From: Leptothrix sp. (in: b-proteobacteria)
GTDB taxonomy: Bacteria; Pseudomonadota; Gammaproteobacteria; Burkholderiales; Burkholderiaceae_C
Length of the DNA stretch: 64,000 nt
Direction of reading: 5' to 3'
Assembly: GCA_013822685.1 (NCBI GenBank)
Contig: PNKV01000006.1
Location: forward strand, 124,001 to 188,000
Each line of letters begins with the position of its first letter. Position 1 is the first letter of the stretch. Positions 1 through 64,000 of the stretch are shown piece by piece. Position numbers and translations under genes: made by a program. The notes beneath the pieces are model-generated. The model saw only the letters and a program-made list of their open reading frames with translations, had not been told where the DNA came from and ran no database searches.

Positions 1-601
1 TCCAATAGATGGGCTCGCCGCGGGGGTTGGTTTGGGCAATGGCGGGGAAACTGGCGTGGCGGCGGCCCAGGCGCGTGGTGCGCCAAGGGGCGGACTCGGC
101 CTTGGCATCGGCGGGAATGTTCACATTCAGCAGGAAATGGCCCTGGGCGGGCGGCTTGGCCAGCACGGCCTCCACCACGCGGCGGGCCACGCGGGCCGCC
201 ACATCCAGGTGGGCCCAGCCTTTGTCGGTCATTGAAAACGCGATGGACGGGATGCCGAACAGGTAGCCCTCGGTGGCCGCGGCCACGGTGCCCGAATACA
301 GGGTGTCGTCGCCCATGTTGGCGCCGTTGTTGATGCCCGACAAGACCAGGTCAGGCTTGGCAATCAGCCCCGAGGTCAAGGCCAGGTGGACGCTGTCAGA
401 CGGGGTGCCGGTGACAAAACGGAAGCCGTTGGCGGCCGTGTGCACGGTCAGGGGCTGGTGCAAGGTCAGGGAATTGGAGGTGCCACTGGCGTTGCGCTCA
501 GGGGCGAAAACGTCAATGGTGCCCAGCCCCTGGCAAGCATCGACCAGCGCCTGGAGGCCGGGGGCCAGGTAGCCGTCGTCGTTGGCGATCAATATGTGCA
601 T
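1..601 (-). CDS. surE: 5'/3'-nucleotidase SurE (C-terminus outside window)
   Basis: SurE hydrolyses nucleoside monophosphates in the cytoplasm and is linked to stationary-phase survival. The minus strand reads ATG at 601 (plus-strand CAT 599-601) and stays open to the window edge, giving 200 visible residues. The N-terminus is [10 protein letters not shown], with the paired acidic metal ligands of the family. [13 protein letters not shown] and [18 protein letters not shown] follow; these are the SurE metal/phosphate loops. The family is usually about 250 residues, so roughly the last fifth lies upstream of base 1. I see no strong Shine-Dalgarno sequence. The gene diverges from the response regulator at 772. 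Confidence 0.95.
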
Positions 602-665
602 GTTGCCAATTGTAGGAGTGAGGACCACCCATCTCAGTGTTGGAACGATGCGATTTCGAATGACG

Positions 666-681
666 GCATGTGAAGACATGC
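666..681. promoter_or_regulatory. Inverted repeat GCATGT-N4-ACATGC upstream of the response-regulator operon
   Basis: A perfect 6-bp inverted repeat (666-671 / 676-681, 4-base centre) lies in the 170-bp region between divergent surE and the NarL-type regulator, about 90 bp before the regulator start. There is no T-run, so it does not look like a terminator. It could be an operator, perhaps for the neighbouring regulator itself; that is inference. Confidence 0.3.
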
Positions 682-771
682 GGATAATCGAAGATTGTTC
701 GCCCCAAGTGGTCTGGGGCGCAGATCAACCCCGGCTTGCCGCTTTTGGCAGCAAGCTTCGGGAGGGGCTCC

Positions 772-1497
772 ATGGCTGTCAAGGTTCTGATTCTCGAAGA
801 CAACCCGGTCGCCCGGGGCTTTTTGTGCCGCGTGGTGCGCGAAAGCTTCAGCGACATCAGCAGCATCGCGGAAGCGGGCGATCTGGAAGCCGCCCGGCGC
901 CTGCTGGGCCACAAGGCCGGCGGCCGCGCTGCGGCGTGTGACGACCCCTATCAATTGATCATGGTCGACCTGGAATTGCCGGATGGCAGCGGCCTGGAGT
1001 TGCTGACCGAACTGGCGAATTACCCGGCCACCCGCATCGTGACCACGCTGTATTCCGACGACGAACACCTGTTTCCGGCCTTGCAATGCGGCGCCGATGG
1101 CTACCTGCTGAAAGAAGACCGCTTTGAAGTGCTGGTGGAAGAACTGCAAAAGATCGTGCGGGGGCAACCGCCCCTGTCGCCGGCCATTGCCCGCCGCCTG
1201 CTGACGCATTTCCGCACGGGCGATGGGCTGCTGTCTGCGCATGCACCGGCCGCCCCCGCCGCCGCGCCGGTCAGCGCCCCTGCCCCCCTGGCACCGCTTG
1301 ACCACGAACGGCTGACGCCGCGCGAAAGCGAAGTGCTCACTTACCTCAGCAAGGGCTTCACCATCAAGGAAATTGCCGCCTTGATGGGCATCAAGTGGTT
1401 CACCGTGAATGACCACATCAAATCCATCTACAAAAAACTGAACGTGTCCAGCCGCGCCGAGGCAGCGGTGCTGGCCAGCAAGCAAGGCTTGGTCTGA
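772..1497 (+). CDS. NarL/FixJ-type response regulator (receiver + LuxR HTH)
   Basis: DNA-binding response regulator of 241 residues. The receiver domain starts at VLILEDN, with phosphoacceptor Asp66 in MVDLELPDG, the TLYSDDE switch region and Lys114 in GYLLKED. An Ala/Pro-rich linker (residues ~160-178) leads to a LuxR-type HTH (LTPRESEVLTYLSKGF...IKWFTVNDHIKSIYKKL). I chose ATG 772 over the upstream in-frame 736 because GGGAGGGG precedes it at the right distance and the receiver fold begins at once. The stop is 10 bp before the histidine kinase, so the two form one operon and a likely cognate pair. The regulated genes are unknown; the downstream diguanylate cyclase is an obvious candidate. 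Confidence 0.92.
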   Translation: MAVKVLILEDNPVARGFLCRVVRESFSDISSIAEAGDLEAARRLLGHKAGGRAAACDDPYQLIMVDLELPDGSGLELLTELANYPATRIVTTLYSDDEHLFPALQCGADGYLLKEDRFEVLVEELQKIVRGQPPLSPAIARRLLTHFRTGDGLLSAHAPAAPAAAPVSAPAPLAPLDHERLTPRESEVLTYLSKGFTIKEIAALMGIKWFTVNDHIKSIYKKLNVSSRAEAAVLASKQGLV

Positions 1498-1507
1498 GCG
1501 TCCAGCC

Positions 1508-3835
1508 ATGCCGGCCCTGGACACTTCGCCGCCGCGCGCCGCACCTGACCTGCTGATCGGGGGCTCGGGCTACATCCCCACGCTGGACGAGGTGCTGCAA
1601 GGCTCACACGACCTGCCGCGCTGGATTGGCTGGCGCCTGCGCATGCTGGTGGGCGCGATAGTGATGGGCTTTGTGCTGGTGCTGCTGGTGGGGCAATGGC
1701 TGTCCAGCCAACCCCGGCTGCCCGTGAATTTGCGGGCCACCGCTGAAGGCACCGTCCGCTTGCATTCCGTGGACAACCCGGCCATGCAGCGGCTGGAAGG
1801 GCACATCCTGGAAGGCTTGCGCAGCGAGGTGGTGCAGCCGCACGGCAGCACCCAGGTGCTGGAAACTCCCATCGAGATGCTGGCCTTGCAACGCTCGGGG
1901 CGCTGGATCAGTGATGCCGAGCAACGCCAGCACTTCTTCAATCTGCACCTGGGCGTGGCGCGACTGCTCGCGGCCTTGCCGCCAGACAACAAGGTCGTGC
2001 TCTTGCAATTGGCCAATGCGCCGGACGAGCCCGTGCTGATCAGCCCACGCGGCTGGTCAGGCTTGAGCCCCTTGTTCTGGCTGCTGTCGGCGCTGGCCCT
2101 GACGCTCTTTGCCGTGGGTGCCGTGGTGGTGCTGGCCGGACCGCAATTGCGCAACCTGGCTTACTTCGCCCTCGCCTTGAGCCAGGCGGGGCAGTTGATG
2201 TTCATCGCCGTAGAGACCAACCTCGACCTGTTCCTGCCGGAATGGTTCATGACCCTGGACATGCGCGCCCGGGGTGGCCTGGACCTGATCACCGCAGCCG
2301 CCATGATCCAGGTGGCCGTGCTGCACCCCCGCCGCCTGAAGGGCTGGCCTTACTTCATGGCCCTGGGCTGGGCCGCCGCTGTGGGCCTGGGCCTGACGGC
2401 GATGACCCTGGACCACCCGAGCAGCTGGTTGTGGCTGCACACCGGTTGTGCGGTCATGACCGCGGCCGCGATCATGCTGATGGGCGCGGCCTACCGCGCC
2501 TCGCCACACCCGTTCACGCTGGTCTTGCAGCGCTTTTCGATCATCACACTAGCCACCTGGGTGTTGCTGAGCGTGGCGGTGGCACGGGGCGGTGCGCGGC
2601 CCGACATGCTGCTCAACATCACCACCTTTGGCGTGATGACCTGGCACGTCTTCTTCGCCTCTGAATTGTTGCTGGCGCCCTACCTGTCACGCTCCAAACA
2701 GATCCTGCAAGAGTTTTCGTTGCTGGCCGCGTCCAGCACGGTCGCGGCTTCGTTGGATTTGCTCTTCGTGGCGGTGTTCTCGCTGGGCCAGTTCACGTCG
2801 ATGACCTTGTCGCTGTTTTTGTCGTTCGGGGTGTACATGTCGGTGCGGCGTTGGTTGATGACCCGCCTGCCCGGCCGCGATCCAATCACCATGGAGCGGC
2901 TGTTCGAGCGGCTGTACCGCATGGCGCGCGAGTTGGAGCGCCGACCCGCCAAGACCGATGACTTGCTGGCCCGCCTGATGCGCGAGCTGTTCGACCCGCT
3001 GGAAGTGACCGTGGCGCGTGGCGAGGTGTTCGCTTCTGAGTTGCGCGGCAATGGCTCGGTGATGCTGGTGCGACTGCCCTCCTTGCGGCCCAACCGCGAG
3101 ACGCCCTCGAAGCACGCGCTGGTGCTGAAGCATTCAAACAAAGGCCGGCGGCTGTTCACCTCGGAAGACGCCCGCTTGGCCGACCGGATAATTGACCAGC
3201 TGCACCGCGTGCTGAGCTTTGACCAGGCCGTGGAGCAAGGCCGCAGTGAAGAGCGCGTGCGCATCGCGCAAGACTTGCACGACGACATTGGCGCCCGCTT
3301 GCTCACGCTGATGTACCAGGCGCCCAATGCCAACATCGAGGAATACATCCGACACACGCTGCAGGATTTGAAGACGCTGACACGTGGACTGGCCGCGCAA
3401 AGCCATGGCCTGAGCGAGGCGGCGGGCGAATGGAAACGCGATCTGCACCAACGCCTGGGCTTTGCGCAGTGCGAGCTGACCTGGCAAATGACCCAGGACT
3501 GCGACGTGACCCTGTCGATGGGCCAATGGTCGGCGCTGACCCGCATCCTGCGTGAGCTGGTCAATAACACGATCAGCCATGCCAAAGCCTCGAAGGTGGT
3601 GGTGAACCTGATGCTGGCCAACGACCACCTGTCCCTGACCGTGACCGACAACGGCGTGGGCCGCGCCCCGGAGACCTGGTCTCATGGATTGGGTTTGGGC
3701 GGGGTGCGCAAGCGCGTCAAGCAGTTGGGCGGCACCGTGCGCTGGAGCGAGGCCGAGCCCAAGGGCGTTTGCTGCGAAGTGGTGGTGGAAAACTTCTCGG
3801 CCACAGCGGGGCCAGCGGCAGACAGCGAGCTGTGA
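1508..3835 (+). CDS. Multi-spanning sensor histidine kinase (NarX/DegS-type catalytic core)
   Basis: Membrane histidine kinase of 775 residues. One membrane segment (~45-66) is followed by a ~120-residue, probably periplasmic region. Then come some nine hydrophobic segments (~180-460) that resemble a 7TM-type sensor. The core has a HisKA_3-type H-box, RIAQDLHDDIG, with His591. The ATPase motifs are RELVNNTISHA (N box), DNGVG (G1) and GLGLGGVRKR (G2). All key residues are present, so it should be active. It sits 10 bp after the NarL-type regulator and 48 bp before the double-GGDEF protein, in the same direction. The ligand is not predictable from sequence. Confidence 0.9.
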   Translation: MPALDTSPPRAAPDLLIGGSGYIPTLDEVLQGSHDLPRWIGWRLRMLVGAIVMGFVLVLLVGQWLSSQPRLPVNLRATAEGTVRLHSVDNPAMQRLEGHILEGLRSEVVQPHGSTQVLETPIEMLALQRSGRWISDAEQRQHFFNLHLGVARLLAALPPDNKVVLLQLANAPDEPVLISPRGWSGLSPLFWLLSALALTLFAVGAVVVLAGPQLRNLAYFALALSQAGQLMFIAVETNLDLFLPEWFMTLDMRARGGLDLITAAAMIQVAVLHPRRLKGWPYFMALGWAAAVGLGLTAMTLDHPSSWLWLHTGCAVMTAAAIMLMGAAYRASPHPFTLVLQRFSIITLATWVLLSVAVARGGARPDMLLNITTFGVMTWHVFFASELLLAPYLSRSKQILQEFSLLAASSTVAASLDLLFVAVFSLGQFTSMTLSLFLSFGVYMSVRRWLMTRLPGRDPITMERLFERLYRMARELERRPAKTDDLLARLMRELFDPLEVTVARGEVFASELRGNGSVMLVRLPSLRPNRETPSKHALVLKHSNKGRRLFTSEDARLADRIIDQLHRVLSFDQAVEQGRSEERVRIAQDLHDDIGARLLTLMYQAPNANIEEYIRHTLQDLKTLTRGLAAQSHGLSEAAGEWKRDLHQRLGFAQCELTWQMTQDCDVTLSMGQWSALTRILRELVNNTISHAKASKVVVNLMLANDHLSLTVTDNGVGRAPETWSHGLGLGGVRKRVKQLGGTVRWSEAEPKGVCCEVVVENFSATAGPAADSEL

Positions 3836-3883
3836 CCATCAAGTCGGCCGGGCGCTTGCCGATATAAGTCCTGAACCAGCCTG

Positions 3884-6547
3884 GTGAATCAAAGGTTGAA
3901 GGACGTGAACAAACGCTGGCCCGGCACGCCGCCGAATGGCCGAAAACTCAGCCGCCGCAACCGGGACGACTCATCGCGACACGAAGCGGCCGACTCGCTT
4001 CGGGGTGCTTCCAGAGCCGACGCACCGCAGGAACCTGCCAGTGCGCCGCCCACGGCATCCGCCTCGGTCGAGGCCGTTCTCGGCCGGGGCCATGCCTGGC
4101 TGCGCTTTCCAACCGCCCTGGAGGCCCAGTTCCAGTCCGACACCCTGGAGCCGCGCCGCCGACTGCTGATGATCTGCGGTCTGCTGGGCATCATTTCAAT
4201 TTATTTCGGCACCCTCAACATCGCCGCGTTGAACCCTGACATCGTTGCCATGGCCTTGCGGGTGGCCCAGGCCAATGTGGCCGCGAGCGCCTTGGGCCTG
4301 GCCGTCGTGTGCTTCATCCCCAAGCTTTGGCGCCGCACGTGGCAGGCCGAGGGGGTGACCGCCTTGATCGCCGTCGGCACCTGCGCAGGCCTCATCAACG
4401 GCTGCATCTTCAGCAGGGCGGACACGACGTTCACCCATTCAGCCGTCCTCGTCAGCGTGGTCATGTACACCTGCATTGCCGCGCGTCAGCGCTTCGTCTG
4501 GTCACTGGGCTGCACGGTTTTGCCCTTGCTGGGATACGCGATGTTCGTGAAGGGCTTCACGCCTCATCAGGAACTGATCGTGATCGCCAACCTCAAGCTG
4601 ATGGCGCTGAGCTTCGCGCTTGCACTGGTGGCCAATTACACGTTCGAGCACCGCGAGCGCCGGAACTGGCTGCTGCGCAAGCTTGAGGAGTACCGGCGCG
4701 GCGCACTGGTCGAGACGACCGAACGCCTTCACATCCTGTCCATTCAAGATCCGTTGACCGGTTTGCTCAACCGCCGCCAGTTCGACACCGACCTGGCCCA
4801 GGCTTGGTCCACGGCGACACGGACCCGGCAAGCTGTGGCCATGCTGATGGTCGACGTGGACTTCTTCAAGCGCTATAACGACACCTATGGCCACCCAGCC
4901 GGGGATGCGTGCTTGGTGCGCGTGAGTCAAGCCCTGACGAAGGTGGCCCAGGCCCATGGCGGCATCGCCGCCCGCTTGGGCGGTGAAGAGTTCGGCCTGC
5001 TGCTCCCCGGCCGCACCCTGGCCCAAGCCATGGACGCGGGGACCGCGCTGTGCGATGGCCTGCGCGACGCCGGCATCGAACACCGGACCTCATCGGTGGC
5101 CGGCCATGTCACGCTGAGCGTCGGAGCGGCGCAGGCTTGGCCGACGCCAGGCAGTCGAGCGTCATCCCTGATCACCTCATCTGACCAAGCGCTTTACCAG
5201 GCCAAGGAATTGGGTCGTGACCGTGTCTGCGCCGCCACCGCAATGCTCGACATGAACCAAGCCGAGGTTCTGCCGCCGGAGCCCTCTCAGTGCGAGGGCA
5301 TGGGCGCGGCCCAAGCTGAGGCCACTGTTCCGCCGGAGGCGGCCTATGTCCACACGCTTCAGGGCAAGTTTCGCTGGCTGCGGTTTCCCGCCGAGCAAGA
5401 GGCCGACTACAACCAGGGCCAGGTCGCCCACCGTCGCGAACGTCTGATGGCCGTGACCGTGCTGGGCCTGCTCATTTACCAAGCCTACGTGCTGAGCAGC
5501 CGCGCGATGTTTCCAGACGTTCCCACCAGCGCGCTCATGGCGCAGTTGGGCATGAGCGCCGTTCTCCTGATCATGGCCATGAGGCTCCACAAACTGGAGG
5601 CCCTGCCACCATGGTGGCGCGAAGCATTGTTCAGCGGCGGCACTTCAGCGACGGCGGTGATGATGCTCTGGGTCTTGTCGCAAAGCCAGCAGCCATCTGC
5701 CTTGAGCTTCTCGGTGTGCTTGGCCTTGATCCCAATGTTCGCGGGGGTGGGCGCACGGCAACCTTTCTGGTTCACCTGCCTGCCTGCCGTGATCACCTGC
5801 GTGGCGGCCGCATATTTCTTGAATCCGCGCGGGGCGCTTCAGACTTTGGTGTTCAACGACAGCATCCTGATGATCGTCAACAACACGGTCTTCACCCTGA
5901 TCCTGGCCTACACGCTGGACCACGGCGCGCGCAAGGCGTGGCTGCTCTCGAACATCGAGCGCTTGCAGCGCCAGTCCTTGGTGGCGGCCACTCAGCGATT
6001 GCACGAGTTGTCCACGCGAGATCCACTCACCGGCATCTGCAACCGCCGCCAGTTCGAAGAAGACCTTCTGCGCATATGGGAGGACGGACTGCAGGCTGAA
6101 AAACCGGTGGCCATGCTGATCATCGACGTTGACTTTTTCAAGCTCTACAACGATGGCTATGGCCACCCCGCCGGCGACCGCTGCCTCAAGCAGGTGGCCG
6201 CCACGATCGACCAGGTGGCGAAAAGCGCCCATGCCCTGGCAGCCCGGCTGGGAGGTGAAGAATTCGGCATCCTGCTACCAGGCGGCGACCACGGGCAAAT
6301 CCTGCAACTGGGCGAACGGGTTTGCGCGGCAGTGCGACAAGCGGGCTTGCCACACCGCCATTCCAAGGTGGCAGGCCATGAGGTCGTGACCGTCAGCCTG
6401 GGAGCCGCCAGCTTGCTACCTGCCAAGGGCGGACACCGTCGCGCGCTGCTGGCCATGGCCGATGACGCGCTCTACCAGGCCAAGAACTCAGGCCGCAATC
6501 GCGTTGCGGCCTTGCGCGTGCCCGGCAGGATGCCCGCCCACGCCTGA
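3884..6547 (+). CDS. Tandem-duplicated membrane diguanylate cyclase (two sensor-GGDEF units in one chain)
   Basis: Predicted c-di-GMP synthase of 887 residues made of two homologous halves. Unit A (~70-455) and unit B (~488-880) each begin with a WLRFP motif and a charged stretch, then about six membrane segments, then a coiled linker (LVETTERLHILS / LVAATQRLHELS) running into GGDEF. Both GGDEF domains have the metal-site motif DVDFFK, the NDxYGHPAGD motif and an intact GGEEF (residues 366-370 and 790-794). Neither has the RxxD product-inhibition site five residues before GGEEF. The start is GTG 3884; no clear Shine-Dalgarno sequence is visible and GTG 3905 is an alternative. It probably belongs to the operon of the preceding kinase/regulator pair. 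Confidence 0.9.
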   Translation: MNQRLKDVNKRWPGTPPNGRKLSRRNRDDSSRHEAADSLRGASRADAPQEPASAPPTASASVEAVLGRGHAWLRFPTALEAQFQSDTLEPRRRLLMICGLLGIISIYFGTLNIAALNPDIVAMALRVAQANVAASALGLAVVCFIPKLWRRTWQAEGVTALIAVGTCAGLINGCIFSRADTTFTHSAVLVSVVMYTCIAARQRFVWSLGCTVLPLLGYAMFVKGFTPHQELIVIANLKLMALSFALALVANYTFEHRERRNWLLRKLEEYRRGALVETTERLHILSIQDPLTGLLNRRQFDTDLAQAWSTATRTRQAVAMLMVDVDFFKRYNDTYGHPAGDACLVRVSQALTKVAQAHGGIAARLGGEEFGLLLPGRTLAQAMDAGTALCDGLRDAGIEHRTSSVAGHVTLSVGAAQAWPTPGSRASSLITSSDQALYQAKELGRDRVCAATAMLDMNQAEVLPPEPSQCEGMGAAQAEATVPPEAAYVHTLQGKFRWLRFPAEQEADYNQGQVAHRRERLMAVTVLGLLIYQAYVLSSRAMFPDVPTSALMAQLGMSAVLLIMAMRLHKLEALPPWWREALFSGGTSATAVMMLWVLSQSQQPSALSFSVCLALIPMFAGVGARQPFWFTCLPAVITCVAAAYFLNPRGALQTLVFNDSILMIVNNTVFTLILAYTLDHGARKAWLLSNIERLQRQSLVAATQRLHELSTRDPLTGICNRRQFEEDLLRIWEDGLQAEKPVAMLIIDVDFFKLYNDGYGHPAGDRCLKQVAATIDQVAKSAHALAARLGGEEFGILLPGGDHGQILQLGERVCAAVRQAGLPHRHSKVAGHEVVTVSLGAASLLPAKGGHRRALLAMADDALYQAKNSGRNRVAALRVPGRMPAHA

Positions 6548-6558
6548 GTGACGCGAGG

Positions 6559-8367
6559 CTAGCCTTCCCACTGCGGCGTGTTCCGCAGGATCTCGTCCAA
6601 AGTGGTCACCCCTTCAGACACCTTCATGACGCCCGACAAGCGCAAGGGACGCAAGCCCTCTTGCGCCGCCGCCTGGCGCAGCTTGGCCATGTCCACCGAC
6701 GGATTCATTGCGGCGCGCAAGGCCTCGGTGATGGGCAGCAGTTCGTACAGGCCCACGCGGCCCTTGAAGCCGGTCATGCGGCATTCCAGGCAACCCACCG
6801 GCTGGTAAGGCCGCAAGGTGCCATTCATGCGCCAGGGCTTGATGGCCGTGGCCAGCGTGTCGGCCGACATGGCCTCGTCCGGCTTCTTGCACACGGGGCA
6901 CAAGGTGCGCACCAGGCGCTGCGCCAGCACGCCGATCACGGTGGCGCTGATCAGGTAAGGCGCCACGCCAATGTCGGTCAGGCGCGTGATGGCCGAGACG
7001 GCGTCATTGGTGTGCAAGGTTGAGAACACCAAGTGGCCGGTCAAGGCCGCCTGGATGGCCATTTCGGCGGTTTCCAGGTCGCGGATTTCGCCGACCATGA
7101 TGATGTCCGGGTCCTGCCTCATCAGCGCACGCAGACCGTCGGCAAAGTTCAGGTCGATGTTGGACTGCACCTGCGTCTGGTTGAACGACGCCTCGATCAT
7201 TTCGATCGGGTCTTCGATGGTGCAGACGTTGACGTCGTCGGTGGCGATGCGCTTGAGCGTGGAGTACAGCGTGGTCGTCTTGCCCGAGCCCGTGGGGCCG
7301 GTCACCAGGATGATGCCGTGCGGGCGCGAGACCAGCCCTTCCCATGTCTGCTGCTCGCTGGGGGCAAAGCCCAAGGCCTCGAGCGACTTGACGGTGTTGT
7401 CAGGGTCAAAAATCCGCATCACCAGCTTCTCGCCAAAGGCGGTGGGCATGGTGGACAAACGCATTTCGATTTCATCGCCCGCGGGGTTGCGGGTCTTGAT
7501 GCGGCCGTCCAGCGGCCGACGCTTTTCAACCACGTCCATGCGGCCCAGCAGCTTGATCCGCGCCGTCATGGCCTGCATCACCGACAGCGGCACCTGGTAC
7601 ACCGTGTGCAGCACGCCGTCGATGCGGAAGCGGATAGCGCCCATCTCGCGGCGCGGCTCCAGGTGGATGTCCGAGGCCCGTTGGTCAAAGGCGTATTGCC
7701 ACAACCAATCCACCACCTGGATGATGCCCTGGTCATTGGCGTCGAGCTGGCGGTTGGTCTTGCCCAGCTCGACCAGTTGCTCGAAGTTGTGGGCGACGCT
7801 GTCGCCGGTCTTCTTGTTGGCGTCGCGGACCGATTTGGCCAGGGTGTAGAACTCGGTGCGGTAGCGCTGCAGATCAAGCGGGCTGGACACCACCAGGCGC
7901 ACGTTCTTCTTGGTGTGCGACAGGATTTCGTCGATCCAGGCCACGTCCAGCGGCTCGCTGGTGGCGATGGTGATTTCGTTCAGGCCCACCTGCACCGGCA
8001 GGCACTTGCGACGCTCGGCATAGTTGATGGACATGACCTCGGCCACGCGGGCCACGTCCACCTTCAAGGGATCGATGCGCAGGTAGCCCAGGCCCAGGTG
8101 CTTGGCCAGCCATTCGGTCAGGGCCTCCAGTTCCAGCACATGGTCGTTGTCGGCCCGCTTCAAACCCATGGCACCCAGGCGCACCAAGGGGTGCTGGGCA
8201 CTGTCGCCCGCGGCGAACCGCTGGGCCACGCGTTCACCCTCTTTGACGGTGATGATGCCGTCCTCGGTCAACCAGGCCAACAGCCACTTCCAGTCCAGCG
8301 GCCCCTTGTGCGTGAGGGAGCGCTTCTTGGCGGGCTTGGCAGGTGCGGACGGGCTTGACGTGGTCAT
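6559..8367 (-). CDS. GspE/PulE/PilB-family secretion ATPase, orphan
   Basis: Type II secretion / type IV pilus assembly ATPase of 602 residues. An N-terminal MshEN-like region (~30-190) precedes the catalytic core. Motifs are RASDIHLEP, Walker A GPTGSGKTTT (Lys363), Asp box EDPIE, Walker B DIIMVGEIRD and the His box TGHLVFSTLHTNDA. A CPVC...CLEC tetracysteine zinc motif is present, as in GspE and PilB. I chose start 8367 because it forms an ATGA overlap with the upstream gene's stop; 8409 is an alternative in-frame start. No other secretion or pilus gene is nearby. It could serve a distant T2SS, which the lipase in this window would need for export, or a pilus. Confidence 0.9.
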   Translation of the reverse strand: MTTSSPSAPAKPAKKRSLTHKGPLDWKWLLAWLTEDGIITVKEGERVAQRFAAGDSAQHPLVRLGAMGLKRADNDHVLELEALTEWLAKHLGLGYLRIDPLKVDVARVAEVMSINYAERRKCLPVQVGLNEITIATSEPLDVAWIDEILSHTKKNVRLVVSSPLDLQRYRTEFYTLAKSVRDANKKTGDSVAHNFEQLVELGKTNRQLDANDQGIIQVVDWLWQYAFDQRASDIHLEPRREMGAIRFRIDGVLHTVYQVPLSVMQAMTARIKLLGRMDVVEKRRPLDGRIKTRNPAGDEIEMRLSTMPTAFGEKLVMRIFDPDNTVKSLEALGFAPSEQQTWEGLVSRPHGIILVTGPTGSGKTTTLYSTLKRIATDDVNVCTIEDPIEMIEASFNQTQVQSNIDLNFADGLRALMRQDPDIIMVGEIRDLETAEMAIQAALTGHLVFSTLHTNDAVSAITRLTDIGVAPYLISATVIGVLAQRLVRTLCPVCKKPDEAMSADTLATAIKPWRMNGTLRPYQPVGCLECRMTGFKGRVGLYELLPITEALRAAMNPSVDMAKLRQAAAQEGLRPLRLSGVMKVSEGVTTLDEILRNTPQWEG

Positions 8368-9155
8368 GTCGTCGGTCGGGGGGTGAAAGTGGACAAAAGC
8401 TTGAGCCATTTTCCGGCCGGCAGCTCAAATCTATTCTGTAAAGTTTCTGCCCGTTCCGCCAGTATTTCTCGGCTTGGCAGGTCGAACCCCTTCCAGGCCA
8501 GCACGATGGTGTTGCCTTCGCGGGTGGGTTTGAGCATGGCCGTGCGGCCGGGGCCGAAGGCCGCGGCAATGCGGGCCGAGCTGGTGGCAAAACTGGCATC
8601 GCGGCCAAACAGGTTCACGCTCATCACGCCGCCATCGTCCAGCAGGCGCCAGCAATCGCGGTAAAAGGCCTCGTCGTCCAGCACGGGGCTGGCCGCTTCC
8701 TGGTCGTACAAATCAACGCACAAGGCACCGGCACTGGCCGCGTGCTCAGCGTTGGCCACGTACTTGGCGGCGTCAAGCTGAAGCACGTTCAAACGCTCGT
8801 CGTTGTCCGGCAGGTTGAACCAGTTGCGGCACACGCCGATCACGGTCGGGTTGAGCTCAACCGCCGTGGTGCTGGCCACTTTCAACACCGCGTGGCAATG
8901 CTTGGTGATGGCGGCCGCGCCCAGGCCCAGTTGTACGCACCGCGTGTCAGGCAAGGCAGACAGGTCGCGCAACAGCAGCCAGGACATCATGCGCTGGATG
9001 TATTCCAGCTCCAGCTTGAGCGGTTTGCTGACGCGCATCGCGCCCTGGATCCAGGGCGTGTCCAGGTGAAGGCATCTCACACCACGGGATTCCGACAGGG
9101 TGGCTTCGGGAAGTTTAAGTTTGCGCTTCACAAGTCGATAAGTTGAAACAGTCAA
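8364..9155 (-). CDS. Spermidine synthase-like / class I methyltransferase-fold protein
   Basis: Protein of 263 residues with the Rossmann core of the spermine/spermidine synthase family. VQLGLGAAAITKH is the nucleotide-binding loop, AVELNP carries the acidic residue after strand 2, and LQLDAAKYV and CVDLYDQ follow at the expected spacing. The family's GGGDG-type loop is replaced by GLGAA, and no obvious polyamine pocket is seen, so a true aminopropyltransferase activity is doubtful. Its stop overlaps the start of the GspE-like ATPase (ATGA), implying translational coupling. It diverges from the carboxylesterase at 9265. Confidence 0.75.
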   Translation of the reverse strand: MTVSTYRLVKRKLKLPEATLSESRGVRCLHLDTPWIQGAMRVSKPLKLELEYIQRMMSWLLLRDLSALPDTRCVQLGLGAAAITKHCHAVLKVASTTAVELNPTVIGVCRNWFNLPDNDERLNVLQLDAAKYVANAEHAASAGALCVDLYDQEAASPVLDDEAFYRDCWRLLDDGGVMSVNLFGRDASFATSSARIAAAFGPGRTAMLKPTREGNTIVLAWKGFDLPSREILAERAETLQNRFELPAGKWLKLLSTFTPRPTT

Positions 9156-9264
9156 GAGCGTGGCCGTCAGTGTCGCACGGGGTGCCGCCCCAGGGAGATG
9201 CGAACACCAGGGTCGCCAGATCGGCAGGTTTGACTGCGTCCACTTTTGTCATAAGGGATCACTC

Positions 9265-10869
9265 ATGCGACTGACATCAACTCTGGGCCGAAGCATTTCG
9301 GCCTTGGCACTGGCCTTCGGCGCCAGCACCTGGGCCCAAGCGTCCGACCCCATCCTCTACACCGATCAAGGCCAGGCGCGAGGAATCGACAGCAACGGCG
9401 TCTCGCGCTTCCTGGGCCTGCCTTTCGCGGCGCCGCCGGTGGGCGATTTGCGGTGGAAAGCGCCCCAAGCACCAGCCAGCTGGGCCGGCGTGCGCGAAGC
9501 CACGCAGTTCGCCAACGTCTGCCCACAAGAGCCCAGTGCCTTTTCAGGGCGATCAGAAACCGAGGACTGCCTGTACCTGAACGTCTATCGGCCTGACAAC
9601 AGCGATGGCCAACCCCTGCCCGTGATGGTGTGGATCCACGGTGGTGGCTATGTGCTGGGCGCCGGCTCCTACTACGACGGTGCCCCCCTCGCCCGCCAGG
9701 CCAAGGCCGTGGTCGTGACGGTGAATTACCGCCTGGGCGTGTTCGGCTTCATGGCCCTGCCGGGCTTGCAGGTTGAAAGCGCCGCTGCCAACTACGGCAT
9801 CCAGGACCAGCAGGCCGCCTTGCGCTGGGTCAAACAGCACGCCAGCCGACTGGGGGGCGATCCCAGCCGCATCACCGTATTCGGGCAGTCTGCCGGCGGC
9901 AACAGCGCCTGCGTGCACGTGGTCTCGCCAGGGTCTGCCGGGCTGTTCAATGGGGCCATCTCTCAAAGCGGCCCCTGCGTGTTGCTGCGCAATGTGCCGT
10001 TGGCGCAGATACGCGACCAGTCCGAGGTGCTGGCCCAGTCCCTGGGCTGCCCAGGCGATGCCAACCAGGTGGCGTGCATGCGCCAGAAAAGCACGGTGGC
10101 TTTGATGAACGCCACCCCGCCCGATCTGGACATCATCTACAACAAGCCAGCCTGGGTGCCCGCCATTGACGGCGTGGTTTTGCCAGACGCGGCCGACAAG
10201 CTGATCCAGTCGGGTCGCATCAACAAAGTGCCGGTGATGTTCGGTGGCAACCACGACGAGGGCCGACTGTTCGTGGCGCTGACCTTCCACCTGGGGCAAC
10301 AACGGGGCGTGACGGCCGCAGACCACAGCCTGGCGATGCGCGGCATGGTGGGCCCGGCTTTGGCGCCCCTGTTCACCGATGTGCTGTACTCGGCCGCCCG
10401 TTACGGCTCGCTCGACAAGGCACTGGCCGCGGCAGTGACCGACAACTTCTACGCCTGCAGTTCACTCGACGACGCCAAGAGCTTGTCCAGCTTCACCAAA
10501 ACCTTTGCTTTCGAGTTCAACGACCCGAACGCCCCCGGTGCCGCGCCCGATCCTTACTTTGCTTGGAACGCCTACCACTCGGCGGAGCTGGCCTACATCT
10601 TCCAGGGCGAAACGCCTTCGCGGGTGTTCACCCCCGCGCAGCAAACCCTGGCCGACCAGATGGTGAAGTACTGGGCCAACTTTGCAGCCAAGGGCGATCC
10701 GAACGGGCCGGGCCTGCCGCAATGGAGCCAGTTCAACCGGCTCACGGCACCAGTTCAGTCTTTGGCGCCAGGGGCGGTGAGCACCTTGCGGCTGGGCCAG
10801 TTCGAGCGCGATCACCAATGCGGGGTCTGGTCCACCGTGCACGCCTTGAGGAGGTTGAACGCGTTATAA
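9265..10869 (+). CDS. Secreted type-B carboxylesterase
   Basis: Alpha/beta-hydrolase of the carboxylesterase type B family, 534 residues. A Sec signal peptide ends near TWAQA. EDCLYLNVYRP is the family signature. The nucleophile elbow is FGQSAGG with Ser209, GQS instead of the usual GES. The acid lies in GGNHDEG and the base probably in the YHSAELAYIF region, where family members often have HGxE. ATG 9265 is preceded by AAGGGA; the reading frame extends upstream to 9160 without better start evidence. It probably hydrolyses exogenous esters in the periplasm or outside the cell. Substrate is not predictable. Confidence 0.9.
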   Translation: MRLTSTLGRSISALALAFGASTWAQASDPILYTDQGQARGIDSNGVSRFLGLPFAAPPVGDLRWKAPQAPASWAGVREATQFANVCPQEPSAFSGRSETEDCLYLNVYRPDNSDGQPLPVMVWIHGGGYVLGAGSYYDGAPLARQAKAVVVTVNYRLGVFGFMALPGLQVESAAANYGIQDQQAALRWVKQHASRLGGDPSRITVFGQSAGGNSACVHVVSPGSAGLFNGAISQSGPCVLLRNVPLAQIRDQSEVLAQSLGCPGDANQVACMRQKSTVALMNATPPDLDIIYNKPAWVPAIDGVVLPDAADKLIQSGRINKVPVMFGGNHDEGRLFVALTFHLGQQRGVTAADHSLAMRGMVGPALAPLFTDVLYSAARYGSLDKALAAAVTDNFYACSSLDDAKSLSSFTKTFAFEFNDPNAPGAAPDPYFAWNAYHSAELAYIFQGETPSRVFTPAQQTLADQMVKYWANFAAKGDPNGPGLPQWSQFNRLTAPVQSLAPGAVSTLRLGQFERDHQCGVWSTVHALRRLNAL

Positions 10870-10876
10870 GCGGGTG

Positions 10877-11407
10877 ATGCGCGTTTCATCACCCCCGGCC
10901 CTGCCCACCTTGCAGGGCCTGCCCCCAGTCATCACGGCCGACACTCGGCTCGTGGTGCTGGGGAGCTTCCCCAGCGTGGCCTCCCTGGCCAACCAGCAGT
11001 ATTACGCGCATCCCCGCAATCAGTTCTGGCCCATCCTGTCCAGCATTTGGGGGCTGACCGGCGATGCCGACCTTCGCCATCAGCCCTGTGAAAGGCGCCT
11101 GGAGGCCGCACGCGCCCACGGCCTGGGCATCTGGGATGTCTACGCCCATTGCCAGCGGCAAGGCAGCCTGGACAGCGCGATCCAGCAGCCGCAACTCAAT
11201 CCATTGCACCGACTGAAAGAATGGGCGCCGGGCTTGCGCGCCATCGCGCACAACGGCGGCACATCAGCGCGGCACATGCGCATCACCCAGGCGTTGGGCT
11301 TGCCGGTCGTCAAATTGCCATCGACCAGCCCCGCCCATGCTGCGTGGTCGTTCGAGCGCAAGCTCGCGGCCTGGCGTGCGGTGTTCGAGGAGTTCGGCAT
11401 CGGCTGA
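10877..11407 (+). CDS. DNA-deoxyinosine glycosylase-like protein (uracil-DNA glycosylase superfamily)
   Basis: Protein of 176 residues with the UDG-superfamily layout: LVVLGSFPS near the N-terminus, YYAHPRNQFWPIL in the active-site region, and the C-terminal DNA-contact motif LPSTSPAHA. This pattern matches the hypoxanthine-DNA glycosylase branch, which removes deaminated adenine from DNA to start base excision repair. Start 10877 (ATG) directly follows an in-frame GTG at 10874. It begins 7 bp after the carboxylesterase stop, so it may be co-transcribed although functionally unrelated. Confidence 0.82.
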   Translation: MRVSSPPALPTLQGLPPVITADTRLVVLGSFPSVASLANQQYYAHPRNQFWPILSSIWGLTGDADLRHQPCERRLEAARAHGLGIWDVYAHCQRQGSLDSAIQQPQLNPLHRLKEWAPGLRAIAHNGGTSARHMRITQALGLPVVKLPSTSPAHAAWSFERKLAAWRAVFEEFGIG

Positions 11408-11467
11408 CTTGATGGCCCGGCTCGTGCCAGAGACAATGGGCCCGCACCAATCTCATGATTCAACCCA

Positions 11468-12031
11468 TTGTCTTCAGACCCTGACAACCTTCACCAACTG
11501 GTCCAGCAATTTCCTCGGCCGGGCAGGCTGGACCGCATCATCCTGCGGCCAGAGCGGCGCGCGCGCACCGTGCAGGTGGACAGCGTTCAAGTGTTGATGG
11601 AACGGGGCCTGGCGGGCGACCGGGCCAGCGACCGAAAGCCCTCCGCCGCTGGCGGTGGCAAACGCCAGGTCACCCTGATCCAAGCCGAGCACCTGCCCGT
11701 GATCGCCGCCTTCATGGGCGTGAAGCAGGTGGATCCCACGCTGCTCAGGCGCAATCTGGTGGTGTCAGGGCTGAACCTGCTGGCGGCCCGCGCCTTGTTC
11801 AAGAACGAGCCCATGGTGCTGTGCATCGGCGACCAGGTCGCGCTTGAAATCACCGGCCCCTGCGAGCCCTGTTCGCGGATGGAAGCGCTGCTGGGCCCAG
11901 GCGGTTACAACGCCATGCGCGGGCATGGGGGCATGAACGCCCGCGTGATCGCCGAGGGCTTGGTGCATGTGGGCGATGCCATCACCTGCCGCCCCGCCAA
12001 GGGCACCATCCCGCAACTCAAGCTTTGGTGA
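11468..12031 (+). CDS. MOSC-domain sulfurase-like protein
   Basis: Cytoplasmic MOSC-domain protein of 187 residues. These domains relate to molybdenum-cofactor sulfurase C-termini and YiiM, and handle sulfur or N-hydroxylated substrates. Visible features are MERGLAGDRA, KRQVTLIQAEHLP, RRNLVVSGLNL, and the conserved cysteine segment ITGPCEPCSRME followed by GHGGMNARV. The best start is a TTG at 11468; no in-frame ATG gives a full-length domain. It converges with the SDR gene, and the 3' ends overlap by 14 bp. Confidence 0.82.
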   Translation: MSSDPDNLHQLVQQFPRPGRLDRIILRPERRARTVQVDSVQVLMERGLAGDRASDRKPSAAGGGKRQVTLIQAEHLPVIAAFMGVKQVDPTLLRRNLVVSGLNLLAARALFKNEPMVLCIGDQVALEITGPCEPCSRMEALLGPGGYNAMRGHGGMNARVIAEGLVHVGDAITCRPAKGTIPQLKLW

Positions 12032-12782
12032 TCCGCAAGCCCGCGTCCACCAACAAAACCTCGCCCGTGGTCTTGGCCGCGCCGGCGCCCAGCCACCACG
12101 CGGCATCGGCCACGTCTTCAGGGCTGAGCACGCTTTCCAGGGCGGCCCGCGCCTTGTAGCCGGCCACCGAGGCGGCGTAGCGCTCTTCACCCAACCCGTT
12201 TTGCAGCCATGGCGTTTCAACCAGGCCGGGCGCCACGCCGTTGACGCGTATCTCGGGGCCCAGCGCGCGGGCCAGCCCTACTGTCATCGCGTTCAAGGCG
12301 CCCTTGGACGCCATGTAGGCGATGGACGAGCCCACGCCCATCATCGAGGCCACCGACGAGATGTTGACAATTCCCGCCCCCGGGTTCTTCTTCAGCAAAG
12401 GCGCCAAGGCCCGGATCATTTGATAGGCGCCGACCACATTGACGCTGTAAATGCGGTGAAAGTCCTCCGCCTCCAGCCCATCCAGGTCTTTCAGGCCCAC
12501 GAACTTGGTGGTGCCCGCGTTGTTGACCAGCACATCGGCCCGGCCAAAGCGGGCCTCCACTTCGGCCGCCAGGCGCACGCAGTCTTCATTGAGCGCCACG
12601 TCGGCCTTGACGACCAGCACCTCGGCGCCCAGCGAGCGGCACTCGGCCGCCACGGCCTCAGCGGGCGCCGGATCGCGTGAGAAATTGACCACCACGTTCC
12701 AGCCATGGCGGGCGTACAAGCGTGCGGTCGACGCACCAATGCCGGACGAGGAGCCGGTCACGACACAGACTTTTTTGCTCAA
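12018..12782 (-). CDS. Short-chain dehydrogenase/reductase (SDR)
   Basis: Classical NAD(P)-dependent SDR of 254 residues. The cofactor loop TGSSSGIG is near the N-terminus, followed by NNAG. The catalytic residues are Ser in ISSVASMM and the YMASK tyrosine/lysine pair, and APGLVETPW lies before the substrate loop. The closest general resemblance is to FabG/glucose-dehydrogenase-type enzymes, but it is outside any fatty-acid cluster, so the substrate is open. The C-terminus overlaps the MOSC gene tail-to-tail. Confidence 0.88.
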   Translation of the reverse strand: MSKKVCVVTGSSSGIGASTARLYARHGWNVVVNFSRDPAPAEAVAAECRSLGAEVLVVKADVALNEDCVRLAAEVEARFGRADVLVNNAGTTKFVGLKDLDGLEAEDFHRIYSVNVVGAYQMIRALAPLLKKNPGAGIVNISSVASMMGVGSSIAYMASKGALNAMTVGLARALGPEIRVNGVAPGLVETPWLQNGLGEERYAASVAGYKARAALESVLSPEDVADAAWWLGAGAAKTTGEVLLVDAGLRITKA

Positions 12783-12840
12783 GGTGATCTTTCGTGGCGA
12801 CCGCCAATGCGCGGCCAGCGAAAGATCTTATGCCAGCCGA

Positions 12841-13533
12841 TCAGCGGTCGGACGTGGCGCGCCCGATGACCCGGAAAGCCGGTGCCAGGCGCACTTGCAG
12901 GGCATGGACCAAGCCCCGCCAGGACCCGCGCCGCGCTTGTTGCGACAGGGCCCGGGCCTTCTCGCCCCAGGTGTGTGAGTTGGACACCTCGATGCCCGTC
13001 ATGGCCCCGGTCCACTCGCAGCTCTTGACGGTGTGCCAATCACGGCCCAGGCGCACCACGCCATCCTTGTCCATCAGCACCACCATCGAGCCTTCGATCA
13101 GGGGCGCCGTCAAACGGGCAAAGGCCGGTGATCGGATCAGGGCACCCGCCTGCTCGTCGGACAGGCCCTTGAGCAAATCGCCCAGCAGGCGCGCCAGCTC
13201 GGAGGTGTCGCTGAAAGCGGGGTTTTGCGGCGCCAGGTGGGCAATGCTGCCGTTGTGCATCAACATCAAGCCGGGCCTGACGGTGTAGGGATGCGCCATG
13301 TCGTGGTTCACATCGCCGTAGGTGGCCTTGCGCAAGTGGATGCAGGCCTCCACGTGGGCGGGCAGCCGGCGGTTGTATTCCACCAACTCATCGAACGCCA
13401 AACCGCGCGCCCAGACGACTTCGCCGTTCTGGACGAAGAAACCACCCCAGCCATGGAAATTGCGTTCCCAGGCGTTCTTCAGAAAATCAGCACAAATCGT
13501 GCGCCCGGCGGGCTTCTTGATGATGAGGCACAT
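12841..13533 (-). CDS. Stand-alone class II glutamine amidotransferase (Ntn-hydrolase) domain protein
   Basis: Protein of 230 residues. ATG 13533 was chosen because it yields MCLII, placing the catalytic Cys at position 2 as required after Met removal; the frame runs 12 codons further upstream. Class II signatures are AHVEACIHLRKATYG, VNHDMAHPY and LMLMHNGSI, as in PurF/GlmS-type glutaminase domains. No synthetase, isomerase or transferase domain is fused, and no partner gene is adjacent. It may act as a peptide or amide hydrolase rather than an ammonia donor. Confidence 0.75.
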   Translation of the reverse strand: MCLIIKKPAGRTICADFLKNAWERNFHGWGGFFVQNGEVVWARGLAFDELVEYNRRLPAHVEACIHLRKATYGDVNHDMAHPYTVRPGLMLMHNGSIAHLAPQNPAFSDTSELARLLGDLLKGLSDEQAGALIRSPAFARLTAPLIEGSMVVLMDKDGVVRLGRDWHTVKSCEWTGAMTGIEVSNSHTWGEKARALSQQARRGSWRGLVHALQVRLAPAFRVIGRATSDR

Positions 13534-13598
13534 TGGTGTTCGAAAAGCAGGTCGGCCATGCAGCAACAACTATGAAACCAAACGAGCAGGCCGACACC

Positions 13599-13627
13599 GT
13601 AAAGTACGCGACTTTTCTCGCCTTTAC
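13599..13627. promoter_or_regulatory. Nested inverted repeats upstream of gshA
   Basis: GTAAAG (13599-13604) pairs with CTTTAC (13622-13627), and inside this AAAGT (13601-13605) can pair with ACTTT (13611-13615). The two hairpins are mutually exclusive. They lie about 100 bp before the gshA start in a 193-bp intergenic region otherwise without recognised signals. Confidence 0.25.
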
Positions 13628-13726
13628 CAGAAGATTTAGGCAGAACCATATGCGGCGAGCGCATCGCCAGCAGGGTTTGGCCAACTCTGGTACCTTCGCG
13701 TCCAACACGATTTAGGAGACCTGCGC

Positions 13727-15265
13727 GTGACCAGCCTTGATGAACGCTTGCGCCTGCTCTCGCCCGAGCGCTTGAAAGGCATCCGACGCGGCATCGAGAA
13801 GGAGAGCCTGCGCGTTCACCCCGATGGCCGCCTGGCCTTGACCCCCCACCCGGCCGCCCTGGGCTCGGCCCTGGCCAGCCCCAGCATCACCACCGATTTC
13901 AGCGAATCACAGATCGAACTGGTTACTGGCGCCCACCGCAGTGCGCCAGCCGCCATCGCCGAACTGACGCAGATCCACCAGTTCGTCTACCGCACCCTGG
14001 CGCAAGCCGGCGATGAGCAGCTGTGGGTCAGCAGCATGCCCAGCATCCTGCCCGACGACGGCGGCATCCCCATCGGGCGCTATGGCAGCTCCAATGTGGG
14101 CCAGGCCAAGAGCGTCTACCGCATCGGGCTGGCCAACCGCTATGGCCCGCGCATGCAGACCATCTCCGGCATCCACTACAACTGGTCGCTGCCAGGCATG
14201 TCGAACGAGGACTACTTTGCGCTGATCCGCAATTTCCGGCGCCAGTCCTTCTTGCTGCTCCTGTTGTTCGGGGCCTCGCCCGCCGTGTGCCCCAGCTTTG
14301 TGGCTGGCCAGCAGCACGGCCTGGACACCCTGAGCGACCGCACCCTGTACCTGCCTTATGCCACCTCGCTGCGCATGGGCCGGCTGGGCTACCAGAGCGA
14401 TGCGCAATCCTCGCTCTCGGTCAGCTACAACGGCCTGGATGGCTATGGCGCCTCTTTGCAGGATGCGCTCACGCGCAGCTACCCGCCTTATCAGGCCATT
14501 GGCATCCAGGGGCCGCAAGGCGACTACCGCCAGCTGTCGACCACGCTGCTGCAGATCGAGAACGAGTTCTACGGCACCATCCGCCCCAAGCGCGTGATCT
14601 TTCCCGGTGAGCGGCCCTTGCACGCACTGCGAGAACGCGGCGTTGAATACGTCGAGGTGCGCTGCATGGACCTCAATCCATTCCTGCCCGTCGGCATCGA
14701 CGACAGCACCGCGCGCTTTCTGGACACCTTCCTGCTGCACTGCCTGCTGCTGGACAGCCCGCCCGACACCCCGGCCGAGATCGCCGAGCTGGCGCGCAAC
14801 CAGCACCGCACGGCGTCGCGTGGCCGCGAGCCCGGCCTCATGCTGGAACGCCAGGGCCAAGAGGTGCTGCTGACCGATTGGGCGCGCGACATCGTCCAGC
14901 AATGCGAACCCATCGCGCAGGCACTGGACACGGCACAAGGCGGCACGAGCCACGTGCAAGCCTGGCAATCGGCGCTGGACGCGCTGAACCAGCCCGAGAC
15001 ATTGCCCTCCGCCCGGGTGCTGGCCGCCTTGGTGAATGAGCACGACAAGGTCTATGTGGATTTTGTCAGGGCCCAGTCTGCGCAAGCCCAAGGCGCCCTG
15101 CTGAACGCGCCTTGGGATGCCGAGCAGCAAGCGCATTTCGAGAACATGGCGCGCGAATCGATCCAGGAGCAAGCCCGCATCGAAGCCGCAGACACCATGC
15201 CTTTCGAGATCTACCGGCGTGAATACCTGGCCACCAAGCGCCTGGGCGTGACGCTGGCAAACTGA
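13727..15265 (+). CDS. gshA: Glutamate-cysteine ligase, proteobacterial type
   Basis: Catalyses ATP-dependent joining of L-glutamate and L-cysteine, the first and rate-limiting step of glutathione synthesis in the cytoplasm. The 512-residue length matches the E. coli-type GshA. Motifs include IRRGIEKESLRV near the start, ITTDFSESQIEL, QTISGIHYNWSLP and VRCMDLNPFLPVGID. The start is GTG 13727, supported by TAGGAG at 13713-13718. The E. coli-type enzyme is feedback-inhibited by glutathione. The gene converges on rhlE with 13 bp between stops. The glutathione synthetase gene is not in this window. Confidence 0.95.
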   Translation: MTSLDERLRLLSPERLKGIRRGIEKESLRVHPDGRLALTPHPAALGSALASPSITTDFSESQIELVTGAHRSAPAAIAELTQIHQFVYRTLAQAGDEQLWVSSMPSILPDDGGIPIGRYGSSNVGQAKSVYRIGLANRYGPRMQTISGIHYNWSLPGMSNEDYFALIRNFRRQSFLLLLLFGASPAVCPSFVAGQQHGLDTLSDRTLYLPYATSLRMGRLGYQSDAQSSLSVSYNGLDGYGASLQDALTRSYPPYQAIGIQGPQGDYRQLSTTLLQIENEFYGTIRPKRVIFPGERPLHALRERGVEYVEVRCMDLNPFLPVGIDDSTARFLDTFLLHCLLLDSPPDTPAEIAELARNQHRTASRGREPGLMLERQGQEVLLTDWARDIVQQCEPIAQALDTAQGGTSHVQAWQSALDALNQPETLPSARVLAALVNEHDKVYVDFVRAQSAQAQGALLNAPWDAEQQAHFENMARESIQEQARIEAADTMPFEIYRREYLATKRLGVTLAN

Positions 15266-15278
15266 CCGGCGCCTTGGC

Positions 15279-16526
15279 TCAGGTGGACGAGCCGGTGCGT
15301 GCCAAAGCGGCGGCGCGCAGCTTGTCTTTCTTGCTGGGGCGCTTGCCTTTGATGCCGCCGTTCACATCGACCACGGGCGAGGCGGCTTCAACGGGCTCAA
15401 AACCGGGGATTTGCTCGCGTGGCACCCGCACACCCTGGCGCTTTTCAATCAGCCTGAAATGCGCCTCGGCATCGGCGGTGACAAAGCTGATGGCCACCCC
15501 GCTTTGCCCGGCGCGGCCCGTGCGGCCAATGCGGTGCGTGTAGTCCACCGCTGAACGCGGCAGGTCGTAGTTCACCACGGCCGGCAAGCGCGCCACGTCA
15601 ATGCCGCGCGCCGCCACGTCGGTGGCCACCACCACCTGCAGCCGCGAGGCCTTGAAATCTGACAAGACCTGGGTGCGCGCGCCTTGGCTGAGCTCGCCGT
15701 GGAAAGCCTGGGCATGGATGCCCGCCAAGCCCAACTTGTGCGAGACCAGCTCGGTCGCGTACTTGGTGGCCACGAACACCAGCACCCGCGACCAGCCTTG
15801 CTCCTTGATCAGGTGGCGCAGCAAGGGCGTGCGCTTGGCGGTGTCGACCTCGATGGCCCGTTGCAGGATGTCGGGCTGCTCTTGCGGCTCGGCCTCGACC
15901 TGGATGCGGACCGGGTCGCGCAGCAGTTGATCGGCCAGGCTTTGCACCGCGGGCGGGAAGGTGGCCGAGAAGAAAAGGTTCTGGCGGCGCAATGGCAATG
16001 CTTGCAGCACCCGGGCCAGCTCTTCGGCAAAGCCCAGATCCAGCAGGCGGTCAGCCTCGTCCAGCACCAGGGTGTTGACTTCGTCCAGCCGGAGCGCGTT
16101 GTGCTCCACCAGGTCCAGCAAGCGCCCCGGCGTGGCCACCACGATGTCGGCGCCACCGCGCAAGCCCATCATCTGGGGGTTGATTGAAACGCCGCCGAAC
16201 AGCACGGCGATCTTCAAGGGCTCGGGCAGGTACTGGGCTAAGTTGCGGAAGGTGTCGCCCACCTGGGCCGCCAACTCGCGGGTCGGCACCAGGATCAGCG
16301 CGTGCGTCCGGCGGGGCCGTTCACGGCGTCCTTGCGCCAAATGTTCAAGGATGGGCAGGGCGAAGGCCGCGGTCTTGCCCGAGCCAGTTTGCGCGCAACC
16401 CAGCACATCCACGCCACGCAAGGCGGCGGGAATGGCCTCGGCCTGGATGGCCGTGGGCTCAAGATAAGCCCGTTCGCGGGTGGCGCGAACCAGGGCTGGG
16501 GACAAACCTAAAGACTCGAATGACAT
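15279..16526 (-). CDS. rhlE: DEAD-box RNA helicase, RhlE type
   Basis: ATP-dependent RNA helicase of 415 residues. All motifs are in order: Q motif (YLEPTAIQ), AQTGSGKTA, PTRELA, ATPGR, DEAD (VLDEADRLLDLGF), FSATF, VLVFVATK, ATDVAARGID and HRIGRTGRAG. A short basic C-terminal tail (GGIKGKRPSKKDKLRAAALA) replaces the long disordered tail of many RhlE proteins. The family acts in ribosome assembly and RNA turnover, often in the cold. It is monocistronic here. Confidence 0.92.
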   Translation of the reverse strand: MSFESLGLSPALVRATRERAYLEPTAIQAEAIPAALRGVDVLGCAQTGSGKTAAFALPILEHLAQGRRERPRRTHALILVPTRELAAQVGDTFRNLAQYLPEPLKIAVLFGGVSINPQMMGLRGGADIVVATPGRLLDLVEHNALRLDEVNTLVLDEADRLLDLGFAEELARVLQALPLRRQNLFFSATFPPAVQSLADQLLRDPVRIQVEAEPQEQPDILQRAIEVDTAKRTPLLRHLIKEQGWSRVLVFVATKYATELVSHKLGLAGIHAQAFHGELSQGARTQVLSDFKASRLQVVVATDVAARGIDVARLPAVVNYDLPRSAVDYTHRIGRTGRAGQSGVAISFVTADAEAHFRLIEKRQGVRVPREQIPGFEPVEAASPVVDVNGGIKGKRPSKKDKLRAAALARTGSST

Positions 16527-16600
16527 GAATGGCCGTGCCGTTTGCTGGATACACCGAGGTTACCCGAGCAACGCGGCCGTCCGGCCATTGTTTCACCGGG

Positions 16601-16921
16601 TCATTGGGCCGCAGGAGGTGGCATGTCGGGCTTGGCGCCGTCAGACATGGGCATGTCAGGCTTGGCCATGTCGGGCTTGGGTGCGTTCTTGTGCATGGCC
16701 TTGTGGTGGCGTTTGGCCTTGGACTTGGGGCCGGCCGCCGTGGGCTCGGCCGAGTTGATGGCGGCTTCCTGCTTTTCCTTCAACTCCTGGGCATGGCGCT
16801 CCACTTCGGCCACCTTGTCCTGGTCAGTGTTGACCACGATTTCGCGGCCAGCAGGCTCGGCTTGGGCGAACACTGCAGCAGACGACAGCAAGGCGATGAG
16901 GGCGAGGGAAAGTTTCTTCAT
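16601..16921 (-). CDS. Small exported protein with His/Lys cluster and KPDM repeats
   Basis: I do not recognise a named family. It is 106 residues with a clear Sec signal peptide (MKKLSLALIALL...VFAQA). ATG 16921 is preceded by AGAGGAA; a longer frame to 17113 lacks start evidence. The mature part has a charged helical stretch (VAEVERHAQELKEKQEAA), a KSKAKRHHKAMHK cluster, and a tail with KPDM repeated three times plus MPM. The His- and Met-rich tail could bind a metal such as copper, or be an unstructured periplasmic tail. It diverges from the lipase across 237 bp. Confidence 0.7.
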   Translation of the reverse strand: MKKLSLALIALLSSAAVFAQAEPAGREIVVNTDQDKVAEVERHAQELKEKQEAAINSAEPTAAGPKSKAKRHHKAMHKNAPKPDMAKPDMPMSDGAKPDMPPPAAQ

Positions 16922-17158
16922 GGGGGTTCCTCTTTTGTAGTGGTCAAAAAGCCATGGTGCGGCGCGCCTGTGCGGCAGGGAGCCGGACGCCGCCCTGGTC
17001 ACCGGTAGGACGTGTCTGACATCACGCCCCCTGACCCCCGTCATTTCGGGGTAGGAACAACCCGGGAATTCAAGGGTTACCACCCACTGCACGTTCATCG
17101 TTTCGCGAGACATTGATCACACAGTTCAACCTCCAATAACGACCCAAGGAACAAGGCC

Positions 17159-18115
17159 ATGAAATCGATGTTCTCCATGCGTGCTGTTTGCGCCGCCGTT
17201 GCCGTTGCTGGCGCCACGATGATCGCCGTCCCTGCCGCACAAGCTGCCACGACCACCACTGGTTCGCAGACCAAATACCCCATCGTGCTGGTTCACGGCT
17301 TCATCGGCTTCGACAACATCCTGGGCATCCAGTATTTCTACAACATCCCCAACAGCCTGCGCAAAGACGGCGCCACCGTGTATGTGGCTTCGGTGAATCC
17401 TTCGCAAACCACCGAGTTCCGTGGTGAAGAACTGGTGCGCCAGCTCCAGCAATGGGCCGCCGCTGACGGCGTCAAGAAGTTCAACCTGATCGGCCACAGC
17501 CATGGCGGCCCCACTGTGCGTTACGCCGCGGGCACCGTGCCTTCGATCGTTGCCAGCGTGACCACTGTCGCCGGCACCCACTTCGGCAGCAAGGTTGCCG
17601 ACGACATCCTGGCAGGCACCACGCCCGATGGCACCTTTGACAAGGCCGCCACCGCTGGCCTGCAACTGATTGGCTGGCTGTCGGGCAACGGCACCTACAA
17701 GCAAGCTGACCTGCTGACCGCCCTGGGCGCCCTGAGCGCACCCGGCGCCGCAGCCTTCAACAGCAAGTTCCCGGCAGGTGCCCCCACCACCGCTTGCGGC
17801 CAAGGTCCTGAAGTGGCCAGCGTCAATGGCAACAGCATCCGCTGGTACTCGATCTCCGGCACCGCCGTGAAGACCAACGGCTGGGACATCTCCGACGCCA
17901 TCCTGTCCTACACCGGTGACTACTTCAAGGGCGAAGCCAACGACGGTCTGGTCAGCCGCTGCTCCAGCCATTGGGGCAAGGTCATCAAGGACGACTACCA
18001 CTGGAACCACCTGGACGAAGTCAACCAGGTCCTGGGCATCATCGGCAAGGGCGATCCTGATCCCGTCGCCTTTTACAAGCAGCAAGCCAGCCGCCTGAAG
18101 GCCCTGTCTCTGTAA
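17159..18115 (+). CDS. lipA: Secreted triacylglycerol lipase (foldase-dependent, family I.1/I.2-like)
   Basis: Extracellular lipase of 318 residues. The signal peptide ends near AAQA. PIVLVHGF forms the oxyanion-hole region. The nucleophile elbow is GHSHGG (Ser114), with Asp262 in GEANDGLV and His284 in HWNHLDE. Cysteines in TACGQG and SRCSSHW match the positions of the disulfide in Pseudomonas/Burkholderia lipases. The Shine-Dalgarno sequence is AAGGAACAAGG. Its foldase follows directly. Enzymes of this type fold in the periplasm with that foldase and leave through a type II system; no T2SS operon is in the window, only an orphan GspE-like ATPase at 6559. Confidence 0.93.
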   Translation: MKSMFSMRAVCAAVAVAGATMIAVPAAQAATTTTGSQTKYPIVLVHGFIGFDNILGIQYFYNIPNSLRKDGATVYVASVNPSQTTEFRGEELVRQLQQWAAADGVKKFNLIGHSHGGPTVRYAAGTVPSIVASVTTVAGTHFGSKVADDILAGTTPDGTFDKAATAGLQLIGWLSGNGTYKQADLLTALGALSAPGAAAFNSKFPAGAPTTACGQGPEVASVNGNSIRWYSISGTAVKTNGWDISDAILSYTGDYFKGEANDGLVSRCSSHWGKVIKDDYHWNHLDEVNQVLGIIGKGDPDPVAFYKQQASRLKALSL

Positions 18116-18136
18116 ATTTCCCCGGATTTTTGCAAG

Positions 18137-18168
18137 GGGCCAATTTCAAACGAAGTTGGCCCTTTTTC
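18137..18168 (+). terminator. Terminator-like hairpin between lipase and foldase genes
   Basis: GGGCCAA (18137-18143) pairs with TTGGCCC (18156-18162), 12-base loop, followed directly by TTTTTC. This is a good intrinsic-terminator shape 21 bp after the lipase stop and 24 bp before the foldase start. It probably lets only part of the transcripts continue into the foldase gene, keeping the chaperone below the enzyme. Confidence 0.7.
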
Positions 18169-18186
18169 TATTCAGAGGGGTGTTCA

Positions 18187-19122
18187 ATGCAAACACGCAA
18201 AACTTGGGCCGCGGGCATGGCCGCGGCCGTGGTGGGCGGTGCAGCCTGGTTGCTCTGGCAGCAGGGCGTCGGCCAGCCCAAAGCTGCATCAACAGCAGCG
18301 CATGCCGAAGGTGAAAGCACCTGGCGGATCGCCGATGCGGGGCGTGCCTTTGGCCTGGGCACTGCCAAGCCAGCGCCAACAGCGCGCACGCCCGACGAGG
18401 TGCGCCGGCGCTTGTTCAAAGAAGGCTCGTTCGCGGGCACGGAGGCGGCCGGCAGCTGGTGCGTGGCCGACCAGAAACTCAAACCCTGCGGCGATTTGCG
18501 CAGCCGCTTCGAGTACTACGTGCTGGGCCTGGGCGAAGTCACCATCGAAGAGATTCGCGGCCTGATCCAGGACGAAGCCCAACGCGCGAACGGCGCCCAG
18601 CTGGCCGGTGAGATCATGGCCGTCTGGGACAAATACTGGCAAATTCGCACCTACGATTGGCGCAACAAGTTCGTCCAGTCAGACCGGACCACCTGGGTGC
18701 CGGTGTTTGAAGAGCAGCGATCCGTGCGGCGCCAGGTGCTGGGGGCGCCCTGGGCCGAGGCGTTCTTCAAGGAAGACGAGAAACACTTCCAGGATTACTA
18801 CGCCCAACTGGAATCAGGGCAAGCGCCACCGCCCGATCCCGGTGAGCCCGTGCCCCAGATGGCCCCAGGCAAAGACCCGGCCGCCGTGCGCGCCGAACGC
18901 GTGGCCCGCTATGGCGAGGCTGCAGCCGATCGCCTGGCCAAGGCCGACGAGGAATGGGCCCAATGGGAAGCACGCCTCGGTGGCGCCCAGCGCGAGTGGG
19001 AGCGCTTGCAAAAGGCGGCCAACCTGTCGGACGAACAACGCAAGGCCGAGATCGTCACCTACGTGAAATCCAACTTCTCGCCCGACGAGCAAATGCGCGT
19101 GCAGGCCCTGCTGCGCATCTGA
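18187..19122 (+). CDS. lifO: Lipase-specific foldase (Lif, lipase secretion chaperone)
   Basis: Membrane-anchored periplasmic steric chaperone for the preceding lipase, 311 residues. An N-terminal anchor (TWAAGMAAAVVGGAAWLLW) is followed by an Ala/Pro-rich linker. The family motif region reads LRSRFEYYVLGLGE, matching the Rx1x2FDY(F/C)LSA consensus with changes after the Tyr. Long helical segments (EEIRGLIQDE..., AEEEW-type repeats) are as expected for the lipase-embracing domain. ATG 18187 is preceded by AGAGGGG; the longer frame from 18130 includes the terminator hairpin and is unlikely. Confidence 0.9.
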   Translation: MQTRKTWAAGMAAAVVGGAAWLLWQQGVGQPKAASTAAHAEGESTWRIADAGRAFGLGTAKPAPTARTPDEVRRRLFKEGSFAGTEAAGSWCVADQKLKPCGDLRSRFEYYVLGLGEVTIEEIRGLIQDEAQRANGAQLAGEIMAVWDKYWQIRTYDWRNKFVQSDRTTWVPVFEEQRSVRRQVLGAPWAEAFFKEDEKHFQDYYAQLESGQAPPPDPGEPVPQMAPGKDPAAVRAERVARYGEAAADRLAKADEEWAQWEARLGGAQREWERLQKAANLSDEQRKAEIVTYVKSNFSPDEQMRVQALLRI

Positions 19123-19134
19123 GCCCGGCCACGT

Positions 19135-21360
19135 TCAAGGCTTGCGCGGGCGGCCCCGCGTCTGCCACAAGGGCTTCTTGCCCTTGAGGTGGCGTTCGAT
19201 GCCGTCGTTGAGGCGGCTGCGCAGATCGGCCACCCGCGCCACATGCCCGTAGACATTGGGAAAGCGCAGGTCCAGCCACAGCCACAGCGTGCACGATCGC
19301 AGGGCTTGCTCCATGCGTTCCAGGCGGCTGTGCTCATCCACTTCTTCCAGGAACCAGGGGCTGCCCGCCTCGCCGCTGAGCGCGTGGTAGTGCGTCCAGT
19401 TCAGGAACTCCTGAACCTGTGAGTCGGTGCGGGTGTCCACCGGTGCCTGGGCGTAGATGAAGCGCTCGCGCAATGAAAGCTTGCCTGCGCTGCGGTCGAG
19501 CTGCTCGGCCAGGTCCAGCATCTGCTCCAGTTCGGCCACGGCGAAGTGCGCATCGTCCAGCTCCAGTTGCTCCATGAAGATGCCCAGCACATCGCGCAGG
19601 CGATTCTTTTTCAGCCGCGTGGCGATGGTCTCCACGTGCCACCAGTTGGGGGCCACGGGCGCCTTGAAATCAACGGGGGCCTTGGGTTGCTTGGGCAGCA
19701 GGTCGCGCAGCATGCGCAAGGCGGTGGGCTCGGCCTCTTTGAGCACCCCCACAAAGCCTTCATCGTGCATGCCGAAGCGCCCTGCCCGGCCGGCGATCTG
19801 GTGCACCTCTGACACAGTCAGCGGCCGGTCGGTCTGGCCGTCGTACTTGACCATGGTGCTGAACAGCACGCGCCGGATCGGCAGGTTCAGGCCCATGCCG
19901 ATGGCATCCGTGGCCACCAGCACGTGCGACTCGCCTTGGGCAAAGCGCTCGGCTTCGCGGCGGCGCACTTCGGGCGGCAAGGCGCCATAGATCACCGACA
20001 CCGTCTTGCCATTGGCGGCGATCTGGTCGCGCAGCATCAACACTTCCCGGCGGCTGAAAGCCACCACGGCGTCGCCCTTCTTGAGCGCGTTGATCGACAA
20101 GGGCGCGGGCAGCAATTGCACGTGCTGCTTGCGCTCGAAGTGCTTGACCTCGCAGTCCTCGCCGCACAGGCGCAGCAGGTTCTGGATGGCGGGCACGGCA
20201 TAAGCTGAACAGATGATGATGACTTCGTCGGCCGGCACGGCCACGATGGCCTGGGTCCAAGCCCAACCGCGGAAGGCGTCGAAGATCATCTGCGCTTCGT
20301 CGATCACGGCCACTTCGATGGGCTCGTTGGTGCCCACCATTTCAATGGTGCTGGACACCACGGCGGCACCCTCGGCCGGCACACTTTCTTCGCCGGTCAA
20401 CAGCGAGCAGGCCACGCCACGGCCCTGCAAGCGGTCACGGCCTTCCAGGGCCAGCAGGCGCAAAGGCGCCAGGTAAGCACCCTTGCTGGCCTTGGCCAGT
20501 CGCTCAAAGGCCGCGTGGGTCTTGCCGCTGTTCGGCGGCCCGACATACAGCGTGACCTTGCGCTGCAAGTGGCGGGCTTTCTGGAAGGTGTCGGGGTAGC
20601 CCTCAAAAGCCAGTTGGTCGTTCAAGTCGTCCAGCGTGTCCAGCTCGGCCTCGTGGTGCTCCCAGCGCTCCAGGGCGCGGGTGCATGCCGCCTTGAGCGC
20701 ATCAAAGGGCTGAGGCGTGCCGCACTCGGCTTGCAGGCGCGGCAGCAAGGAGGCCATCTGGCGCGGGTTGCTCACCTTGGCCCGGGCCAGCAGCGCTTGC
20801 AGGTGGGCCAGCAGCTCGGCCGCATGCGCATAGGCCGGCGGCGTGCCCAGGCTCTTGATCAGGGCGGGCTTGTCGCCGGTGCGGTAAAAATCCCAGATCT
20901 GCTCGGCATCAATGGGCTCCTTGAAGGACACCACGACCTTCCAGTCCTGGCCCGGCAAGGGCACGGTCTGGCTGATCAGCCGGTCCCAGTCCTGACCACG
21001 GCGGAACAGCCCCAAGGCCTCCAGCGCCGCAGCCCGGTCCAGCATGACCGAGCGCACTTCGCGGCCTCCACCGATGGCGTCGAGGTGCCGCAAGGCATGG
21101 TCCATCAGCTCGGGCGCGATCCAGCGGCTGGGCCGCGCGCCAGACACGGCCTTTTGCAGCAGGATCAGGCCCCTGCCGTCCAGGTAGTCCTCGAAATTCG
21201 GGGTGTTCTCGGGGATGAAATCGGCCGGCTTGACCACCTGGGGCAGGTTGAAAGCCGCTTGCCGGATGCGGCCGATCTGCTCGGCGTTCAGGTGAGGAGG
21301 GACGCGGCTGGCGTGGCGGGGATTGGGCAGGCTGCGGGGATCGGGCGAGGTGGCGGACAT
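19135..21360 (-). CDS. Suv3-like SF2 RNA helicase
   Basis: Superfamily 2 helicase of 741 residues resembling mitochondrial Suv3/SUPV3L1. A ~260-residue N-terminal region of unknown fold precedes the core. Core motifs are I (GPPNSGKTHAAF), II (VIDEAQMIFD), the Suv3-like RGWAWTQAI, VIYGALPPEVRR, ATDAIGMGLNLPIRRV and VI (QIAGRAGRFG). The C-terminal ~200 residues contain a basic end (RSRLNDGIERHLKGKK). Suv3 unwinds RNA with exonuclease partners in mitochondria; the bacterial role is less clear, probably RNA turnover. ATG 21360 is preferred over a TTG at 21384. It is not part of an obvious operon. Confidence 0.85.
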   Translation of the reverse strand: MSATSPDPRSLPNPRHASRVPPHLNAEQIGRIRQAAFNLPQVVKPADFIPENTPNFEDYLDGRGLILLQKAVSGARPSRWIAPELMDHALRHLDAIGGGREVRSVMLDRAAALEALGLFRRGQDWDRLISQTVPLPGQDWKVVVSFKEPIDAEQIWDFYRTGDKPALIKSLGTPPAYAHAAELLAHLQALLARAKVSNPRQMASLLPRLQAECGTPQPFDALKAACTRALERWEHHEAELDTLDDLNDQLAFEGYPDTFQKARHLQRKVTLYVGPPNSGKTHAAFERLAKASKGAYLAPLRLLALEGRDRLQGRGVACSLLTGEESVPAEGAAVVSSTIEMVGTNEPIEVAVIDEAQMIFDAFRGWAWTQAIVAVPADEVIIICSAYAVPAIQNLLRLCGEDCEVKHFERKQHVQLLPAPLSINALKKGDAVVAFSRREVLMLRDQIAANGKTVSVIYGALPPEVRRREAERFAQGESHVLVATDAIGMGLNLPIRRVLFSTMVKYDGQTDRPLTVSEVHQIAGRAGRFGMHDEGFVGVLKEAEPTALRMLRDLLPKQPKAPVDFKAPVAPNWWHVETIATRLKKNRLRDVLGIFMEQLELDDAHFAVAELEQMLDLAEQLDRSAGKLSLRERFIYAQAPVDTRTDSQVQEFLNWTHYHALSGEAGSPWFLEEVDEHSRLERMEQALRSCTLWLWLDLRFPNVYGHVARVADLRSRLNDGIERHLKGKKPLWQTRGRPRKP

Positions 21361-21431
21361 GGAAGCGGTGCGTGTCCCCGGCAAAGGGGAAGGAGGATGG
21401 CGAGTCGCCAGGGGAAGGCGCTATTGTCCGC

Positions 21432-22277
21432 TCAGGCGCGGATCAGTGCTTGCAGGCGCGGCAAGGCCTGCAGCGCGTTGGCCGCGGTGATGTCGCGGGT
21501 CTGCGCAAGCGACCAGCCGCGCAGCTCGGCCAGGGTCTGCGCGATGCGGGGCAACTCGGCCGGCTCGTTGCGGCTGTCGCGGCCTTGGGCGCGGTCTTTC
21601 TCTTGCACATACAGCCAGTGCGGGGGGATGTCGGGCGCGTCGGTTTCCAGCACGATGGCCTCGGCGGGCACGTCGGCGGCCAGGCGCCTGATCTGCAGGG
21701 CACGGTCAAAGGTCATGGCGCCGCCAAAACCCAATTTGAAGCCCAGGTCGATGAAGGCCTGGGCCTGTTGCGCGCTCCCGTTGAAAGCGTGGGCAATGCC
21801 ACCGGGCACCGCTTTGCCCTGCTGCTTGAGGCGGCGCAGGTGCTTGAGCACGTCATCGGCACTGCGGCGCACGTGCACGATCACGGGCAGGCCGAACTCC
21901 ACGGCCAAGGCCAGTTGCGCGGCGTAGACGCAGTCTTGCCGCGTGTTGCTGGCCGGGTCTTTCAGGTCATCAACGAAATGATCCTGGCCGATCTCACCGA
22001 CGGCCACCAGGCGGGGATCATCACGGTGCTGTTGCAATGCCACCCGCAGCAGGTCAATGGCGTCATCGCCGGCTTCCTTCACGAACAAGGGATGGATACC
22101 CAGCGCATAGGTGCCTCCGCATTGCTCGGCGGCCTGCCGCGCGGCCTCGAAGGTAGCGGGCATGACGGCCGGCACCACGATCATCCCCACGCCCGCTTGA
22201 GATGCGCGGTCGATCACGGCCTGGCGGTCGCGGTCAAACTCCGGGGCGTCAAGGTGGCAATGGGTGTCGATCCACAT
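21432..22277 (-). CDS. tatD: TatD-family metal-dependent hydrolase
   Basis: TIM-barrel deoxyribonuclease-type hydrolase of 281 residues. Metal ligands are visible in order: DTHCHLD at the N-terminus, VGEIGQD, VIVHVRRS, IAHAFNG and ETDAPDIPP. The family acts on DNA 3' ends and has been linked to DNA repair and quality control. It lies 4 bp after the membrane sulfatase in the same direction. The family has several paralogues (TatD, YcfH, YjjV), so exact assignment is uncertain. Confidence 0.88.
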   Translation of the reverse strand: MWIDTHCHLDAPEFDRDRQAVIDRASQAGVGMIVVPAVMPATFEAARQAAEQCGGTYALGIHPLFVKEAGDDAIDLLRVALQQHRDDPRLVAVGEIGQDHFVDDLKDPASNTRQDCVYAAQLALAVEFGLPVIVHVRRSADDVLKHLRRLKQQGKAVPGGIAHAFNGSAQQAQAFIDLGFKLGFGGAMTFDRALQIRRLAADVPAEAIVLETDAPDIPPHWLYVQEKDRAQGRDSRNEPAELPRIAQTLAELRGWSLAQTRDITAANALQALPRLQALIRA

Positions 22278-22281
22278 GGTG

Positions 22282-24225
22282 CTAGTGTCCGCCGGGTTTC
22301 TCCATCTTCAAGGCGCCTTGCTTGAAAGCCCGTGAGGCCGTCTGGTAATAGGCAATCGCCTCGTTCATCAGGCGTTCGTCCACATCGGTGGGTGTGGTGG
22401 CCAAGGTGGCCGGGTCCACCTTGTAGGCCAGCACTTTGCGCTTGGGCAGCAGCACCGTCAACACATTACCGCGCAGGTAGCCCAGCTCCTGGTAGTTGCT
22501 GATGAAGGCGCGGTTGGGGTTCTCGTTTTCCGCCTCGAAGAAGGGCCGGCCAAAGAAGTGGTCATCGCCACCCTTGCCCATCATTTCGACAATGGTGGGC
22601 GCCAGGTCCAGCTGGCTCACGGTGTCTTTGTAAACGCTGGGCGGCACCATGCCAGGTGCGTAGAAGATCAGGGGGATGTGGTAACCATCCACCGGCAACT
22701 TGCTCTTGCCGGCCACTGAGGCGCAGTGGTCCGCGATGATGATGAACAGCGTGTCCTTGAACCAAGGCTGTTGGCGCGCGTCGTCGATGAACTTGCCGAT
22801 GGCGTAGTCGGTGTATTTGACCGCGCCATCACGGCCACCCGGCGATTTGACGTCGATGCGGCCATCCGGGTAGGTGTAGGGCCGGTGGTTGGACGTGGTC
22901 ATGATGTGGGCGAAGAAGGGCTTGTCGGCCTGGGCTTCGGCCGACAGGGTCTTGATGGCGTGGTTGAACAAAACCTCATCGGCCACGCCCCACACGTTTT
23001 CGAACACCACATCGGCCTTGGGGATGTCGGTGCGGTCGATCACCTTGTAGCCGTTGGCATCAAAGTAGGCGTTCATGTTGTCGAAGTAGCCGTAGCCGCC
23101 ATAGAAGAAATACGACTCGACGTTCTGAGGCTTGAGGATCTCGCCCAGCGTGGCCAGGTGTTCGTTGTTAGGACGGCGCACGATGGCCTGGCCCGGCACC
23201 GGCGGCGTGCCCAGCGACAGTGACTCCAGGCCCCGCACCGTGCGGGTGCCGGTGGCGTACATGTGCTCGAACATCATCCCCTCGCGCGCCAGGGCATCCA
23301 GCCGCGGTGTCAGGTGCTTGGTCGATCCGTAGGTGTCCATGAACGCGGCCGACAGGCTTTCCACCGAGATCAGCACCACGTTCTTGGGCCTGCGCGTGAA
23401 AGGCAAGGGGTCGTCCGCCGGGTCTTCGCCCAAGGGCGGGTGAATGGCTTCGCTCAGGGGCTGGCGTTCCACGTCCATGCCCTTGAGGATGGCATCGGCT
23501 TGCGCCTGCGGCATGGTGCGGTAGAACTTGTCGTAGTCCAGCTCATTGCGGCGCATGGCCGCGGCCAGTGTGAACAAACCGTTGCCCGACAACTCGTCTG
23601 CATAGGCGTTGCCCAGGCCTTGCATCTGGTCCACGTTCGTCAGCAACAGGCTGCACGTGGGCAGCACGATGGCGGCCAGCCCCAGGGCCGCACGCTGCCG
23701 CCCTGACAGCACCTGTTCATTGGCGCGCTTCAAGAACGGGTTCAAGAAAAAGGTCAGCAGCGCCGCCAGCGACGCCAGGCCCAGCATGATCGCCGGGATG
23801 GGGTAGGACTGGCGGATGTTGCCGATCACTTCCTGGGTGTAGATCAGGTAGTCGACCGCGATGAAGTTGAAGCGCGTGGAGAACTCGATCCAGAAGGTGA
23901 TCTCGGAAGCCGCCGCGATCAACATCACCAGCAACGCGAACCAGACCCACAAGGCGCGCAGCACCCGGTGCCAGCGCTGATCACGCCAGCCATTGGGCAA
24001 CAGGGCCTCGTACACCAACACGGGCGCCACGGCGATCGCCGCCACGGCCAGGTCGAACATCAGCCCTTTGGCAAAGATGCCGGGCCACAAGGCGAAGGGC
24101 ACGGAGGCCACGCCCACCGACAACGCCAACCCCAAGCGAAGTGCGGTGAACACCCCCACCCACACCAACACGATCAGCAAAGGCAGTCTGGCAGGCGCCA
24201 GCACGGAGGACCTGGAATGAGGCAT
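22282..24225 (-). CDS. LTA synthase-family membrane sulfatase/phosphotransferase
   Basis: Inner-membrane protein of 647 residues with about five N-terminal membrane segments (residues ~12-195) and a periplasmic alkaline-phosphatase-superfamily domain. Metal and nucleophile positions are seen in VVLISVESLSA, the ATGTRTVRGLESLSL segment (candidate Thr nucleophile), HIMTTSNHRPY and IIADHCASV. In Gram-positives this family makes lipoteichoic acid. In Gram-negatives members transfer phosphoglycerol or phosphoethanolamine to glycans such as periplasmic glucans. ATG 24225 was chosen because the first membrane segment follows directly; the frame runs on to 24342. It precedes tatD by 4 bp. Confidence 0.85.
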   Translation of the reverse strand: MPHSRSSVLAPARLPLLIVLVWVGVFTALRLGLALSVGVASVPFALWPGIFAKGLMFDLAVAAIAVAPVLVYEALLPNGWRDQRWHRVLRALWVWFALLVMLIAAASEITFWIEFSTRFNFIAVDYLIYTQEVIGNIRQSYPIPAIMLGLASLAALLTFFLNPFLKRANEQVLSGRQRAALGLAAIVLPTCSLLLTNVDQMQGLGNAYADELSGNGLFTLAAAMRRNELDYDKFYRTMPQAQADAILKGMDVERQPLSEAIHPPLGEDPADDPLPFTRRPKNVVLISVESLSAAFMDTYGSTKHLTPRLDALAREGMMFEHMYATGTRTVRGLESLSLGTPPVPGQAIVRRPNNEHLATLGEILKPQNVESYFFYGGYGYFDNMNAYFDANGYKVIDRTDIPKADVVFENVWGVADEVLFNHAIKTLSAEAQADKPFFAHIMTTSNHRPYTYPDGRIDVKSPGGRDGAVKYTDYAIGKFIDDARQQPWFKDTLFIIIADHCASVAGKSKLPVDGYHIPLIFYAPGMVPPSVYKDTVSQLDLAPTIVEMMGKGGDDHFFGRPFFEAENENPNRAFISNYQELGYLRGNVLTVLLPKRKVLAYKVDPATLATTPTDVDERLMNEAIAYYQTASRAFKQGALKMEKPGGH

Positions 24226-24277
24226 TGGGGACAACTTCTTGGGGAGAAAGGGAGGGCGCCGAGCTACTGCTGAAAAC

Positions 24278-24973
24278 TCAGGCTGCCAGGCGTCCCTGGA
24301 CCAGGCGCAGATAGCGGTCGCAGCGGTGCGCCAGGCTGTCATCGTGGGTGACCATGACGAAAGCCGTGCCTTGCTCCTTGGCGACCTGCAGCATCAGGTC
24401 GAAGACACCATCGGCGGTGCCGCGGTCGAGGTTGCCGGTGGGCTCGTCGGCGAGCACGCAGGCCGGTTGGCTGACCAGGGCACGGGCCACGGCCACACGC
24501 TGGCGCTCGCCGCCGGACAACTCTGACGGGCGGTGTTCGCCCCGCGATGACAAGCCCACGCGGGCCAGCATTGCCATGGCTTGCTTGCGCGCCTCGGCCA
24601 CCGACAAGCGCCGAATCAACAGCGGCATGGCCACGTTGTCCACGGCCGAGAACTCGGGCAGCAAATGGTGGAACTGGTAGATGAAGCCCAGGTGCTGGTT
24701 GCGCCAGCCCCCCTGCTCGGCCGCGTTGAGCTTTGAAAAATCGCGGCCCATCAGTTGCACGCGGCCAGACGTGGGCGCTTCGAGCCCACCCAGCAAATGC
24801 AGCAGCGTGCTCTTGCCCGACCCCGAAGCCCCCACGATGGACAAGATCTCGCCACGCGAGATGGTCAGGTCCACACCCTGCAGCACGGTCACGTCCAGCG
24901 GGCCTTCGGTGAAGCGTTTGGTCAAGCCTTGCGCGTGCAGGATCAGATCTGGCGACAGCATGGGGTCATTCAT
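24278..24973 (-). CDS. lolD: Lipoprotein-releasing ABC transporter ATP-binding protein LolD
   Basis: ATPase of the Lol system, which extracts outer-membrane lipoproteins from the inner membrane and passes them to LolA. It has 231 residues with Walker [11 protein letters not shown]-loop [14 protein letters not shown], signature LSGGERQR, Walker [12 protein letters not shown] and switch His in VMVTHDD. The HHLLPEF segment after the Q-loop is typical of LolD. It overlaps the upstream lolC by 8 bp (ATGAATGA), so the two are coupled. Confidence 0.95.
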
Positions 24974-26219
24974 AACGCAGGGCCTCGGCGGGCTGGACTC
25001 GGCTGGCGCGCCAGCTGGGATAAATCGTGGCCAGGAAAGACAGCACCAGCGAGATCACGGCCACAGGCACGATGTCGGCCGCCTGCGGATCGCTGGGCAT
25101 GCGGCTGATCAGGTAGATGCTGCTGGGCAGGAAATGCACGCCCAGCAGGTGCTCGATGAACTGCACGATGGCGCCCACATTGAACGCCACCAGTAGGCCC
25201 AGGCCCAATCCGCCCAGCGTGCCCAAGATGCCCGACAGTGCGCCCTGCACCATGAAGATGCCCATGATGGAGCCCGGCGTGGCGCCCAGGGTGCGCAAGA
25301 TGGCGATGTCGGCCTGCTTGTCGGTCACCGTCATCACCAGGGTCGAAACCAGGTTGAAGGCAGCCACGGCCACGATCAAGGTCAGGATGATGAACATCAT
25401 TCGTTTCTCGACCTGCACGGCCTCAAACCAGTTGCGGTTGGTGCGCGTCCAGTCATTGACCACGACATCGCTGCCCAAAGACACGGCCAACTCACCGGCC
25501 ACCACGCGCGCGTCTTGCGCATCCTTGAGTTTGAGCTGCAAGGCGGTGAGCCCGCCTGTGCGGAACAGTTTGGCGGCATCGTCGGCGTGCATCAGCACCA
25601 GGCCGTTGTCGTATTCATAGTGGCCGGCGCTGAAGGTGCCCACCACGGTGACCTGCTTGATGCGCGGCACCACCCCGGCGGGCGTGACTTGGCCACTGGG
25701 CGCCACCAAGGTGATGGGATCGCCCACGCGCACATCCAGGCTGTTGGCCAGTTCAGCACCGATCACCACGCCCCAGCTGCCCGGCGTGAGCAAAGCCATG
25801 GTGGATTTCATCTGCGCCGCCAAAGGCGTCACCGAGATTTCTTCTTCGGGCACGATGCCGCGCACCATCGTGCCGCGCATGTTCTCGCCCCGCGCGATCA
25901 GGGCCTGGGCCGGCACGAACGGCGCCGCACCCACGACCTGCGGATTTTCGCGGGCCCGGGCGGCCAGCGCCTTCCAGTCGGCCAGTGAACCGCCATGCGC
26001 GTCATAGACCTCGACGTGGGCGATCACGGACAGCATGCGGTCGCGCACTTCCTTCTGGAAGCCGTTCATCACCGACAGGACGATGATGAGGGCCGCCACC
26101 CCCAGGGCAATGCCCAGGACGGACACACCCGAGATGAAAGAGATAAAGCCGTTGCGGCGGGCACCTCGGCCGGCGCGGGTGTAGCGCCAACCAACTCGCC
26201 ATTCATAGGGAAGGTTCAT
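24966..26219 (-). CDS. lolC: Lipoprotein-releasing ABC transporter permease LolC/LolE
   Basis: Inner-membrane permease of 417 residues with the MacB/FtsX layout: one N-terminal membrane segment ([24 protein letters not shown]), a ~220-residue periplasmic domain and three C-terminal segments. The N-terminal [13 protein letters not shown] motif is typical of LolC/E. Only one permease gene is present next to lolD, so a homodimer (LolF-like arrangement) is likely; a second permease elsewhere cannot be excluded. ATG 26219 begins the conserved domain; the frame continues open to 26783 antisense to the next gene, which I regard as non-coding. Confidence 0.93.
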
Positions 26220-26253
26220 GGTGCGCGAAGTGTACTCACTTGATAATCCCCGG

Positions 26254-27252
26254 ATGCCCGCCTCGCCCCCCTCTTTGCATTTGATCCTGCCTTTCGCGGC
26301 CAGCCTGTCCGAACCGTGCCAGCAGGCCCTGCCCCGGCTGGACGATGCGCAGCGCTTGCCCCACCTGCACCAGCTTTTGGCGCGGCTGGGCCAATCCACG
26401 CGCCTGGACGGCGACGAATACGCCCTGTCCATGCCCCATGAGCGGGTTTTGGCACAATCTTTGGGCTGGGGCCACCTGGCCGACGGCACCCTGCCCTGGG
26501 CGGCTTGGCAGGCACAGGCCAGCGGCATCGACACGGCGGGCAAGGCCTGGGGCCTCTTGAGCCCCTGCCACTGGCTGATGGGCCGCGAAACCCTGACCTT
26601 GCTGGACCCCGATGAGCTGCGCCTGACCGACGTGGACGCCCGCGCTTTTTTAGAGGTGCTGCGCCCCTGGTTTGAGGAGGAAGGCTGGACCCTGGTGTAC
26701 GGCACTCCCACCCGCTGGTACGCCGCCCACCCTTCGCTGGCCAGCCTGCCCACCGCGTCGCTGGACCGGGTCATTGGCCGCAATCCCGATGTCTGGATGC
26801 CCGATCACCCGCAAGCCCGCCTCATCAAGCGCCTGCAAAACGAAGTGCAGATGCTGATGTACGAGCACCCGCTGAACGCGCCGCGCGAGGCGGCCGGCCA
26901 GTTGACCGTCAACTCCTTCTGGCTGAGTGGCACCGGGCCGCTGCCGGACCAGACCACGGCCACTCCCGCCCAAAGCCCGCAATTGGTGACCGATCTGCGC
27001 GCACCTTTGCTGGCCAGCAACCTGGCCGACTGGATCGCCACCTGGCAAACGCTGGACGCCACCGTCTTCAAGAACGCCTGCGCCACCCTGGACGCTGGCC
27101 AGACCGTTGCGTTGACACTGTGCGGCGAACGCAGCGCCATCACTCTTGGCCAACCAACGGCCCCTTCTTTCTCGCAGCGCCTGCTCGGCCATGCTCAGCG
27201 CTGGCTGGGACGCACCGGCCCCCTGCCCTCGGCCCTGCTCGCCACCCTTTGA
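26254..27252 (+). CDS. Conserved protein of unknown function (phosphoglycerate-mutase-annotated family)
   Basis: Protein of 332 residues without a recognised catalytic motif. Betaproteobacterial proteins that look like this are often labelled phosphoglycerate mutase or RpfE-like, but I see no RHGE histidine-phosphatase motif or metal ligands of the cofactor-independent enzyme. Visible features are LHLILPFAAS at the N-terminus, SPCHWLMGRETLTLLDPDELRL, RWYAAHPSLASLPTASLDRVIG and TVNSFWLSGTG. ATG 26254 begins the conserved part. It diverges from lolC with only 34 bp between start codons and ends 19 bp before recJ, so it may share recJ's transcript. Confidence 0.75.
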   Translation: MPASPPSLHLILPFAASLSEPCQQALPRLDDAQRLPHLHQLLARLGQSTRLDGDEYALSMPHERVLAQSLGWGHLADGTLPWAAWQAQASGIDTAGKAWGLLSPCHWLMGRETLTLLDPDELRLTDVDARAFLEVLRPWFEEEGWTLVYGTPTRWYAAHPSLASLPTASLDRVIGRNPDVWMPDHPQARLIKRLQNEVQMLMYEHPLNAPREAAGQLTVNSFWLSGTGPLPDQTTATPAQSPQLVTDLRAPLLASNLADWIATWQTLDATVFKNACATLDAGQTVALTLCGERSAITLGQPTAPSFSQRLLGHAQRWLGRTGPLPSALLATL

Positions 27253-27271
27253 ACCGGCCCCATCCCGCCCC

Positions 27272-28993
27272 ATGAAAATCACTGCCCGAGACATCCCCCC
27301 GCGCACCACTTGGGCGCTTGAGCAAGCGGGCGTGCACCCGTTGCTGGCGCGCCTCTTCGCCTCGCGCGGCGTGCGCCATGTCGATGAGCTGGACGACGCC
27401 CCCGGCAAACTGCTGCCCCCCAGCGAGCTGAAAGGCGCCCTGGAAGCCGCCCGCCTGCTGGCCGATGCCATCGAGCAACACCAGCACATCTGCATCGTGG
27501 CCGATTACGACTGCGATGGCGCCACCGCCTGCGCCGTCGGCCTGCGCGGCCTGAAGATGCTGGGCGCCCAGCCCGACCAAGTCAGCTTCGTGGTGCCCGA
27601 CCGTGCCGTGCATGGCTACGGCCTCACTCCGCCCATCGTGGACATGGTGCACGCCAAGCAGGCCAAGGTGCTGATGACCGTGGACAACGGCATGGCCAGC
27701 CACGAGGCCGTGGACCGCGCCCATGCCTTGGGCCTCCAGGTGGTCATCACCGACCACCACTTGCCCGTGGTCAACGCCCATGGCCAGGTTAGCCTGCCCC
27801 AGGCCGATGTGATCGTGAACCCCAACCAGCCCGACTGCCCGTTTGCCAGCAAGGCACTGGTGGGCGTGGGCGTGATGTTCTACGTGCTGCTGGCCCTGCG
27901 TGCCGAGCGGCGCCAACGCGGCGCCTTCGATGCCACCAACCAACCGCGCATCGACAGCCTGCTGGACTTGGTGGCCCTGGGTACCGTGGCCGACGTGGGC
28001 CGGCTGGACGCCAACAACCGGCGCCTGGTCAGCCTGGGCCTCAAGCGCATCCGCTCGGGCCGCATGCAGCCGGGCATCGCCGCCCTGTTCACCGCAGCCG
28101 GGCGCGATCCAACCAAGGCCAGCAGCCAGGACTTTGGCTTTGCACTGGGCCCGCGCGTGAACGCCGCCGGCCGCCTGGCCGAGATGAGCCTGGGCATCGA
28201 ATGCCTGTTGACCGACGATGTGGGCCGCGCGCAAGCACTGGCCCAGCAACTGGACGCCATCAACCGCGAACGCCGCGAGCTGGAAACCGGCATGCGCGAA
28301 CAGGCCGAGGCGCTGCTCGAATCACTGATGCCCGAAGACGAGCCGCCGCCCGCCATCGCCATCTTCGATCCCGAATTCCACGAAGGCGTGGTGGGCATCG
28401 TGGCCTCGCGCCTGAAAGACCGCCAGCACCGCCCCACCTTTGTGTTTGCGCTGGGCCAGGACGGGCTGCTCAAAGGCTCCGGCCGTTCGATCCCGGGCTT
28501 TCATTTGCGCGATGCGCTCGACCTGGTCAGCAAGCGCCACCCGGGCTTGTTGAAGAAGTTTGGCGGCCACGCCATGGCGGCCGGCTGCACCATCCTGGAA
28601 GAAGATTTCGACACCTTCGAGCAGGCCATCATGCTCGTCGCCCACGAGGGGCTGGACCCCAGCCTGCTGGCACGCCAGATCAGCACTGATGGCCCGCTCG
28701 ACACGCAGTGGTTCACGCCAGAAACTGCATCAGCGCTGGAGCAAACCGTGTGGGGGCCGGGCTTTGACGCGCCCGTGTTCAGCGACGCCGTTGAAGTGAT
28801 CGGCCAGCGTTTGGTGGGCACCCGCCACATGAAACTGAGTTTGCGGGTGCAAGGCCAGGTGCGCGATGGCATCTGGTTTGGGCGCACCGAACCCTTGCCC
28901 GACAAAGTGCACCTGGCGTTTCGCATCAGCCTGGACGAATACCAGGGACGCCAGCGCGTTCAGATCATGGTGGAAGGTTTGGCGGACGCCTGA
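27272..28993 (+). CDS. recJ: Single-stranded-DNA-specific 5'-3' exonuclease RecJ
   Basis: DHH-family nuclease of 573 residues acting in recombination and mismatch/base-excision repair. Motifs are in order: VADYDCDGATA (I), LMTVDNGMASHE (II), VVITDHHLP (DHH, III), NPNQPDCPF, LDLVALGTVADV, and in the DHHA1/OB part KDRQHRPT, SGRSIPGFHLRDAL and GGHAMAAGCT. The length is typical. ATG 27272 begins the family N-terminus (MKITARDIPP); the longer frame from 27146 overlaps the preceding gene and is rejected. Confidence 0.95.
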   Translation: MKITARDIPPRTTWALEQAGVHPLLARLFASRGVRHVDELDDAPGKLLPPSELKGALEAARLLADAIEQHQHICIVADYDCDGATACAVGLRGLKMLGAQPDQVSFVVPDRAVHGYGLTPPIVDMVHAKQAKVLMTVDNGMASHEAVDRAHALGLQVVITDHHLPVVNAHGQVSLPQADVIVNPNQPDCPFASKALVGVGVMFYVLLALRAERRQRGAFDATNQPRIDSLLDLVALGTVADVGRLDANNRRLVSLGLKRIRSGRMQPGIAALFTAAGRDPTKASSQDFGFALGPRVNAAGRLAEMSLGIECLLTDDVGRAQALAQQLDAINRERRELETGMREQAEALLESLMPEDEPPPAIAIFDPEFHEGVVGIVASRLKDRQHRPTFVFALGQDGLLKGSGRSIPGFHLRDALDLVSKRHPGLLKKFGGHAMAAGCTILEEDFDTFEQAIMLVAHEGLDPSLLARQISTDGPLDTQWFTPETASALEQTVWGPGFDAPVFSDAVEVIGQRLVGTRHMKLSLRVQGQVRDGIWFGRTEPLPDKVHLAFRISLDEYQGRQRVQIMVEGLADA

Positions 28994-29009
28994 CGTCGGG
29001 CCAGACGGC

Positions 29010-29387
29010 TCAGGCGCGGTAGGCGTTCACGGCCATCTGGCCGGATTTGGGCGCCAGGGCCGAATAGGTGGCAGAGGCCTCTTGGGGCAAGAGCATGCCC
29101 AAAGTGCGCTCGATGGAATGAGCGGCGCGCCTGACGGTGGATTGCTGCCCCATGACGCGTGCTTGCGCCAGCAGCAGTTGATGACGCAATTGCGGCGTCA
29201 GTGAACCCGGGCCCGCATGGCGAAAAGCCGCCATCGCTTCGGCCAGTGAACGGTGCAAATCCTGGCTGCACGACTCGATCGCCTGGGCGTCTTGCGACAC
29301 CAAAGCCTCGTCCAACACCCCCAATTGCGCCTCGATGGCGGCAATGTGGGGTGTCAGATCCAGCACGGGCGGTTGAACAGCGGCCAT
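29010..29387 (-). CDS. flgN: FlgN-type flagellar chaperone
   Basis: Small, helical, 125-residue protein directly after flgM. FlgN binds hook-filament junction proteins FlgK and FlgL before export. Features are two long amphipathic helices (LTPHIAAIEAQLGVLDEAL, LTPQLRHQLLLAQARVMGQ) and a C-terminal region ending YSALAPKSGQMAVNAYRA. Sequence identity in this family is low, so the call rests on length, helix content and position. ATG 29387 was chosen over TTG 29420, since GAGG lies upstream and the latter overlaps flgM. Confidence 0.8.
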   Translation of the reverse strand: MAAVQPPVLDLTPHIAAIEAQLGVLDEALVSQDAQAIESCSQDLHRSLAEAMAAFRHAGPGSLTPQLRHQLLLAQARVMGQQSTVRRAAHSIERTLGMLLPQEASATYSALAPKSGQMAVNAYRA

Positions 29388-29403
29388 GATCGAAAAGCCT
29401 CGA

Positions 29404-29706
29404 TCAGGACTGACGTTCAAGCAGTTCGCGCGAATTGGCGATCAACTTGTCCGCGATCGCTTCGGGGTTCACTTTGTAAGACCCGTTGTCGATCGATTGC
29501 TTCACTTGCGAGACTTTGTTGGCATCGAAAGTGGGATCCGCCCCCGATAAGAGGTTAGATGCCGCATTGGACAGTGTTACCTTGGCGCTCTCGCTCACGC
29601 CGCCATCCAGGCTGGCCGTTTTACCGGGCGTCTTGGTGGTGGCGGTGGCTTCTGTCTTGGCACTGGTGCCGTTGACAGCTTTGTCTGAAGGGTTGCCGAT
29701 TTTCAT
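29404..29706 (-). CDS. flgM: Anti-sigma-28 factor FlgM
   Basis: Negative regulator that holds FliA (sigma-28) inactive until the hook-basal body is finished and FlgM is exported. It has 100 residues: a disordered Thr/Ala-rich N-terminus starting MKIGNPSDK, then the C-terminal sigma-binding half (VSQVKQSIDNGSYKVNPEAIADKLI), the classical FlgM motif. TAAGGAG precedes ATG 29706. A strong sigma-28 promoter match lies 46 bp upstream, so FlgM is itself under FliA control, as known in enterics. Confidence 0.93.
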   Translation of the reverse strand: MKIGNPSDKAVNGTSAKTEATATTKTPGKTASLDGGVSESAKVTLSNAASNLLSGADPTFDANKVSQVKQSIDNGSYKVNPEAIADKLIANSRELLERQS

Positions 29707-29721
29707 GATGTACTCCTTACT

Positions 29722-29737
29722 CTCGGTGTGTACCGAG
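29722..29737 (-). promoter_or_regulatory. Hairpin in the flgM leader just before the Shine-Dalgarno sequence
   Basis: On the minus strand CTCGGT-ACAC-ACCGAG forms a perfect 6-bp stem with a 4-base loop, directly followed by AGTAAGGAG. It lies between the predicted sigma-28 start point and the flgM start codon, so it would be in the leader RNA. It could protect the mRNA end or tune translation. Confidence 0.45.
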
Positions 29738-29751
29738 TGGTCACATCCGGG

Positions 29752-29778
29752 ATATCGACCCGGCCGCCACCGACTTTA
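29752..29778 (-). promoter_or_regulatory. Sigma-28 (FliA) promoter of flgM(N)
   Basis: Minus strand: -35 TAAAGTCG (29771-29778), 11-base spacer, -10 GTCGATAT (29752-29759). The enteric consensus is TAAAGTTT-N11-GCCGATAA, so the spacer is exact and 12 of 16 element bases match. The start point would fall about 40 bases before the flgM ATG. Confidence 0.75.
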
Positions 29779-29836
29779 ACGCCAAAGGCCAAAACCCCCG
29801 CAATCCAGGGGGGTGGGCCTGCAAATTGACCGAATT

Positions 29837-30670
29837 TCACAAGAAGATCTCCACCTGCCGGGCCCCCACGGGCTCCCCGCAGACCACGCGGCCACCTTCA
29901 AGCCGGATCTTGGCGCATTGCCCCTCGTCACCGGCCGTGAGTGCCGTGCCTTCCGAGGCCACCGAAAATCCAGGGCCCTTGACCGTCAAACGGACGGGAT
30001 CACCGGCAGCGAACCAGCGGCGGGCCTTCACATCTTCCTGACGCAGGCTTTGGCCGGCTGACAGCTGGCGCACCACGGTGCGGCCCACCACGTCTTGCGC
30101 GCGCAGCACCGCGGGCGAGGCATGCGAAGCCAGATCAACTTCCGCCATGCGCAAATCTTCCATCGCCAAAGCCGCGCCCGGGCGCACTGTGCCCACCGCC
30201 ACCAAGGCCTGGCCCCAAACCTTCACGGACACGGGCCAGTACACATTCCAGCGCACCACGCCCTGTTCGCAACGCAGACCAACGCGGGTGTTGCCCCACA
30301 GGCGCATGCCCGGCGGCACATAGGCCTTGACCTTGTCGCAAGGCGCCAGCTTGAGGCGTGGGTCCAGTTGGCCCAGAACGACTTCGACGCGCCAGGGCGC
30401 GCCGCTCTTTGAACTGTCGGCCTGCGGCAAGGCCTGGTCGTGCAACAGGCTCTGCACATAGGCCTGCAGCACACCCGACTCACCCACCGGCGACGCCTGC
30501 GCGTGGGCCGAAGGGGACAACAGCACCGCGCCGCCGCACAACAGCAACCACACCAGGGCGCTCAGCAAGGCCGCCCAAATCTGGAATGGCTCGAAACCCA
30601 GGTCATGCAGCAGGCCCGGCGCAGGGGCCGAGGAGCTGGTCGATGAAGGGGGGCTGGGGTTCGTGTCCAT
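29837..30670 (-). CDS. flgA: Flagellar P-ring assembly chaperone FlgA
   Basis: Periplasmic chaperone for FlgI, 277 residues. An unusually long N-terminal part (Ser/Pro-rich, ~25 residues) precedes the membrane or signal segment (LLSALVWLLLCGGAVLLSPSAHAQA). The SAF domain follows with VVLGQLDPRLKLAPCDKVKAYVPPG, WNVYWPVSVKVWG, RPGAALAMEDLRMAEVDL and GQSLRQEDVKARRWFAAGD. ATG 30670 is used; the frame continues to 30745. It diverges from flgB across 163 bp, in which I recognise no promoter with confidence. Confidence 0.92.
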   Translation of the reverse strand: MDTNPSPPSSTSSSAPAPGLLHDLGFEPFQIWAALLSALVWLLLCGGAVLLSPSAHAQASPVGESGVLQAYVQSLLHDQALPQADSSKSGAPWRVEVVLGQLDPRLKLAPCDKVKAYVPPGMRLWGNTRVGLRCEQGVVRWNVYWPVSVKVWGQALVAVGTVRPGAALAMEDLRMAEVDLASHASPAVLRAQDVVGRTVVRQLSAGQSLRQEDVKARRWFAAGDPVRLTVKGPGFSVASEGTALTAGDEGQCAKIRLEGGRVVCGEPVGARQVEIFL

Positions 30671-30833
30671 GCCTGCCAATGTACGAAGCCCCGCAGCGCC
30701 AAGAAGTCTGAAATGAGGCGCGAAAGGCCGCTTATTCCGGCTCATGTTTCAGCCCCAGGCGTTCACCATCCCCTACAAGCTGCGCCAAATCCCGTTGTTC
30801 TTGGCAAAGCGCTCACAGGCCGGAGGGCTTGCC

Positions 30834-31271
30834 ATGCTGAACAGATTGACCGACACCCTTAACTTCCAGGCTGATGCCCTGGCGCTGCGCTCGGAGCGCC
30901 AGCGCCTGATCGCCAGCAACATCGCGAACGCCGACACCCCGGGCTATCAGGCAAGGGACTTCGACTTCGCCAGCGCCTTGCGCAATGCCACCGGGCAGGC
31001 CTCGATGGGGGCGTCATCCATGTCACCCGCCAAGCTGCAACTGGCCACGGCCAGCGCCGGCCATCTGGGCCGCGGCGGCGCGCCCGCTGGCAGCAAGGAA
31101 GCGACCGACAAGAACTACGCCACCCCCGCCCAGACCAACCTGGACAGCAACACCGTCGACATGGACCGCGAGCGTGCCACTTTTGCCGACAACACGGTTC
31201 GCTATGAAGCCACCTTGCGCTTCATCAACAGCCAGGTCAAGACGCTCAACACGGCCATCACCGGCCAGTGA
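30834..31271 (+). CDS. flgB: Flagellar basal-body rod protein FlgB
   Basis: Proximal rod subunit, 145 residues. The N-terminal rod motif is RQRLIASNIANADTPGYQARDFDF and the C-terminal helix is DNTVRYEATLRFINSQVKTL. ATG 30834 is preceded by CGGAGGG and gives the family N-terminus (MLNRLTDTLNFQ); the 5' extension to 30744 is unlikely. First gene of the plus-strand flgBCDEFGHIJKL series. Confidence 0.95.
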   Translation: MLNRLTDTLNFQADALALRSERQRLIASNIANADTPGYQARDFDFASALRNATGQASMGASSMSPAKLQLATASAGHLGRGGAPAGSKEATDKNYATPAQTNLDSNTVDMDRERATFADNTVRYEATLRFINSQVKTLNTAITGQ

Positions 31272-31288
31272 CCCAGGAGTAATCAACC

Positions 31289-31702
31289 ATGTCGATGTTC
31301 AGCATTTTCAACGTCTCGGGCAGCGCGGTCAGCGCGCAGGCTCAGCGGCTCAACGTGGTGGCCTCCAACCTGGCCAACGCCGACACGGTGGCCGGCCCCG
31401 ACCGCTCACCCTACAAGGCCCGCCAAGTCGTATTCACCACCACGCCCATGGGCAACGAGGTGGGCACTGCGGGTGTCACGGTGAGCAACATCACCGAAGA
31501 CAACACCCCCGGCCGCCGCGTGCTCGATCCCAAGCACCCGCAAGCCGACGCCGATGGGTACGTGACCTACAGCAACGTGAACGCCGTGGAAGAGATGGTC
31601 AACATGATCTCGGCCTCGCGCTCGTACCAGAACAACATCGAAGTGATGAACACCGCCAAGAGCCTGCTGATGAAGACGCTGCAGCTCGGTCAAGGCACCT
31701 GA
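31289..31702 (+). CDS. flgC: Flagellar basal-body rod protein FlgC
   Basis: Proximal rod subunit of 137 residues with the normal family length. N-terminal FNVSGSAVSAQAQRLNVVASNLANADT and C-terminal ASRSYQNNIEVMNTAKSLLMKTLQLGQGT are the paired D0 helices. CAGGAG lies before ATG 31289, 17 bp after flgB. Confidence 0.96.
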   Translation: MSMFSIFNVSGSAVSAQAQRLNVVASNLANADTVAGPDRSPYKARQVVFTTTPMGNEVGTAGVTVSNITEDNTPGRRVLDPKHPQADADGYVTYSNVNAVEEMVNMISASRSYQNNIEVMNTAKSLLMKTLQLGQGT

Positions 31703-31720
31703 TTTACCTAAGGACATGAC

Positions 31721-32401
31721 ATGAGCACCGTATCTTCAACCGGCAATTCCGTTCTCGACAAGATCAACGGCGCCAAGGCCACTGCCAGCGACAAAACGAC
31801 CGAGGCTTCGGACCGTTTCCTGAAGCTGCTGGTCACGCAGATGCAGAACCAGGATCCCCTGAATCCGATGGACAACGCGCAGGTCACCAGCCAGATGGCC
31901 CAGATCAGCACGGTGACCGGCATCGAAAAGCTCAACACCACCATGGGTGGCGTGACCGATGGCTTCAGCCAGATGCAGTTGCTGCAAGGCGCCAGCCTGG
32001 TCGGCCACCAGGTGCTGATCGAAGGCAACCAGTTGGTCGCCGGCAACGTCAAGGCCGAGGACGGCACCACCAGCACCGTGGCCGCGGGCGCATTCGACCT
32101 GAGCGGCAGCGCGGCCACTGTCAACATCGATGTGATCAACGCCGCAGGCAAGGTGGTCGACACCATCAGCCAGGGCTCGCAGACCGCCGGCCTGCACAGC
32201 TTCCAGTGGACGGTGCCCAGCACCATGTCCAGCGAGGGACTGACCTTCAAGGTGTCGGCCAAGAACGGCAGCACTGACGTCAGCAACACCAGTTTGATGA
32301 ACGACCAGGTCGATGCCATCAGCAACAGCAACGGCACCTTGAACCTGGAGCTGCGCAACAGCGGCACCACGGCTTACAACAAGATCAAAGTCGTCGTTTA
32401 A
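31721..32401 (+). CDS. flgD: Flagellar hook-capping protein FlgD
   Basis: Hook assembly scaffold of 226 residues that caps the growing hook. Signature FLKLLVTQMQNQDPLNPMDNAQVTSQMAQIST is in the N-terminal third; the rest is the tandem FN3/Tudor-like region (GTTSTVAAGAFDLSGSAATVNI...). CTAAGGA precedes the start. Confidence 0.95.
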   Translation: MSTVSSTGNSVLDKINGAKATASDKTTEASDRFLKLLVTQMQNQDPLNPMDNAQVTSQMAQISTVTGIEKLNTTMGGVTDGFSQMQLLQGASLVGHQVLIEGNQLVAGNVKAEDGTTSTVAAGAFDLSGSAATVNIDVINAAGKVVDTISQGSQTAGLHSFQWTVPSTMSSEGLTFKVSAKNGSTDVSNTSLMNDQVDAISNSNGTLNLELRNSGTTAYNKIKVVV

Positions 32402-32434
32402 TTTTTCAAAGCAGTACCCCGAAAGGACAACACC

Positions 32435-33793
32435 ATGGGCTTCCAACAAGGTCTCTCCGGTCTGAATGTATCGGCTCGCAATCTGGAGGTGATTGGCAAC
32501 AACGTGGCCAACACCAGCACCTTCGGGGCCAAGGCCTCGCGGGCCGAGTTCTCGGACATGTACGCGGCGGCACTGAACGGCTCGGGCACCAGCGCGGTGG
32601 GCATCGGCGCCACCGTGGCGGCCGTGGCCCAGCAGTTCACGCAGGGCAACATCAGCACCACCGACAACCCCATGGACCTGGCCATCAACGGCAATGGCTT
32701 CTTCCAGGTGCAGGACGGCCGCAACCAGACCTTCTTCACGCGCAACGGCCAGTTCAAAATTGACCGCGACGGCTTCATCGTCAACAACGCCGCGCACAAG
32801 CTGCTGGGCTACCAGGCCGACTTGACTGGCAACATCACCAACACGAGCGACCTCGTTCCGATCCAGCTGACCACGGGCGGCATCGCCCCCAAGCAGACGG
32901 ACAAGACCGCCATCGAAATGAACTTCCGGTCAACCGACTCGATCAAGAGCGTTGGCATTGATTTCACCGACAACACCACCTACAACTTCACGACGTCGCA
33001 GACCATGTACGACGTGAAGGGCCAGTCGGTGGGCATGGCCTACTACTTCCAGAAGGTGGGCGACAACGCCTGGGACATGTACGTCACGGCCAACGGCACC
33101 TCCATCCAGACCGACGGTGCCGGCGCACCCGCCAAGGCCGCCACCTTGACCTTCCCAACCTCGGGTGGCACCCCGGTGGACCTGGCCAATGGCAGCCCGC
33201 TGGAAGGCGACCCAGGCACGATCACCACCTACGACGCCAGCGGCAACCCCGTGGCCACCTCGTCGACCGGCAGCTTCACCTTGCCCGACATCCCCAAGGT
33301 CAACGTCACGAACGCCAGCACCGTGCCGCCGATCGCACAAACGGAAGTCATCAGCGGCGTCACCATGGACCTGTCCAAGGCCACGGAGTACGGCGGCAAC
33401 TTCGCCGTGACCAACCTGTCGCAGACCGGTTATGCGCCGGGCGACCTGTCCAGCATCACGGTGGACAGCACTGGCGTGATCCTGGCCCGCTATTCCAACG
33501 GCCAGTCCAAACCAGCCGGCCAATTGGTGACCGCCAGCTTCCGCAACCCACAGGGCCTGCAACCCCAGGGCAACAACGAGTGGGCGGCCACTTACGCGTC
33601 CAACGCCCCCGTCACCGGCGCGCCGGGCACGGGCAACCTGGGCCTGCTGCAATCGGGCGCCCTTGAAGAATCGAACGTGGACCTGACCGGCGAGCTGGTC
33701 AACATGATGGTGGCACAGCGCATGTACCAAGCCAACGCGCAGACCATCAAGACCGAAGACCAGGTTCTGCAGACCCTGGTGAACCTGCGTTGA
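32435..33793 (+). CDS. flgE: Flagellar hook protein FlgE
   Basis: Hook subunit of 452 residues. The N-terminus is MGFQQGLSGLNVSARNLEVIGNNVANTSTFGAK, with NPMDLAINGNGFFQV, and the C-terminal D0 helix is ELVNMMVAQRMYQANAQTIKTEDQVLQTLVNLR. The variable middle is rich in Thr/Ser/Asn, as usual. AAAGGACAAC precedes ATG 32435. Length is within the usual hook range. Confidence 0.96.
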   Translation: MGFQQGLSGLNVSARNLEVIGNNVANTSTFGAKASRAEFSDMYAAALNGSGTSAVGIGATVAAVAQQFTQGNISTTDNPMDLAINGNGFFQVQDGRNQTFFTRNGQFKIDRDGFIVNNAAHKLLGYQADLTGNITNTSDLVPIQLTTGGIAPKQTDKTAIEMNFRSTDSIKSVGIDFTDNTTYNFTTSQTMYDVKGQSVGMAYYFQKVGDNAWDMYVTANGTSIQTDGAGAPAKAATLTFPTSGGTPVDLANGSPLEGDPGTITTYDASGNPVATSSTGSFTLPDIPKVNVTNASTVPPIAQTEVISGVTMDLSKATEYGGNFAVTNLSQTGYAPGDLSSITVDSTGVILARYSNGQSKPAGQLVTASFRNPQGLQPQGNNEWAATYASNAPVTGAPGTGNLGLLQSGALEESNVDLTGELVNMMVAQRMYQANAQTIKTEDQVLQTLVNLR

Positions 33794-33827
33794 TGCACCG
33801 CACCGTCAGCAGTAACCGGAGCACATC

Positions 33828-34559
33828 ATGGATCGGATGATTTATGTCGGCATGGCCGGCGCCAAGATGGACATGCAGCGCCAGGATGTGCTGGCCAACA
33901 ACTTGGCCAACATCAGCACCACCGGCTTTCGGGCCGAGCTGCAAGCCATCCGGGCCGTGCCAGTGCGCGGCGACGGGGCCACCACGCGCGTCTATTCGCT
34001 CGAGACCACGGTGGGCTACGACGACTCGCAAGGCCCCATCACCACCACCGGCCGACCGCTGGACGTGGCCTTGCAAGGCAAATCCATGCTGGCCGTGAGC
34101 GCGCTGGATGGCACCGAGGCCTACACGCGTTTCGGCTCACTGACGGTGAACAACGAAGGCGTGCTGATGACCCAGAGCGGCCTGCCCGTGCTGGGCGACG
34201 GCGGCCCCATCACCATCCCGCAGAACGCCCAAGCCAGCATCGCGCCCGATGGCACGGTCAGCGCCAAAGAGGCCAGCGGCAAGATCACCGGGATCGGCAA
34301 GCTCAAGCTCGTCACCCCGGAGACCAAGCTGACGCGCGGTGAGGATGGTCTGTTCCGCAATCCCGAAGGCGCCGAGCTGCCCGTCGACGCCAACGCCCGT
34401 GTGCAAGACGGCGCCCTGGAAGGCTCCAACGTGAACCCCATCGAGACCATGATCAGCATGATCGCGGCGGCCCGCCAGTTCGAAGCTCAAATGAAGTTGA
34501 TCCAGACCTCTGAGAGCAACGAGAAAGTGGCATCCCAATTGTTGTCGGGCAACGCCTGA
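33828..34559 (+). CDS. flgF: Flagellar proximal rod protein FlgF
   Basis: Rod subunit of 243 residues. MIYVGMAGAKMDMQRQDVLANNLANISTTGFRAEL at the start and ETMISMIAAARQFEAQMKLIQTSESNEKVASQLL at the end are the D0 helices. The middle Dx region (RPLDVALQGKSMLAVSALDG) is typical. CCGGAGCAC lies before ATG 33828. Confidence 0.95.
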   Translation: MDRMIYVGMAGAKMDMQRQDVLANNLANISTTGFRAELQAIRAVPVRGDGATTRVYSLETTVGYDDSQGPITTTGRPLDVALQGKSMLAVSALDGTEAYTRFGSLTVNNEGVLMTQSGLPVLGDGGPITIPQNAQASIAPDGTVSAKEASGKITGIGKLKLVTPETKLTRGEDGLFRNPEGAELPVDANARVQDGALEGSNVNPIETMISMIAAARQFEAQMKLIQTSESNEKVASQLLSGNA

Positions 34560-34594
34560 TCTGTTTACCGGCTTGACGCCTGAGGAGTAGCACC

Positions 34595-35377
34595 ATGATG
34601 CGATCACTGTGGATCTCGAAATCGGGGATGGAAGCCCAGCAAACCCAGCTGGACCACATCTCTCACAACCTGGCCAACAGCGGCACCAATGGCTACAAGC
34701 GCTCTCACGCGGTGTTTGAAGACCTGATGTACCAGAACCTGCGCCAAAGCGGGGCCAACAGCTCGGAGCAGACGCAACTGCCCACCGGCCTGCAAGTGGG
34801 CCTGGGCGTGCGCCCCGTGGCCACCTCGCGCCAGTTCTCGCAAGGCAGCCTGCAGCAGACCACCAATTACCTGGACGTGGCCATCAAGGGCAACGGCTTC
34901 TTCCCGGTCTCCATGCCCGATGGCACCACGGGCTACACCCGCGATGGCTCTTTCCAGCTGGACAACCAGGGCCAACTGGTCACCAACAATGGCTACCAGA
35001 TCCAGCCCGGCATCACGGTGCCCGCCAACGCCACCTCGGTGACCATCGCCCCCGATGGCACGGTCAGCGCCGCGATCTCGGGCCAGAACACGGCCCAGAC
35101 GCTGGGTCAGATTCAGCTCACCAACTTCATCAACCCGGCCGGTCTGGAGCCGCGCGGCGAGAACCTCTACACCGAGACGCCGGCCTCTGGCACACCGCAG
35201 ACCGCCAACCCCGGCACCGACAGCACCGGCACGCTGGCCCAGGGTTTCGTGGAAACCTCCAACGTCAACGTGGTGGAAGAACTCGTCACGATGATCCAGA
35301 CCCAACGCGCCTACGAGCTCAACTCCAAGGCCATTCAGACTTCGGACCAGATGCTGCAACGTCTGGCGCAACTGTGA
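34595..35377 (+). CDS. flgG: Flagellar distal rod protein FlgG
   Basis: Distal rod subunit, 260 residues, the normal length. Begins [36 protein letters not shown]; carries [15 protein letters not shown]; ends [42 protein letters not shown] precedes the start. The stop overlaps the flgH start. Confidence 0.96.
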
Positions 35378-36072
35378 TGAACGCCCTGCGCCGCCGCGCC
35401 CGTTTGGCGCTCATCGCCGCCGCCAGCAGCCTGCTGGGCGCTTGTTCTGTGCTGCCCACCACGGCCAAGGTCGATGTGCTGGAGCCCACCCAGGCTCGGC
35501 CAGCCGTCCCGGTGGTGCCGGTGATTGCCAATGGCTCCCTGTTCCAGAGCGCCGGTTACCGGCCCTTGTTCGAAACCCACCGGGCCCGCCTGGTCGGCGA
35601 CATCGTGAACGTCACGATCGTCGAGAAGATCGCGGCCAAGCAAGAGTCGACCAGCAGCATCGAGAAGACCGGCGATGCCTCGGCGTCGGTGTCGGCCGTG
35701 CCGCTCCTGAAGGCCGAGCAGCTGGCCAAATTGCGCCTGAGCGCCAACGGCACCTCGTCCAACACCTTCGATGGCAAGGGCACCACCGAGAGCTCTCACA
35801 ACTTTGTGGGCACCATCACGGCCACGGTGATCGAGGTGCTGCCCAACGGGCACCTGATCATCTCGGGCGAAAAGCAGATCGGCGTGAACAAAAACGTGGA
35901 ATTGTTGCGTTTTTCAGGCCAGGTTGACCCCACCACCATCCAGCCGGGCAACACCGTCGCCTCCACCCAGGTGGCCAATGTCCGCATCGAGCAAAGAGGC
36001 CGCGGCGCCCAGGCCGACGCCCAGGGAATAGGCTGGCTTGCGCACTTCTTTTTGAGCATTCTGCCGATCTAA
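35377..36072 (+). CDS. flgH: Flagellar L-ring lipoprotein FlgH
   Basis: Outer-membrane L-ring subunit of 231 residues. Type II signal peptide with lipobox LLGAC (Cys ~23). Motifs are GSLF and HRARLVGDIVNVTIVEKIAAKQES, then ATVIEVLPNGHLIISGEKQIGVN near the middle, and a C-terminal GIGWLAHFFLSILPI. ATG 35377 overlaps the flgG stop by one base (TGATG); an in-frame GTG at 35374 is the other option. Confidence 0.95.
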   Translation: MNALRRRARLALIAAASSLLGACSVLPTTAKVDVLEPTQARPAVPVVPVIANGSLFQSAGYRPLFETHRARLVGDIVNVTIVEKIAAKQESTSSIEKTGDASASVSAVPLLKAEQLAKLRLSANGTSSNTFDGKGTTESSHNFVGTITATVIEVLPNGHLIISGEKQIGVNKNVELLRFSGQVDPTTIQPGNTVASTQVANVRIEQRGRGAQADAQGIGWLAHFFLSILPI

Positions 36073-36083
36073 AGAACTCCAAA

Positions 36084-36116
36084 ATGAGGCCGAACCTTCC
36101 CGGAATCTGGCCTCAT
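36084..36116 (+). promoter_or_regulatory. Inverted repeat enclosing the flgI start codon
   Basis: ATGAGGCC (36084-36091) and GGCCTCAT (36109-36116) are perfect 8-base complements with a 17-base loop. The right arm includes the first two bases of the flgI ATG (36115). flgI has no visible Shine-Dalgarno sequence. In RNA this stem would hide the start codon, so it could limit translation unless opened by ribosomes finishing flgH or by another factor. Confidence 0.45.
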
Positions 36117-37245
36117 GAATACTTCAGAACGACTCCTCAAACTGCTGATTGGCCTGGCCTTCCTGGCCGCCTCCGCAGCCGTGTGGTGGCCCGTTGAGGC
36201 CCAGGCAGCCCGCCTGAAAGAGATTGCCAGCGTTCAAGGCGTGCGCGCCAACCAGTTGATGGGCTACGGCCTGGTGGTGGGCCTGGACGGCACCGGCGAC
36301 CAGACCACCCAGACCCCCTTCACGGCCCAAAGCCTGAACTCCATGCTGCAGCAGATGGGCATTACCGTGCCCGCTGGCGTGGCCATGCAGGTCAAGAACG
36401 TGGCCGCCGTGCTGGTCACGGCCACCCTGCCCCCTTTCGCCCAACCCGGCCAGGCCATTGACGTCAATGTGTCTTCGCTGGGCAATGCCAAATCCCTGCG
36501 TGGCGGCACGCTGGTGACCACCCCCTTGAAGGGCGCTGACGGCCAGATCTACGGCCTGGCCCAGGGCAACCTGATCATCGCTGGCGCCGGCGCCTCGCAA
36601 GGTGGCGCCAAGGTCCAGGTCAACCACCTGAGCGCCGGCCGCATCCCCAACGGTGCCACGGTCGAGCGCAGCGTGCCCACCCCCTGGTTGCAAAGCAGCG
36701 TGGTCCAGCTGGACGTGCAGGCCGATGACTTCAACACCGCCCGCGACATCGCTGGCGCCATCAACAAGGCCAAAGGCGCCGGCACCGCCGAAGCCATCAA
36801 CGGCCGCACGGTCAGCGTGAAGCTGCCTGCCCAATCCGGCGAGCGCGTGGCCTTCATGGCCGACATTGAAAACTTGTCCATCGACCGCGCCACGCCGTCC
36901 GCCCGCATCGTCATCAATGCCCGCACCGGCTCAGTCGTGGTGAACCAGGCCGTGACCATCGGCCCCTGCGCCATCGCCCACGGCAACCTGTCGGTCACCA
37001 TCAGCTCTACGCCGGTCATCAGCCAGCCCAATGCCCTGTCGCAAGGCCAGACGGTGGTCACTGAAAAGGCCGACATCAAGATCAACCAGGAACCCGGCGC
37101 GCTGATCCAGCTGCCGGCTGGAACCAAATTGACCGATGTGGTCAAGGCGCTCAACACCTTGGGCGCCAACCCGCAGGACCTGCTGGCCATCCTGCAAGCC
37201 ATGAAGGCGGCCGGCGCGCTCCAAGCGGAGCTGGAGGTCATCTGA
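36115..37245 (+). CDS. flgI: Flagellar P-ring protein FlgI
   Basis: Periplasmic P-ring subunit of 376 residues. Sec signal peptide ending near VEAQA, then the family N-terminus ARLKEIASVQGVRANQLMGYGLVVGLDGTGDQ. TVPAGVAMQVKNVAAVLVTATLPPFA and the C-terminal LIQLPAGTKLTDVVKALNTLGANPQDLLAILQAMK are diagnostic. It assembles with help from FlgA (29837). Its start codon lies in a hairpin and lacks a Shine-Dalgarno sequence. The stop overlaps the flgJ start. Confidence 0.96.
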   Translation: MNTSERLLKLLIGLAFLAASAAVWWPVEAQAARLKEIASVQGVRANQLMGYGLVVGLDGTGDQTTQTPFTAQSLNSMLQQMGITVPAGVAMQVKNVAAVLVTATLPPFAQPGQAIDVNVSSLGNAKSLRGGTLVTTPLKGADGQIYGLAQGNLIIAGAGASQGGAKVQVNHLSAGRIPNGATVERSVPTPWLQSSVVQLDVQADDFNTARDIAGAINKAKGAGTAEAINGRTVSVKLPAQSGERVAFMADIENLSIDRATPSARIVINARTGSVVVNQAVTIGPCAIAHGNLSVTISSTPVISQPNALSQGQTVVTEKADIKINQEPGALIQLPAGTKLTDVVKALNTLGANPQDLLAILQAMKAAGALQAELEVI

Positions 37246-38201
37246 TGAGCCTGACACCATTCCCCTCGTCCTCCGGCAACAGCCTGAGCCTGGACACGCG
37301 CTCGCTCGACAAGCTGAAATACGCTTCCGGCACCGACCAGAAAAGCGCGATCAAGGACACCGCCAAGCAGCTGGAAAGCCTGTTCATGCAGGAGCTCATG
37401 AAAAGCATGCGCTCCACCACCATGAACAGCGGCATGCTTGAAAACTCGGGCACCGAGATGGGCACCAACATGCTGGACAGCCAGCGTGCCCAGCAGATGA
37501 GCGGTCTGCCGGGCGGCCTGAGCGACATGATCATCAAGCAGTTGCAACGCCAGCTGGGCGGCCCCGATGCCTCGGCCGACACGCCCGTCAGCCCCTTCAA
37601 AGGCATGGGTGATCTGTCGTTGAACAAGCTGTCCATGCCCGCCAGCCCCAGCGCGACGGCGGCCACCGCGGCCATCGCCCCTGCTTCGGCCGCGGGCAGT
37701 GCCTCGGCCGCCAGCACGCGCAAGCTGAGCAATTCCGAGCAGTTCGTTCGCGAGCACCAGTCCGCCGCCAAGGCCGCCGAAGCCGCCACGGGCATCCCCG
37801 CCAACCACATCCTGGGCCAGGCCGCACTGGAATCCGGCTGGGGCAAGCACCAACCCAAGATGGCCGACGGCACCACCAGCCACAACCTGTTCGGCATCAA
37901 GGCCACGTCCAGCTGGACGGGCAAGGTGGCCGAGGTCACGACCACCGAATACATCGGCGGCGTGGCCCGCAAGGTCACGGCCAAGTTCCGTGCTTATGAC
38001 TCTTACGAAGACGCCTTCAAGGACCACGCCAAGCTGCTGAGCAAGAGCCCCCGCTACAGTCAGACCGTGGCCCAGGCCGACACCGCGCAAGGCTTTGCGC
38101 GAGGCCTGCAGAAGGCTGGCTACGCCACGGATCCCGCTTACGCCGACAAGCTCACCAAAGTCATCAACACCACGCTGCGCCTGCAACGTTCGGTGACGTG
38201 A
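37245..38201 (+). CDS. flgJ: FlgJ: rod-binding domain fused to peptidoglycan hydrolase
   Basis: Dual-domain protein of 318 residues. The N-terminal rod-capping domain (~residues 25-105) contains QLESLFMQELMKSMRSTTM and GLPGGLSDMIIKQL. After an Ala/Ser-rich linker, the C-terminal glucosaminidase domain (~165-315) contains IPANHILGQAALESGWGKHQP with the catalytic Glu and HNLFGIKATSSWTG. It opens a hole in peptidoglycan for the rod. Starts at 37245, overlapping the flgI stop (TGATG). Confidence 0.96.
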   Translation: MSLTPFPSSSGNSLSLDTRSLDKLKYASGTDQKSAIKDTAKQLESLFMQELMKSMRSTTMNSGMLENSGTEMGTNMLDSQRAQQMSGLPGGLSDMIIKQLQRQLGGPDASADTPVSPFKGMGDLSLNKLSMPASPSATAATAAIAPASAAGSASAASTRKLSNSEQFVREHQSAAKAAEAATGIPANHILGQAALESGWGKHQPKMADGTTSHNLFGIKATSSWTGKVAEVTTTEYIGGVARKVTAKFRAYDSYEDAFKDHAKLLSKSPRYSQTVAQADTAQGFARGLQKAGYATDPAYADKLTKVINTTLRLQRSVT

Positions 38202-38224
38202 TCGACTGACGGAGAAGTACCACC

Positions 38225-40174
38225 ATGGGTTCAGGACTGCTCACACTCGGCACACGTGCCATGTTCGCCAACCAGGCGAAGCTGGACACGATTGCCCACA
38301 ACATCAGCAATGCCAGCACCGAAGGCTATTCGCGCCAGGAAGTGCAACTGTCGACGGAAGGCGGGCGCTACACGGGTGCGGGCTTCTACGGGCGCGGCGT
38401 CAAGATCGACTCGGTCACCCGCGCCTCCGACTCCCTGCTGGCCCGCGACTACAACAACAACCTGTCGGTTGCGTCAGCCGACCAGATGCGGCTGGACAAG
38501 CTCACCCAGCTTGAGAAAGTCTTGTCCACGGGCGAATCCGGCATCGGCTTTGCCGCAGGCCAGATGCTGAACGCCTTTGTCGATGTGGCCAACCAGCCGC
38601 AAGACCTGTCCGCGCGACAAGTGGTGCTGTCAAAGGCCTCCGAGCTGGCCAGCCGCCTGAGCAACGCCGGCATCCAGCTGAACGACCTGCAAAGCGGCAC
38701 GCTGTCCGACATGAAAACGACCGTGACCGAGATCAACTCTCTGGCCGCGCGCATCGCCGACATGAACCAGAAGATCGCTTCGGTCACGGGCCTGGGCCAC
38801 GAGCCCAACGACCTGATGGACCAGCGCGACCTGCTGGTCAAGAACCTGTCCGAGAAGATCCAGGTGTCCACCGTGCCGGCCGACGATGGCTCGATCAGCG
38901 TGTTCATCGGGGGTGGCCAGCAACTGGTGCTCAGCAACCAGGCCTCGACACTCGGCGTGCAAACCGACCAATACGACGCCACCCAAGGCCGCATCACCAT
39001 TGGCTCGGGCAACAACCAGCACACCCTGGATGAAAGCCTGCTCACTGGCGGCACGTTGGCCGGCCTGCTGAAAGTTCAGAACGACGACATCCCCGCGGCC
39101 CGCAATTTGCTGGGCCAGATGGCCGCCGCCTTGAGTTGGCGCGTCAACCAGCAACAGTCTTTCGGCCTGGACCTGGGCACGCCTGCTGCGGCCGGCGCGG
39201 CCATCTTTGACGTGGGCACCCCCCAGGTGCTGCCCTCCACCAGGAACACCTCGTCCACGGCCAACCCGCCCGTCACCATGACGGTGGTCGATGCGAGAGA
39301 ACTGCAAGCCAGCGATTACAGCCTGTTCGAAGACCCGACCACGCCAGGCAACTACCGGCTGACCCGCCTGAGCGACAACACCGTCACGTCGGTGGCCGAT
39401 GGCGATGTGGTCGATGGATTCCGCGTCAACATCGACGCTGCCACCATCGCCAGCGGCGACAAGTTCATGCTGCGCCCGGTGGGCAACGCCGCGTTGAACA
39501 TGAAGCGGGTGCTGGACAAGCCCACGGGCATTGCGGCGGCGTCGCCAGTGAATGGCACCTTGGGCACCGCCAACACCGGCACCGCCACCGTGGCCTCGCT
39601 GCGCATCACCGCCACACCAACCACGCCTTACGATTCGGTCACCGTGGCCTTCACCGGCGCCTCTGGCTCGGGGCGGGACTATGAAATCCGCGACTCCGGC
39701 GGCGGGGTGCTGGCCTCGGGCACCTGGACGCCCGGCTCACCCATCGAGTACAACGGCTTTGAGCTGAACCTCAACGGCGTGCCCAAAGAAGGCGACACCG
39801 TCGGTGTGGCCCCCACCCTGTACCCCTCCTCCAACAATGGCAATGCCCTGTCCTTGCTGGCGTTGCGTGATGAAGACATCGTGGGCCGGGTGAACCAGGG
39901 CGCTGGTGGCACCGCTCCCGGCGCCACCATCACCAATGCTTACTCGCAGGTCATCGGCAGCATCGGCGTGCGGGTGCAAGATGCCAAGACATCGGCCACC
40001 ATTTCGGCCACACTGGCATCCAACTCGCAAGAATTGTTGACCAACAAGACCGGCGTCAACCTCGACGAGGAAGCCGCCCGGCTCATCCAGTTCCAGCAGG
40101 GCTACCAGGCCGCGGCCAAGATCCTGCAAGTGGCGCAGTCGGTGTTCGACACGCTGCTCAGCATCAGCCGATAA
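38225..40174 (+). CDS. flgK: Hook-filament junction protein FlgK (HAP1)
   Basis: Junction protein of 649 residues. N-terminal LLTLGTRAMFANQAKLDTIAHNISNASTEGYSRQEV and C-terminal NLDEEAARLIQFQQGYQAAAKILQVAQSVFDTLLSI are the coiled D0/D1 helices. The long, variable middle carries repeated Thr/Val/Gly-rich beta segments. CGGAGAAG precedes ATG 38225. FlgN (29010) is its predicted export chaperone. Confidence 0.96.
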   Translation: MGSGLLTLGTRAMFANQAKLDTIAHNISNASTEGYSRQEVQLSTEGGRYTGAGFYGRGVKIDSVTRASDSLLARDYNNNLSVASADQMRLDKLTQLEKVLSTGESGIGFAAGQMLNAFVDVANQPQDLSARQVVLSKASELASRLSNAGIQLNDLQSGTLSDMKTTVTEINSLAARIADMNQKIASVTGLGHEPNDLMDQRDLLVKNLSEKIQVSTVPADDGSISVFIGGGQQLVLSNQASTLGVQTDQYDATQGRITIGSGNNQHTLDESLLTGGTLAGLLKVQNDDIPAARNLLGQMAAALSWRVNQQQSFGLDLGTPAAAGAAIFDVGTPQVLPSTRNTSSTANPPVTMTVVDARELQASDYSLFEDPTTPGNYRLTRLSDNTVTSVADGDVVDGFRVNIDAATIASGDKFMLRPVGNAALNMKRVLDKPTGIAAASPVNGTLGTANTGTATVASLRITATPTTPYDSVTVAFTGASGSGRDYEIRDSGGGVLASGTWTPGSPIEYNGFELNLNGVPKEGDTVGVAPTLYPSSNNGNALSLLALRDEDIVGRVNQGAGGTAPGATITNAYSQVIGSIGVRVQDAKTSATISATLASNSQELLTNKTGVNLDEEAARLIQFQQGYQAAAKILQVAQSVFDTLLSISR

Positions 40175-40185
40175 GGAGTCTCGTC

Positions 40186-41409
40186 ATGCGCATCAGCACT
40201 GCCTACAGCTTCGACTCGTCGATCGACAACCTGCAAAAGCGCCAGAGCGAAATGTCGCAATCGCAGATGCAACTGACCTCGGGCAAGAAGGTCAACGTTG
40301 CAAGCGACGACCCCATCGCGGCCGCGCGCGCCGAGCGGGCCCTGGCCAGCATCTCGCGCGAAGAGGCCAACCAGCGCTCGCTGGACGCCAGCCGCAACGT
40401 CATGCAATTGAGCGAATCGGCCATTGGCGATGCCGTCAGCCTGCTGCAAACCGCCCGCGAGTCCATGATCGCGGCCGGCAATGGCAGCTACTCTGACAAA
40501 GAACGCGAGGCTTTGGCCCTCAAGCTCAAGGACATCCGCGCACAGATGCTCACCATCGCCAACCGGTCGGACGGCAGCGGCGGCTTCGTGTTTGGTGGCC
40601 AGGGCTCGGCCACACCGCCCTTCCTGGACACCACCGCGGGCGTGCAGTTCGTGGGCCAGGGCGGCCAGGTGCAGGCCGCGGCCGGTGAAACCCTGAACCT
40701 CACGGTCGATGGCGACCAGACCTGGCTGAAGGCCAAATCGGGCAACGGCGTCTATGAGACCAACCCGGTCAGCACCAACACGGGCGCTGGCTGGATCACC
40801 GCCGGCTCGGTCACCTCCCCCAGCGCCTTGCCCTACCCGGCCGATCCCAGCATCACCCCGCCGCAATACGCCGTCAACTTCACCGTGAATGCGGGCGTCA
40901 CCACCTACAGCGTCACCAAGGATGGCGGTGGCACCACCTTGACAGACGTGCCTTACGTCAGCGGCAAGGCCATCGTGATCGACGGCATGTCGTTTGCGGT
41001 GAGCGGGAAGCCCGCCGACACCGACAGCTTCACCATTGACCAATCCACCAACGACCTGAGCGTTTTCGACGCCCTGGATTCGGCCATCAACTCGCTCACC
41101 ACCAGCAACCAGGGCAGCGGCCAGATCATGCAGGCCGTGAACCGGGGACTGAGCAACCTGGACAGCGTCTTGAGCAACGTCAGCGCCGCGCGCTCGGCGG
41201 TGGGCGAAAGCCTGAACCGCATGGACAGCATTGAAGGCCGCATCTCCGCCTCCAAGCTGGCCGCTGAAACCGAGCGTTCCAATGCCGAAGACCTGGACAT
41301 GGTCTCGGCCGTTTCCAAATTCCAGAACCAGCAGACTGGTTACGAAGCCGCCTTGAAGAGTTACGCGATGGTGCAAAAATTATCGCTGTTCCAATACATC
41401 AACGGCTGA
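40186..41409 (+). CDS. flgL: Hook-filament junction protein FlgL (HAP3)
   Basis: Junction protein of 407 residues. N-terminus MRISTAYSFDSSIDNLQKRQSEMSQSQMQLTSGKKVN and C-terminal NAEDLDMVSAVSKFQNQQTGYEAALKSYAMVQKLSLFQYI are the flagellin-like D0/D1 helices. ATAAGGAG lies before ATG 40186. Last structural gene of the run; no flagellin gene is in the window. Confidence 0.95.
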   Translation: MRISTAYSFDSSIDNLQKRQSEMSQSQMQLTSGKKVNVASDDPIAAARAERALASISREEANQRSLDASRNVMQLSESAIGDAVSLLQTARESMIAAGNGSYSDKEREALALKLKDIRAQMLTIANRSDGSGGFVFGGQGSATPPFLDTTAGVQFVGQGGQVQAAAGETLNLTVDGDQTWLKAKSGNGVYETNPVSTNTGAGWITAGSVTSPSALPYPADPSITPPQYAVNFTVNAGVTTYSVTKDGGGTTLTDVPYVSGKAIVIDGMSFAVSGKPADTDSFTIDQSTNDLSVFDALDSAINSLTTSNQGSGQIMQAVNRGLSNLDSVLSNVSAARSAVGESLNRMDSIEGRISASKLAAETERSNAEDLDMVSAVSKFQNQQTGYEAALKSYAMVQKLSLFQYING

Positions 41410-41430
41410 CCCACAAGGGACTCACTGCCC

Positions 41431-42639
41431 ATGACTGACCACCCCATCCTCGGCCAGATCGCCCTGGCTTATTGCCCGGTCATCGACCGCAACCGCAGCG
41501 TCACCGCCACGCGCTTGACGGTGTTCCCCCTCAACCAGAGCGCCGGCCTGGACTCCGCAGCCCTGCTGTCGGCGGTGGGCGAAGCCTGGCCGGTGGGCGG
41601 GCCCCAGATCTGGTTGAACGTTCTGAGCGAAGGCCTGCTGCACGACCTGATCGCGGCACAGCCGGCCACGCACATCCTGATGGAGATCCCCTCCTTCATG
41701 GCCTGCGAGCCCGACAGCGTGGCCCCCATTTGCACGCTGCACGCCAACGGCAACCTCTTGCTGCTCAAAGGCCGGCCCTTGCGTGAACTGCCGCGCGAAG
41801 TGCTGCCATGCTTCAAGTACTCCATCATCGATTACGACGACGACCGCCGCGTCGATCCGCACACCGGCGTCAGCAACAGCAGCCCTGAAGGCGTGATCCG
41901 CACCATTGGGCATGTGCAGTCCGGCATCCGCACGGTCGAGGCCATGGAAAACGCCTTCCGCCGCGGCGCCACCGCCGTGCTGGGCTGGCCCATCGACGAT
42001 GCCATCGAGGTCTCCACCCGCCCCACCGACCAGCCCGCGCTGCAGGTCATCGTGCTGCTCATTGACCAAGTCCACAAGCAGGCAGACATCGAAGACCTGG
42101 AAAAGACACTCAAGCGCGATCCGCCGCTGGCCTACAAGCTGATGCGCTTCATCAACTCACCCGCCTTCGGCCTCTCGGTCGAGATCAGCTCCTTCCGCCA
42201 CGCCATCATGATCCTGGGCTACCAGCGCCTCAAGCGCTGGCTGGCGCTGCTGCTGGCCACCGCCAGCAAGGATCCCAACATGCGCCCGGTGATGTTCGCC
42301 GCCGTGCGCCGTGGTCTCTTGATGGAAGAACTCTCGCGCGGCAGTGGTGACAACGAGCTGAGCAACGAGTTGTTCATCTGCGGGGTGTTCTCGCTGCTGG
42401 ACCGCATGTTCCGCCAGCCCTTCAGCGAGCTGCTCAAGACCATCCCGGTGCCCGAGCGCGTTTACCAGGTGCTGGTTGACGGCGCAGGCCCCTACGCGCC
42501 CTACCTGAACGTGGTCAAGGCCATGGAGGGCCAAACCCTGGCCGAGATCCGCGAAGCGGCCGATGGCCTGATGATGAGCTTTGGTGACATCAACAGCGCC
42601 ATGCTGCGCGCCATGAGCGCGGGCTCTCAGCTCGACTGA
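41431..42639 (+). CDS. HDOD-domain signalling protein with degenerate EAL-like N-terminus
   Basis: Protein of 402 residues of the YuxH-like type. The N-terminal ~200 residues look like an EAL phosphodiesterase fold without the ExL and metal motifs (ILMEIPSF at the expected strand), so probably inactive. The C-terminal HDOD domain (~205-395) has DIEDLEKTLKRDPPLAYKLMRFINSPAF and ISSFRHAIMILGYQRLKRWLALLL. Such proteins act in signalling and motility control without known catalysis. It follows flgL by 21 bp with AAGGGA before the start, so it is probably read with the late flagellar genes. Two diguanylate cyclases occur in the same window. Confidence 0.85.
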   Translation: MTDHPILGQIALAYCPVIDRNRSVTATRLTVFPLNQSAGLDSAALLSAVGEAWPVGGPQIWLNVLSEGLLHDLIAAQPATHILMEIPSFMACEPDSVAPICTLHANGNLLLLKGRPLRELPREVLPCFKYSIIDYDDDRRVDPHTGVSNSSPEGVIRTIGHVQSGIRTVEAMENAFRRGATAVLGWPIDDAIEVSTRPTDQPALQVIVLLIDQVHKQADIEDLEKTLKRDPPLAYKLMRFINSPAFGLSVEISSFRHAIMILGYQRLKRWLALLLATASKDPNMRPVMFAAVRRGLLMEELSRGSGDNELSNELFICGVFSLLDRMFRQPFSELLKTIPVPERVYQVLVDGAGPYAPYLNVVKAMEGQTLAEIREAADGLMMSFGDINSAMLRAMSAGSQLD

Positions 42640-42650
42640 CACAATGGGGG

Positions 42651-43700
42651 ATGAGCTCCTCGGACACCCCCTACGCCAACCTGACCCCTGACGCGGTCCT
42701 GCACGCCCTGCAAGCCATGGGCGTTTTCAGCGACGGCCGCCTGCTGCAACTCAACTCCTACGAAAACCGCGTCTTCCAGATTGGACTGGAAGACGCCGGC
42801 TACGTCATCGCCAAGTTCTACCGCGCGGGCCGCTGGACCGATGCCCAGATCCTGGAAGAGCACGCCTTCGCGCAAGAGTTGCTGGATGCCGAGGTGCCCG
42901 CCGTGGCGCCCTTGCCCCTGATCGCCGACCTGGAAGTCGACCCCGCCGTGCGCTGCCTGGGCCAGCCCGCCACCTTGGGTTCGCTGGGCGACATCCGCCT
43001 GGCCGTGACGCCCCGCAAGGGCGGTCGCTCGCCCGAGCTGGAAGACCCGGCCGTGCTAGAACGCCTGGGCCGCTTCCTTGCACGACTGCACACCGTGGGC
43101 GCCGCCAAGAAGTTCAAGCACCGCACCACTTTGAGCGTGGAGACCACGGGCCGTGCCGCGCGCGACTGGCTGGTCCAGCACCAGGTGGTCACCGACGACC
43201 AGCGCGCCGTGTGGCTGTCGGTTGCTGATCAGGCGCTCGACCTGGCCCAGGCCGCCTTCGAGCGCGTCGACGGACTGCGACTGCGCCGCCTGCATGGCGA
43301 TTGCCACGTGGGCAATGTGCTGTGGACACCTGAAGGCCCGCATTTTGTCGACCTGGACGATGCCTGCATGGGCCCGGCCGTGCAAGACCTGTGGATGCTG
43401 CTCAGCGGCGACCACGGGGAACGCCAACAGCAACTGCATTCACTGCTGTCGGGCTATGAATCCTTCGCCGATTTTGACTGGCGCGAACTGACGCTGATCG
43501 AGCCGCTGCGCACGCTGCGCATCATTCACCACAGCGCCTGGCTGGCCCGGCGCTGGGCCGATCCGGCCTTTCCCGCGGCGTTTGCCTGGTTCGGCACCTC
43601 GGCCTACTGGAGCGAGCAATCGCAGTTGTTGCGCCAGCAAATCGAGCTGATGCAAGAGGGCCGGCAAGGCCGCCCCATGGCGGACGACGAAGACTGGTGA
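42651..43700 (+). CDS. srkA: Stress-response Ser/Thr kinase SrkA (YihE/RdoA)
   Basis: Aminoglycoside-phosphotransferase-fold protein kinase of 349 residues. E. coli SrkA protects against envelope and oxidative stress and opposes MazEF-linked death. Motifs are NSYENRVFQIGLEDAGYVIAKFY (nucleotide/Lys region), LRRLHGDCHVGNVLW (catalytic Asp) and FVDLDDACMGPAVQDLWML (metal Asp). ATG 42651 lies 11 bp after the HDOD gene, so the two may be co-transcribed. It converges on the diguanylate cyclase. Confidence 0.92.
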   Translation: MSSSDTPYANLTPDAVLHALQAMGVFSDGRLLQLNSYENRVFQIGLEDAGYVIAKFYRAGRWTDAQILEEHAFAQELLDAEVPAVAPLPLIADLEVDPAVRCLGQPATLGSLGDIRLAVTPRKGGRSPELEDPAVLERLGRFLARLHTVGAAKKFKHRTTLSVETTGRAARDWLVQHQVVTDDQRAVWLSVADQALDLAQAAFERVDGLRLRRLHGDCHVGNVLWTPEGPHFVDLDDACMGPAVQDLWMLLSGDHGERQQQLHSLLSGYESFADFDWRELTLIEPLRTLRIIHHSAWLARRWADPAFPAAFAWFGTSAYWSEQSQLLRQQIELMQEGRQGRPMADDEDW

Positions 43701-43710
43701 GCGCCCCGGC

Positions 43711-45438
43711 TCAGCTCGCCAGAACCGTGCGGTTGCGGCCGGCACGTTTGGCCCGGTAAAGGGCCTGGTCCGCACGCTCGATGGTGTCGGCCACTTCCTC
43801 GTCAAAGCGCTGCTCCGCCAATCCGGCCGAAAAGCGGATGTGCAGTTCAGGATGCGCCGGGCACATCAGCTTGCTGTTGACCACCTCCCGCACCCGCTCC
43901 ATCATGGCGTCGGCCTGGCCCACCCTGCACTCGGTCAGCATCAGCAAAAACTCCTCGCCGCCCCAACGCGCGATGACGTCGGACTCGCGCAGCTCGCGCT
44001 GCACGGTGTGGGCAAAATTGCGCAGCACCTCGTCACCCGCGCCATGCCCATGCGTGTCGTTGACGCGTTTGAAGTGGTCGATGTCCAGGATGCCGATGCA
44101 GAACACCCTGCCACCCCGGTCGCTGAACTTCTTCTGCAGCGCCAAGGTTTCCACCATGTGCCGGCGGTTGAACAAGCCGGTCAATTCATCGCGCGTGGCC
44201 AGGGTCTGGATGCGCTCCACCGCGACGGCCAGCTCGTCCTTGCGTGCCCGCAAGCGTGACCGCAGATCACTGAGCTGCCCGGCCAGCAAAGAGATCGTGG
44301 GCAAGGCCGTGCAGGCAAACAGGAAGTGGATCAACTCCTGACGAACCGGGTAGCGCCCGGGCTCCAGGGTGTTCATGGCCAGCATGGTCAAGCCCTGCGC
44401 CACCAAGGCGAAGAAGGCTGCCAACCTGGCTTGCGATGCGGTCAAGTTGAACAACCCGAAGACCAGCACCAGCGCCAGCAACATCAAGCTGGCGCCGCGC
44501 GACTCACCCAAGATGGCGTACGCCCCCACCACGCAGGTGATGGCCACCATGATCTGAGGCAAGGTCAAGGAGGGGTCGGCGAACCGCAGGTTGATCCCGC
44601 TGCGCAGCAAGACGTAGAACAGCAGGCAGTTGCCCATCGTGTAGGCGCCCAGGGCCCAGCCGGCCGTCTCGTTCACCGCGCCCACGCTGACCGAGTAAGC
44701 CAGCACCACGGTGCAGATCACAAAGTTCACCGCCGCCACCGTGTAGCGCTGGATGCGCAGGCGTTGCTTGGGGTCGCTGGAGAACACCAGGTGCATCAGG
44801 AACTGCAGAAAGCCGGAGGTCTCCTCTTCATCGTTGCGGGTGAACTGTGACAAAGTCACGCCGATCACGGCCAGGAGCATGAAGCGCAGCAACTCCTGAG
44901 CCACGTCATAGGTGTTGGGGTGCGCATGCAGCAGCCACACCATGGCCAAACCCATGGCCACGATCGCGTAGGCACTGAGCATGCGGACCTGCAAAGGCCG
45001 CAGGTAGCGAAAGCCATAGAGCAGCAAAGGGGCCAGGGTCAGCAGCATCAGGTCTCGCGCTGCCCCACCCATGGTGTACACCCAAGCCGCGTACGAGATC
45101 GCCATCACCATCTGCGGCATGGTCAGTGAGGCATCCCGAAAGCGCAGGTTCATGTTGCTGCGCAACAGGCCGTAGAAGGTCAGCGTCGTCAGGCCGATGG
45201 CCCCACTGATGGCCAACACCGGCTTGGTCGGCAAATAGCCGTGGCCAGCCACCCAGTTCATCAACAGGCACACCAGCAGGTAGACCAGCCCACCGCCCAG
45301 GCAGCGCAAAATGCGCACACGCTGTTTCCAGTTGTCGCCGAGCAGCCAGACGCCCCATGTGCCCGTGTTGATCCTGACTTGATCGGAATCGGGGCGGGCG
45401 GAAGGCGGCATGGCCATGGATGGTGAGGTCGTGTCCAT
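43711..45438 (-). CDS. Diguanylate cyclase with a tandemly duplicated membrane sensor
   Basis: c-di-GMP synthase of 575 residues. The N-terminal ~390 residues consist of two homologous ~185-residue membrane units. Each begins KQR(V/L)RI(L/Q)R, spans the membrane about six times, and contains LRS(N/G)(M/I)NLRF(R/A)D.SLT(M/L)PQ(M/I) in the same place. One GGDEF domain follows a coiled linker (LSDLRSRLRARKDELAVAVERIQTLATRDELTGLFNRR). It has LDIDHFKRVND, an RESD inhibitory site and WGGEEF, so it should be active and product-inhibited. ATG 45438 is used; a GTG at 45468 is also in frame. It diverges from the DHH gene. Confidence 0.9.
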   Translation of the reverse strand: MDTTSPSMAMPPSARPDSDQVRINTGTWGVWLLGDNWKQRVRILRCLGGGLVYLLVCLLMNWVAGHGYLPTKPVLAISGAIGLTTLTFYGLLRSNMNLRFRDASLTMPQMVMAISYAAWVYTMGGAARDLMLLTLAPLLLYGFRYLRPLQVRMLSAYAIVAMGLAMVWLLHAHPNTYDVAQELLRFMLLAVIGVTLSQFTRNDEEETSGFLQFLMHLVFSSDPKQRLRIQRYTVAAVNFVICTVVLAYSVSVGAVNETAGWALGAYTMGNCLLFYVLLRSGINLRFADPSLTLPQIMVAITCVVGAYAILGESRGASLMLLALVLVFGLFNLTASQARLAAFFALVAQGLTMLAMNTLEPGRYPVRQELIHFLFACTALPTISLLAGQLSDLRSRLRARKDELAVAVERIQTLATRDELTGLFNRRHMVETLALQKKFSDRGGRVFCIGILDIDHFKRVNDTHGHGAGDEVLRNFAHTVQRELRESDVIARWGGEEFLLMLTECRVGQADAMMERVREVVNSKLMCPAHPELHIRFSAGLAEQRFDEEVADTIERADQALYRAKRAGRNRTVLAS

Positions 45439-45483
45439 TCGGGTGATTTCGTCACGTGAACGCCGCACTTGAGCGCCCCTGTC

Positions 45484-45500
45484 GCTAACTAGCCCTTAGC
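45484..45500. promoter_or_regulatory. Inverted repeat GCTAA-N7-TTAGC between divergent genes
   Basis: A 5-bp inverted repeat (45484-45488 / 45496-45500) lies in the 96-bp space between the diguanylate cyclase and the DHH phosphoesterase, the only room for either promoter. It is short, so it may be chance. Confidence 0.2.
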
Positions 45501-45534
45501 ATCGGCGCATTGCACTCACCAGGCCTGCCTCACC

Positions 45535-46452
45535 ATGACCAACGGACTCCTCACCAGCCTCGCCATCCGGCCCGACCCCAGCGAGGCCAATCCCCTGGTG
45601 ATTTACCACGACAAATGCGCTGACGGTTTTGCCGCGGCCCTGGCCGCCTGGCTGTTCTTTGAAGGCCGCGGCGAGTACCTGGGCGTAGCGCACGGCAAGG
45701 TCCAGCAAGTGTCTGATTTGCCCCCGCTGGAAGGCCGCCCGGTCTACATCCTGGATTTCTCGTTTTCGGCCGAGATCCTGCAGGGCATCGACGATGTCGC
45801 GGCCAAGCTGGTCATGCTCGACCACCACAAAAGCGCGGCCGACAAATTGGGCGCGTTCCAGTGCCGCTGTGGCATCGTGCATTTCGACATGACGCAGTCA
45901 GGCGCCAAGCTGGCGTGGCAGTTCTTCCAGCGCGAGCAGGCCATCCCCGATTTGGTCCGCTTCGTGGAGGACCGCGACATCTGGACATGGCAATACCCCG
46001 AGAGCGCCGCCTTCCTGGCCGCGCTGGACATGGAGCGCTTCGAGTTCCCGCGCTGGGCCGAGATCGCGGCCTTCACGCCCGCGCAAAGCGCCGCCTTCCG
46101 CGAACGCGGTGGCGCCATGAACGAGAAGTTCATGAGCCTGTGCCACGACATCGCGCGCAACGCGATGCCCATCAGCTTCAATGGTGAAAACGGCCTGATG
46201 GTGAACTGCCCCGGCGCCTTCAGCAGCGAGGTGGGCGACCTGCTGGCCATGCAATGCGGCACCTATGCCCTGCTGTGGAACTTCAGCAAGGACGGCATCG
46301 TCAAGGGCAGCCTGCGCTCGGTGCGGCCCTACAACGTCATTCCCTTGGCGGAATCCATGGGCGGTGGCGGGCACGCGCAGGCGTGTGGTTTCAAGATGGG
46401 CGTGGAGCGGCTGCCAGAGTTGCTGACTGGGACCTTTCAGTCCCAGCCTTGA
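45535..46452 (+). CDS. DHH/DHHA1-family phosphoesterase
   Basis: Cytoplasmic phosphoesterase of 305 residues. LVIYHDKCADGFAAALAAW is motif I, VYILDFSFSAEIL motif II, and VMLDHHKSA the DHH motif III, with EDRDIWTW afterwards. The C-terminal DHHA1 part ends with the GGGGHAQACGF substrate loop. Related proteins degrade short oligonucleotides or cyclic dinucleotide products (pGpG). Location beside a diguanylate cyclase makes a role in c-di-GMP breakdown products possible, but that is inference. No PAP- or pGpG-specific feature can be read directly. Confidence 0.85.
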   Translation: MTNGLLTSLAIRPDPSEANPLVIYHDKCADGFAAALAAWLFFEGRGEYLGVAHGKVQQVSDLPPLEGRPVYILDFSFSAEILQGIDDVAAKLVMLDHHKSAADKLGAFQCRCGIVHFDMTQSGAKLAWQFFQREQAIPDLVRFVEDRDIWTWQYPESAAFLAALDMERFEFPRWAEIAAFTPAQSAAFRERGGAMNEKFMSLCHDIARNAMPISFNGENGLMVNCPGAFSSEVGDLLAMQCGTYALLWNFSKDGIVKGSLRSVRPYNVIPLAESMGGGGHAQACGFKMGVERLPELLTGTFQSQP

Positions 46453-46477
46453 TGGCCAAAGCCGGGAAGGGGTTCAG

Positions 46478-48424
46478 TCACTGGCATTGGCCAAAGCTGT
46501 CGATGGCGCCGCCGCAGTAGATGAAGTTGTTCTGCACCCCCATGCCTTCGCCGGTGCGGCCATACAGCGCCAGCATCTTGAACCCGGAGGCGGCCACCGT
46601 GGTGCCGCTGTCAGGATTCGCCAAGGGGACGGAGACCGAACGGGCCGCCGCCGAAAATCTGACGTCGCCGATGCGGGAGTTCGACTGGTCACCACAGTCG
46701 CGGTCCGAGCAGAAGGACGCCGAGTTCAGGCCGGTGTGGCCACGGGCAAAGGTCCAGCTGGCATTGAACGTGGTCGAGGCCCCCGTGGCCAGGGCCAGCG
46801 TGCGCAGGCTGCTCACGGTGCTGTCCGTCAGGATGGGCCAGGAGAAGGCCTGAATCCGGTCAGCCAGCGGAGGCACGCCCATCATGTCAACTTCGAACTC
46901 GCTGCGGCCATCCAGCACCATCGGGATTGCGCAACTGGTGTCCGTGTAGAGCGCGACCTTCACAGTGCGGCCACCGCGGTAGAAGTTGGTGATGGCGGCG
47001 TCCCCACCCGTGCCGGATGCCAGCTGGATCTGGCTGTCGTCGCTGCCGCGAAGCTGGCCTGCAGCCGTCGGATCCATCAGCAAGTTGCTGAACGCATCGC
47101 GCCAGAGTGACAGCCGCTCGGGTGAGCCGCTGTAGCGCTTGTAGTAGGCCAGCAGCACCTCGGCACCGTTTGAATCCCGCTGGGTAACTTTGGCGCATTG
47201 CAGGCCGGTGAGGGCCTGAATGTCGAACTGGAAGGCGCGTGAGTACTCGGTGTAGGCCAGGGCGCCCGTGCTGTCAAAGGTCTGGGTGCGTTGCAAGGCC
47301 GCATTGGCGTGGATGTTGATCGGATTCACATCCCCCTTGAACTTCCAGGTCTGGCCCTCGCGCACCACCGCCATCTCTTCGCCGATAGACTGCAGGCTGC
47401 CATCCAGGAGCTTCAGCACAAAGGACACCTTGCAGACCGGATCGGTGCCCGACAGGTCACAACGCCCCAGCGTCGGGCTCACGAACGAGACGCCAAAACC
47501 GGGCCCTTCATCGCTCGTGCCAATGAAGTCACACATCTGCGTGCCCACATCACTTGCACCCTGCGCGGGGTTGGGCCCATCAAAGCTCATGCTCGACGTG
47601 GTGGCCAGCAGCCCTGGCAGGTTGGCACGGCAGGCCGTGTCATTCGCCATGGCCAGCGACATGTTCTGGAACAGGGTCTCGATGCCCGTCAGCGAGACGT
47701 TGGCAGCCTGGCTGTCCACCGTCAAGGTGCCTTGCGGAGCCAGGCCCGATTCCAGATAAAGGTTGCCCGTGCCCAGGCGTGGTGTGATCTGCACGAAGGG
47801 GGCGTTGGCCTCGCCGGTCGTCACGCCCACGGAGTCCAGCACGCGGTCATAGCCGGTGCGGGTGCCCGCGCTCAGATCGCCGCTGATGAAATCGAAGTTG
47901 GGTGAGACGCCGGCGTCAGCCAGGATGCCGGCCAGACCCGTGCGCAAGGTGGCCTGGGCTGCCGCGATGCTGGACGCGTCCAGGGAGGTGCCGGGGCCAT
48001 CCATCAGGTCTTCCGGCGAATCACCCGTGGCCAGCAGCACGGCGGCGGTGGTCAACGGTGTGACATTGGCCACGCCAGCGCCTTGCGACACCGAATACAC
48101 GCAGCGGTAGTTCTCGCCGACGTGGCCACAGGCCTCAATGCGGTAAGGGCCCGTACCGGTCAGCGTCACGCCGGTGAAGGCACCTGCGGCGTCCACGCCC
48201 ACCCCCGAGCTCACCACATTGCCCGCCGAGTCCAGGATGCGCACCAGCGCGTCGGCCATGGGCGCGCCCACGGCCACCGTGCCCGACAAGGTATTGGCCG
48301 TTGAGCCACCTGTGGCCGGGGCCGCTGAACCACCGCCCCCGCAAGCCGACAACATCCCCAGTCCCGCGAACGAGACACCCACCAGCAGACGCTGACGACC
48401 TTGCTTCAAAACCGAATTGACCAC
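46478..48424 (-). CDS. Large predicted lipoprotein of unknown function
   Basis: I do not recognise a named family. It has 648 residues, with a type II signal peptide and lipobox LSAC (MLSACGGGG) followed by a Gly/Ser/Ala linker. Residues ~45-105 look like an Ig-like/carboxypeptidase-regulatory beta domain (LSGTVAVGAPMADALVRILDSAG). The rest is beta-rich with scattered Cys that could pair in the periplasm (ACGHVGENYRC, FCSDRDCGDQ, YCGG). It ends FGQCQ. Start GTG 48424 has AAGGAAG upstream. It is monocistronic, after an MFS gene with its own terminator. Confidence 0.8.
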   Translation of the reverse strand: MVNSVLKQGRQRLLVGVSFAGLGMLSACGGGGSAAPATGGSTANTLSGTVAVGAPMADALVRILDSAGNVVSSGVGVDAAGAFTGVTLTGTGPYRIEACGHVGENYRCVYSVSQGAGVANVTPLTTAAVLLATGDSPEDLMDGPGTSLDASSIAAAQATLRTGLAGILADAGVSPNFDFISGDLSAGTRTGYDRVLDSVGVTTGEANAPFVQITPRLGTGNLYLESGLAPQGTLTVDSQAANVSLTGIETLFQNMSLAMANDTACRANLPGLLATTSSMSFDGPNPAQGASDVGTQMCDFIGTSDEGPGFGVSFVSPTLGRCDLSGTDPVCKVSFVLKLLDGSLQSIGEEMAVVREGQTWKFKGDVNPINIHANAALQRTQTFDSTGALAYTEYSRAFQFDIQALTGLQCAKVTQRDSNGAEVLLAYYKRYSGSPERLSLWRDAFSNLLMDPTAAGQLRGSDDSQIQLASGTGGDAAITNFYRGGRTVKVALYTDTSCAIPMVLDGRSEFEVDMMGVPPLADRIQAFSWPILTDSTVSSLRTLALATGASTTFNASWTFARGHTGLNSASFCSDRDCGDQSNSRIGDVRFSAAARSVSVPLANPDSGTTVAASGFKMLALYGRTGEGMGVQNNFIYCGGAIDSFGQCQ

Positions 48425-48567
48425 GGAGGCTTCCTTATCCTTTGCGCCAGCCCGCTTGGCTGAGCCCTAGGGATATCGGTCAAGGTATTGGAAAGATGAA
48501 GGGTCCTGCGGCCAAACGCGCCCGGTGGAAAGGAATCGTTCACGCAGATGGCCTGGGTGCCCGACAT

Positions 48568-48593
48568 AAAAAAAACCGGGCGCGAAGCCCGGT
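48568..48593 (-). terminator. Intrinsic terminator of the MFS transporter gene
   Basis: On the minus strand ACCGGGC-TTCGC-GCCCGGT forms a 7-bp GC-rich stem (48575-48581 / 48587-48593) followed by a run of eight T. It lies 45 bp past the stop of the MFS gene and separates it from the lipoprotein gene. Confidence 0.9.
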
Positions 48594-48638
48594 CTGTGTT
48601 CAGTGGCTGGCCATGCCAGCCAGCGCAGCGTCAATCGA

Positions 48639-49973
48639 TCACGCCACCAGCGCGCGGTTCAGGCGCAAAGCCACCAGCGTGCAACCAGCGCCTGACAGCA
48701 AGTACAGGCTCAAGTAGCCCAGGCCAAAGTTGGCCGACAGGCCCAGGGCCACCAGCGGTGCAAAGGCAGCCCCCACCAACCAGGCGAAGTCAGAGGTGAG
48801 CGCAGCGCCAGCGTAGCGGTACTTGGTCGAGAAGTTGGAGGTCACGGCACCGGCCGCCTGCCCGTACGACAAGCCCAGCAAGGCAAAGCCCAACAGGATG
48901 AACAGGTTTTGCGCGGCGGCGTCGCCATTGAGCAAGGTGGGCGCAAAGCCGCTCAGCACCGCGATGAAGCTGGCGCACAGGCCCAGGGTCTGGCGGCGGC
49001 CGATGCGGTCGGCGATCAGGCCCGAAGCGATCATGCCCAGCACCGCGATGCCGGCACCAATGAGCTGAACGAACAGCACATCGTTGATGGACTGGGTGTT
49101 GCCCAAGGCGATCCACGACAGCGGGAACACCGTCACGATGTGGAACAGCGCGAAGCTGGCCAGGGCCGCGAAGGCGCCGATGAAGATGTTGTGCCCTTGC
49201 GTGCTCAGCAACTCGCCCACGCGGGTGGGTTCCAGCTCACGCTCCTCCAGCAGCTGCGTGTACTCCTCGGTCACCACCAGGCGCAGACGTGCGAACAGCG
49301 CCACCACGTTGATCGCGAAGGCCACGTAGAAGGTGTAGCGCCAGCCCCAGTCCAGGAAATCAACCTCTTGCAGATTGGCATGCAGAAACAGGAACAAGCC
49401 GCTGGCAATGGCAAAACCGACCGGAGCGCCCAACTGGCCCAGCATGGCATACCAGCCACGGCGGTTTTCAGGGGCATTCAACGCCAACAGCGATGGCAAG
49501 CCGTCCCAGGAGCCACCCAGCGCAATGCCTTGCACAAAGCGAAATATCGACAGCAAGATGATGGCCTGGAAGCCCAAGGTGGCGTAGCCGGGCAAAAAGG
49601 CCATGCCCGCCGTGGAGAAGCCCAACAGGAAAAGCGCGATGGTCAGCTTGGTGCTGCGCCCCCAGCGGCGCTGGATCGCCATGAACAAGGCCGTGCCAAA
49701 CGGCCGTGCGATGAAGGCAAAGGAAAAAATCACGAACGCCCACAGAATGCCGTCCAGCTGGTTGGCAAAGGGAAAGAACACCTTGGGGAACACCAGCACC
49801 GAAGCGATGCCATAGACGAAAAAGTCGAAATATTCGGATGCGCGGCCAATGACCACGCCAATGGCGATTTCGCCAGGTGCGATCTCGGAGTGGCCGGCCG
49901 TGATGACCCTGGCGTCGCGCTCCAGGTTGTTCGAGGAGGGCTCTGGGTAAGTCTGATCGATGCTGGACATCAT
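48639..49973 (-). CDS. MFS transporter, metabolite:H+ symporter (MHS)-like
   Basis: Inner-membrane transporter of 444 residues with 12 predicted membrane segments. IGRASEYFDFFVYGIASVLVFPKVFFP is typical of segment 1 in the MHS/sugar-porter branch. RPFGTALFMAIQRRWGRS carries the loop 2-3 signature and GLIADRIGRRQT the symmetric one in loop 8-9. MHS proteins import carboxylates, betaines or aromatic acids with protons; the substrate here is not predictable. ATG 49973 (second ATG 49970). It diverges from cyoA across 157 bp. Confidence 0.88.
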   Translation of the reverse strand: MMSSIDQTYPEPSSNNLERDARVITAGHSEIAPGEIAIGVVIGRASEYFDFFVYGIASVLVFPKVFFPFANQLDGILWAFVIFSFAFIARPFGTALFMAIQRRWGRSTKLTIALFLLGFSTAGMAFLPGYATLGFQAIILLSIFRFVQGIALGGSWDGLPSLLALNAPENRRGWYAMLGQLGAPVGFAIASGLFLFLHANLQEVDFLDWGWRYTFYVAFAINVVALFARLRLVVTEEYTQLLEERELEPTRVGELLSTQGHNIFIGAFAALASFALFHIVTVFPLSWIALGNTQSINDVLFVQLIGAGIAVLGMIASGLIADRIGRRQTLGLCASFIAVLSGFAPTLLNGDAAAQNLFILLGFALLGLSYGQAAGAVTSNFSTKYRYAGAALTSDFAWLVGAAFAPLVALGLSANFGLGYLSLYLLSGAGCTLVALRLNRALVA

Positions 49974-50130
49974 GCGTACTCGTGATTCGAATTTGATTTT
50001 TCAAGCGGACACCCCGAGGTTCTCACCTCTGAGGGATTGCCGCCATAGGACAAAACGCCCAATACCCAAGACAAGTCAATAGGGGTAGATTCTGCCGCTT
50101 CTGCGGTCACGCGCTCAACCTCGTCTTGCA

Positions 50131-51168
50131 ATGCTTTCCCTCAAGAACCTTCGCGGACCCCTCCTGCTCCTCGCCACCGCCTTTTTGGGCGGTTGCAAAG
50201 CGGTGGTGATGAACCCTTCTGGCGACGTGGCCGTGCAGCAGCGCGACCTGATCGTCGTCTCCACGGTGCTGATGTTGCTGATCATCGTGCCGGTCATCAT
50301 CTTGACCCTGGTCTTCGCATGGCGTTATCGGCAATCCAACACGGATGCCGAGTACAAGCCCGATTGGGACCACTCCACCCACCTGGAACTGGTGATCTGG
50401 GCCGCCCCGCTGCTCATCATCATCGCCCTGGGCGCCGTGACCTGGATCAGCACCCACACGCTCGACCCCTACCGCCCGCTGCAGCGCGTGGCCGCCGGCA
50501 AGCCCGTGGCCAAGGATGTCAAACCCCTGATCGTTGAAGTCGTGGCCCTGGACTGGAAATGGCTGTTCTTCTACCCTGAGCAAGGCATTGCCACGGTGAA
50601 CGAGCTGGCCGCGCCGGTCGACCGCCCGATCAAATTCAAGATCACCGCCTCCACCGTGATGAATTCCTTCTTCGTTCCAGCGCTGGCCGGCCAGATCTAC
50701 GCCATGCCCGGCATGGAAACCCAGTTGCACGCCGTGATCAATCAACCCGGCGAGTACAAAGGTATTTCTGCCAACTACAGCGGCGCAGGCTTTTCGGGCA
50801 TGCACTTCAAGTTCCATGGCCTCACGGCTGGTGATTTCGACAAGTGGGTGCAGACGAACAAGGCGAGCGGCGCAACGCTCAGCCGCGAAGACTACCTGGC
50901 CCTCGAAAAGCCCAGCGAACGCGAGCCCGTGCGCCGCTACGCCTCCGTGGCCCCTGGCCTGTACGACGCCATCCTGAACCGCTGCGTTGAAAGCAACCGC
51001 ATGTGCATGAAGGACATGATGGCCGTTGACGCACGTGGCGGCCAGGGCAAGCCCGGCACCTTCAACGTGGTGTCGTCCAACCAGTCCAACCGCACATACG
51101 TCGGGGCCCTTTGCACGACGACCAATCTGACCGGCGCCACCCCAGCGCCCGTCTCCCAGCCGCTGTAA
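50131..51168 (+). CDS. cyoA: Cytochrome bo-type ubiquinol oxidase subunit II (CyoA)
   Basis: Quinol oxidase subunit II of 345 residues. Lipobox FLGGC near residue 22, two membrane helices ([19 protein letters not shown] and [19 protein letters not shown]), then the periplasmic cupredoxin domain ([37 protein letters not shown]). The Cu-A ligands of cytochrome c oxidases are absent, which marks a quinol oxidase. A C-terminal extension with Cys ([14 protein letters not shown]) follows. First gene of cyoABCD. Confidence 0.96.
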
Positions 51169-51214
51169 CGCTGCCAGCAGCGCGCCACCCCTTACCTTTG
51201 CCACCGGACCCACG

Positions 51215-53218
51215 ATGTTCGACCACCTCGACTTAACGAAGCTCATCTTCGGCCGCCTCAGTTGGGAGGCGATTCCACTCCACGAGCCGATCCTGCTGGT
51301 GACCTTCGCCGCCGTCGTGCTTGGCGGCCTGGCGCTGCTCGGTGCACTGACCTACTTCAAGCTGTGGGGCTACCTCTGGAAGGAGTGGTTCACCAGCATT
51401 GACCACAAGAAGATCGGGATCATGTACATCATCCTGGGTCTGGTCATGCTGCTGCGGGGCTTCGCCGACGCGCTGATGATGCGCGCCCAGCAGGCCATCG
51501 CCTTTGGCGAGAACCCCGGCTTCCTGCCGCCACACCACTACGACCAGATCTTCACCGCCCACGGCGTGATCATGATCTTCTTCGTGGCGATGCCTTTGGT
51601 GACGGGCCTGATGAACTTCGTGGTGCCGCTGCAGATCGGCGCCCGCGACGTGGCCTTCCCCTTCCTGAACAACTTCAGCTTCTGGATGACGGCCTCCGGC
51701 GCCCTGCTGGTGATGGCATCGCTGTTCGTGGGCGAATTCGCCAAGACAGGCTGGCTGGCTTACCCGCCGCTGTCCGGCATCCTGCACAGCCCGGACGTGG
51801 GGGTTGATTACTACATTTGGTCATTGCAGATAGCGGGGGTAGGCACGCTGCTATCGGGGATCAACTTGCTGGTCACCATCGTGAAGATGCGCGCGCCCGG
51901 CATGACCATGATGAAAATGCCCGTCTTCACCTGGACCTCGCTGTGCACCAACGTGCTGATCGTGGCCGCCTTCCCGGTGCTGACCGCGGTGCTGGGCCTG
52001 CTGTCGCTCGACCGTTACGCCGGCACCAACTTCTTCACGAACGACTTCGGCGGCAACGCCATGATGTACGTGAACCTGATCTGGATCTGGGGCCACCCCG
52101 AGGTCTACATCCTGATCCTGCCCCTGTTCGGCGTCTTCTCTGAAGTCGTTTCCACCTTCAGCGGCAAGAAGCTGTTCGGCTACGCCTCCATGGTCTACGC
52201 CACGGTCGTGATCACGATCCTGTCCTACCTGGTGTGGCTGCACCACTTCTTCACCATGGGCTCCGGCGCCAGCGTGAACAGCTTCTTCGGCATCACGACG
52301 ATGATCATCTCGATCCCGACGGGCGCCAAGATCTTCAACTGGCTGTTCACGATGTACAAGGGCCGCATCCGCTTCGAAGTGCCCATGCTCTGGACCATCG
52401 GTTTCATGGTCACCTTCGTGATCGGCGGCATGACCGGCGTGATGCTGGCGGTGCCCCCAGCCGACTTCGTGCTGCACAACAGCCTGTTCCTGATCGCCCA
52501 CTTCCACAACGTGATCATCGGCGGCGTGCTGTTCGGCTTGATGGCCGGCATCACCTACTGGTTCCCCAAGGCCTTTGGCTACAAGCTCGATCCGTTCTGG
52601 GGCAAGTGCTCGTTCTGGTTCTGGCTGGTCGGCTTCTGGGTCGCCTTCGCACCGCTGTATGTGCTGGGCTTCATGGGTGTGACCCGCCGCACGAGCCACT
52701 TCGAAGACATGTCCCTGCAGATCTGGTTCCAGATTGCGGCCTTCGGTGCGGTCCTGATCGCTTTCGGCATCGCCTGCTTCCTGATCCAGCTGGTCGTCAG
52801 CTTCATGAAGCGCGAAGAGTTGCGCGACCACACGGGCGATCCGTGGCATGGCCGCACGCTGGAATGGTCGACCTCGTCGCCCCCGCCCGCCTACAACTTC
52901 GCTTTCACGCCTCGCATCCATGACAACGATGCCTGGTGGGACATGAAGAAGCGTGGCTACGAGCGTCCCTCAAGCGGTTTCCTGCCGATCCACATGCCCA
53001 AGAACACGGGCGCCGGCATCATCCTGGCTGGCCTGAGCACCGCCTTTGGCTTCACGATGATCTGGCAGATGTGGATTCCCGCCGCCCTGTCCTTCCTCAC
53101 CCTCGTGGTCGTGGCCATTGCCCACACCTTCAACTACAAGCGCGATTACTACATCCCCGCGGATGACGTGATCCGCACCGAGGCCGAACGCACGCACCTG
53201 CTGAGCAGCCATGTCTAA
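51215..53218 (+). CDS. cyoB: Cytochrome bo-type ubiquinol oxidase subunit I (CyoB)
   Basis: Catalytic haem-copper subunit of 667 residues with about 15 membrane segments. Haem and copper ligands are visible: [11 protein letters not shown] (low-spin haem His), [12 protein letters not shown] (Cu-B His and the Tyr of the His-Tyr link), WLHHFF (Cu-B His pair) and HFHNVIIGG (haem ligands). [16 protein letters not shown] carries the K/D-channel Glu. It reduces O2 to water and pumps protons. It overlaps cyoC by 8 bp. Confidence 0.97.
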
Positions 53219-53840
53219 CACCGCCACACTCTCCCCCAACGCCCAGGAGCCCATCAGCTTCCACGTGGCCGAAGAGCACCACCCCGAAAACGGCACGCTG
53301 CTCGGCTTCTGGCTGTACCTGATGAGCGACTGCCTCATCTTCGCCTGCCTGTTCGCCGTCTATGGCGTGCTGGGCCGCAACTACGCCGCGGGCCCTTCGG
53401 GCGCCGACTTGTTCGACCTGCCGCTGGTGGCGTTGAACACGTCCATGCTGCTGCTGTCGTCCATCACCTATGGCTTTGCCATGCTGGAGATGAACAAGAA
53501 GCACGTGCGCGCCACGCTGGTCTGGTTGGGCATCACCGGCCTGTTCGGCCTGGCCTTCCTGGGGCTGGAGCTGTACGAATTCGCGCACCTGATCCACGAA
53601 GGTGCCGGCCCGCAACGCAGCGCTTTCCTGTCGGCCTTCTTCACGCTGGTGGGCACCCACGGCCTGCACGTCACCTTCGGCATCATCTGGTTGGTGGTGT
53701 TGATGGTGCAGGTGGGCAAGCTGGGCCTGACCAACGAGAACAAACGCCGCCTGATGTGCCTGTCCATGTTCTGGCACTTTCTGGACGTGGTCTGGATTGG
53801 CGTCTTCACCTTCGTGTACCTGATGGGAGTGCTGCCATGA
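53211..53840 (+). CDS. cyoC: Cytochrome bo-type ubiquinol oxidase subunit III (CyoC)
   Basis: Five-helix subunit III of 209 residues. [38 protein letters not shown] and a [14 protein letters not shown] helix match the family. It overlaps cyoB (8 bp) and cyoD (ATGA), indicating tight coupling of the complex subunits. Confidence 0.96.
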
Positions 53841-54232
53841 GCGCGCACAACGACACCGCGGCGCACGGCGCCCACCACCACGATCATCATCACGATGATG
53901 GCAACCACGGCTCCCTGAGGGACTACACCATCGGCTTCGTGCTGTCGGTGATCCTGACGGCCATTCCGTTCTGGCTCGTCATGGGCAAGGTGTTCAACGA
54001 TTCAAGCACCACGGCCCTGGTCATCCTGGGCTTCGCGGCCGTGCAGATCGTGGTCCACATGATCTATTTCCTGCACATGAACGCGCGCTCTGAAGGTGGC
54101 TGGAACATGCTGGCCCTCATCTTCACGATCGTGCTGGTGGTGATCACCTTGGCGGGCTCCTTGTGGGTGATGTTCCACATGAACGCCAACATGATGCCCA
54201 TGTCGATCCACGAGATGAAGAACATGCCTTGA
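53837..54232 (+). CDS. cyoD: Cytochrome bo-type ubiquinol oxidase subunit IV (CyoD), His-rich N-terminus
   Basis: Three-helix subunit IV of 131 residues ([63 protein letters not shown]). The first ~24 residues contain nine His and several Asp ([17 protein letters not shown]), richer than in E. coli CyoD. ATG 53837 overlaps the cyoC stop (ATGA). No cyoE follows; a SURF1 gene takes that place. Confidence 0.95.
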
Positions 54233-54252
54233 GGCCTGTGGACCAAACCGCG

Positions 54253-55023
54253 ATGGGTGACGTAGACACTCAGCGGCGTGGTCCGCGCTCAAGAACCTGG
54301 CTGGCCGCCTTGGCGGTCATCGCCGCCCTGGTGTTCACCGGCTTTGCCGCGCTGGGCGCCTGGCAAGTCAAGCGCCTGTTCTGGAAGCTTGACCTGATCG
54401 AAAAAGTTGACCAGCGTGTGAACGCGCCAGCGGTGGCGGCCCCCGGGCCGGCCCAATGGCCGCAACTCACCGCGGCCAACGACGAGTACCGCCACGTGCG
54501 GGCCACCGGCACCTTCCTGCATGAGCACGAAACCCTGGTCCAAGCCGTCACGGCCTTGGGCAGTGGCTTCTGGGTCATGACCCCACTCAAGTTGGCGGAC
54601 GGCACGGTGCTGCTGGTCAACCGGGGCTTCGCCCCCCCTGAGCGCCGTGCCCGCGCCACTCGCCAGGCCAGCGAAACCTCTTCGACCACTTCCGTCATCG
54701 GCCTGCTGCGCATGAGCGAGCCGTCTGGCGCTTTTCTTCGTCGCAACGACCCGGCGGCCCAACGCTGGTATTCGCGCGATGTGCAGGCGATTGCCGCAGC
54801 GCGGGGCTTGGGCACGGTCGCGCCTTATTTCGTGGACGCGCAAGCCAACCGAGCCCAGGAATGGCCCGTGGGAGGGCTGACGGTGATTGCCTTCCAGAAC
54901 AACCACCTGGTGTACGCCGTCACCTGGTTTGCCTTGGCCTTGATGGTCTTGGGGGCGGCCTGGTATGTCTGGCGCGACGAGCAAAAAGGCCGTCAGCACC
55001 AAACCGATCAGAATGCGGACTAG
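54253..55023 (+). CDS. SURF1-family oxidase assembly protein
   Basis: Haem-copper oxidase assembly factor of 256 residues. Two membrane segments flank a periplasmic domain: WLAALAVIAALVFTGFAALGAWQVKRL at the start and HLVYAVTWFALALMVLGAAWYVW at the end. ALGAWQVKRLFWK and LLVNRGFAPPERR are the SURF1 signatures. ATG 54253 chosen; GTG 54238 is possible. Position directly after cyoABCD suggests service to this bo-type oxidase, whereas SURF1 is best known from cytochrome c oxidase. Confidence 0.88.
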   Translation: MGDVDTQRRGPRSRTWLAALAVIAALVFTGFAALGAWQVKRLFWKLDLIEKVDQRVNAPAVAAPGPAQWPQLTAANDEYRHVRATGTFLHEHETLVQAVTALGSGFWVMTPLKLADGTVLLVNRGFAPPERRARATRQASETSSTTSVIGLLRMSEPSGAFLRRNDPAAQRWYSRDVQAIAAARGLGTVAPYFVDAQANRAQEWPVGGLTVIAFQNNHLVYAVTWFALALMVLGAAWYVWRDEQKGRQHQTDQNAD

Positions 55024-55042
55024 TTCGACGACGAAAGCACCG

Positions 55043-56395
55043 ATGTCAAGCCAGACCGAACCGCCGGTGATCGACGGAAGCCCGCCACCGACTGCGGCCA
55101 AGGTGCGAGGCGTCAACCACGCCACCGGGCTGAAAAACATGCAGCTGCTGATCCAGCTGCGCTGGATCGCGGTCGTGGGGCAGATCGTCACCATTGCCGT
55201 GGCGCATTTTGCCTATGGCATGCAGCTGCCCCTCAAGCACATGTTGACGGTGCTGGCCTGCCTGATGGCCTTCAACGTGGCCAGCCAGTTGCATTGGCGC
55301 GCCCACCGTGAAGTCACCAATGGCGAGCTGTTTTTCGCACTGCTGGTCGATGTCAGCATGCTGACCTTTCAGCTTTACCTCAGCGGTGGCGCCACCAATC
55401 CTTTCGCCTTTCTCTACCTGCTGCAGCTGACCTTGGCCGCCCTGCTGCTGGAGGCCTGGTCCACCTGGACCATCTTCGCCATCACCGCCACCTGCTTTGC
55501 CAGCCTGGCCTTGTTCGGCGTGCCCTTGTCATTCCCGCAGGATCAGAACCAGGGCCTGTTCAGCCCTTACATGCAAGGCATGCTGATCTGCTTTGCGCTC
55601 AACGCCGCGCTGCTGGTGATCTTCATCACGCGCATCAGCATCAACTTGCGCAAACGCGATGCACGCCTGGCGAACCTGCGGCAACGCGCGGCCGAAGAAG
55701 AGCACATCGTGCGCATGGGCCTGTTGGCCACGGGTGCCGCGCATGAACTGGGCACCCCTTTGGCCACGCTGGCCGTCATCCTGGGCGATTGGGCGCGCCT
55801 GCCCTCCTTCACGTCCGACCCGGAGCTGCTGCAGGAAGTCGACGAAATGCAAGCCCAGGTTCAGCGCTGCAAAGCCATCGTGAGTGGCATCTTGTTGTCA
55901 GCCGGCGAAGCGCGGGGCGAGTCGTCAGAAAAAACCACCGTCTGCACGTTCATGGACGAACTGGTGGACGAGTGGCGCTCGACGCGGCCCGCCAACGCTT
56001 TTGTCTACGACAACCGGTTTGGCCAGGATCTGACCATGGTGTCTGACTCGGCCTTGAAGCAGACCATCTGCAATGTGCTGGACAATGCACTGGAGGCTTC
56101 TCCCCATCTGAAGCTCGAGGTCACGCGCGATGCCGACACCTTGAGCGTCACCGTCACAGACAACGGCCCCGGTTTCGGCCCCGCCATGCTGGCCAACTTC
56201 GGCAAGCCCTACCAGTCCAGCAAAGGGCGCCCTGGCCGGGGCCTGGGTTTGTTCCTGGCGGTGAACGTGGCACGCACGCTCGGGGGCAGCCTCACCGCGC
56301 GCAACCGGGCCGGGGGTGGCGCGGTCGTGACCCTGAGCCTGCCCCTGTCCGCCATCACTTTTGAGGAAGACGAAGCCCATGGAAGAAGCAGCTGA
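55043..56395 (+). CDS. regB: Redox-sensing histidine kinase, RegB/PrrB/RoxS type
   Basis: Sensor kinase of 450 residues with six membrane segments. The quinone-binding motif GGATNPF is intact (115-121). H-box is AAHELGTPLATL (His234), the RegB-specific form. A conserved-position Cys276 in VQRCKAIVSGIL corresponds to the redox-active Cys of the family. ATPase motifs are NVLDNALEAS, DNGPGFG and GRGLGLFLAVNVA. RegB reads quinone-pool redox state and Cys oxidation and controls respiratory genes. ATG 55043 chosen, 19 bp after SURF1. Its placement behind a ubiquinol oxidase fits that job. Confidence 0.93.
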   Translation: MSSQTEPPVIDGSPPPTAAKVRGVNHATGLKNMQLLIQLRWIAVVGQIVTIAVAHFAYGMQLPLKHMLTVLACLMAFNVASQLHWRAHREVTNGELFFALLVDVSMLTFQLYLSGGATNPFAFLYLLQLTLAALLLEAWSTWTIFAITATCFASLALFGVPLSFPQDQNQGLFSPYMQGMLICFALNAALLVIFITRISINLRKRDARLANLRQRAAEEEHIVRMGLLATGAAHELGTPLATLAVILGDWARLPSFTSDPELLQEVDEMQAQVQRCKAIVSGILLSAGEARGESSEKTTVCTFMDELVDEWRSTRPANAFVYDNRFGQDLTMVSDSALKQTICNVLDNALEASPHLKLEVTRDADTLSVTVTDNGPGFGPAMLANFGKPYQSSKGRPGRGLGLFLAVNVARTLGGSLTARNRAGGGAVVTLSLPLSAITFEEDEAHGRSS

Positions 56396-56921
56396 GCGCG
56401 TGCTGCTCATCGTTGAAGACGACGCGGCATTTGCCCGAACGCTCGGCCGTTCGTTCGAGCGGCGTGGCTATGAAGTCATGCTCGCGTCCAGCCTGGAAGG
56501 GATGACCGAGTTGCTGCAACAGCGCACGCCAGGCTATGCCGTCGTGGACCTGAAGCTCAACAGCGAAGCGTCCGGCCTGGCCTGCGTGCAAAAGCTCAAC
56601 GCACACGATCCCGACATGCTGATCGTGGTCCTGACCGGGTTCGCCAGCATCGCGACGGCGGTCGAGGCCATCAAGCTGGGCGCTTGCCATTACCTGGCCA
56701 AGCCCTCCAACACGGACGACATCGAAGCCGCCTTCGGCCGCGCCGAGGGCGACACCGAGGTCGGCCTGACCAACCGTTCCACCTCGATCAAAACGCTGGA
56801 GTGGGAGCGCATCCACGAGATCCTGGCCGAAACCGGTTTCAACATCTCCGAGACCGCGCGCCGGCTGGGCATGCACCGGCGCACCCTGGCGCGCAAGCTG
56901 GGCAAGCAGCAGGTCAAGTAA
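56379..56921 (+). CDS. regA: Redox response regulator, RegA/PrrA/RoxR type
   Basis: Response regulator of 180 residues, partner of RegB. Receiver: LLIVEDD, Asp57 in VVDLKLNSEASG, and VVLTGFASIATAVEAIKLGACHYLAKPSN. A short linker leads to the C-terminal Fis-type HTH (LAETGFNISETARRLGMHRRTLARKLGK), nearly invariant in the family. ATG 56379 with GAGGAAGA upstream overlaps regB by 17 bp. Members control oxidases, carbon and nitrogen fixation and anaerobic genes. The adjacent cyo operon is a likely target. Confidence 0.94.
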   Translation: MEEAAERVLLIVEDDAAFARTLGRSFERRGYEVMLASSLEGMTELLQQRTPGYAVVDLKLNSEASGLACVQKLNAHDPDMLIVVLTGFASIATAVEAIKLGACHYLAKPSNTDDIEAAFGRAEGDTEVGLTNRSTSIKTLEWERIHEILAETGFNISETARRLGMHRRTLARKLGKQQVK

Positions 56922-56927
56922 GCCCAA

Positions 56928-56942
56928 GAAACACCGTGTTTC
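56928..56942. promoter_or_regulatory. 15-bp palindrome GAAACAC-C-GTGTTTC between regA and opgD
   Basis: Perfect 7-bp arms around a single C. There is no T-run, so a terminator is unlikely. It lies 7 bp after the regA stop and 56 bp before opgD, where a promoter/operator for opgD would be expected. The shape suits a dimeric helix-turn-helix repressor. Confidence 0.45.
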
Positions 56943-56997
56943 ATGCGGCTGGACGTGATTGGATAGCATAGGGGTTCCACCAAGGAGGCCCTAGCGC

Positions 56998-58584
56998 ATG
57001 CAACGACGTCACTTCATCCAGACCGCCGCAGCCCTTGCCGCCGCTGGCATCTCCATGCCGAACCTGATGGCAGCGGAGCGGGCAGGCGCGGTCAGCAAAC
57101 TCGGCAAACCCCAGGCTTTCAGTTATGCGTGGCTGAAGGGGCAAGCCAGCATGTTGGCCGGGCAGGCCTGGCGCCCGCCCACCACCCGTGTGCCCGATGA
57201 GCTTACCCAGCTGGATTGGGACCAGTACCAATCGATCGGTTACCACGATCAACACGCCTTGTGGGCCAAGCAAAAGCGGCGCTTCGAGGTGAAGTTCTTC
57301 CACCTGGGCCGCGGCTTCACCGCGCCAGTGCACATGCACGAGGTGATCGATGGCCAAGCGCAAGAGTTGGCCTACGACCCCAGCATGTTCGATTACGGCA
57401 AAAGCGGCGTGAAGGGCGCTCGCCTGCCCAAGGACCTGGGCTTCGCGGGCTTTCGGGTCAACTTCCACACCGACTGGAAGCGTGATGTGGCGGCCTTCCT
57501 GGGCGCCAGCTACTTCCGCGCCGTGGGGGGCGAAGGGCAATACGGCCTGTCCACCCGCGGCCTGGCCATCGACTGCGGCGCCGAGCGCCCTGAAGAATTC
57601 CCGGTGTTCACCTCGTATTGGCTGGAGCGCCCCGCCCCCAACTCATCCACGCTCACGGTTTATGGCCTGCTCGATTCGCCCAGCGTGGCCGGCGCTTACC
57701 GCTTCGACATCCATCCCGGCGAGATGATGGTGATGGACGTGGACGCGGCCCTGTACCCCCGCAAGCCGATCGAGCGCCTGGGCATTGCGCCATTGACCAG
57801 CATGTTCCAGCACGGCGAAAACGATCACCGCATGGCCAACGATTGGCGCGCCGAGATCCATGACTCGGATGGCTTGGCCATGTGGAGCGGCAACGGCGAA
57901 TGGATCTGGCGTCCGGTCACCAACCCGGCGGGGCTGCGCTTCAGCTCTTACGCAGACGAGAACCCGCGTGGCTTTGGCTTGCTGCAGCGTGATCGCCAGT
58001 TTGACCACTACCAGGACGATGGGGTGTTCTATGAACGCCGCCCCAGCTTGTGGGTAGAGCCCAAGGCGGGTTGGGGCAAAGGCGCGGTGCAGTTGGTGGA
58101 ACTGCCCACCGACGACGAGACCAACGACAACATCGTCGCCTTCTGGAACCCGGAAGCCAAGCTGCAGCCTGGGCAGGAACGCCTGTTCAGCTACCGCCTG
58201 CATTGGGGCGCCAGGCCGCCCGCGCAACCCACCGCCGCGCAGGTGGTGGCCACGCGCACCGGCATCGGCGGCGTGGTCGGCCAAAAGCGCAAGTATTTTT
58301 CGTGGCGCTTCGTGGTGGACTTTGCAGGAGGCGACCTGCCCATGCTGCGCGAAGGCGCGAAGGTGGAGCCCGTGATCACCGTGTCACGGGGGCAAGTGGA
58401 GATCACCTCGGCGCGGCCCTTGAGCTCGATCAACGGTTACCGCGCCATGTTTGACCTGCGCCCCGTCGATGACAGCACGGCCCCGGTGGAATTGCGCCTT
58501 TACCTGAGCTACAACGGCCAGCCCATGAGCGAGACCTGGCTTTACCAATGGACGCCACCACCGGCGGCTCAGCGCCGGGTGTGA
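56998..58584 (+). CDS. opgD: Periplasmic glucan biosynthesis protein OpgD (MdoD)
   Basis: Exported protein of 528 residues for osmoregulated periplasmic glucan (OPG) synthesis. N-terminal RRHFIQTAAALAAAG is Tat-like, as in E. coli OpgD. Family segments are EVKFFHLGRGFTAPVHMHEV, SYFRAVGGEGQYGLSTRGLAIDCG, NDHRMANDWRAEIHDSDGLAMW and PRGFGLLQRDRQFDHYQDD. The OpgH synthase is not here. The LTA-synthase-family membrane sulfatase at 22282 could add substituents to such glucans, but that link is speculative. Confidence 0.94.
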   Translation: MQRRHFIQTAAALAAAGISMPNLMAAERAGAVSKLGKPQAFSYAWLKGQASMLAGQAWRPPTTRVPDELTQLDWDQYQSIGYHDQHALWAKQKRRFEVKFFHLGRGFTAPVHMHEVIDGQAQELAYDPSMFDYGKSGVKGARLPKDLGFAGFRVNFHTDWKRDVAAFLGASYFRAVGGEGQYGLSTRGLAIDCGAERPEEFPVFTSYWLERPAPNSSTLTVYGLLDSPSVAGAYRFDIHPGEMMVMDVDAALYPRKPIERLGIAPLTSMFQHGENDHRMANDWRAEIHDSDGLAMWSGNGEWIWRPVTNPAGLRFSSYADENPRGFGLLQRDRQFDHYQDDGVFYERRPSLWVEPKAGWGKGAVQLVELPTDDETNDNIVAFWNPEAKLQPGQERLFSYRLHWGARPPAQPTAAQVVATRTGIGGVVGQKRKYFSWRFVVDFAGGDLPMLREGAKVEPVITVSRGQVEITSARPLSSINGYRAMFDLRPVDDSTAPVELRLYLSYNGQPMSETWLYQWTPPPAAQRRV

Positions 58585-58600
58585 CGGCGCAAAGGCCAGC

Positions 58601-59344
58601 CTACAGCGCCACGGTGCGGCCCACGTACAAGATCGGGCCGGTGGGCCGCCCGATGGGCGAGCCATTCTCAGGCTCCAGGGTGATCTCGAACAACTGTTGA
58701 GCACCCACGCCAGGCAGCCGCGACACCGGCAACTCCAACGGCTGGCCCGCCTTCACCAAGCCCAATGAGGTGGGGCCGGCAGCGCCTTGCGGCTTGGTCC
58801 AGAACTGCAGCGCACGGCCTGCGGGCACCACACCCGTCTGCCCCATGGGCAGCAAGCGCACCGTGCCGCCTGCATGCACCTCGACCACCCAGCCTGTGCT
58901 TTGATCCTGGGGGCTTTGCAGCACGGCCAGGTAGCGCGCACCTGGCTCTTGGCCTGGCAGGCCCGCGCCTTGGTTCACCAGCAACACCGCCATGACCAGG
59001 CAGACGGCCAGAGCCAAACCACTGACGCCTTGCCACAAGCCCAAGCGCTGCCACCAGGGCGCGCGGCTCGGGGTGCTTTCAGCGCGGGCAGGCCGGGGCA
59101 TGGCGGCGGCCATGGCACTCAGCGTGGCGTCGATGCGTTGCCACAGCTGCGCGCGTGGGGCCGCAGGTGCGGCTTGGGCGCTCAAGCTCAACAACTGGTC
59201 TTGCCAGGCATAGACCTCGGAGTGCAATGCAGGGTCTTGCGCCAAGGCAGCTTGGAAAGCCACTTTGTCTTCTTCGCTCAAGGTGCCCAACACGTACTCG
59301 CCCGTGGTGGCCACCCGGCTTTCAGGGTCCTGAAGGTTGATCAC
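58601..59344 (-). CDS. RskA-like anti-sigma factor
   Basis: Membrane anti-sigma factor of 247 residues for the preceding ECF sigma. GTG 59344 gives the typical start VINLQDPESRVATTGEYVLGTLS and overlaps the sigma stop (GTGA). An ATG at 59386 would overlap by 46 bp. The N-terminal sigma-binding region (~1-90) is followed by one membrane segment (VSGLALAVCLVMAVLLVN, ~115-135) and a periplasmic RskA domain (ARYLAVLQSPQDQSTGWVVEV, PAGRALQFWTKPQG, LPVSRLPGV). No zinc-binding HxxxCxxC motif is present. Presumably inactivated by regulated proteolysis. Confidence 0.88.
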   Translation of the reverse strand: MINLQDPESRVATTGEYVLGTLSEEDKVAFQAALAQDPALHSEVYAWQDQLLSLSAQAAPAAPRAQLWQRIDATLSAMAAAMPRPARAESTPSRAPWWQRLGLWQGVSGLALAVCLVMAVLLVNQGAGLPGQEPGARYLAVLQSPQDQSTGWVVEVHAGGTVRLLPMGQTGVVPAGRALQFWTKPQGAAGPTSLGLVKAGQPLELPVSRLPGVGAQQLFEITLEPENGSPIGRPTGPILYVGRTVAL

Positions 59345-59913
59345 GCCATGCACTCCTTCAGGCTGTTCAGGCTGCGGCGAATCCATGACTTCACCGTGCC
59401 CAAGGGGGTTTGCAGCCGCTCGGCAATCTGCTCATGGGTGTAGCCGTCTACAAAAGCGTGCACCACGCAAGCCCTTCTCGCTTCGTCCAAACGCTGCAGG
59501 CAGCGCTCCAGGCTGTCGCTGTCCAGGCCCCGCTCGCTGGCCGTGTCTTGCACCGCCTGCTGCTGGTCCGACAACTCGGCCAGGTCGACCGGGTCAAGCG
59601 CCTGCATGCGGCCCGGATGGCGCACCTCTTTGAGTGCGCGGTGGCGCACCACCGTGTACAGCCAGCCTCGCGCCGAACCCAGCTCAGGCCGGTAGGTGGA
59701 GGCGTCTTGCCAGACTTGCAGGAAAGCGTCGTGCAGCACATCTTCGGCCAGCTCGCGGTCTCGCACGATGCGCAAGGCCACGCCAAGCAACCAGCGCGCC
59801 TCGCGCTCGTACAAGGCGCGCATGGCGAAGCGCTCGCCACGCGCGCAAGCGAGCAAGGCAGCTTCGTAGTCAAAAGGTGTGGGGTCGGCGTTCAGCATGC
59901 GCTCAATGTACAT
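59341..59913 (-). CDS. ECF-family RNA polymerase sigma factor
   Basis: Sigma-70 family ECF factor of 190 residues. Region 2 is FAMRALYEREARWLLGVALRIVRDRELAEDVLHDAFLQVW with ARGWLYTVVRHRALKEVR. Region 4 is ACVVHAFVDGYTHEQIAERLQTPLGTVKSWIRRSL. ATG 59913 or 59898 is the start. Same strand and order as an upstream DUF3455 lipoprotein (31 bp gap) and the downstream anti-sigma gene, so one operon is likely. The signal and regulon are unknown; the lipoprotein may be a target. Confidence 0.92.
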   Translation of the reverse strand: MYIERMLNADPTPFDYEAALLACARGERFAMRALYEREARWLLGVALRIVRDRELAEDVLHDAFLQVWQDASTYRPELGSARGWLYTVVRHRALKEVRHPGRMQALDPVDLAELSDQQQAVQDTASERGLDSDSLERCLQRLDEARRACVVHAFVDGYTHEQIAERLQTPLGTVKSWIRRSLNSLKECMA

Positions 59914-59944
59914 GCCACGCCGGCACCACTGCTTTTGACTGAGC

Positions 59945-60508
59945 TCAAGCGGCTTTCCAGAAGATGTAGTCGGCCTGGTACTTCACCACTTCCTTGCGGC
60001 CCACGGCGCCGCCATCGCACATGCTCGCGGGCGCCACACCACCTTGCGTGGCCACGCGCTGCACATAGGTGATGCCGCTCATGGCGCCCGAGCCCATGGC
60101 CGGGTTGGCCTTCACGAGTTGCGATGGGATGTTGCCCATGCCTGCGGGCGCCACAGCCACTTGCGTGCCAGTGATCTTGGAGCCGTCCAGCGCGGCCCAG
60201 GTGGCGGGAGGACCAAAGTAGGTGCCCAGCTTGGCGCCACTGCGGCTCATCAGGTCAGCTTGCGGCCCAACGAACACCCAGGCAAAGGCGCCCGGCGCAT
60301 CGGCCTTGGCGCGGCATTCGTAGGTGATCTCGCCCACGCCCACGCTTTGCAGGGCGACCTGGTTGCCCATGGGCACCTTGACAGCGTCTGGCAGGCCATC
60401 CTGGCTGAAAGGCTTGTCCATGGCCTTGGGCGACATGCTGGAGCATGCGGACAACAAGGCAACGCAGGCCAGGGCCAGGGTGGTGGTGGTACGGGTTTGC
60501 ATGCTCAT
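59945..60508 (-). CDS. DUF3455-family lipoprotein
   Basis: Exported protein of 187 residues. Signal peptide with lipobox LSAC (ALLSACSSM). The DUF3455 domain spans ~35-185 with VPMGNQVALQSVGVGEITYECRA, FAWVFVGPQADLM, GTYFGPPATWAALDGSKITG, GITYVQRVATQGGVAP and KYQADYIFWKA. AAGGAG precedes ATG 60508. The domain is common and of unknown function. First gene of the DUF3455-ECF-RskA unit. Confidence 0.85.
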   Translation of the reverse strand: MSMQTRTTTTLALACVALLSACSSMSPKAMDKPFSQDGLPDAVKVPMGNQVALQSVGVGEITYECRAKADAPGAFAWVFVGPQADLMSRSGAKLGTYFGPPATWAALDGSKITGTQVAVAPAGMGNIPSQLVKANPAMGSGAMSGITYVQRVATQGGVAPASMCDGGAVGRKEVVKYQADYIFWKAA

Positions 60509-60579
60509 GAGAAAGCTCCTTCAACAATCGTGGGTTTTGATGGGTGTGGCCGAGGCTCACACCAGGTACTGGCCACGAA

Positions 60580-60605
60580 GGATGCGCTTGGATGCACAGG
60601 GATGG
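60580..60605. repeat. Three GGATG direct repeats at exact 10-bp period
   Basis: GGATGC (60580-60585), GGATGC (60590-60595) and GGATGG (60600-60605) lie on one face of the helix, in the 169-bp region between the ECF operon (start 60508, minus) and the ABC importer (start 60678, plus). On the minus strand they read GCATCC, similar to -35 elements of some ECF sigma factors. I found no convincing -10 partner. Could be a regulator-binding array or an autoregulatory ECF promoter region. Confidence 0.5.
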
Positions 60606-60677
60606 GATTTATTTTTAAAAACAATGGCACGGCAGTTGCATGGATCGCAGGTGCCCGCCCGACCTGGAGTCCTTTTG

Positions 60678-61526
60678 ATGAACCGCCATCGTCCCACCGA
60701 CCCCTCACGCCGCCGAGCCCTGGCCGCACTGTCCTTGCCCCTGGCCCCCTGGGCGCTCATGGGCACAGTGAGTGCCGCCACCCTGGAAGAAGTCCGCAAG
60801 CGCGGCTACCTGGTCGTGGTCACCGAAGACGATTTCAAACCTTTCGAGTTCATCAAGGATGGCAAGCCCACCGGCTTTGACAACGAGATGATCGAGGCGC
60901 TGCGCAAGTACGCCCCTTTCGGGATCCGCCAGGAGATCGTGCCTTGGACCGGCCTGCTGGCAGGCGTCGCCACTGGCAAATACGACATCGCCATCACCGC
61001 CGCGCTCATCACCAAGGAGCGCACGCAATCGCTGGATTTCGCCAGCCCCATCGCCGATGCCACGCACTACTACGTCAAGCGCAAAAGCGATGCCTCGATC
61101 AAGTCGATCAAAGACCTGAACGGCAAACGGATCGGTGTGCAAGGCGGCAGCGCCATGCTGGCCCGGCTGCCCGAGCTGGCGGCCATGCTGGCCAAGACCG
61201 GCGGCACGCTGGGCAAGGTCACCGAGTACACCTCTTACCCTGAGGCCTACCAAGACCTGGCCTTGGGACGCACCGACGTGGTCATCAACACCGTCATCAA
61301 CCTGAAGTCGCTGGCCACCGAGAAGCCGGCCGTGTTCGAGTTGGGCCAGGCCGTGTCCGGCAAGTCCTACCCGGGCTGGGCGGTGAAGAAAGGCAATGGC
61401 GAGTTGTTGAAGTTCATCAACGAATTCATCGCCAAGCAAAAGGCCAATGGCACGATGCCCGCGCTGCAAAAGAAGTGGTTCGGCGAAGCGTTTGACCTCC
61501 CGGCATCGTTCACCCCCGAAGTCTGA
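60678..61526 (+). CDS. Polar amino-acid ABC transporter, periplasmic binding protein
   Basis: Solute-binding protein of the PBPb/SBP_bac_3 family, 282 residues. N-terminal RRR followed by a hydrophobic stretch (ALAALSLPLAPWAL) is a signal peptide, possibly Tat-type. Domain features are KRGYLVVVTEDDFKPFEFI, GKPTGFDNEMIEAL, GKYDIAITAALITKERTQSLDFASPI, LNGKRIGVQGGSAM and ALQKKWFGEAF. ATG 60678 has GGAG upstream. First gene of a four-gene importer; the ligand (amino acid or opine) cannot be set from sequence. Confidence 0.92.
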   Translation: MNRHRPTDPSRRRALAALSLPLAPWALMGTVSAATLEEVRKRGYLVVVTEDDFKPFEFIKDGKPTGFDNEMIEALRKYAPFGIRQEIVPWTGLLAGVATGKYDIAITAALITKERTQSLDFASPIADATHYYVKRKSDASIKSIKDLNGKRIGVQGGSAMLARLPELAAMLAKTGGTLGKVTEYTSYPEAYQDLALGRTDVVINTVINLKSLATEKPAVFELGQAVSGKSYPGWAVKKGNGELLKFINEFIAKQKANGTMPALQKKWFGEAFDLPASFTPEV

Positions 61527-61532
61527 CGCCGC

Positions 61533-62180
61533 GTGAGCGCAGAAGATTGGCTGGCGCTGTTCAGCGGCGCGCTCACCACCTTGGCATTGTCGGCCGCGGG
61601 CATTGCGCTGGGCCTTCCGCTCGGCCTGGGCTTGGCCTTGCTGCGCTGGTCGCGCGTGCCGGTGATCGCGCCTATGGTGGCGGTGTATGTCAGCGTGCTG
61701 CGCGCCACGCCGCTGATCACCTTGCTGTTGCTCATCTTCTTCGCGCTGCCTGGTTTGGGCATCACGCTGGGGCCGGTGTCGGCCGGCGTGCTGGCACTCA
61801 TGCTCAACGGATCGGCGTTCAACTGCGAGATCTGGCGCGCAGCGCTGATGGATCTGCCCAAGGACCAGATCGAGGCCGCGCAATCCACCGGCATGCGCTT
61901 CGGCCTGTATCTGCGCCGCATCGTTCTGCCCCAGATCGCCCGCGCCAGCTTGCCCGGGCTGATGAGCGAGATGTCGCTGTTGATCAAGTTGACGCCCGCG
62001 TTGGCCGTGGTCGGTGTGGTGGACTTGACGCGGGCTGCGGTGCGCATTGGTGCCAACACCTACGAGCCACTGCCACCACTGATGGCGGCCTTGGCGATCT
62101 ACCTGCCCATCGTGTATGCGGTGGTGAGCAGCCAGCGATGGCTTGAGCGGCGCCGCGCCTTGCTGGCGGCCGAGGCGTGA
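61533..62180 (+). CDS. Polar amino-acid ABC transporter permease 1
   Basis: Inner-membrane permease of 215 residues, HisMQ type. ALTTLALSAAGIALGLPLGLGLALL is the first membrane segment. The coupling-helix (EAA) motif is DLPKDQIEAAQSTGMRFGLYLRRIVLPQ. PLITLLLLIFFALPGLGITL is typical of His/Gln-type permeases. Start is GTG 61533, 6 bp after the binding protein. The stop overlaps the next permease start. Confidence 0.92.
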   Translation: MSAEDWLALFSGALTTLALSAAGIALGLPLGLGLALLRWSRVPVIAPMVAVYVSVLRATPLITLLLLIFFALPGLGITLGPVSAGVLALMLNGSAFNCEIWRAALMDLPKDQIEAAQSTGMRFGLYLRRIVLPQIARASLPGLMSEMSLLIKLTPALAVVGVVDLTRAAVRIGANTYEPLPPLMAALAIYLPIVYAVVSSQRWLERRRALLAAEA

Positions 62181-62833
62181 TGCAGGACTTCGCCATCGTC
62201 TGGTCAGAGCGCAGCCTGCTGTTGTCGGGGCTGGCCAACACGGTCGTGCTGACGGTGCTGGCGGCCGTGGGTGCCTTTGCCTTGGGCGCCTTCCTGTGCC
62301 CGCTGCTGACGCGGCAAGAGCGCGCTGTGGCGTGGGCAGCGCACGCCTTCGTCGACGGCTTCCGCTGCACACCATTTTTGCTGTTCGCCTACCTTGTCTA
62401 TTACGGCCTGCCCACGGTGGGCATCAGCTTTGACAGTTGGGGCGCGGGCCTGTTCGCGCTGGTGCTGTACCACACAGCCTACGTGGCCGAGATCCTGCGC
62501 GGTGCGTGGGCCGCCCAGCCCAAAGCCCCCCTGGAAGCGGCGCATGCTTTTGGCTTTCGTGGCTTCGGTCTGTGGCGCCGCATCGTGATGCCGCCCTTGC
62601 TGCTGGCGGCCGGGCCGTTGCTGGGCAACCAAGTCATCCAGATCGTCAAGGACAGTGCCTTCCTCACCGTCATTGCCCTGCCCGAACTCACGCACGCGGC
62701 CAACTCGATCCAGTCGCGCCACTATGTGCCGTTTGCCGCTTTGCTGACCGCCTTGCTGCTCTATTGGGCTTTGTGCCTGGTGGTGGAAGCAGGCGTGGCC
62801 GCCGTGGGGCGCATGGCCGAGGCCCGCCGATGA
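62180..62833 (+). CDS. Polar amino-acid ABC transporter permease 2
   Basis: Second HisMQ-type permease, 217 residues. The family region [27 protein letters not shown] and the EAA-type loop ([26 protein letters not shown]) are clear. ATG 62180 overlaps the previous stop (TGATG). Together with the first permease it forms a heterodimeric channel. Confidence 0.92.
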
Positions 62834-63600
62834 ACGCGCCCTACCGATTGAACGTGGCCGGGGTGAGCAAGCGTTTCGGCAGCTTGCAGGTGCTGGACAA
62901 CATCAACCTGCAGGTGGCGCCGGGCGAGACGGTGTGTTTGCTGGGGCCTTCTGGATCAGGCAAGTCCACGCTGCTGAGGTGCATCAACTGGCTTGAGCGA
63001 CCGGACTCCGGGCGCGTGCTCATTGATGGCCAGACCATCGGCGTGACCGGTGATGTGGTGATGAATGACCGCGCCCTGGCCGCCATGCGCACCCGCATTG
63101 GCATGGTGTTTCAGCATTTTGCGCTGTGGCCGCATTTGACCGTGCTGCAGAACGTGATGGAGGCGCCACTCCATGTGCTGCGTCGGCCCGCGCAAGAGGT
63201 TCGCGCCGAAGCCGAGGCCTTGTTGCGGCGGGTGGGACTTTTTGACAAGCGCGATGCATTCCCTGCGCGATTGTCAGGCGGGCAGAAGCAACGGGTGGGC
63301 ATTGCGCGGGCGCTGGCCATGAAACCTTCGCTGATGCTGTTTGACGAACCCACCAGCGCGCTCGACCCTGAACTGGTGAGCGAGGTGTTGGCCGTGATGC
63401 GCGATCTGGCGCAAGAGAGCATGACGATGGTGATCGTGACGCACGAGATGGCTTTTGCCCGCGATGTGGCCAGCCGGATCGTGTTCATGGACCGGGGCAG
63501 CGTGGTTGAAACCGGCACGCCAGAGGCCTTTTTTACCGCGCCCAGCACGGAGCGGGCGCGTCAGTTTTTGCTGCGCTATGGCAGCGCTTCAAATTCTTGA
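62830..63600 (+). CDS. Polar amino-acid ABC transporter ATP-binding protein
   Basis: ATPase of 256 residues. Walker [11 protein letters not shown]-loop [18 protein letters not shown], signature [15 protein letters not shown], Walker [15 protein letters not shown] and switch His [10 protein letters not shown] are all present, in the GlnQ/HisP pattern. ATG 62830 overlaps the permease stop (ATGA). Last gene of the importer. Confidence 0.95.
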
Positions 63601-63610
63601 CCTGAATACT

Positions 63611-63687
63611 TGGTAGGCCGTGTTGGACTTGAACCAACGACCAAAGGATTATGAGTCCTCTGCTCTAACCAACTGAGCTAACGGCCC
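63611..63687 (-). tRNA. tRNA with CAU anticodon, Ile2-like
   Basis: The minus strand folds into a complete cloverleaf: acceptor GGGCCGT/ACGGCCT, D-arm GCTCAGTTGGTTAGAGC, anticodon stem GAGGA-CTCATAA-TCCTT, T-arm GTTGG-TTCAAGT-CCAAC, discriminator A and encoded CCA (63611-63613). The anticodon is CAU. It is not an initiator, since the anticodon stem lacks the three G:C pairs. C4:G69 and C5:G68 in the acceptor stem are known positive determinants for TilS in E. coli, so this is probably tRNA-Ile2 with lysidine at position 34 rather than elongator Met. Confidence 0.9.
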
Positions 63688-63714
63688 CCGGCCTTGAAAC
63701 GCAAGGGAGCGGCG

Positions 63715-63720
63715 ATTGTA
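63715..63720 (-). promoter_or_regulatory. Possible -10 element of the tRNA gene
   Basis: Minus-strand TACAAT lies 27 bases before the tRNA 5' end. It matches TATAAT at five of six positions. The -35 region is weak, so the call is tentative. Confidence 0.4.
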
Positions 63721-63777
63721 AGGGCACGCCGCTTGCCATCTTCCTTCAGGTACTCACCCCCTTTGAAGGAGACGATC

Positions 63778-64000
63778 ATGGCCCAAAGCAGCATCTTAGG
63801 CACCGAACAAGCCCCCCGCCACGCCACCGGCCGCGACGCCGACGTGCTGGGGCCCAGCGACAGCTCCGACAGCGGCTCGGACATCCAGGGCGAACTGCAC
63901 CTGGAAACCGACGACTTCGAGACTCTGTCGGCCGCGATTTCCGGCGCCGGCAACACCGACCTGCAATCCGACACAGATGCTGGCGGCACCGGCGAGCGAG
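63778..64000 (+). CDS. Small acidic protein of unknown function (3' end outside window)
   Basis: The frame opens at ATG 63778, preceded by GAAGGAGA, and runs off the window; 74 residues are visible. It is Asp/Ser/Gly-rich and probably disordered: DVLGPSDSSDSGSDIQGEL, then DLQSDTDAGGTGER. I believe similar short acidic proteins occur in other Burkholderiales, but no function is known to me. No membrane segment or catalytic motif is seen. Confidence 0.7.
   Translation, partial: MAQSSILGTEQAPRHATGRDADVLGPSDSSDSGSDIQGELHLETDDFETLSAAISGAGNTDLQSDTDAGGTGER

Follow-up and report, generated by a model that had tools for sequence, protein, structure and literature searches.

A double diguanylate cyclase of Leptothrix and the genus-wide set of paired 6TM-GGDEF units to which it belongs

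The gene described here occupies positions 3884-6547, on the forward strand, of a 64,000-nucleotide stretch of Leptothrix sp. DNA (hereafter the window; positions 124001-188000 of contig C6 in a 4.2-Mb assembly of 29 contigs). It is a single reading frame of 887 codons with zero internal stops and a GTG start, the exact position of which is uncertain. The only Pfam matches in its product at an E-value of 0.001 are two GGDEF domains (two PF00990 hits summing to 287.6 bits, with a cut-off of 23.8). When the two halves of the protein (residues 61-456 and 484-880) were aligned with each other they shared 38% identity over 385 amino acids (E 2.5e-84), and the membrane parts, aligned alone, shared 26% identity (E 1.5e-18). 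Corresponding motifs begin in the first and second half, respectively, at residues 72 and 498 (WLRFP), 289 and 713 (DPLTG), 324 and 748 (DVDFFKxYND), and 366 and 790 (GGEEF). In each of the two GGDEF domains the GG[DE]EF motif is intact, as are the residues for metal and guanine binding; residue roles and numbers follow PleD. The I-site positions read AHGG in the first half and SAHA in the second, so that RxxD is present in neither. The original prediction, that this chain consists of two copies of one 6TM-linker-GGDEF enzyme with both GGEEF and metal motifs intact, is thus borne out by the half-to-half and motif alignments, and the frame runs without a stop from one half into the other.

An AlphaFold2 model of the chain, of moderate confidence (mean pLDDT 76.8, pTM 0.52), predicts six membrane-length helices in each half, the last of which continues unbroken through the coiled linker as a 61-residue helix leading into the GGDEF domain. 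In the first unit, the predicted membrane helices span residues 77 to about 250 (4112-4633) and the long helix spans residues 227-287 (4562-4744), followed by the first GGDEF domain at 4742-5224, with its GGEEF at 4979-4993. In the second unit, the predicted membrane helices span residues 503 to about 674 (5390-5905) and the long helix spans residues 651-711 (5834-6016), followed by the second GGDEF domain at 6014-6502, with its GGEEF at 6251-6265; both domains were placed by Pfam and motif alignment, and all of these features lie on the forward strand. The joint between the units (residues 448-494, 5225-5365) was modelled mostly with low confidence (pLDDT below 50 at residues 454-482), as were residues 1-56 and 880-887. 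No Pfam sensor profile, MASE included, scored above cut-off for either half, and one relative gave a sub-threshold MASE8 match (E 0.0049). An arginine-rich RRxRDDxxR motif (3953-3979) precedes the first membrane helix and loosely recurs in three of the four named fused relatives.

Directly upstream of the double cyclase and on the same strand, positions 736-3835 encode a LuxR-type response regulator and a histidine kinase. Tail to tail with it, on the reverse strand at 6559-8409, lies a T2SSE-type (PilB/GspE-like) ATPase with an MshEN domain, a known c-di-GMP receptor. Five neighbours (the response regulator, the histidine kinase, the PilB-type ATPase and two further ones) were sought by tblastn at E 1e-20 beside fused relatives, and none was found at any of 19 loci, which carry limited flanks. 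A local circuit with these neighbours was rejected on this evidence, and the doublet therefore seems to be self-contained. Elsewhere in the window, on the reverse strand at 43711-45468, a single membrane GGDEF protein of 585 amino acids, with an I-site present, adjoins flagellar genes (FlgI, FlgK and flagellin), an HDOD protein and an APH-family protein.

The double cyclase layout is not isolated in its genome. There are 62 matches to PF00990, two of which are pieces of one domain, leaving 61 GGDEF domains, and 26 of these fall into 13 doublets with a domain-to-domain spacing of 1109-1278 nt. Six of the doublets are fused proteins (one on contig C6, three on C1, and one each on C3 and C23) and seven are adjacent gene pairs on the same strand (C4, C5, C8, C14, C15, C17 and, at 56211-58786, C19). 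At a spacing of 900-1400 nt, 7 and 6 doublets, one fused each, were counted in two other genomes of the genus (G158 and G154). Among the 150 of 160 control matches listed, three genomes of other genera in the family gave 0, 0 and 1. Contig C5 also carries a solitary GGDEF frame near 50421-51062 (L103:4437-5066), about 210 amino acids long and lacking a membrane part. It shares 69% identity with the window protein's second GGDEF domain and looks like a soluble copy cut from a double cyclase-type gene.

To describe the pairing across the genus, 113 doublets (226 units) were collected from 39 of 42 genus genomes, 34 of the doublets, in 20 genomes, being fused. The genus searches each covered the best 150 matches and favoured close relatives. 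Four arrays of 3-5 units, one doublet with a short unit and 12 lone units, several of which are unrelated neighbours or are clipped by contig ends, are not in the tree. Of 37 short matches for which no neighbour was listed, 30 were inspected; 27 lay in doublets, two by a contig end and one (L232) alone. On a FastTree phylogeny of the 226 units, the label of first or second position changes 6 times versus about 75 times when shuffled, and 0 of 500 shuffles came that low, a contrast that is inflated by near-copies among the units. Slower trees gave 4 position changes versus a shuffled mean of 25 for 33 doublets with 10 outside units, and 3 versus a shuffled mean of 24 for the 36 doublets of a second family. 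For 224 of the 226 units the closest relative is the same-position unit of another doublet, not the partner or an opposite-position unit, and both units share the same nearest doublet in 79 of 113 cases; the median identity within doublets is 0.35. On both the FastTree and the slower tree, the second unit of one doublet (L256) is placed outside the clade expected for second units of the window's lineage. On these phylogenies, first and second units form separate lineages of long standing, and it is the doublet as a whole that is passed down. The duplication in the window protein is likewise old by this measure, because either half resembles its counterpart in another species more than it resembles its own partner, and a recent duplication was ruled out on the same ground. 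An assembly artefact or chance was also ruled out, the fused form of the same lineage being found in at least 13 other genus genomes. Rows of 3-5 GGDEF units were seen at four loci in other genomes of the genus (L270, L293, L294 and L197), the last of which is a fused doublet with a single unit in front.

In 54 of the 79 separate doublets, the stop codon of the first gene and an in-frame start codon of the second share bases as NTGA (ATGA in 43, GTGA or TTGA in 11, and no such overlap in the other 25), which suggests translational coupling. Counting changes in either direction, the first-unit tree requires at least five switches between the fused and the separate state and the second-unit tree at least six; the slower tree shows two inside the second family. 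Every one of the 16 doublets in the window's lineage is fused, as are 15 of the second family's 36, and three further fusions (G189, G181 and G166) occur among separate doublets. When two partners are fused again and again in one fixed order, this is usually a sign that the proteins act together.

Ten core positions of the GGDEF domain are intact in both partners of 101 of the 113 doublets, including all 34 that are fused; the 12 doublets that depart from the core residues are all separate. The first unit is degenerate in L226, L228, L239 and L243 (metal aspartate to alanine, N335Q, AGEEF and K442R), and the second unit is degenerate in L245 and L275, which have lost its metal aspartate and other core residues. 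L274 has core changes in both units, three other doublets have lesser changes, and two were unscored on account of gaps. Since one partner is degenerate in six doublets, these are not ordinary two-GTP heterodimers; their other partner retains most core residues. One partner, it seems, can degenerate and perhaps become a regulator, and pseudo-enzyme partners are possible. The guanine-binding aspartate is retained in 224 of the 226 units and in both window halves. A Hypr GGDEF domain (a cGAMP synthase) was ruled out, as both halves carry aspartate, not serine, at the guanine-binding position, which we take to be D344. In the Hypr type, serine replaces this aspartate and cGAMP is made, as described in the available part of the source (PMC6456294).

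It had also been suggested that such an enzyme, lacking the inhibitory RxxD motif in both halves, could be free of product inhibition. Throughout the window's lineage (16 of 16 doublets) the motif is likewise missing from both halves, but this is not general, as the second family keeps it in the second half. Tallied as an exact RxxD text motif, the I-site is found in neither half of 17 fused doublets, in the second only of 16 and in the first only of 1. The 79 separate doublets divide into 28 with the motif in both units, 20 with it in the second only, 18 in the first only and 10 in neither, three being unscored; at least one row of the tally, the second unit of L279, is a mis-hit that was counted as lacking the I-site. 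In the second family, RxxD is missing from 31 of 36 first units and present in 35 of 36 second units, the remaining one being a mis-hit; all 15 fused doublets of this family have it in the second half. For the window protein, we infer that canonical product inhibition is missing.

Measured from the end of TM6 to DxLT in a MAFFT alignment, the linkers of the two partners are equal in length in 113 of 113 doublets, with length classes of 37 (75 doublets), 32 (36 doublets) and 15 (2 doublets). Such equality would be needed by a parallel coiled coil; common ancestry accounts for part of it, and homodimers would need it too. Charge complementarity between partner linkers gave no signal (correlation -0.15). 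A model of the monomer had been proposed as a check on the original prediction, and the whole chain, as modelled, resembles single-chain adenylyl cyclases. Foldseek matched it to AC8 (8buz, TMq 0.50 over 902 columns), AC9 (6r3q, 0.50; 9u3r, 0.48) and AC5 (8sl4, 0.51), and the model of a 47% identical relative (L024, pTM 0.55) to AC8 (0.52), AC9 (0.42-0.51) and AC5 (0.50). These matches are modest (TM 0.42-0.52, RMSD 11-16 Å, 10-13% identity). Single halves were matched to the diguanylate cyclase ImcA over about 400 columns with a TMt of only 0.42-0.46, and therefore the angle between membrane part and GGDEF domain differs or is uncertain. The clear matches in a viral fold library were single-GGDEF proteins.

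The general view of diguanylate cyclases is that they are homodimers, activated when two identical halves come together. We consider it probable that the window gene instead encodes a covalently joined, cis-encoded heteromeric diguanylate cyclase. Its halves would derive from two distinct subunits, co-inherited as a doublet, that have become one chain in the window's lineage. The two 6TM sensors would pack against each other, the helices beneath them, equal in length, would form a parallel coiled coil, and each GGDEF domain would hold one GTP, with both together making one c-di-GMP, so that the layout would work as in mammalian membrane adenylyl cyclases (6TM-C1-6TM-C2). The single-chain dimer of the original prediction gains comparative support from the parallel lineages, the gene overlaps, the repeated switches of the fused state, the intact sites, the equal linkers and the predicted fold; pairing within the chain, c-di-GMP as the product and two sensors gating one site are what we infer from these. 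The further suggestion that a fused pair is free of dimerisation control should be tempered, as the sensors could still hold the joined GGDEF domains apart.

A swapped homodimer would account for the intact halves, the co-inheritance and the equal linkers as well. In it, two chains would associate through like halves to form two homotypic sites, first-first and second-second, and fusion would do no more than tie two independent cyclases together. Related 6TM-GGDEF proteins are indeed homodimeric (ImcA) or single units (Acinetobacter), and the six clearly degenerate separate doublets could not work as an ordinary two-GTP heterodimer. We nevertheless regard this arrangement as unlikely, because on its own it leaves unexplained the fixed-order co-inheritance, the gene overlap and the repeated joining, and the predicted whole-chain match to adenylyl cyclases was reached by a monomer model without a second chain. 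Less probable by a clear margin is a chain in which one half is mainly a regulator, dimerisation occurring through one GGDEF pair while the other modulates it by GTP binding or by competing. Separate doublets with a degenerate partner do occur, and GGDEF domains of different E. coli proteins bind in two-hybrid tests, with mutual regulation proposed (PMC5635695, seen in part); against such a division of labour stand the core residues, which are intact in both halves of all 34 fused doublets. A functionally neutral tandem duplication or read-through, without coupling, is very improbable even though tandem cyclase duplications are known, for example the seven-gene PAS-GGDEF cluster of Leptospira (PMC12943098, in the part available), as the window's lineage is fused throughout with both sites intact and the halves are not recent copies.

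A joined heteromeric cyclase can be set beside several known systems. ImcA of Pseudomonas aeruginosa (PDB 8wcn) is the nearest solved relative of a half; it has the 6TM-linker-GGDEF layout, and window residues 484-875 span nearly all of it (E 1.6e-38). Unlike the window protein, with two units per chain, ImcA has one unit per chain and forms a homodimer. According to the accessible text of PMC10904736, the diguanylate cyclase domains in its cryo-EM homodimer make no polar contact with each other, and a flexible hinge loop lies between membrane part and GGDEF domain, where the window model predicts one continuous helix. The mammalian membrane adenylyl cyclases AC5, AC8 and AC9 share the single-chain order 6TM-catalytic-6TM-catalytic, which on the window side is predicted only, but they have another catalytic family and another product; the window protein has no Pfam match to a class III catalytic domain, only to GGDEF. 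This likeness is likely a convergence of layout rather than membership. Mycobacterial Cya (Rv1625c), a 6TM single-unit cyclase that must dimerise, is taken in the portion of PMC9433096 available as the ancestor of the single-chain mammalian enzymes; it corresponds to a half-molecule, and in the genus studied here separate and joined pairs coexist. The asymmetric variant of PadC (PDB 6et7, 'activated heterodimer') is likewise an asymmetric cyclase dimer but, as far as the material available on it goes, a variant of one homodimeric protein and not two dedicated subunits. The heteromeric GGDEF contacts of E. coli differ in involving unlinked genes and a proposed competition, and no co-inherited pair or fusion is described in the part of PMC5635695 that was available. 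No heteromeric or end-to-end duplicated diguanylate cyclase was found in the literature searched, which lay mostly outside subscription papers and included part of PMC7825114.

The larger finding is the genus-wide set of dedicated cyclase pairs. By a narrow balance, we lean towards the view that the genus runs a large part of its c-di-GMP synthesis through obligate heteromeric cyclases composed of co-inherited, often translationally coupled 6TM-GGDEF subunits, and that several lineages have fused the pair, converging on the architecture of animal membrane adenylyl cyclases, in which a pair of diverged sensors would sit above a single active site and one family would have a one-sided I-site. 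If this is true, dedicated pairs would let two signals be integrated by one active site in c-di-GMP synthesis. Pairs that are separate, overlapping, fused or partly degenerate occur side by side in the genus and offer a natural series for studying the passage from homodimer to single-chain heteromer, a step that has only been inferred for adenylyl cyclases. The joined enzyme would also permit mutation of a single half-site, which is impossible in a homodimer.

The original prediction had suggested a search for the same architecture, and the fused form does recur, at strict cut-offs only in the genus. At those cut-offs, which would miss distant or separate pairs, no fused form was found outside the genus in 150 genomes of the family, 399 of the order (with the second family as query) or 369 of the class, and a plasmid collection gave no match at E 1e-50. 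In a species-wide pattern scan, in which 80 loci were kept, the full-length fused relatives were four Burkholderiales contigs only, 47-66% identical; the named relatives are Aquabacterium and Burkholderiales. Three of these four contigs (L021, L022 and L023) seem to represent the assemblies G160, G189 and G182 again and are not independent. Three tandem 6TM-GGDEF genes are present in Agitococcus lubricus (L036:5805-9830), and a Moraxellaceae contig carries three GGDEF units in a row (L052:1-3378). Between Agitococcus and this other Moraxellaceae genome, the second and third units are orthologous in order (support 100/100 and 100/99), and Acinetobacter has single units. Pairing may have arisen in Moraxellaceae too.
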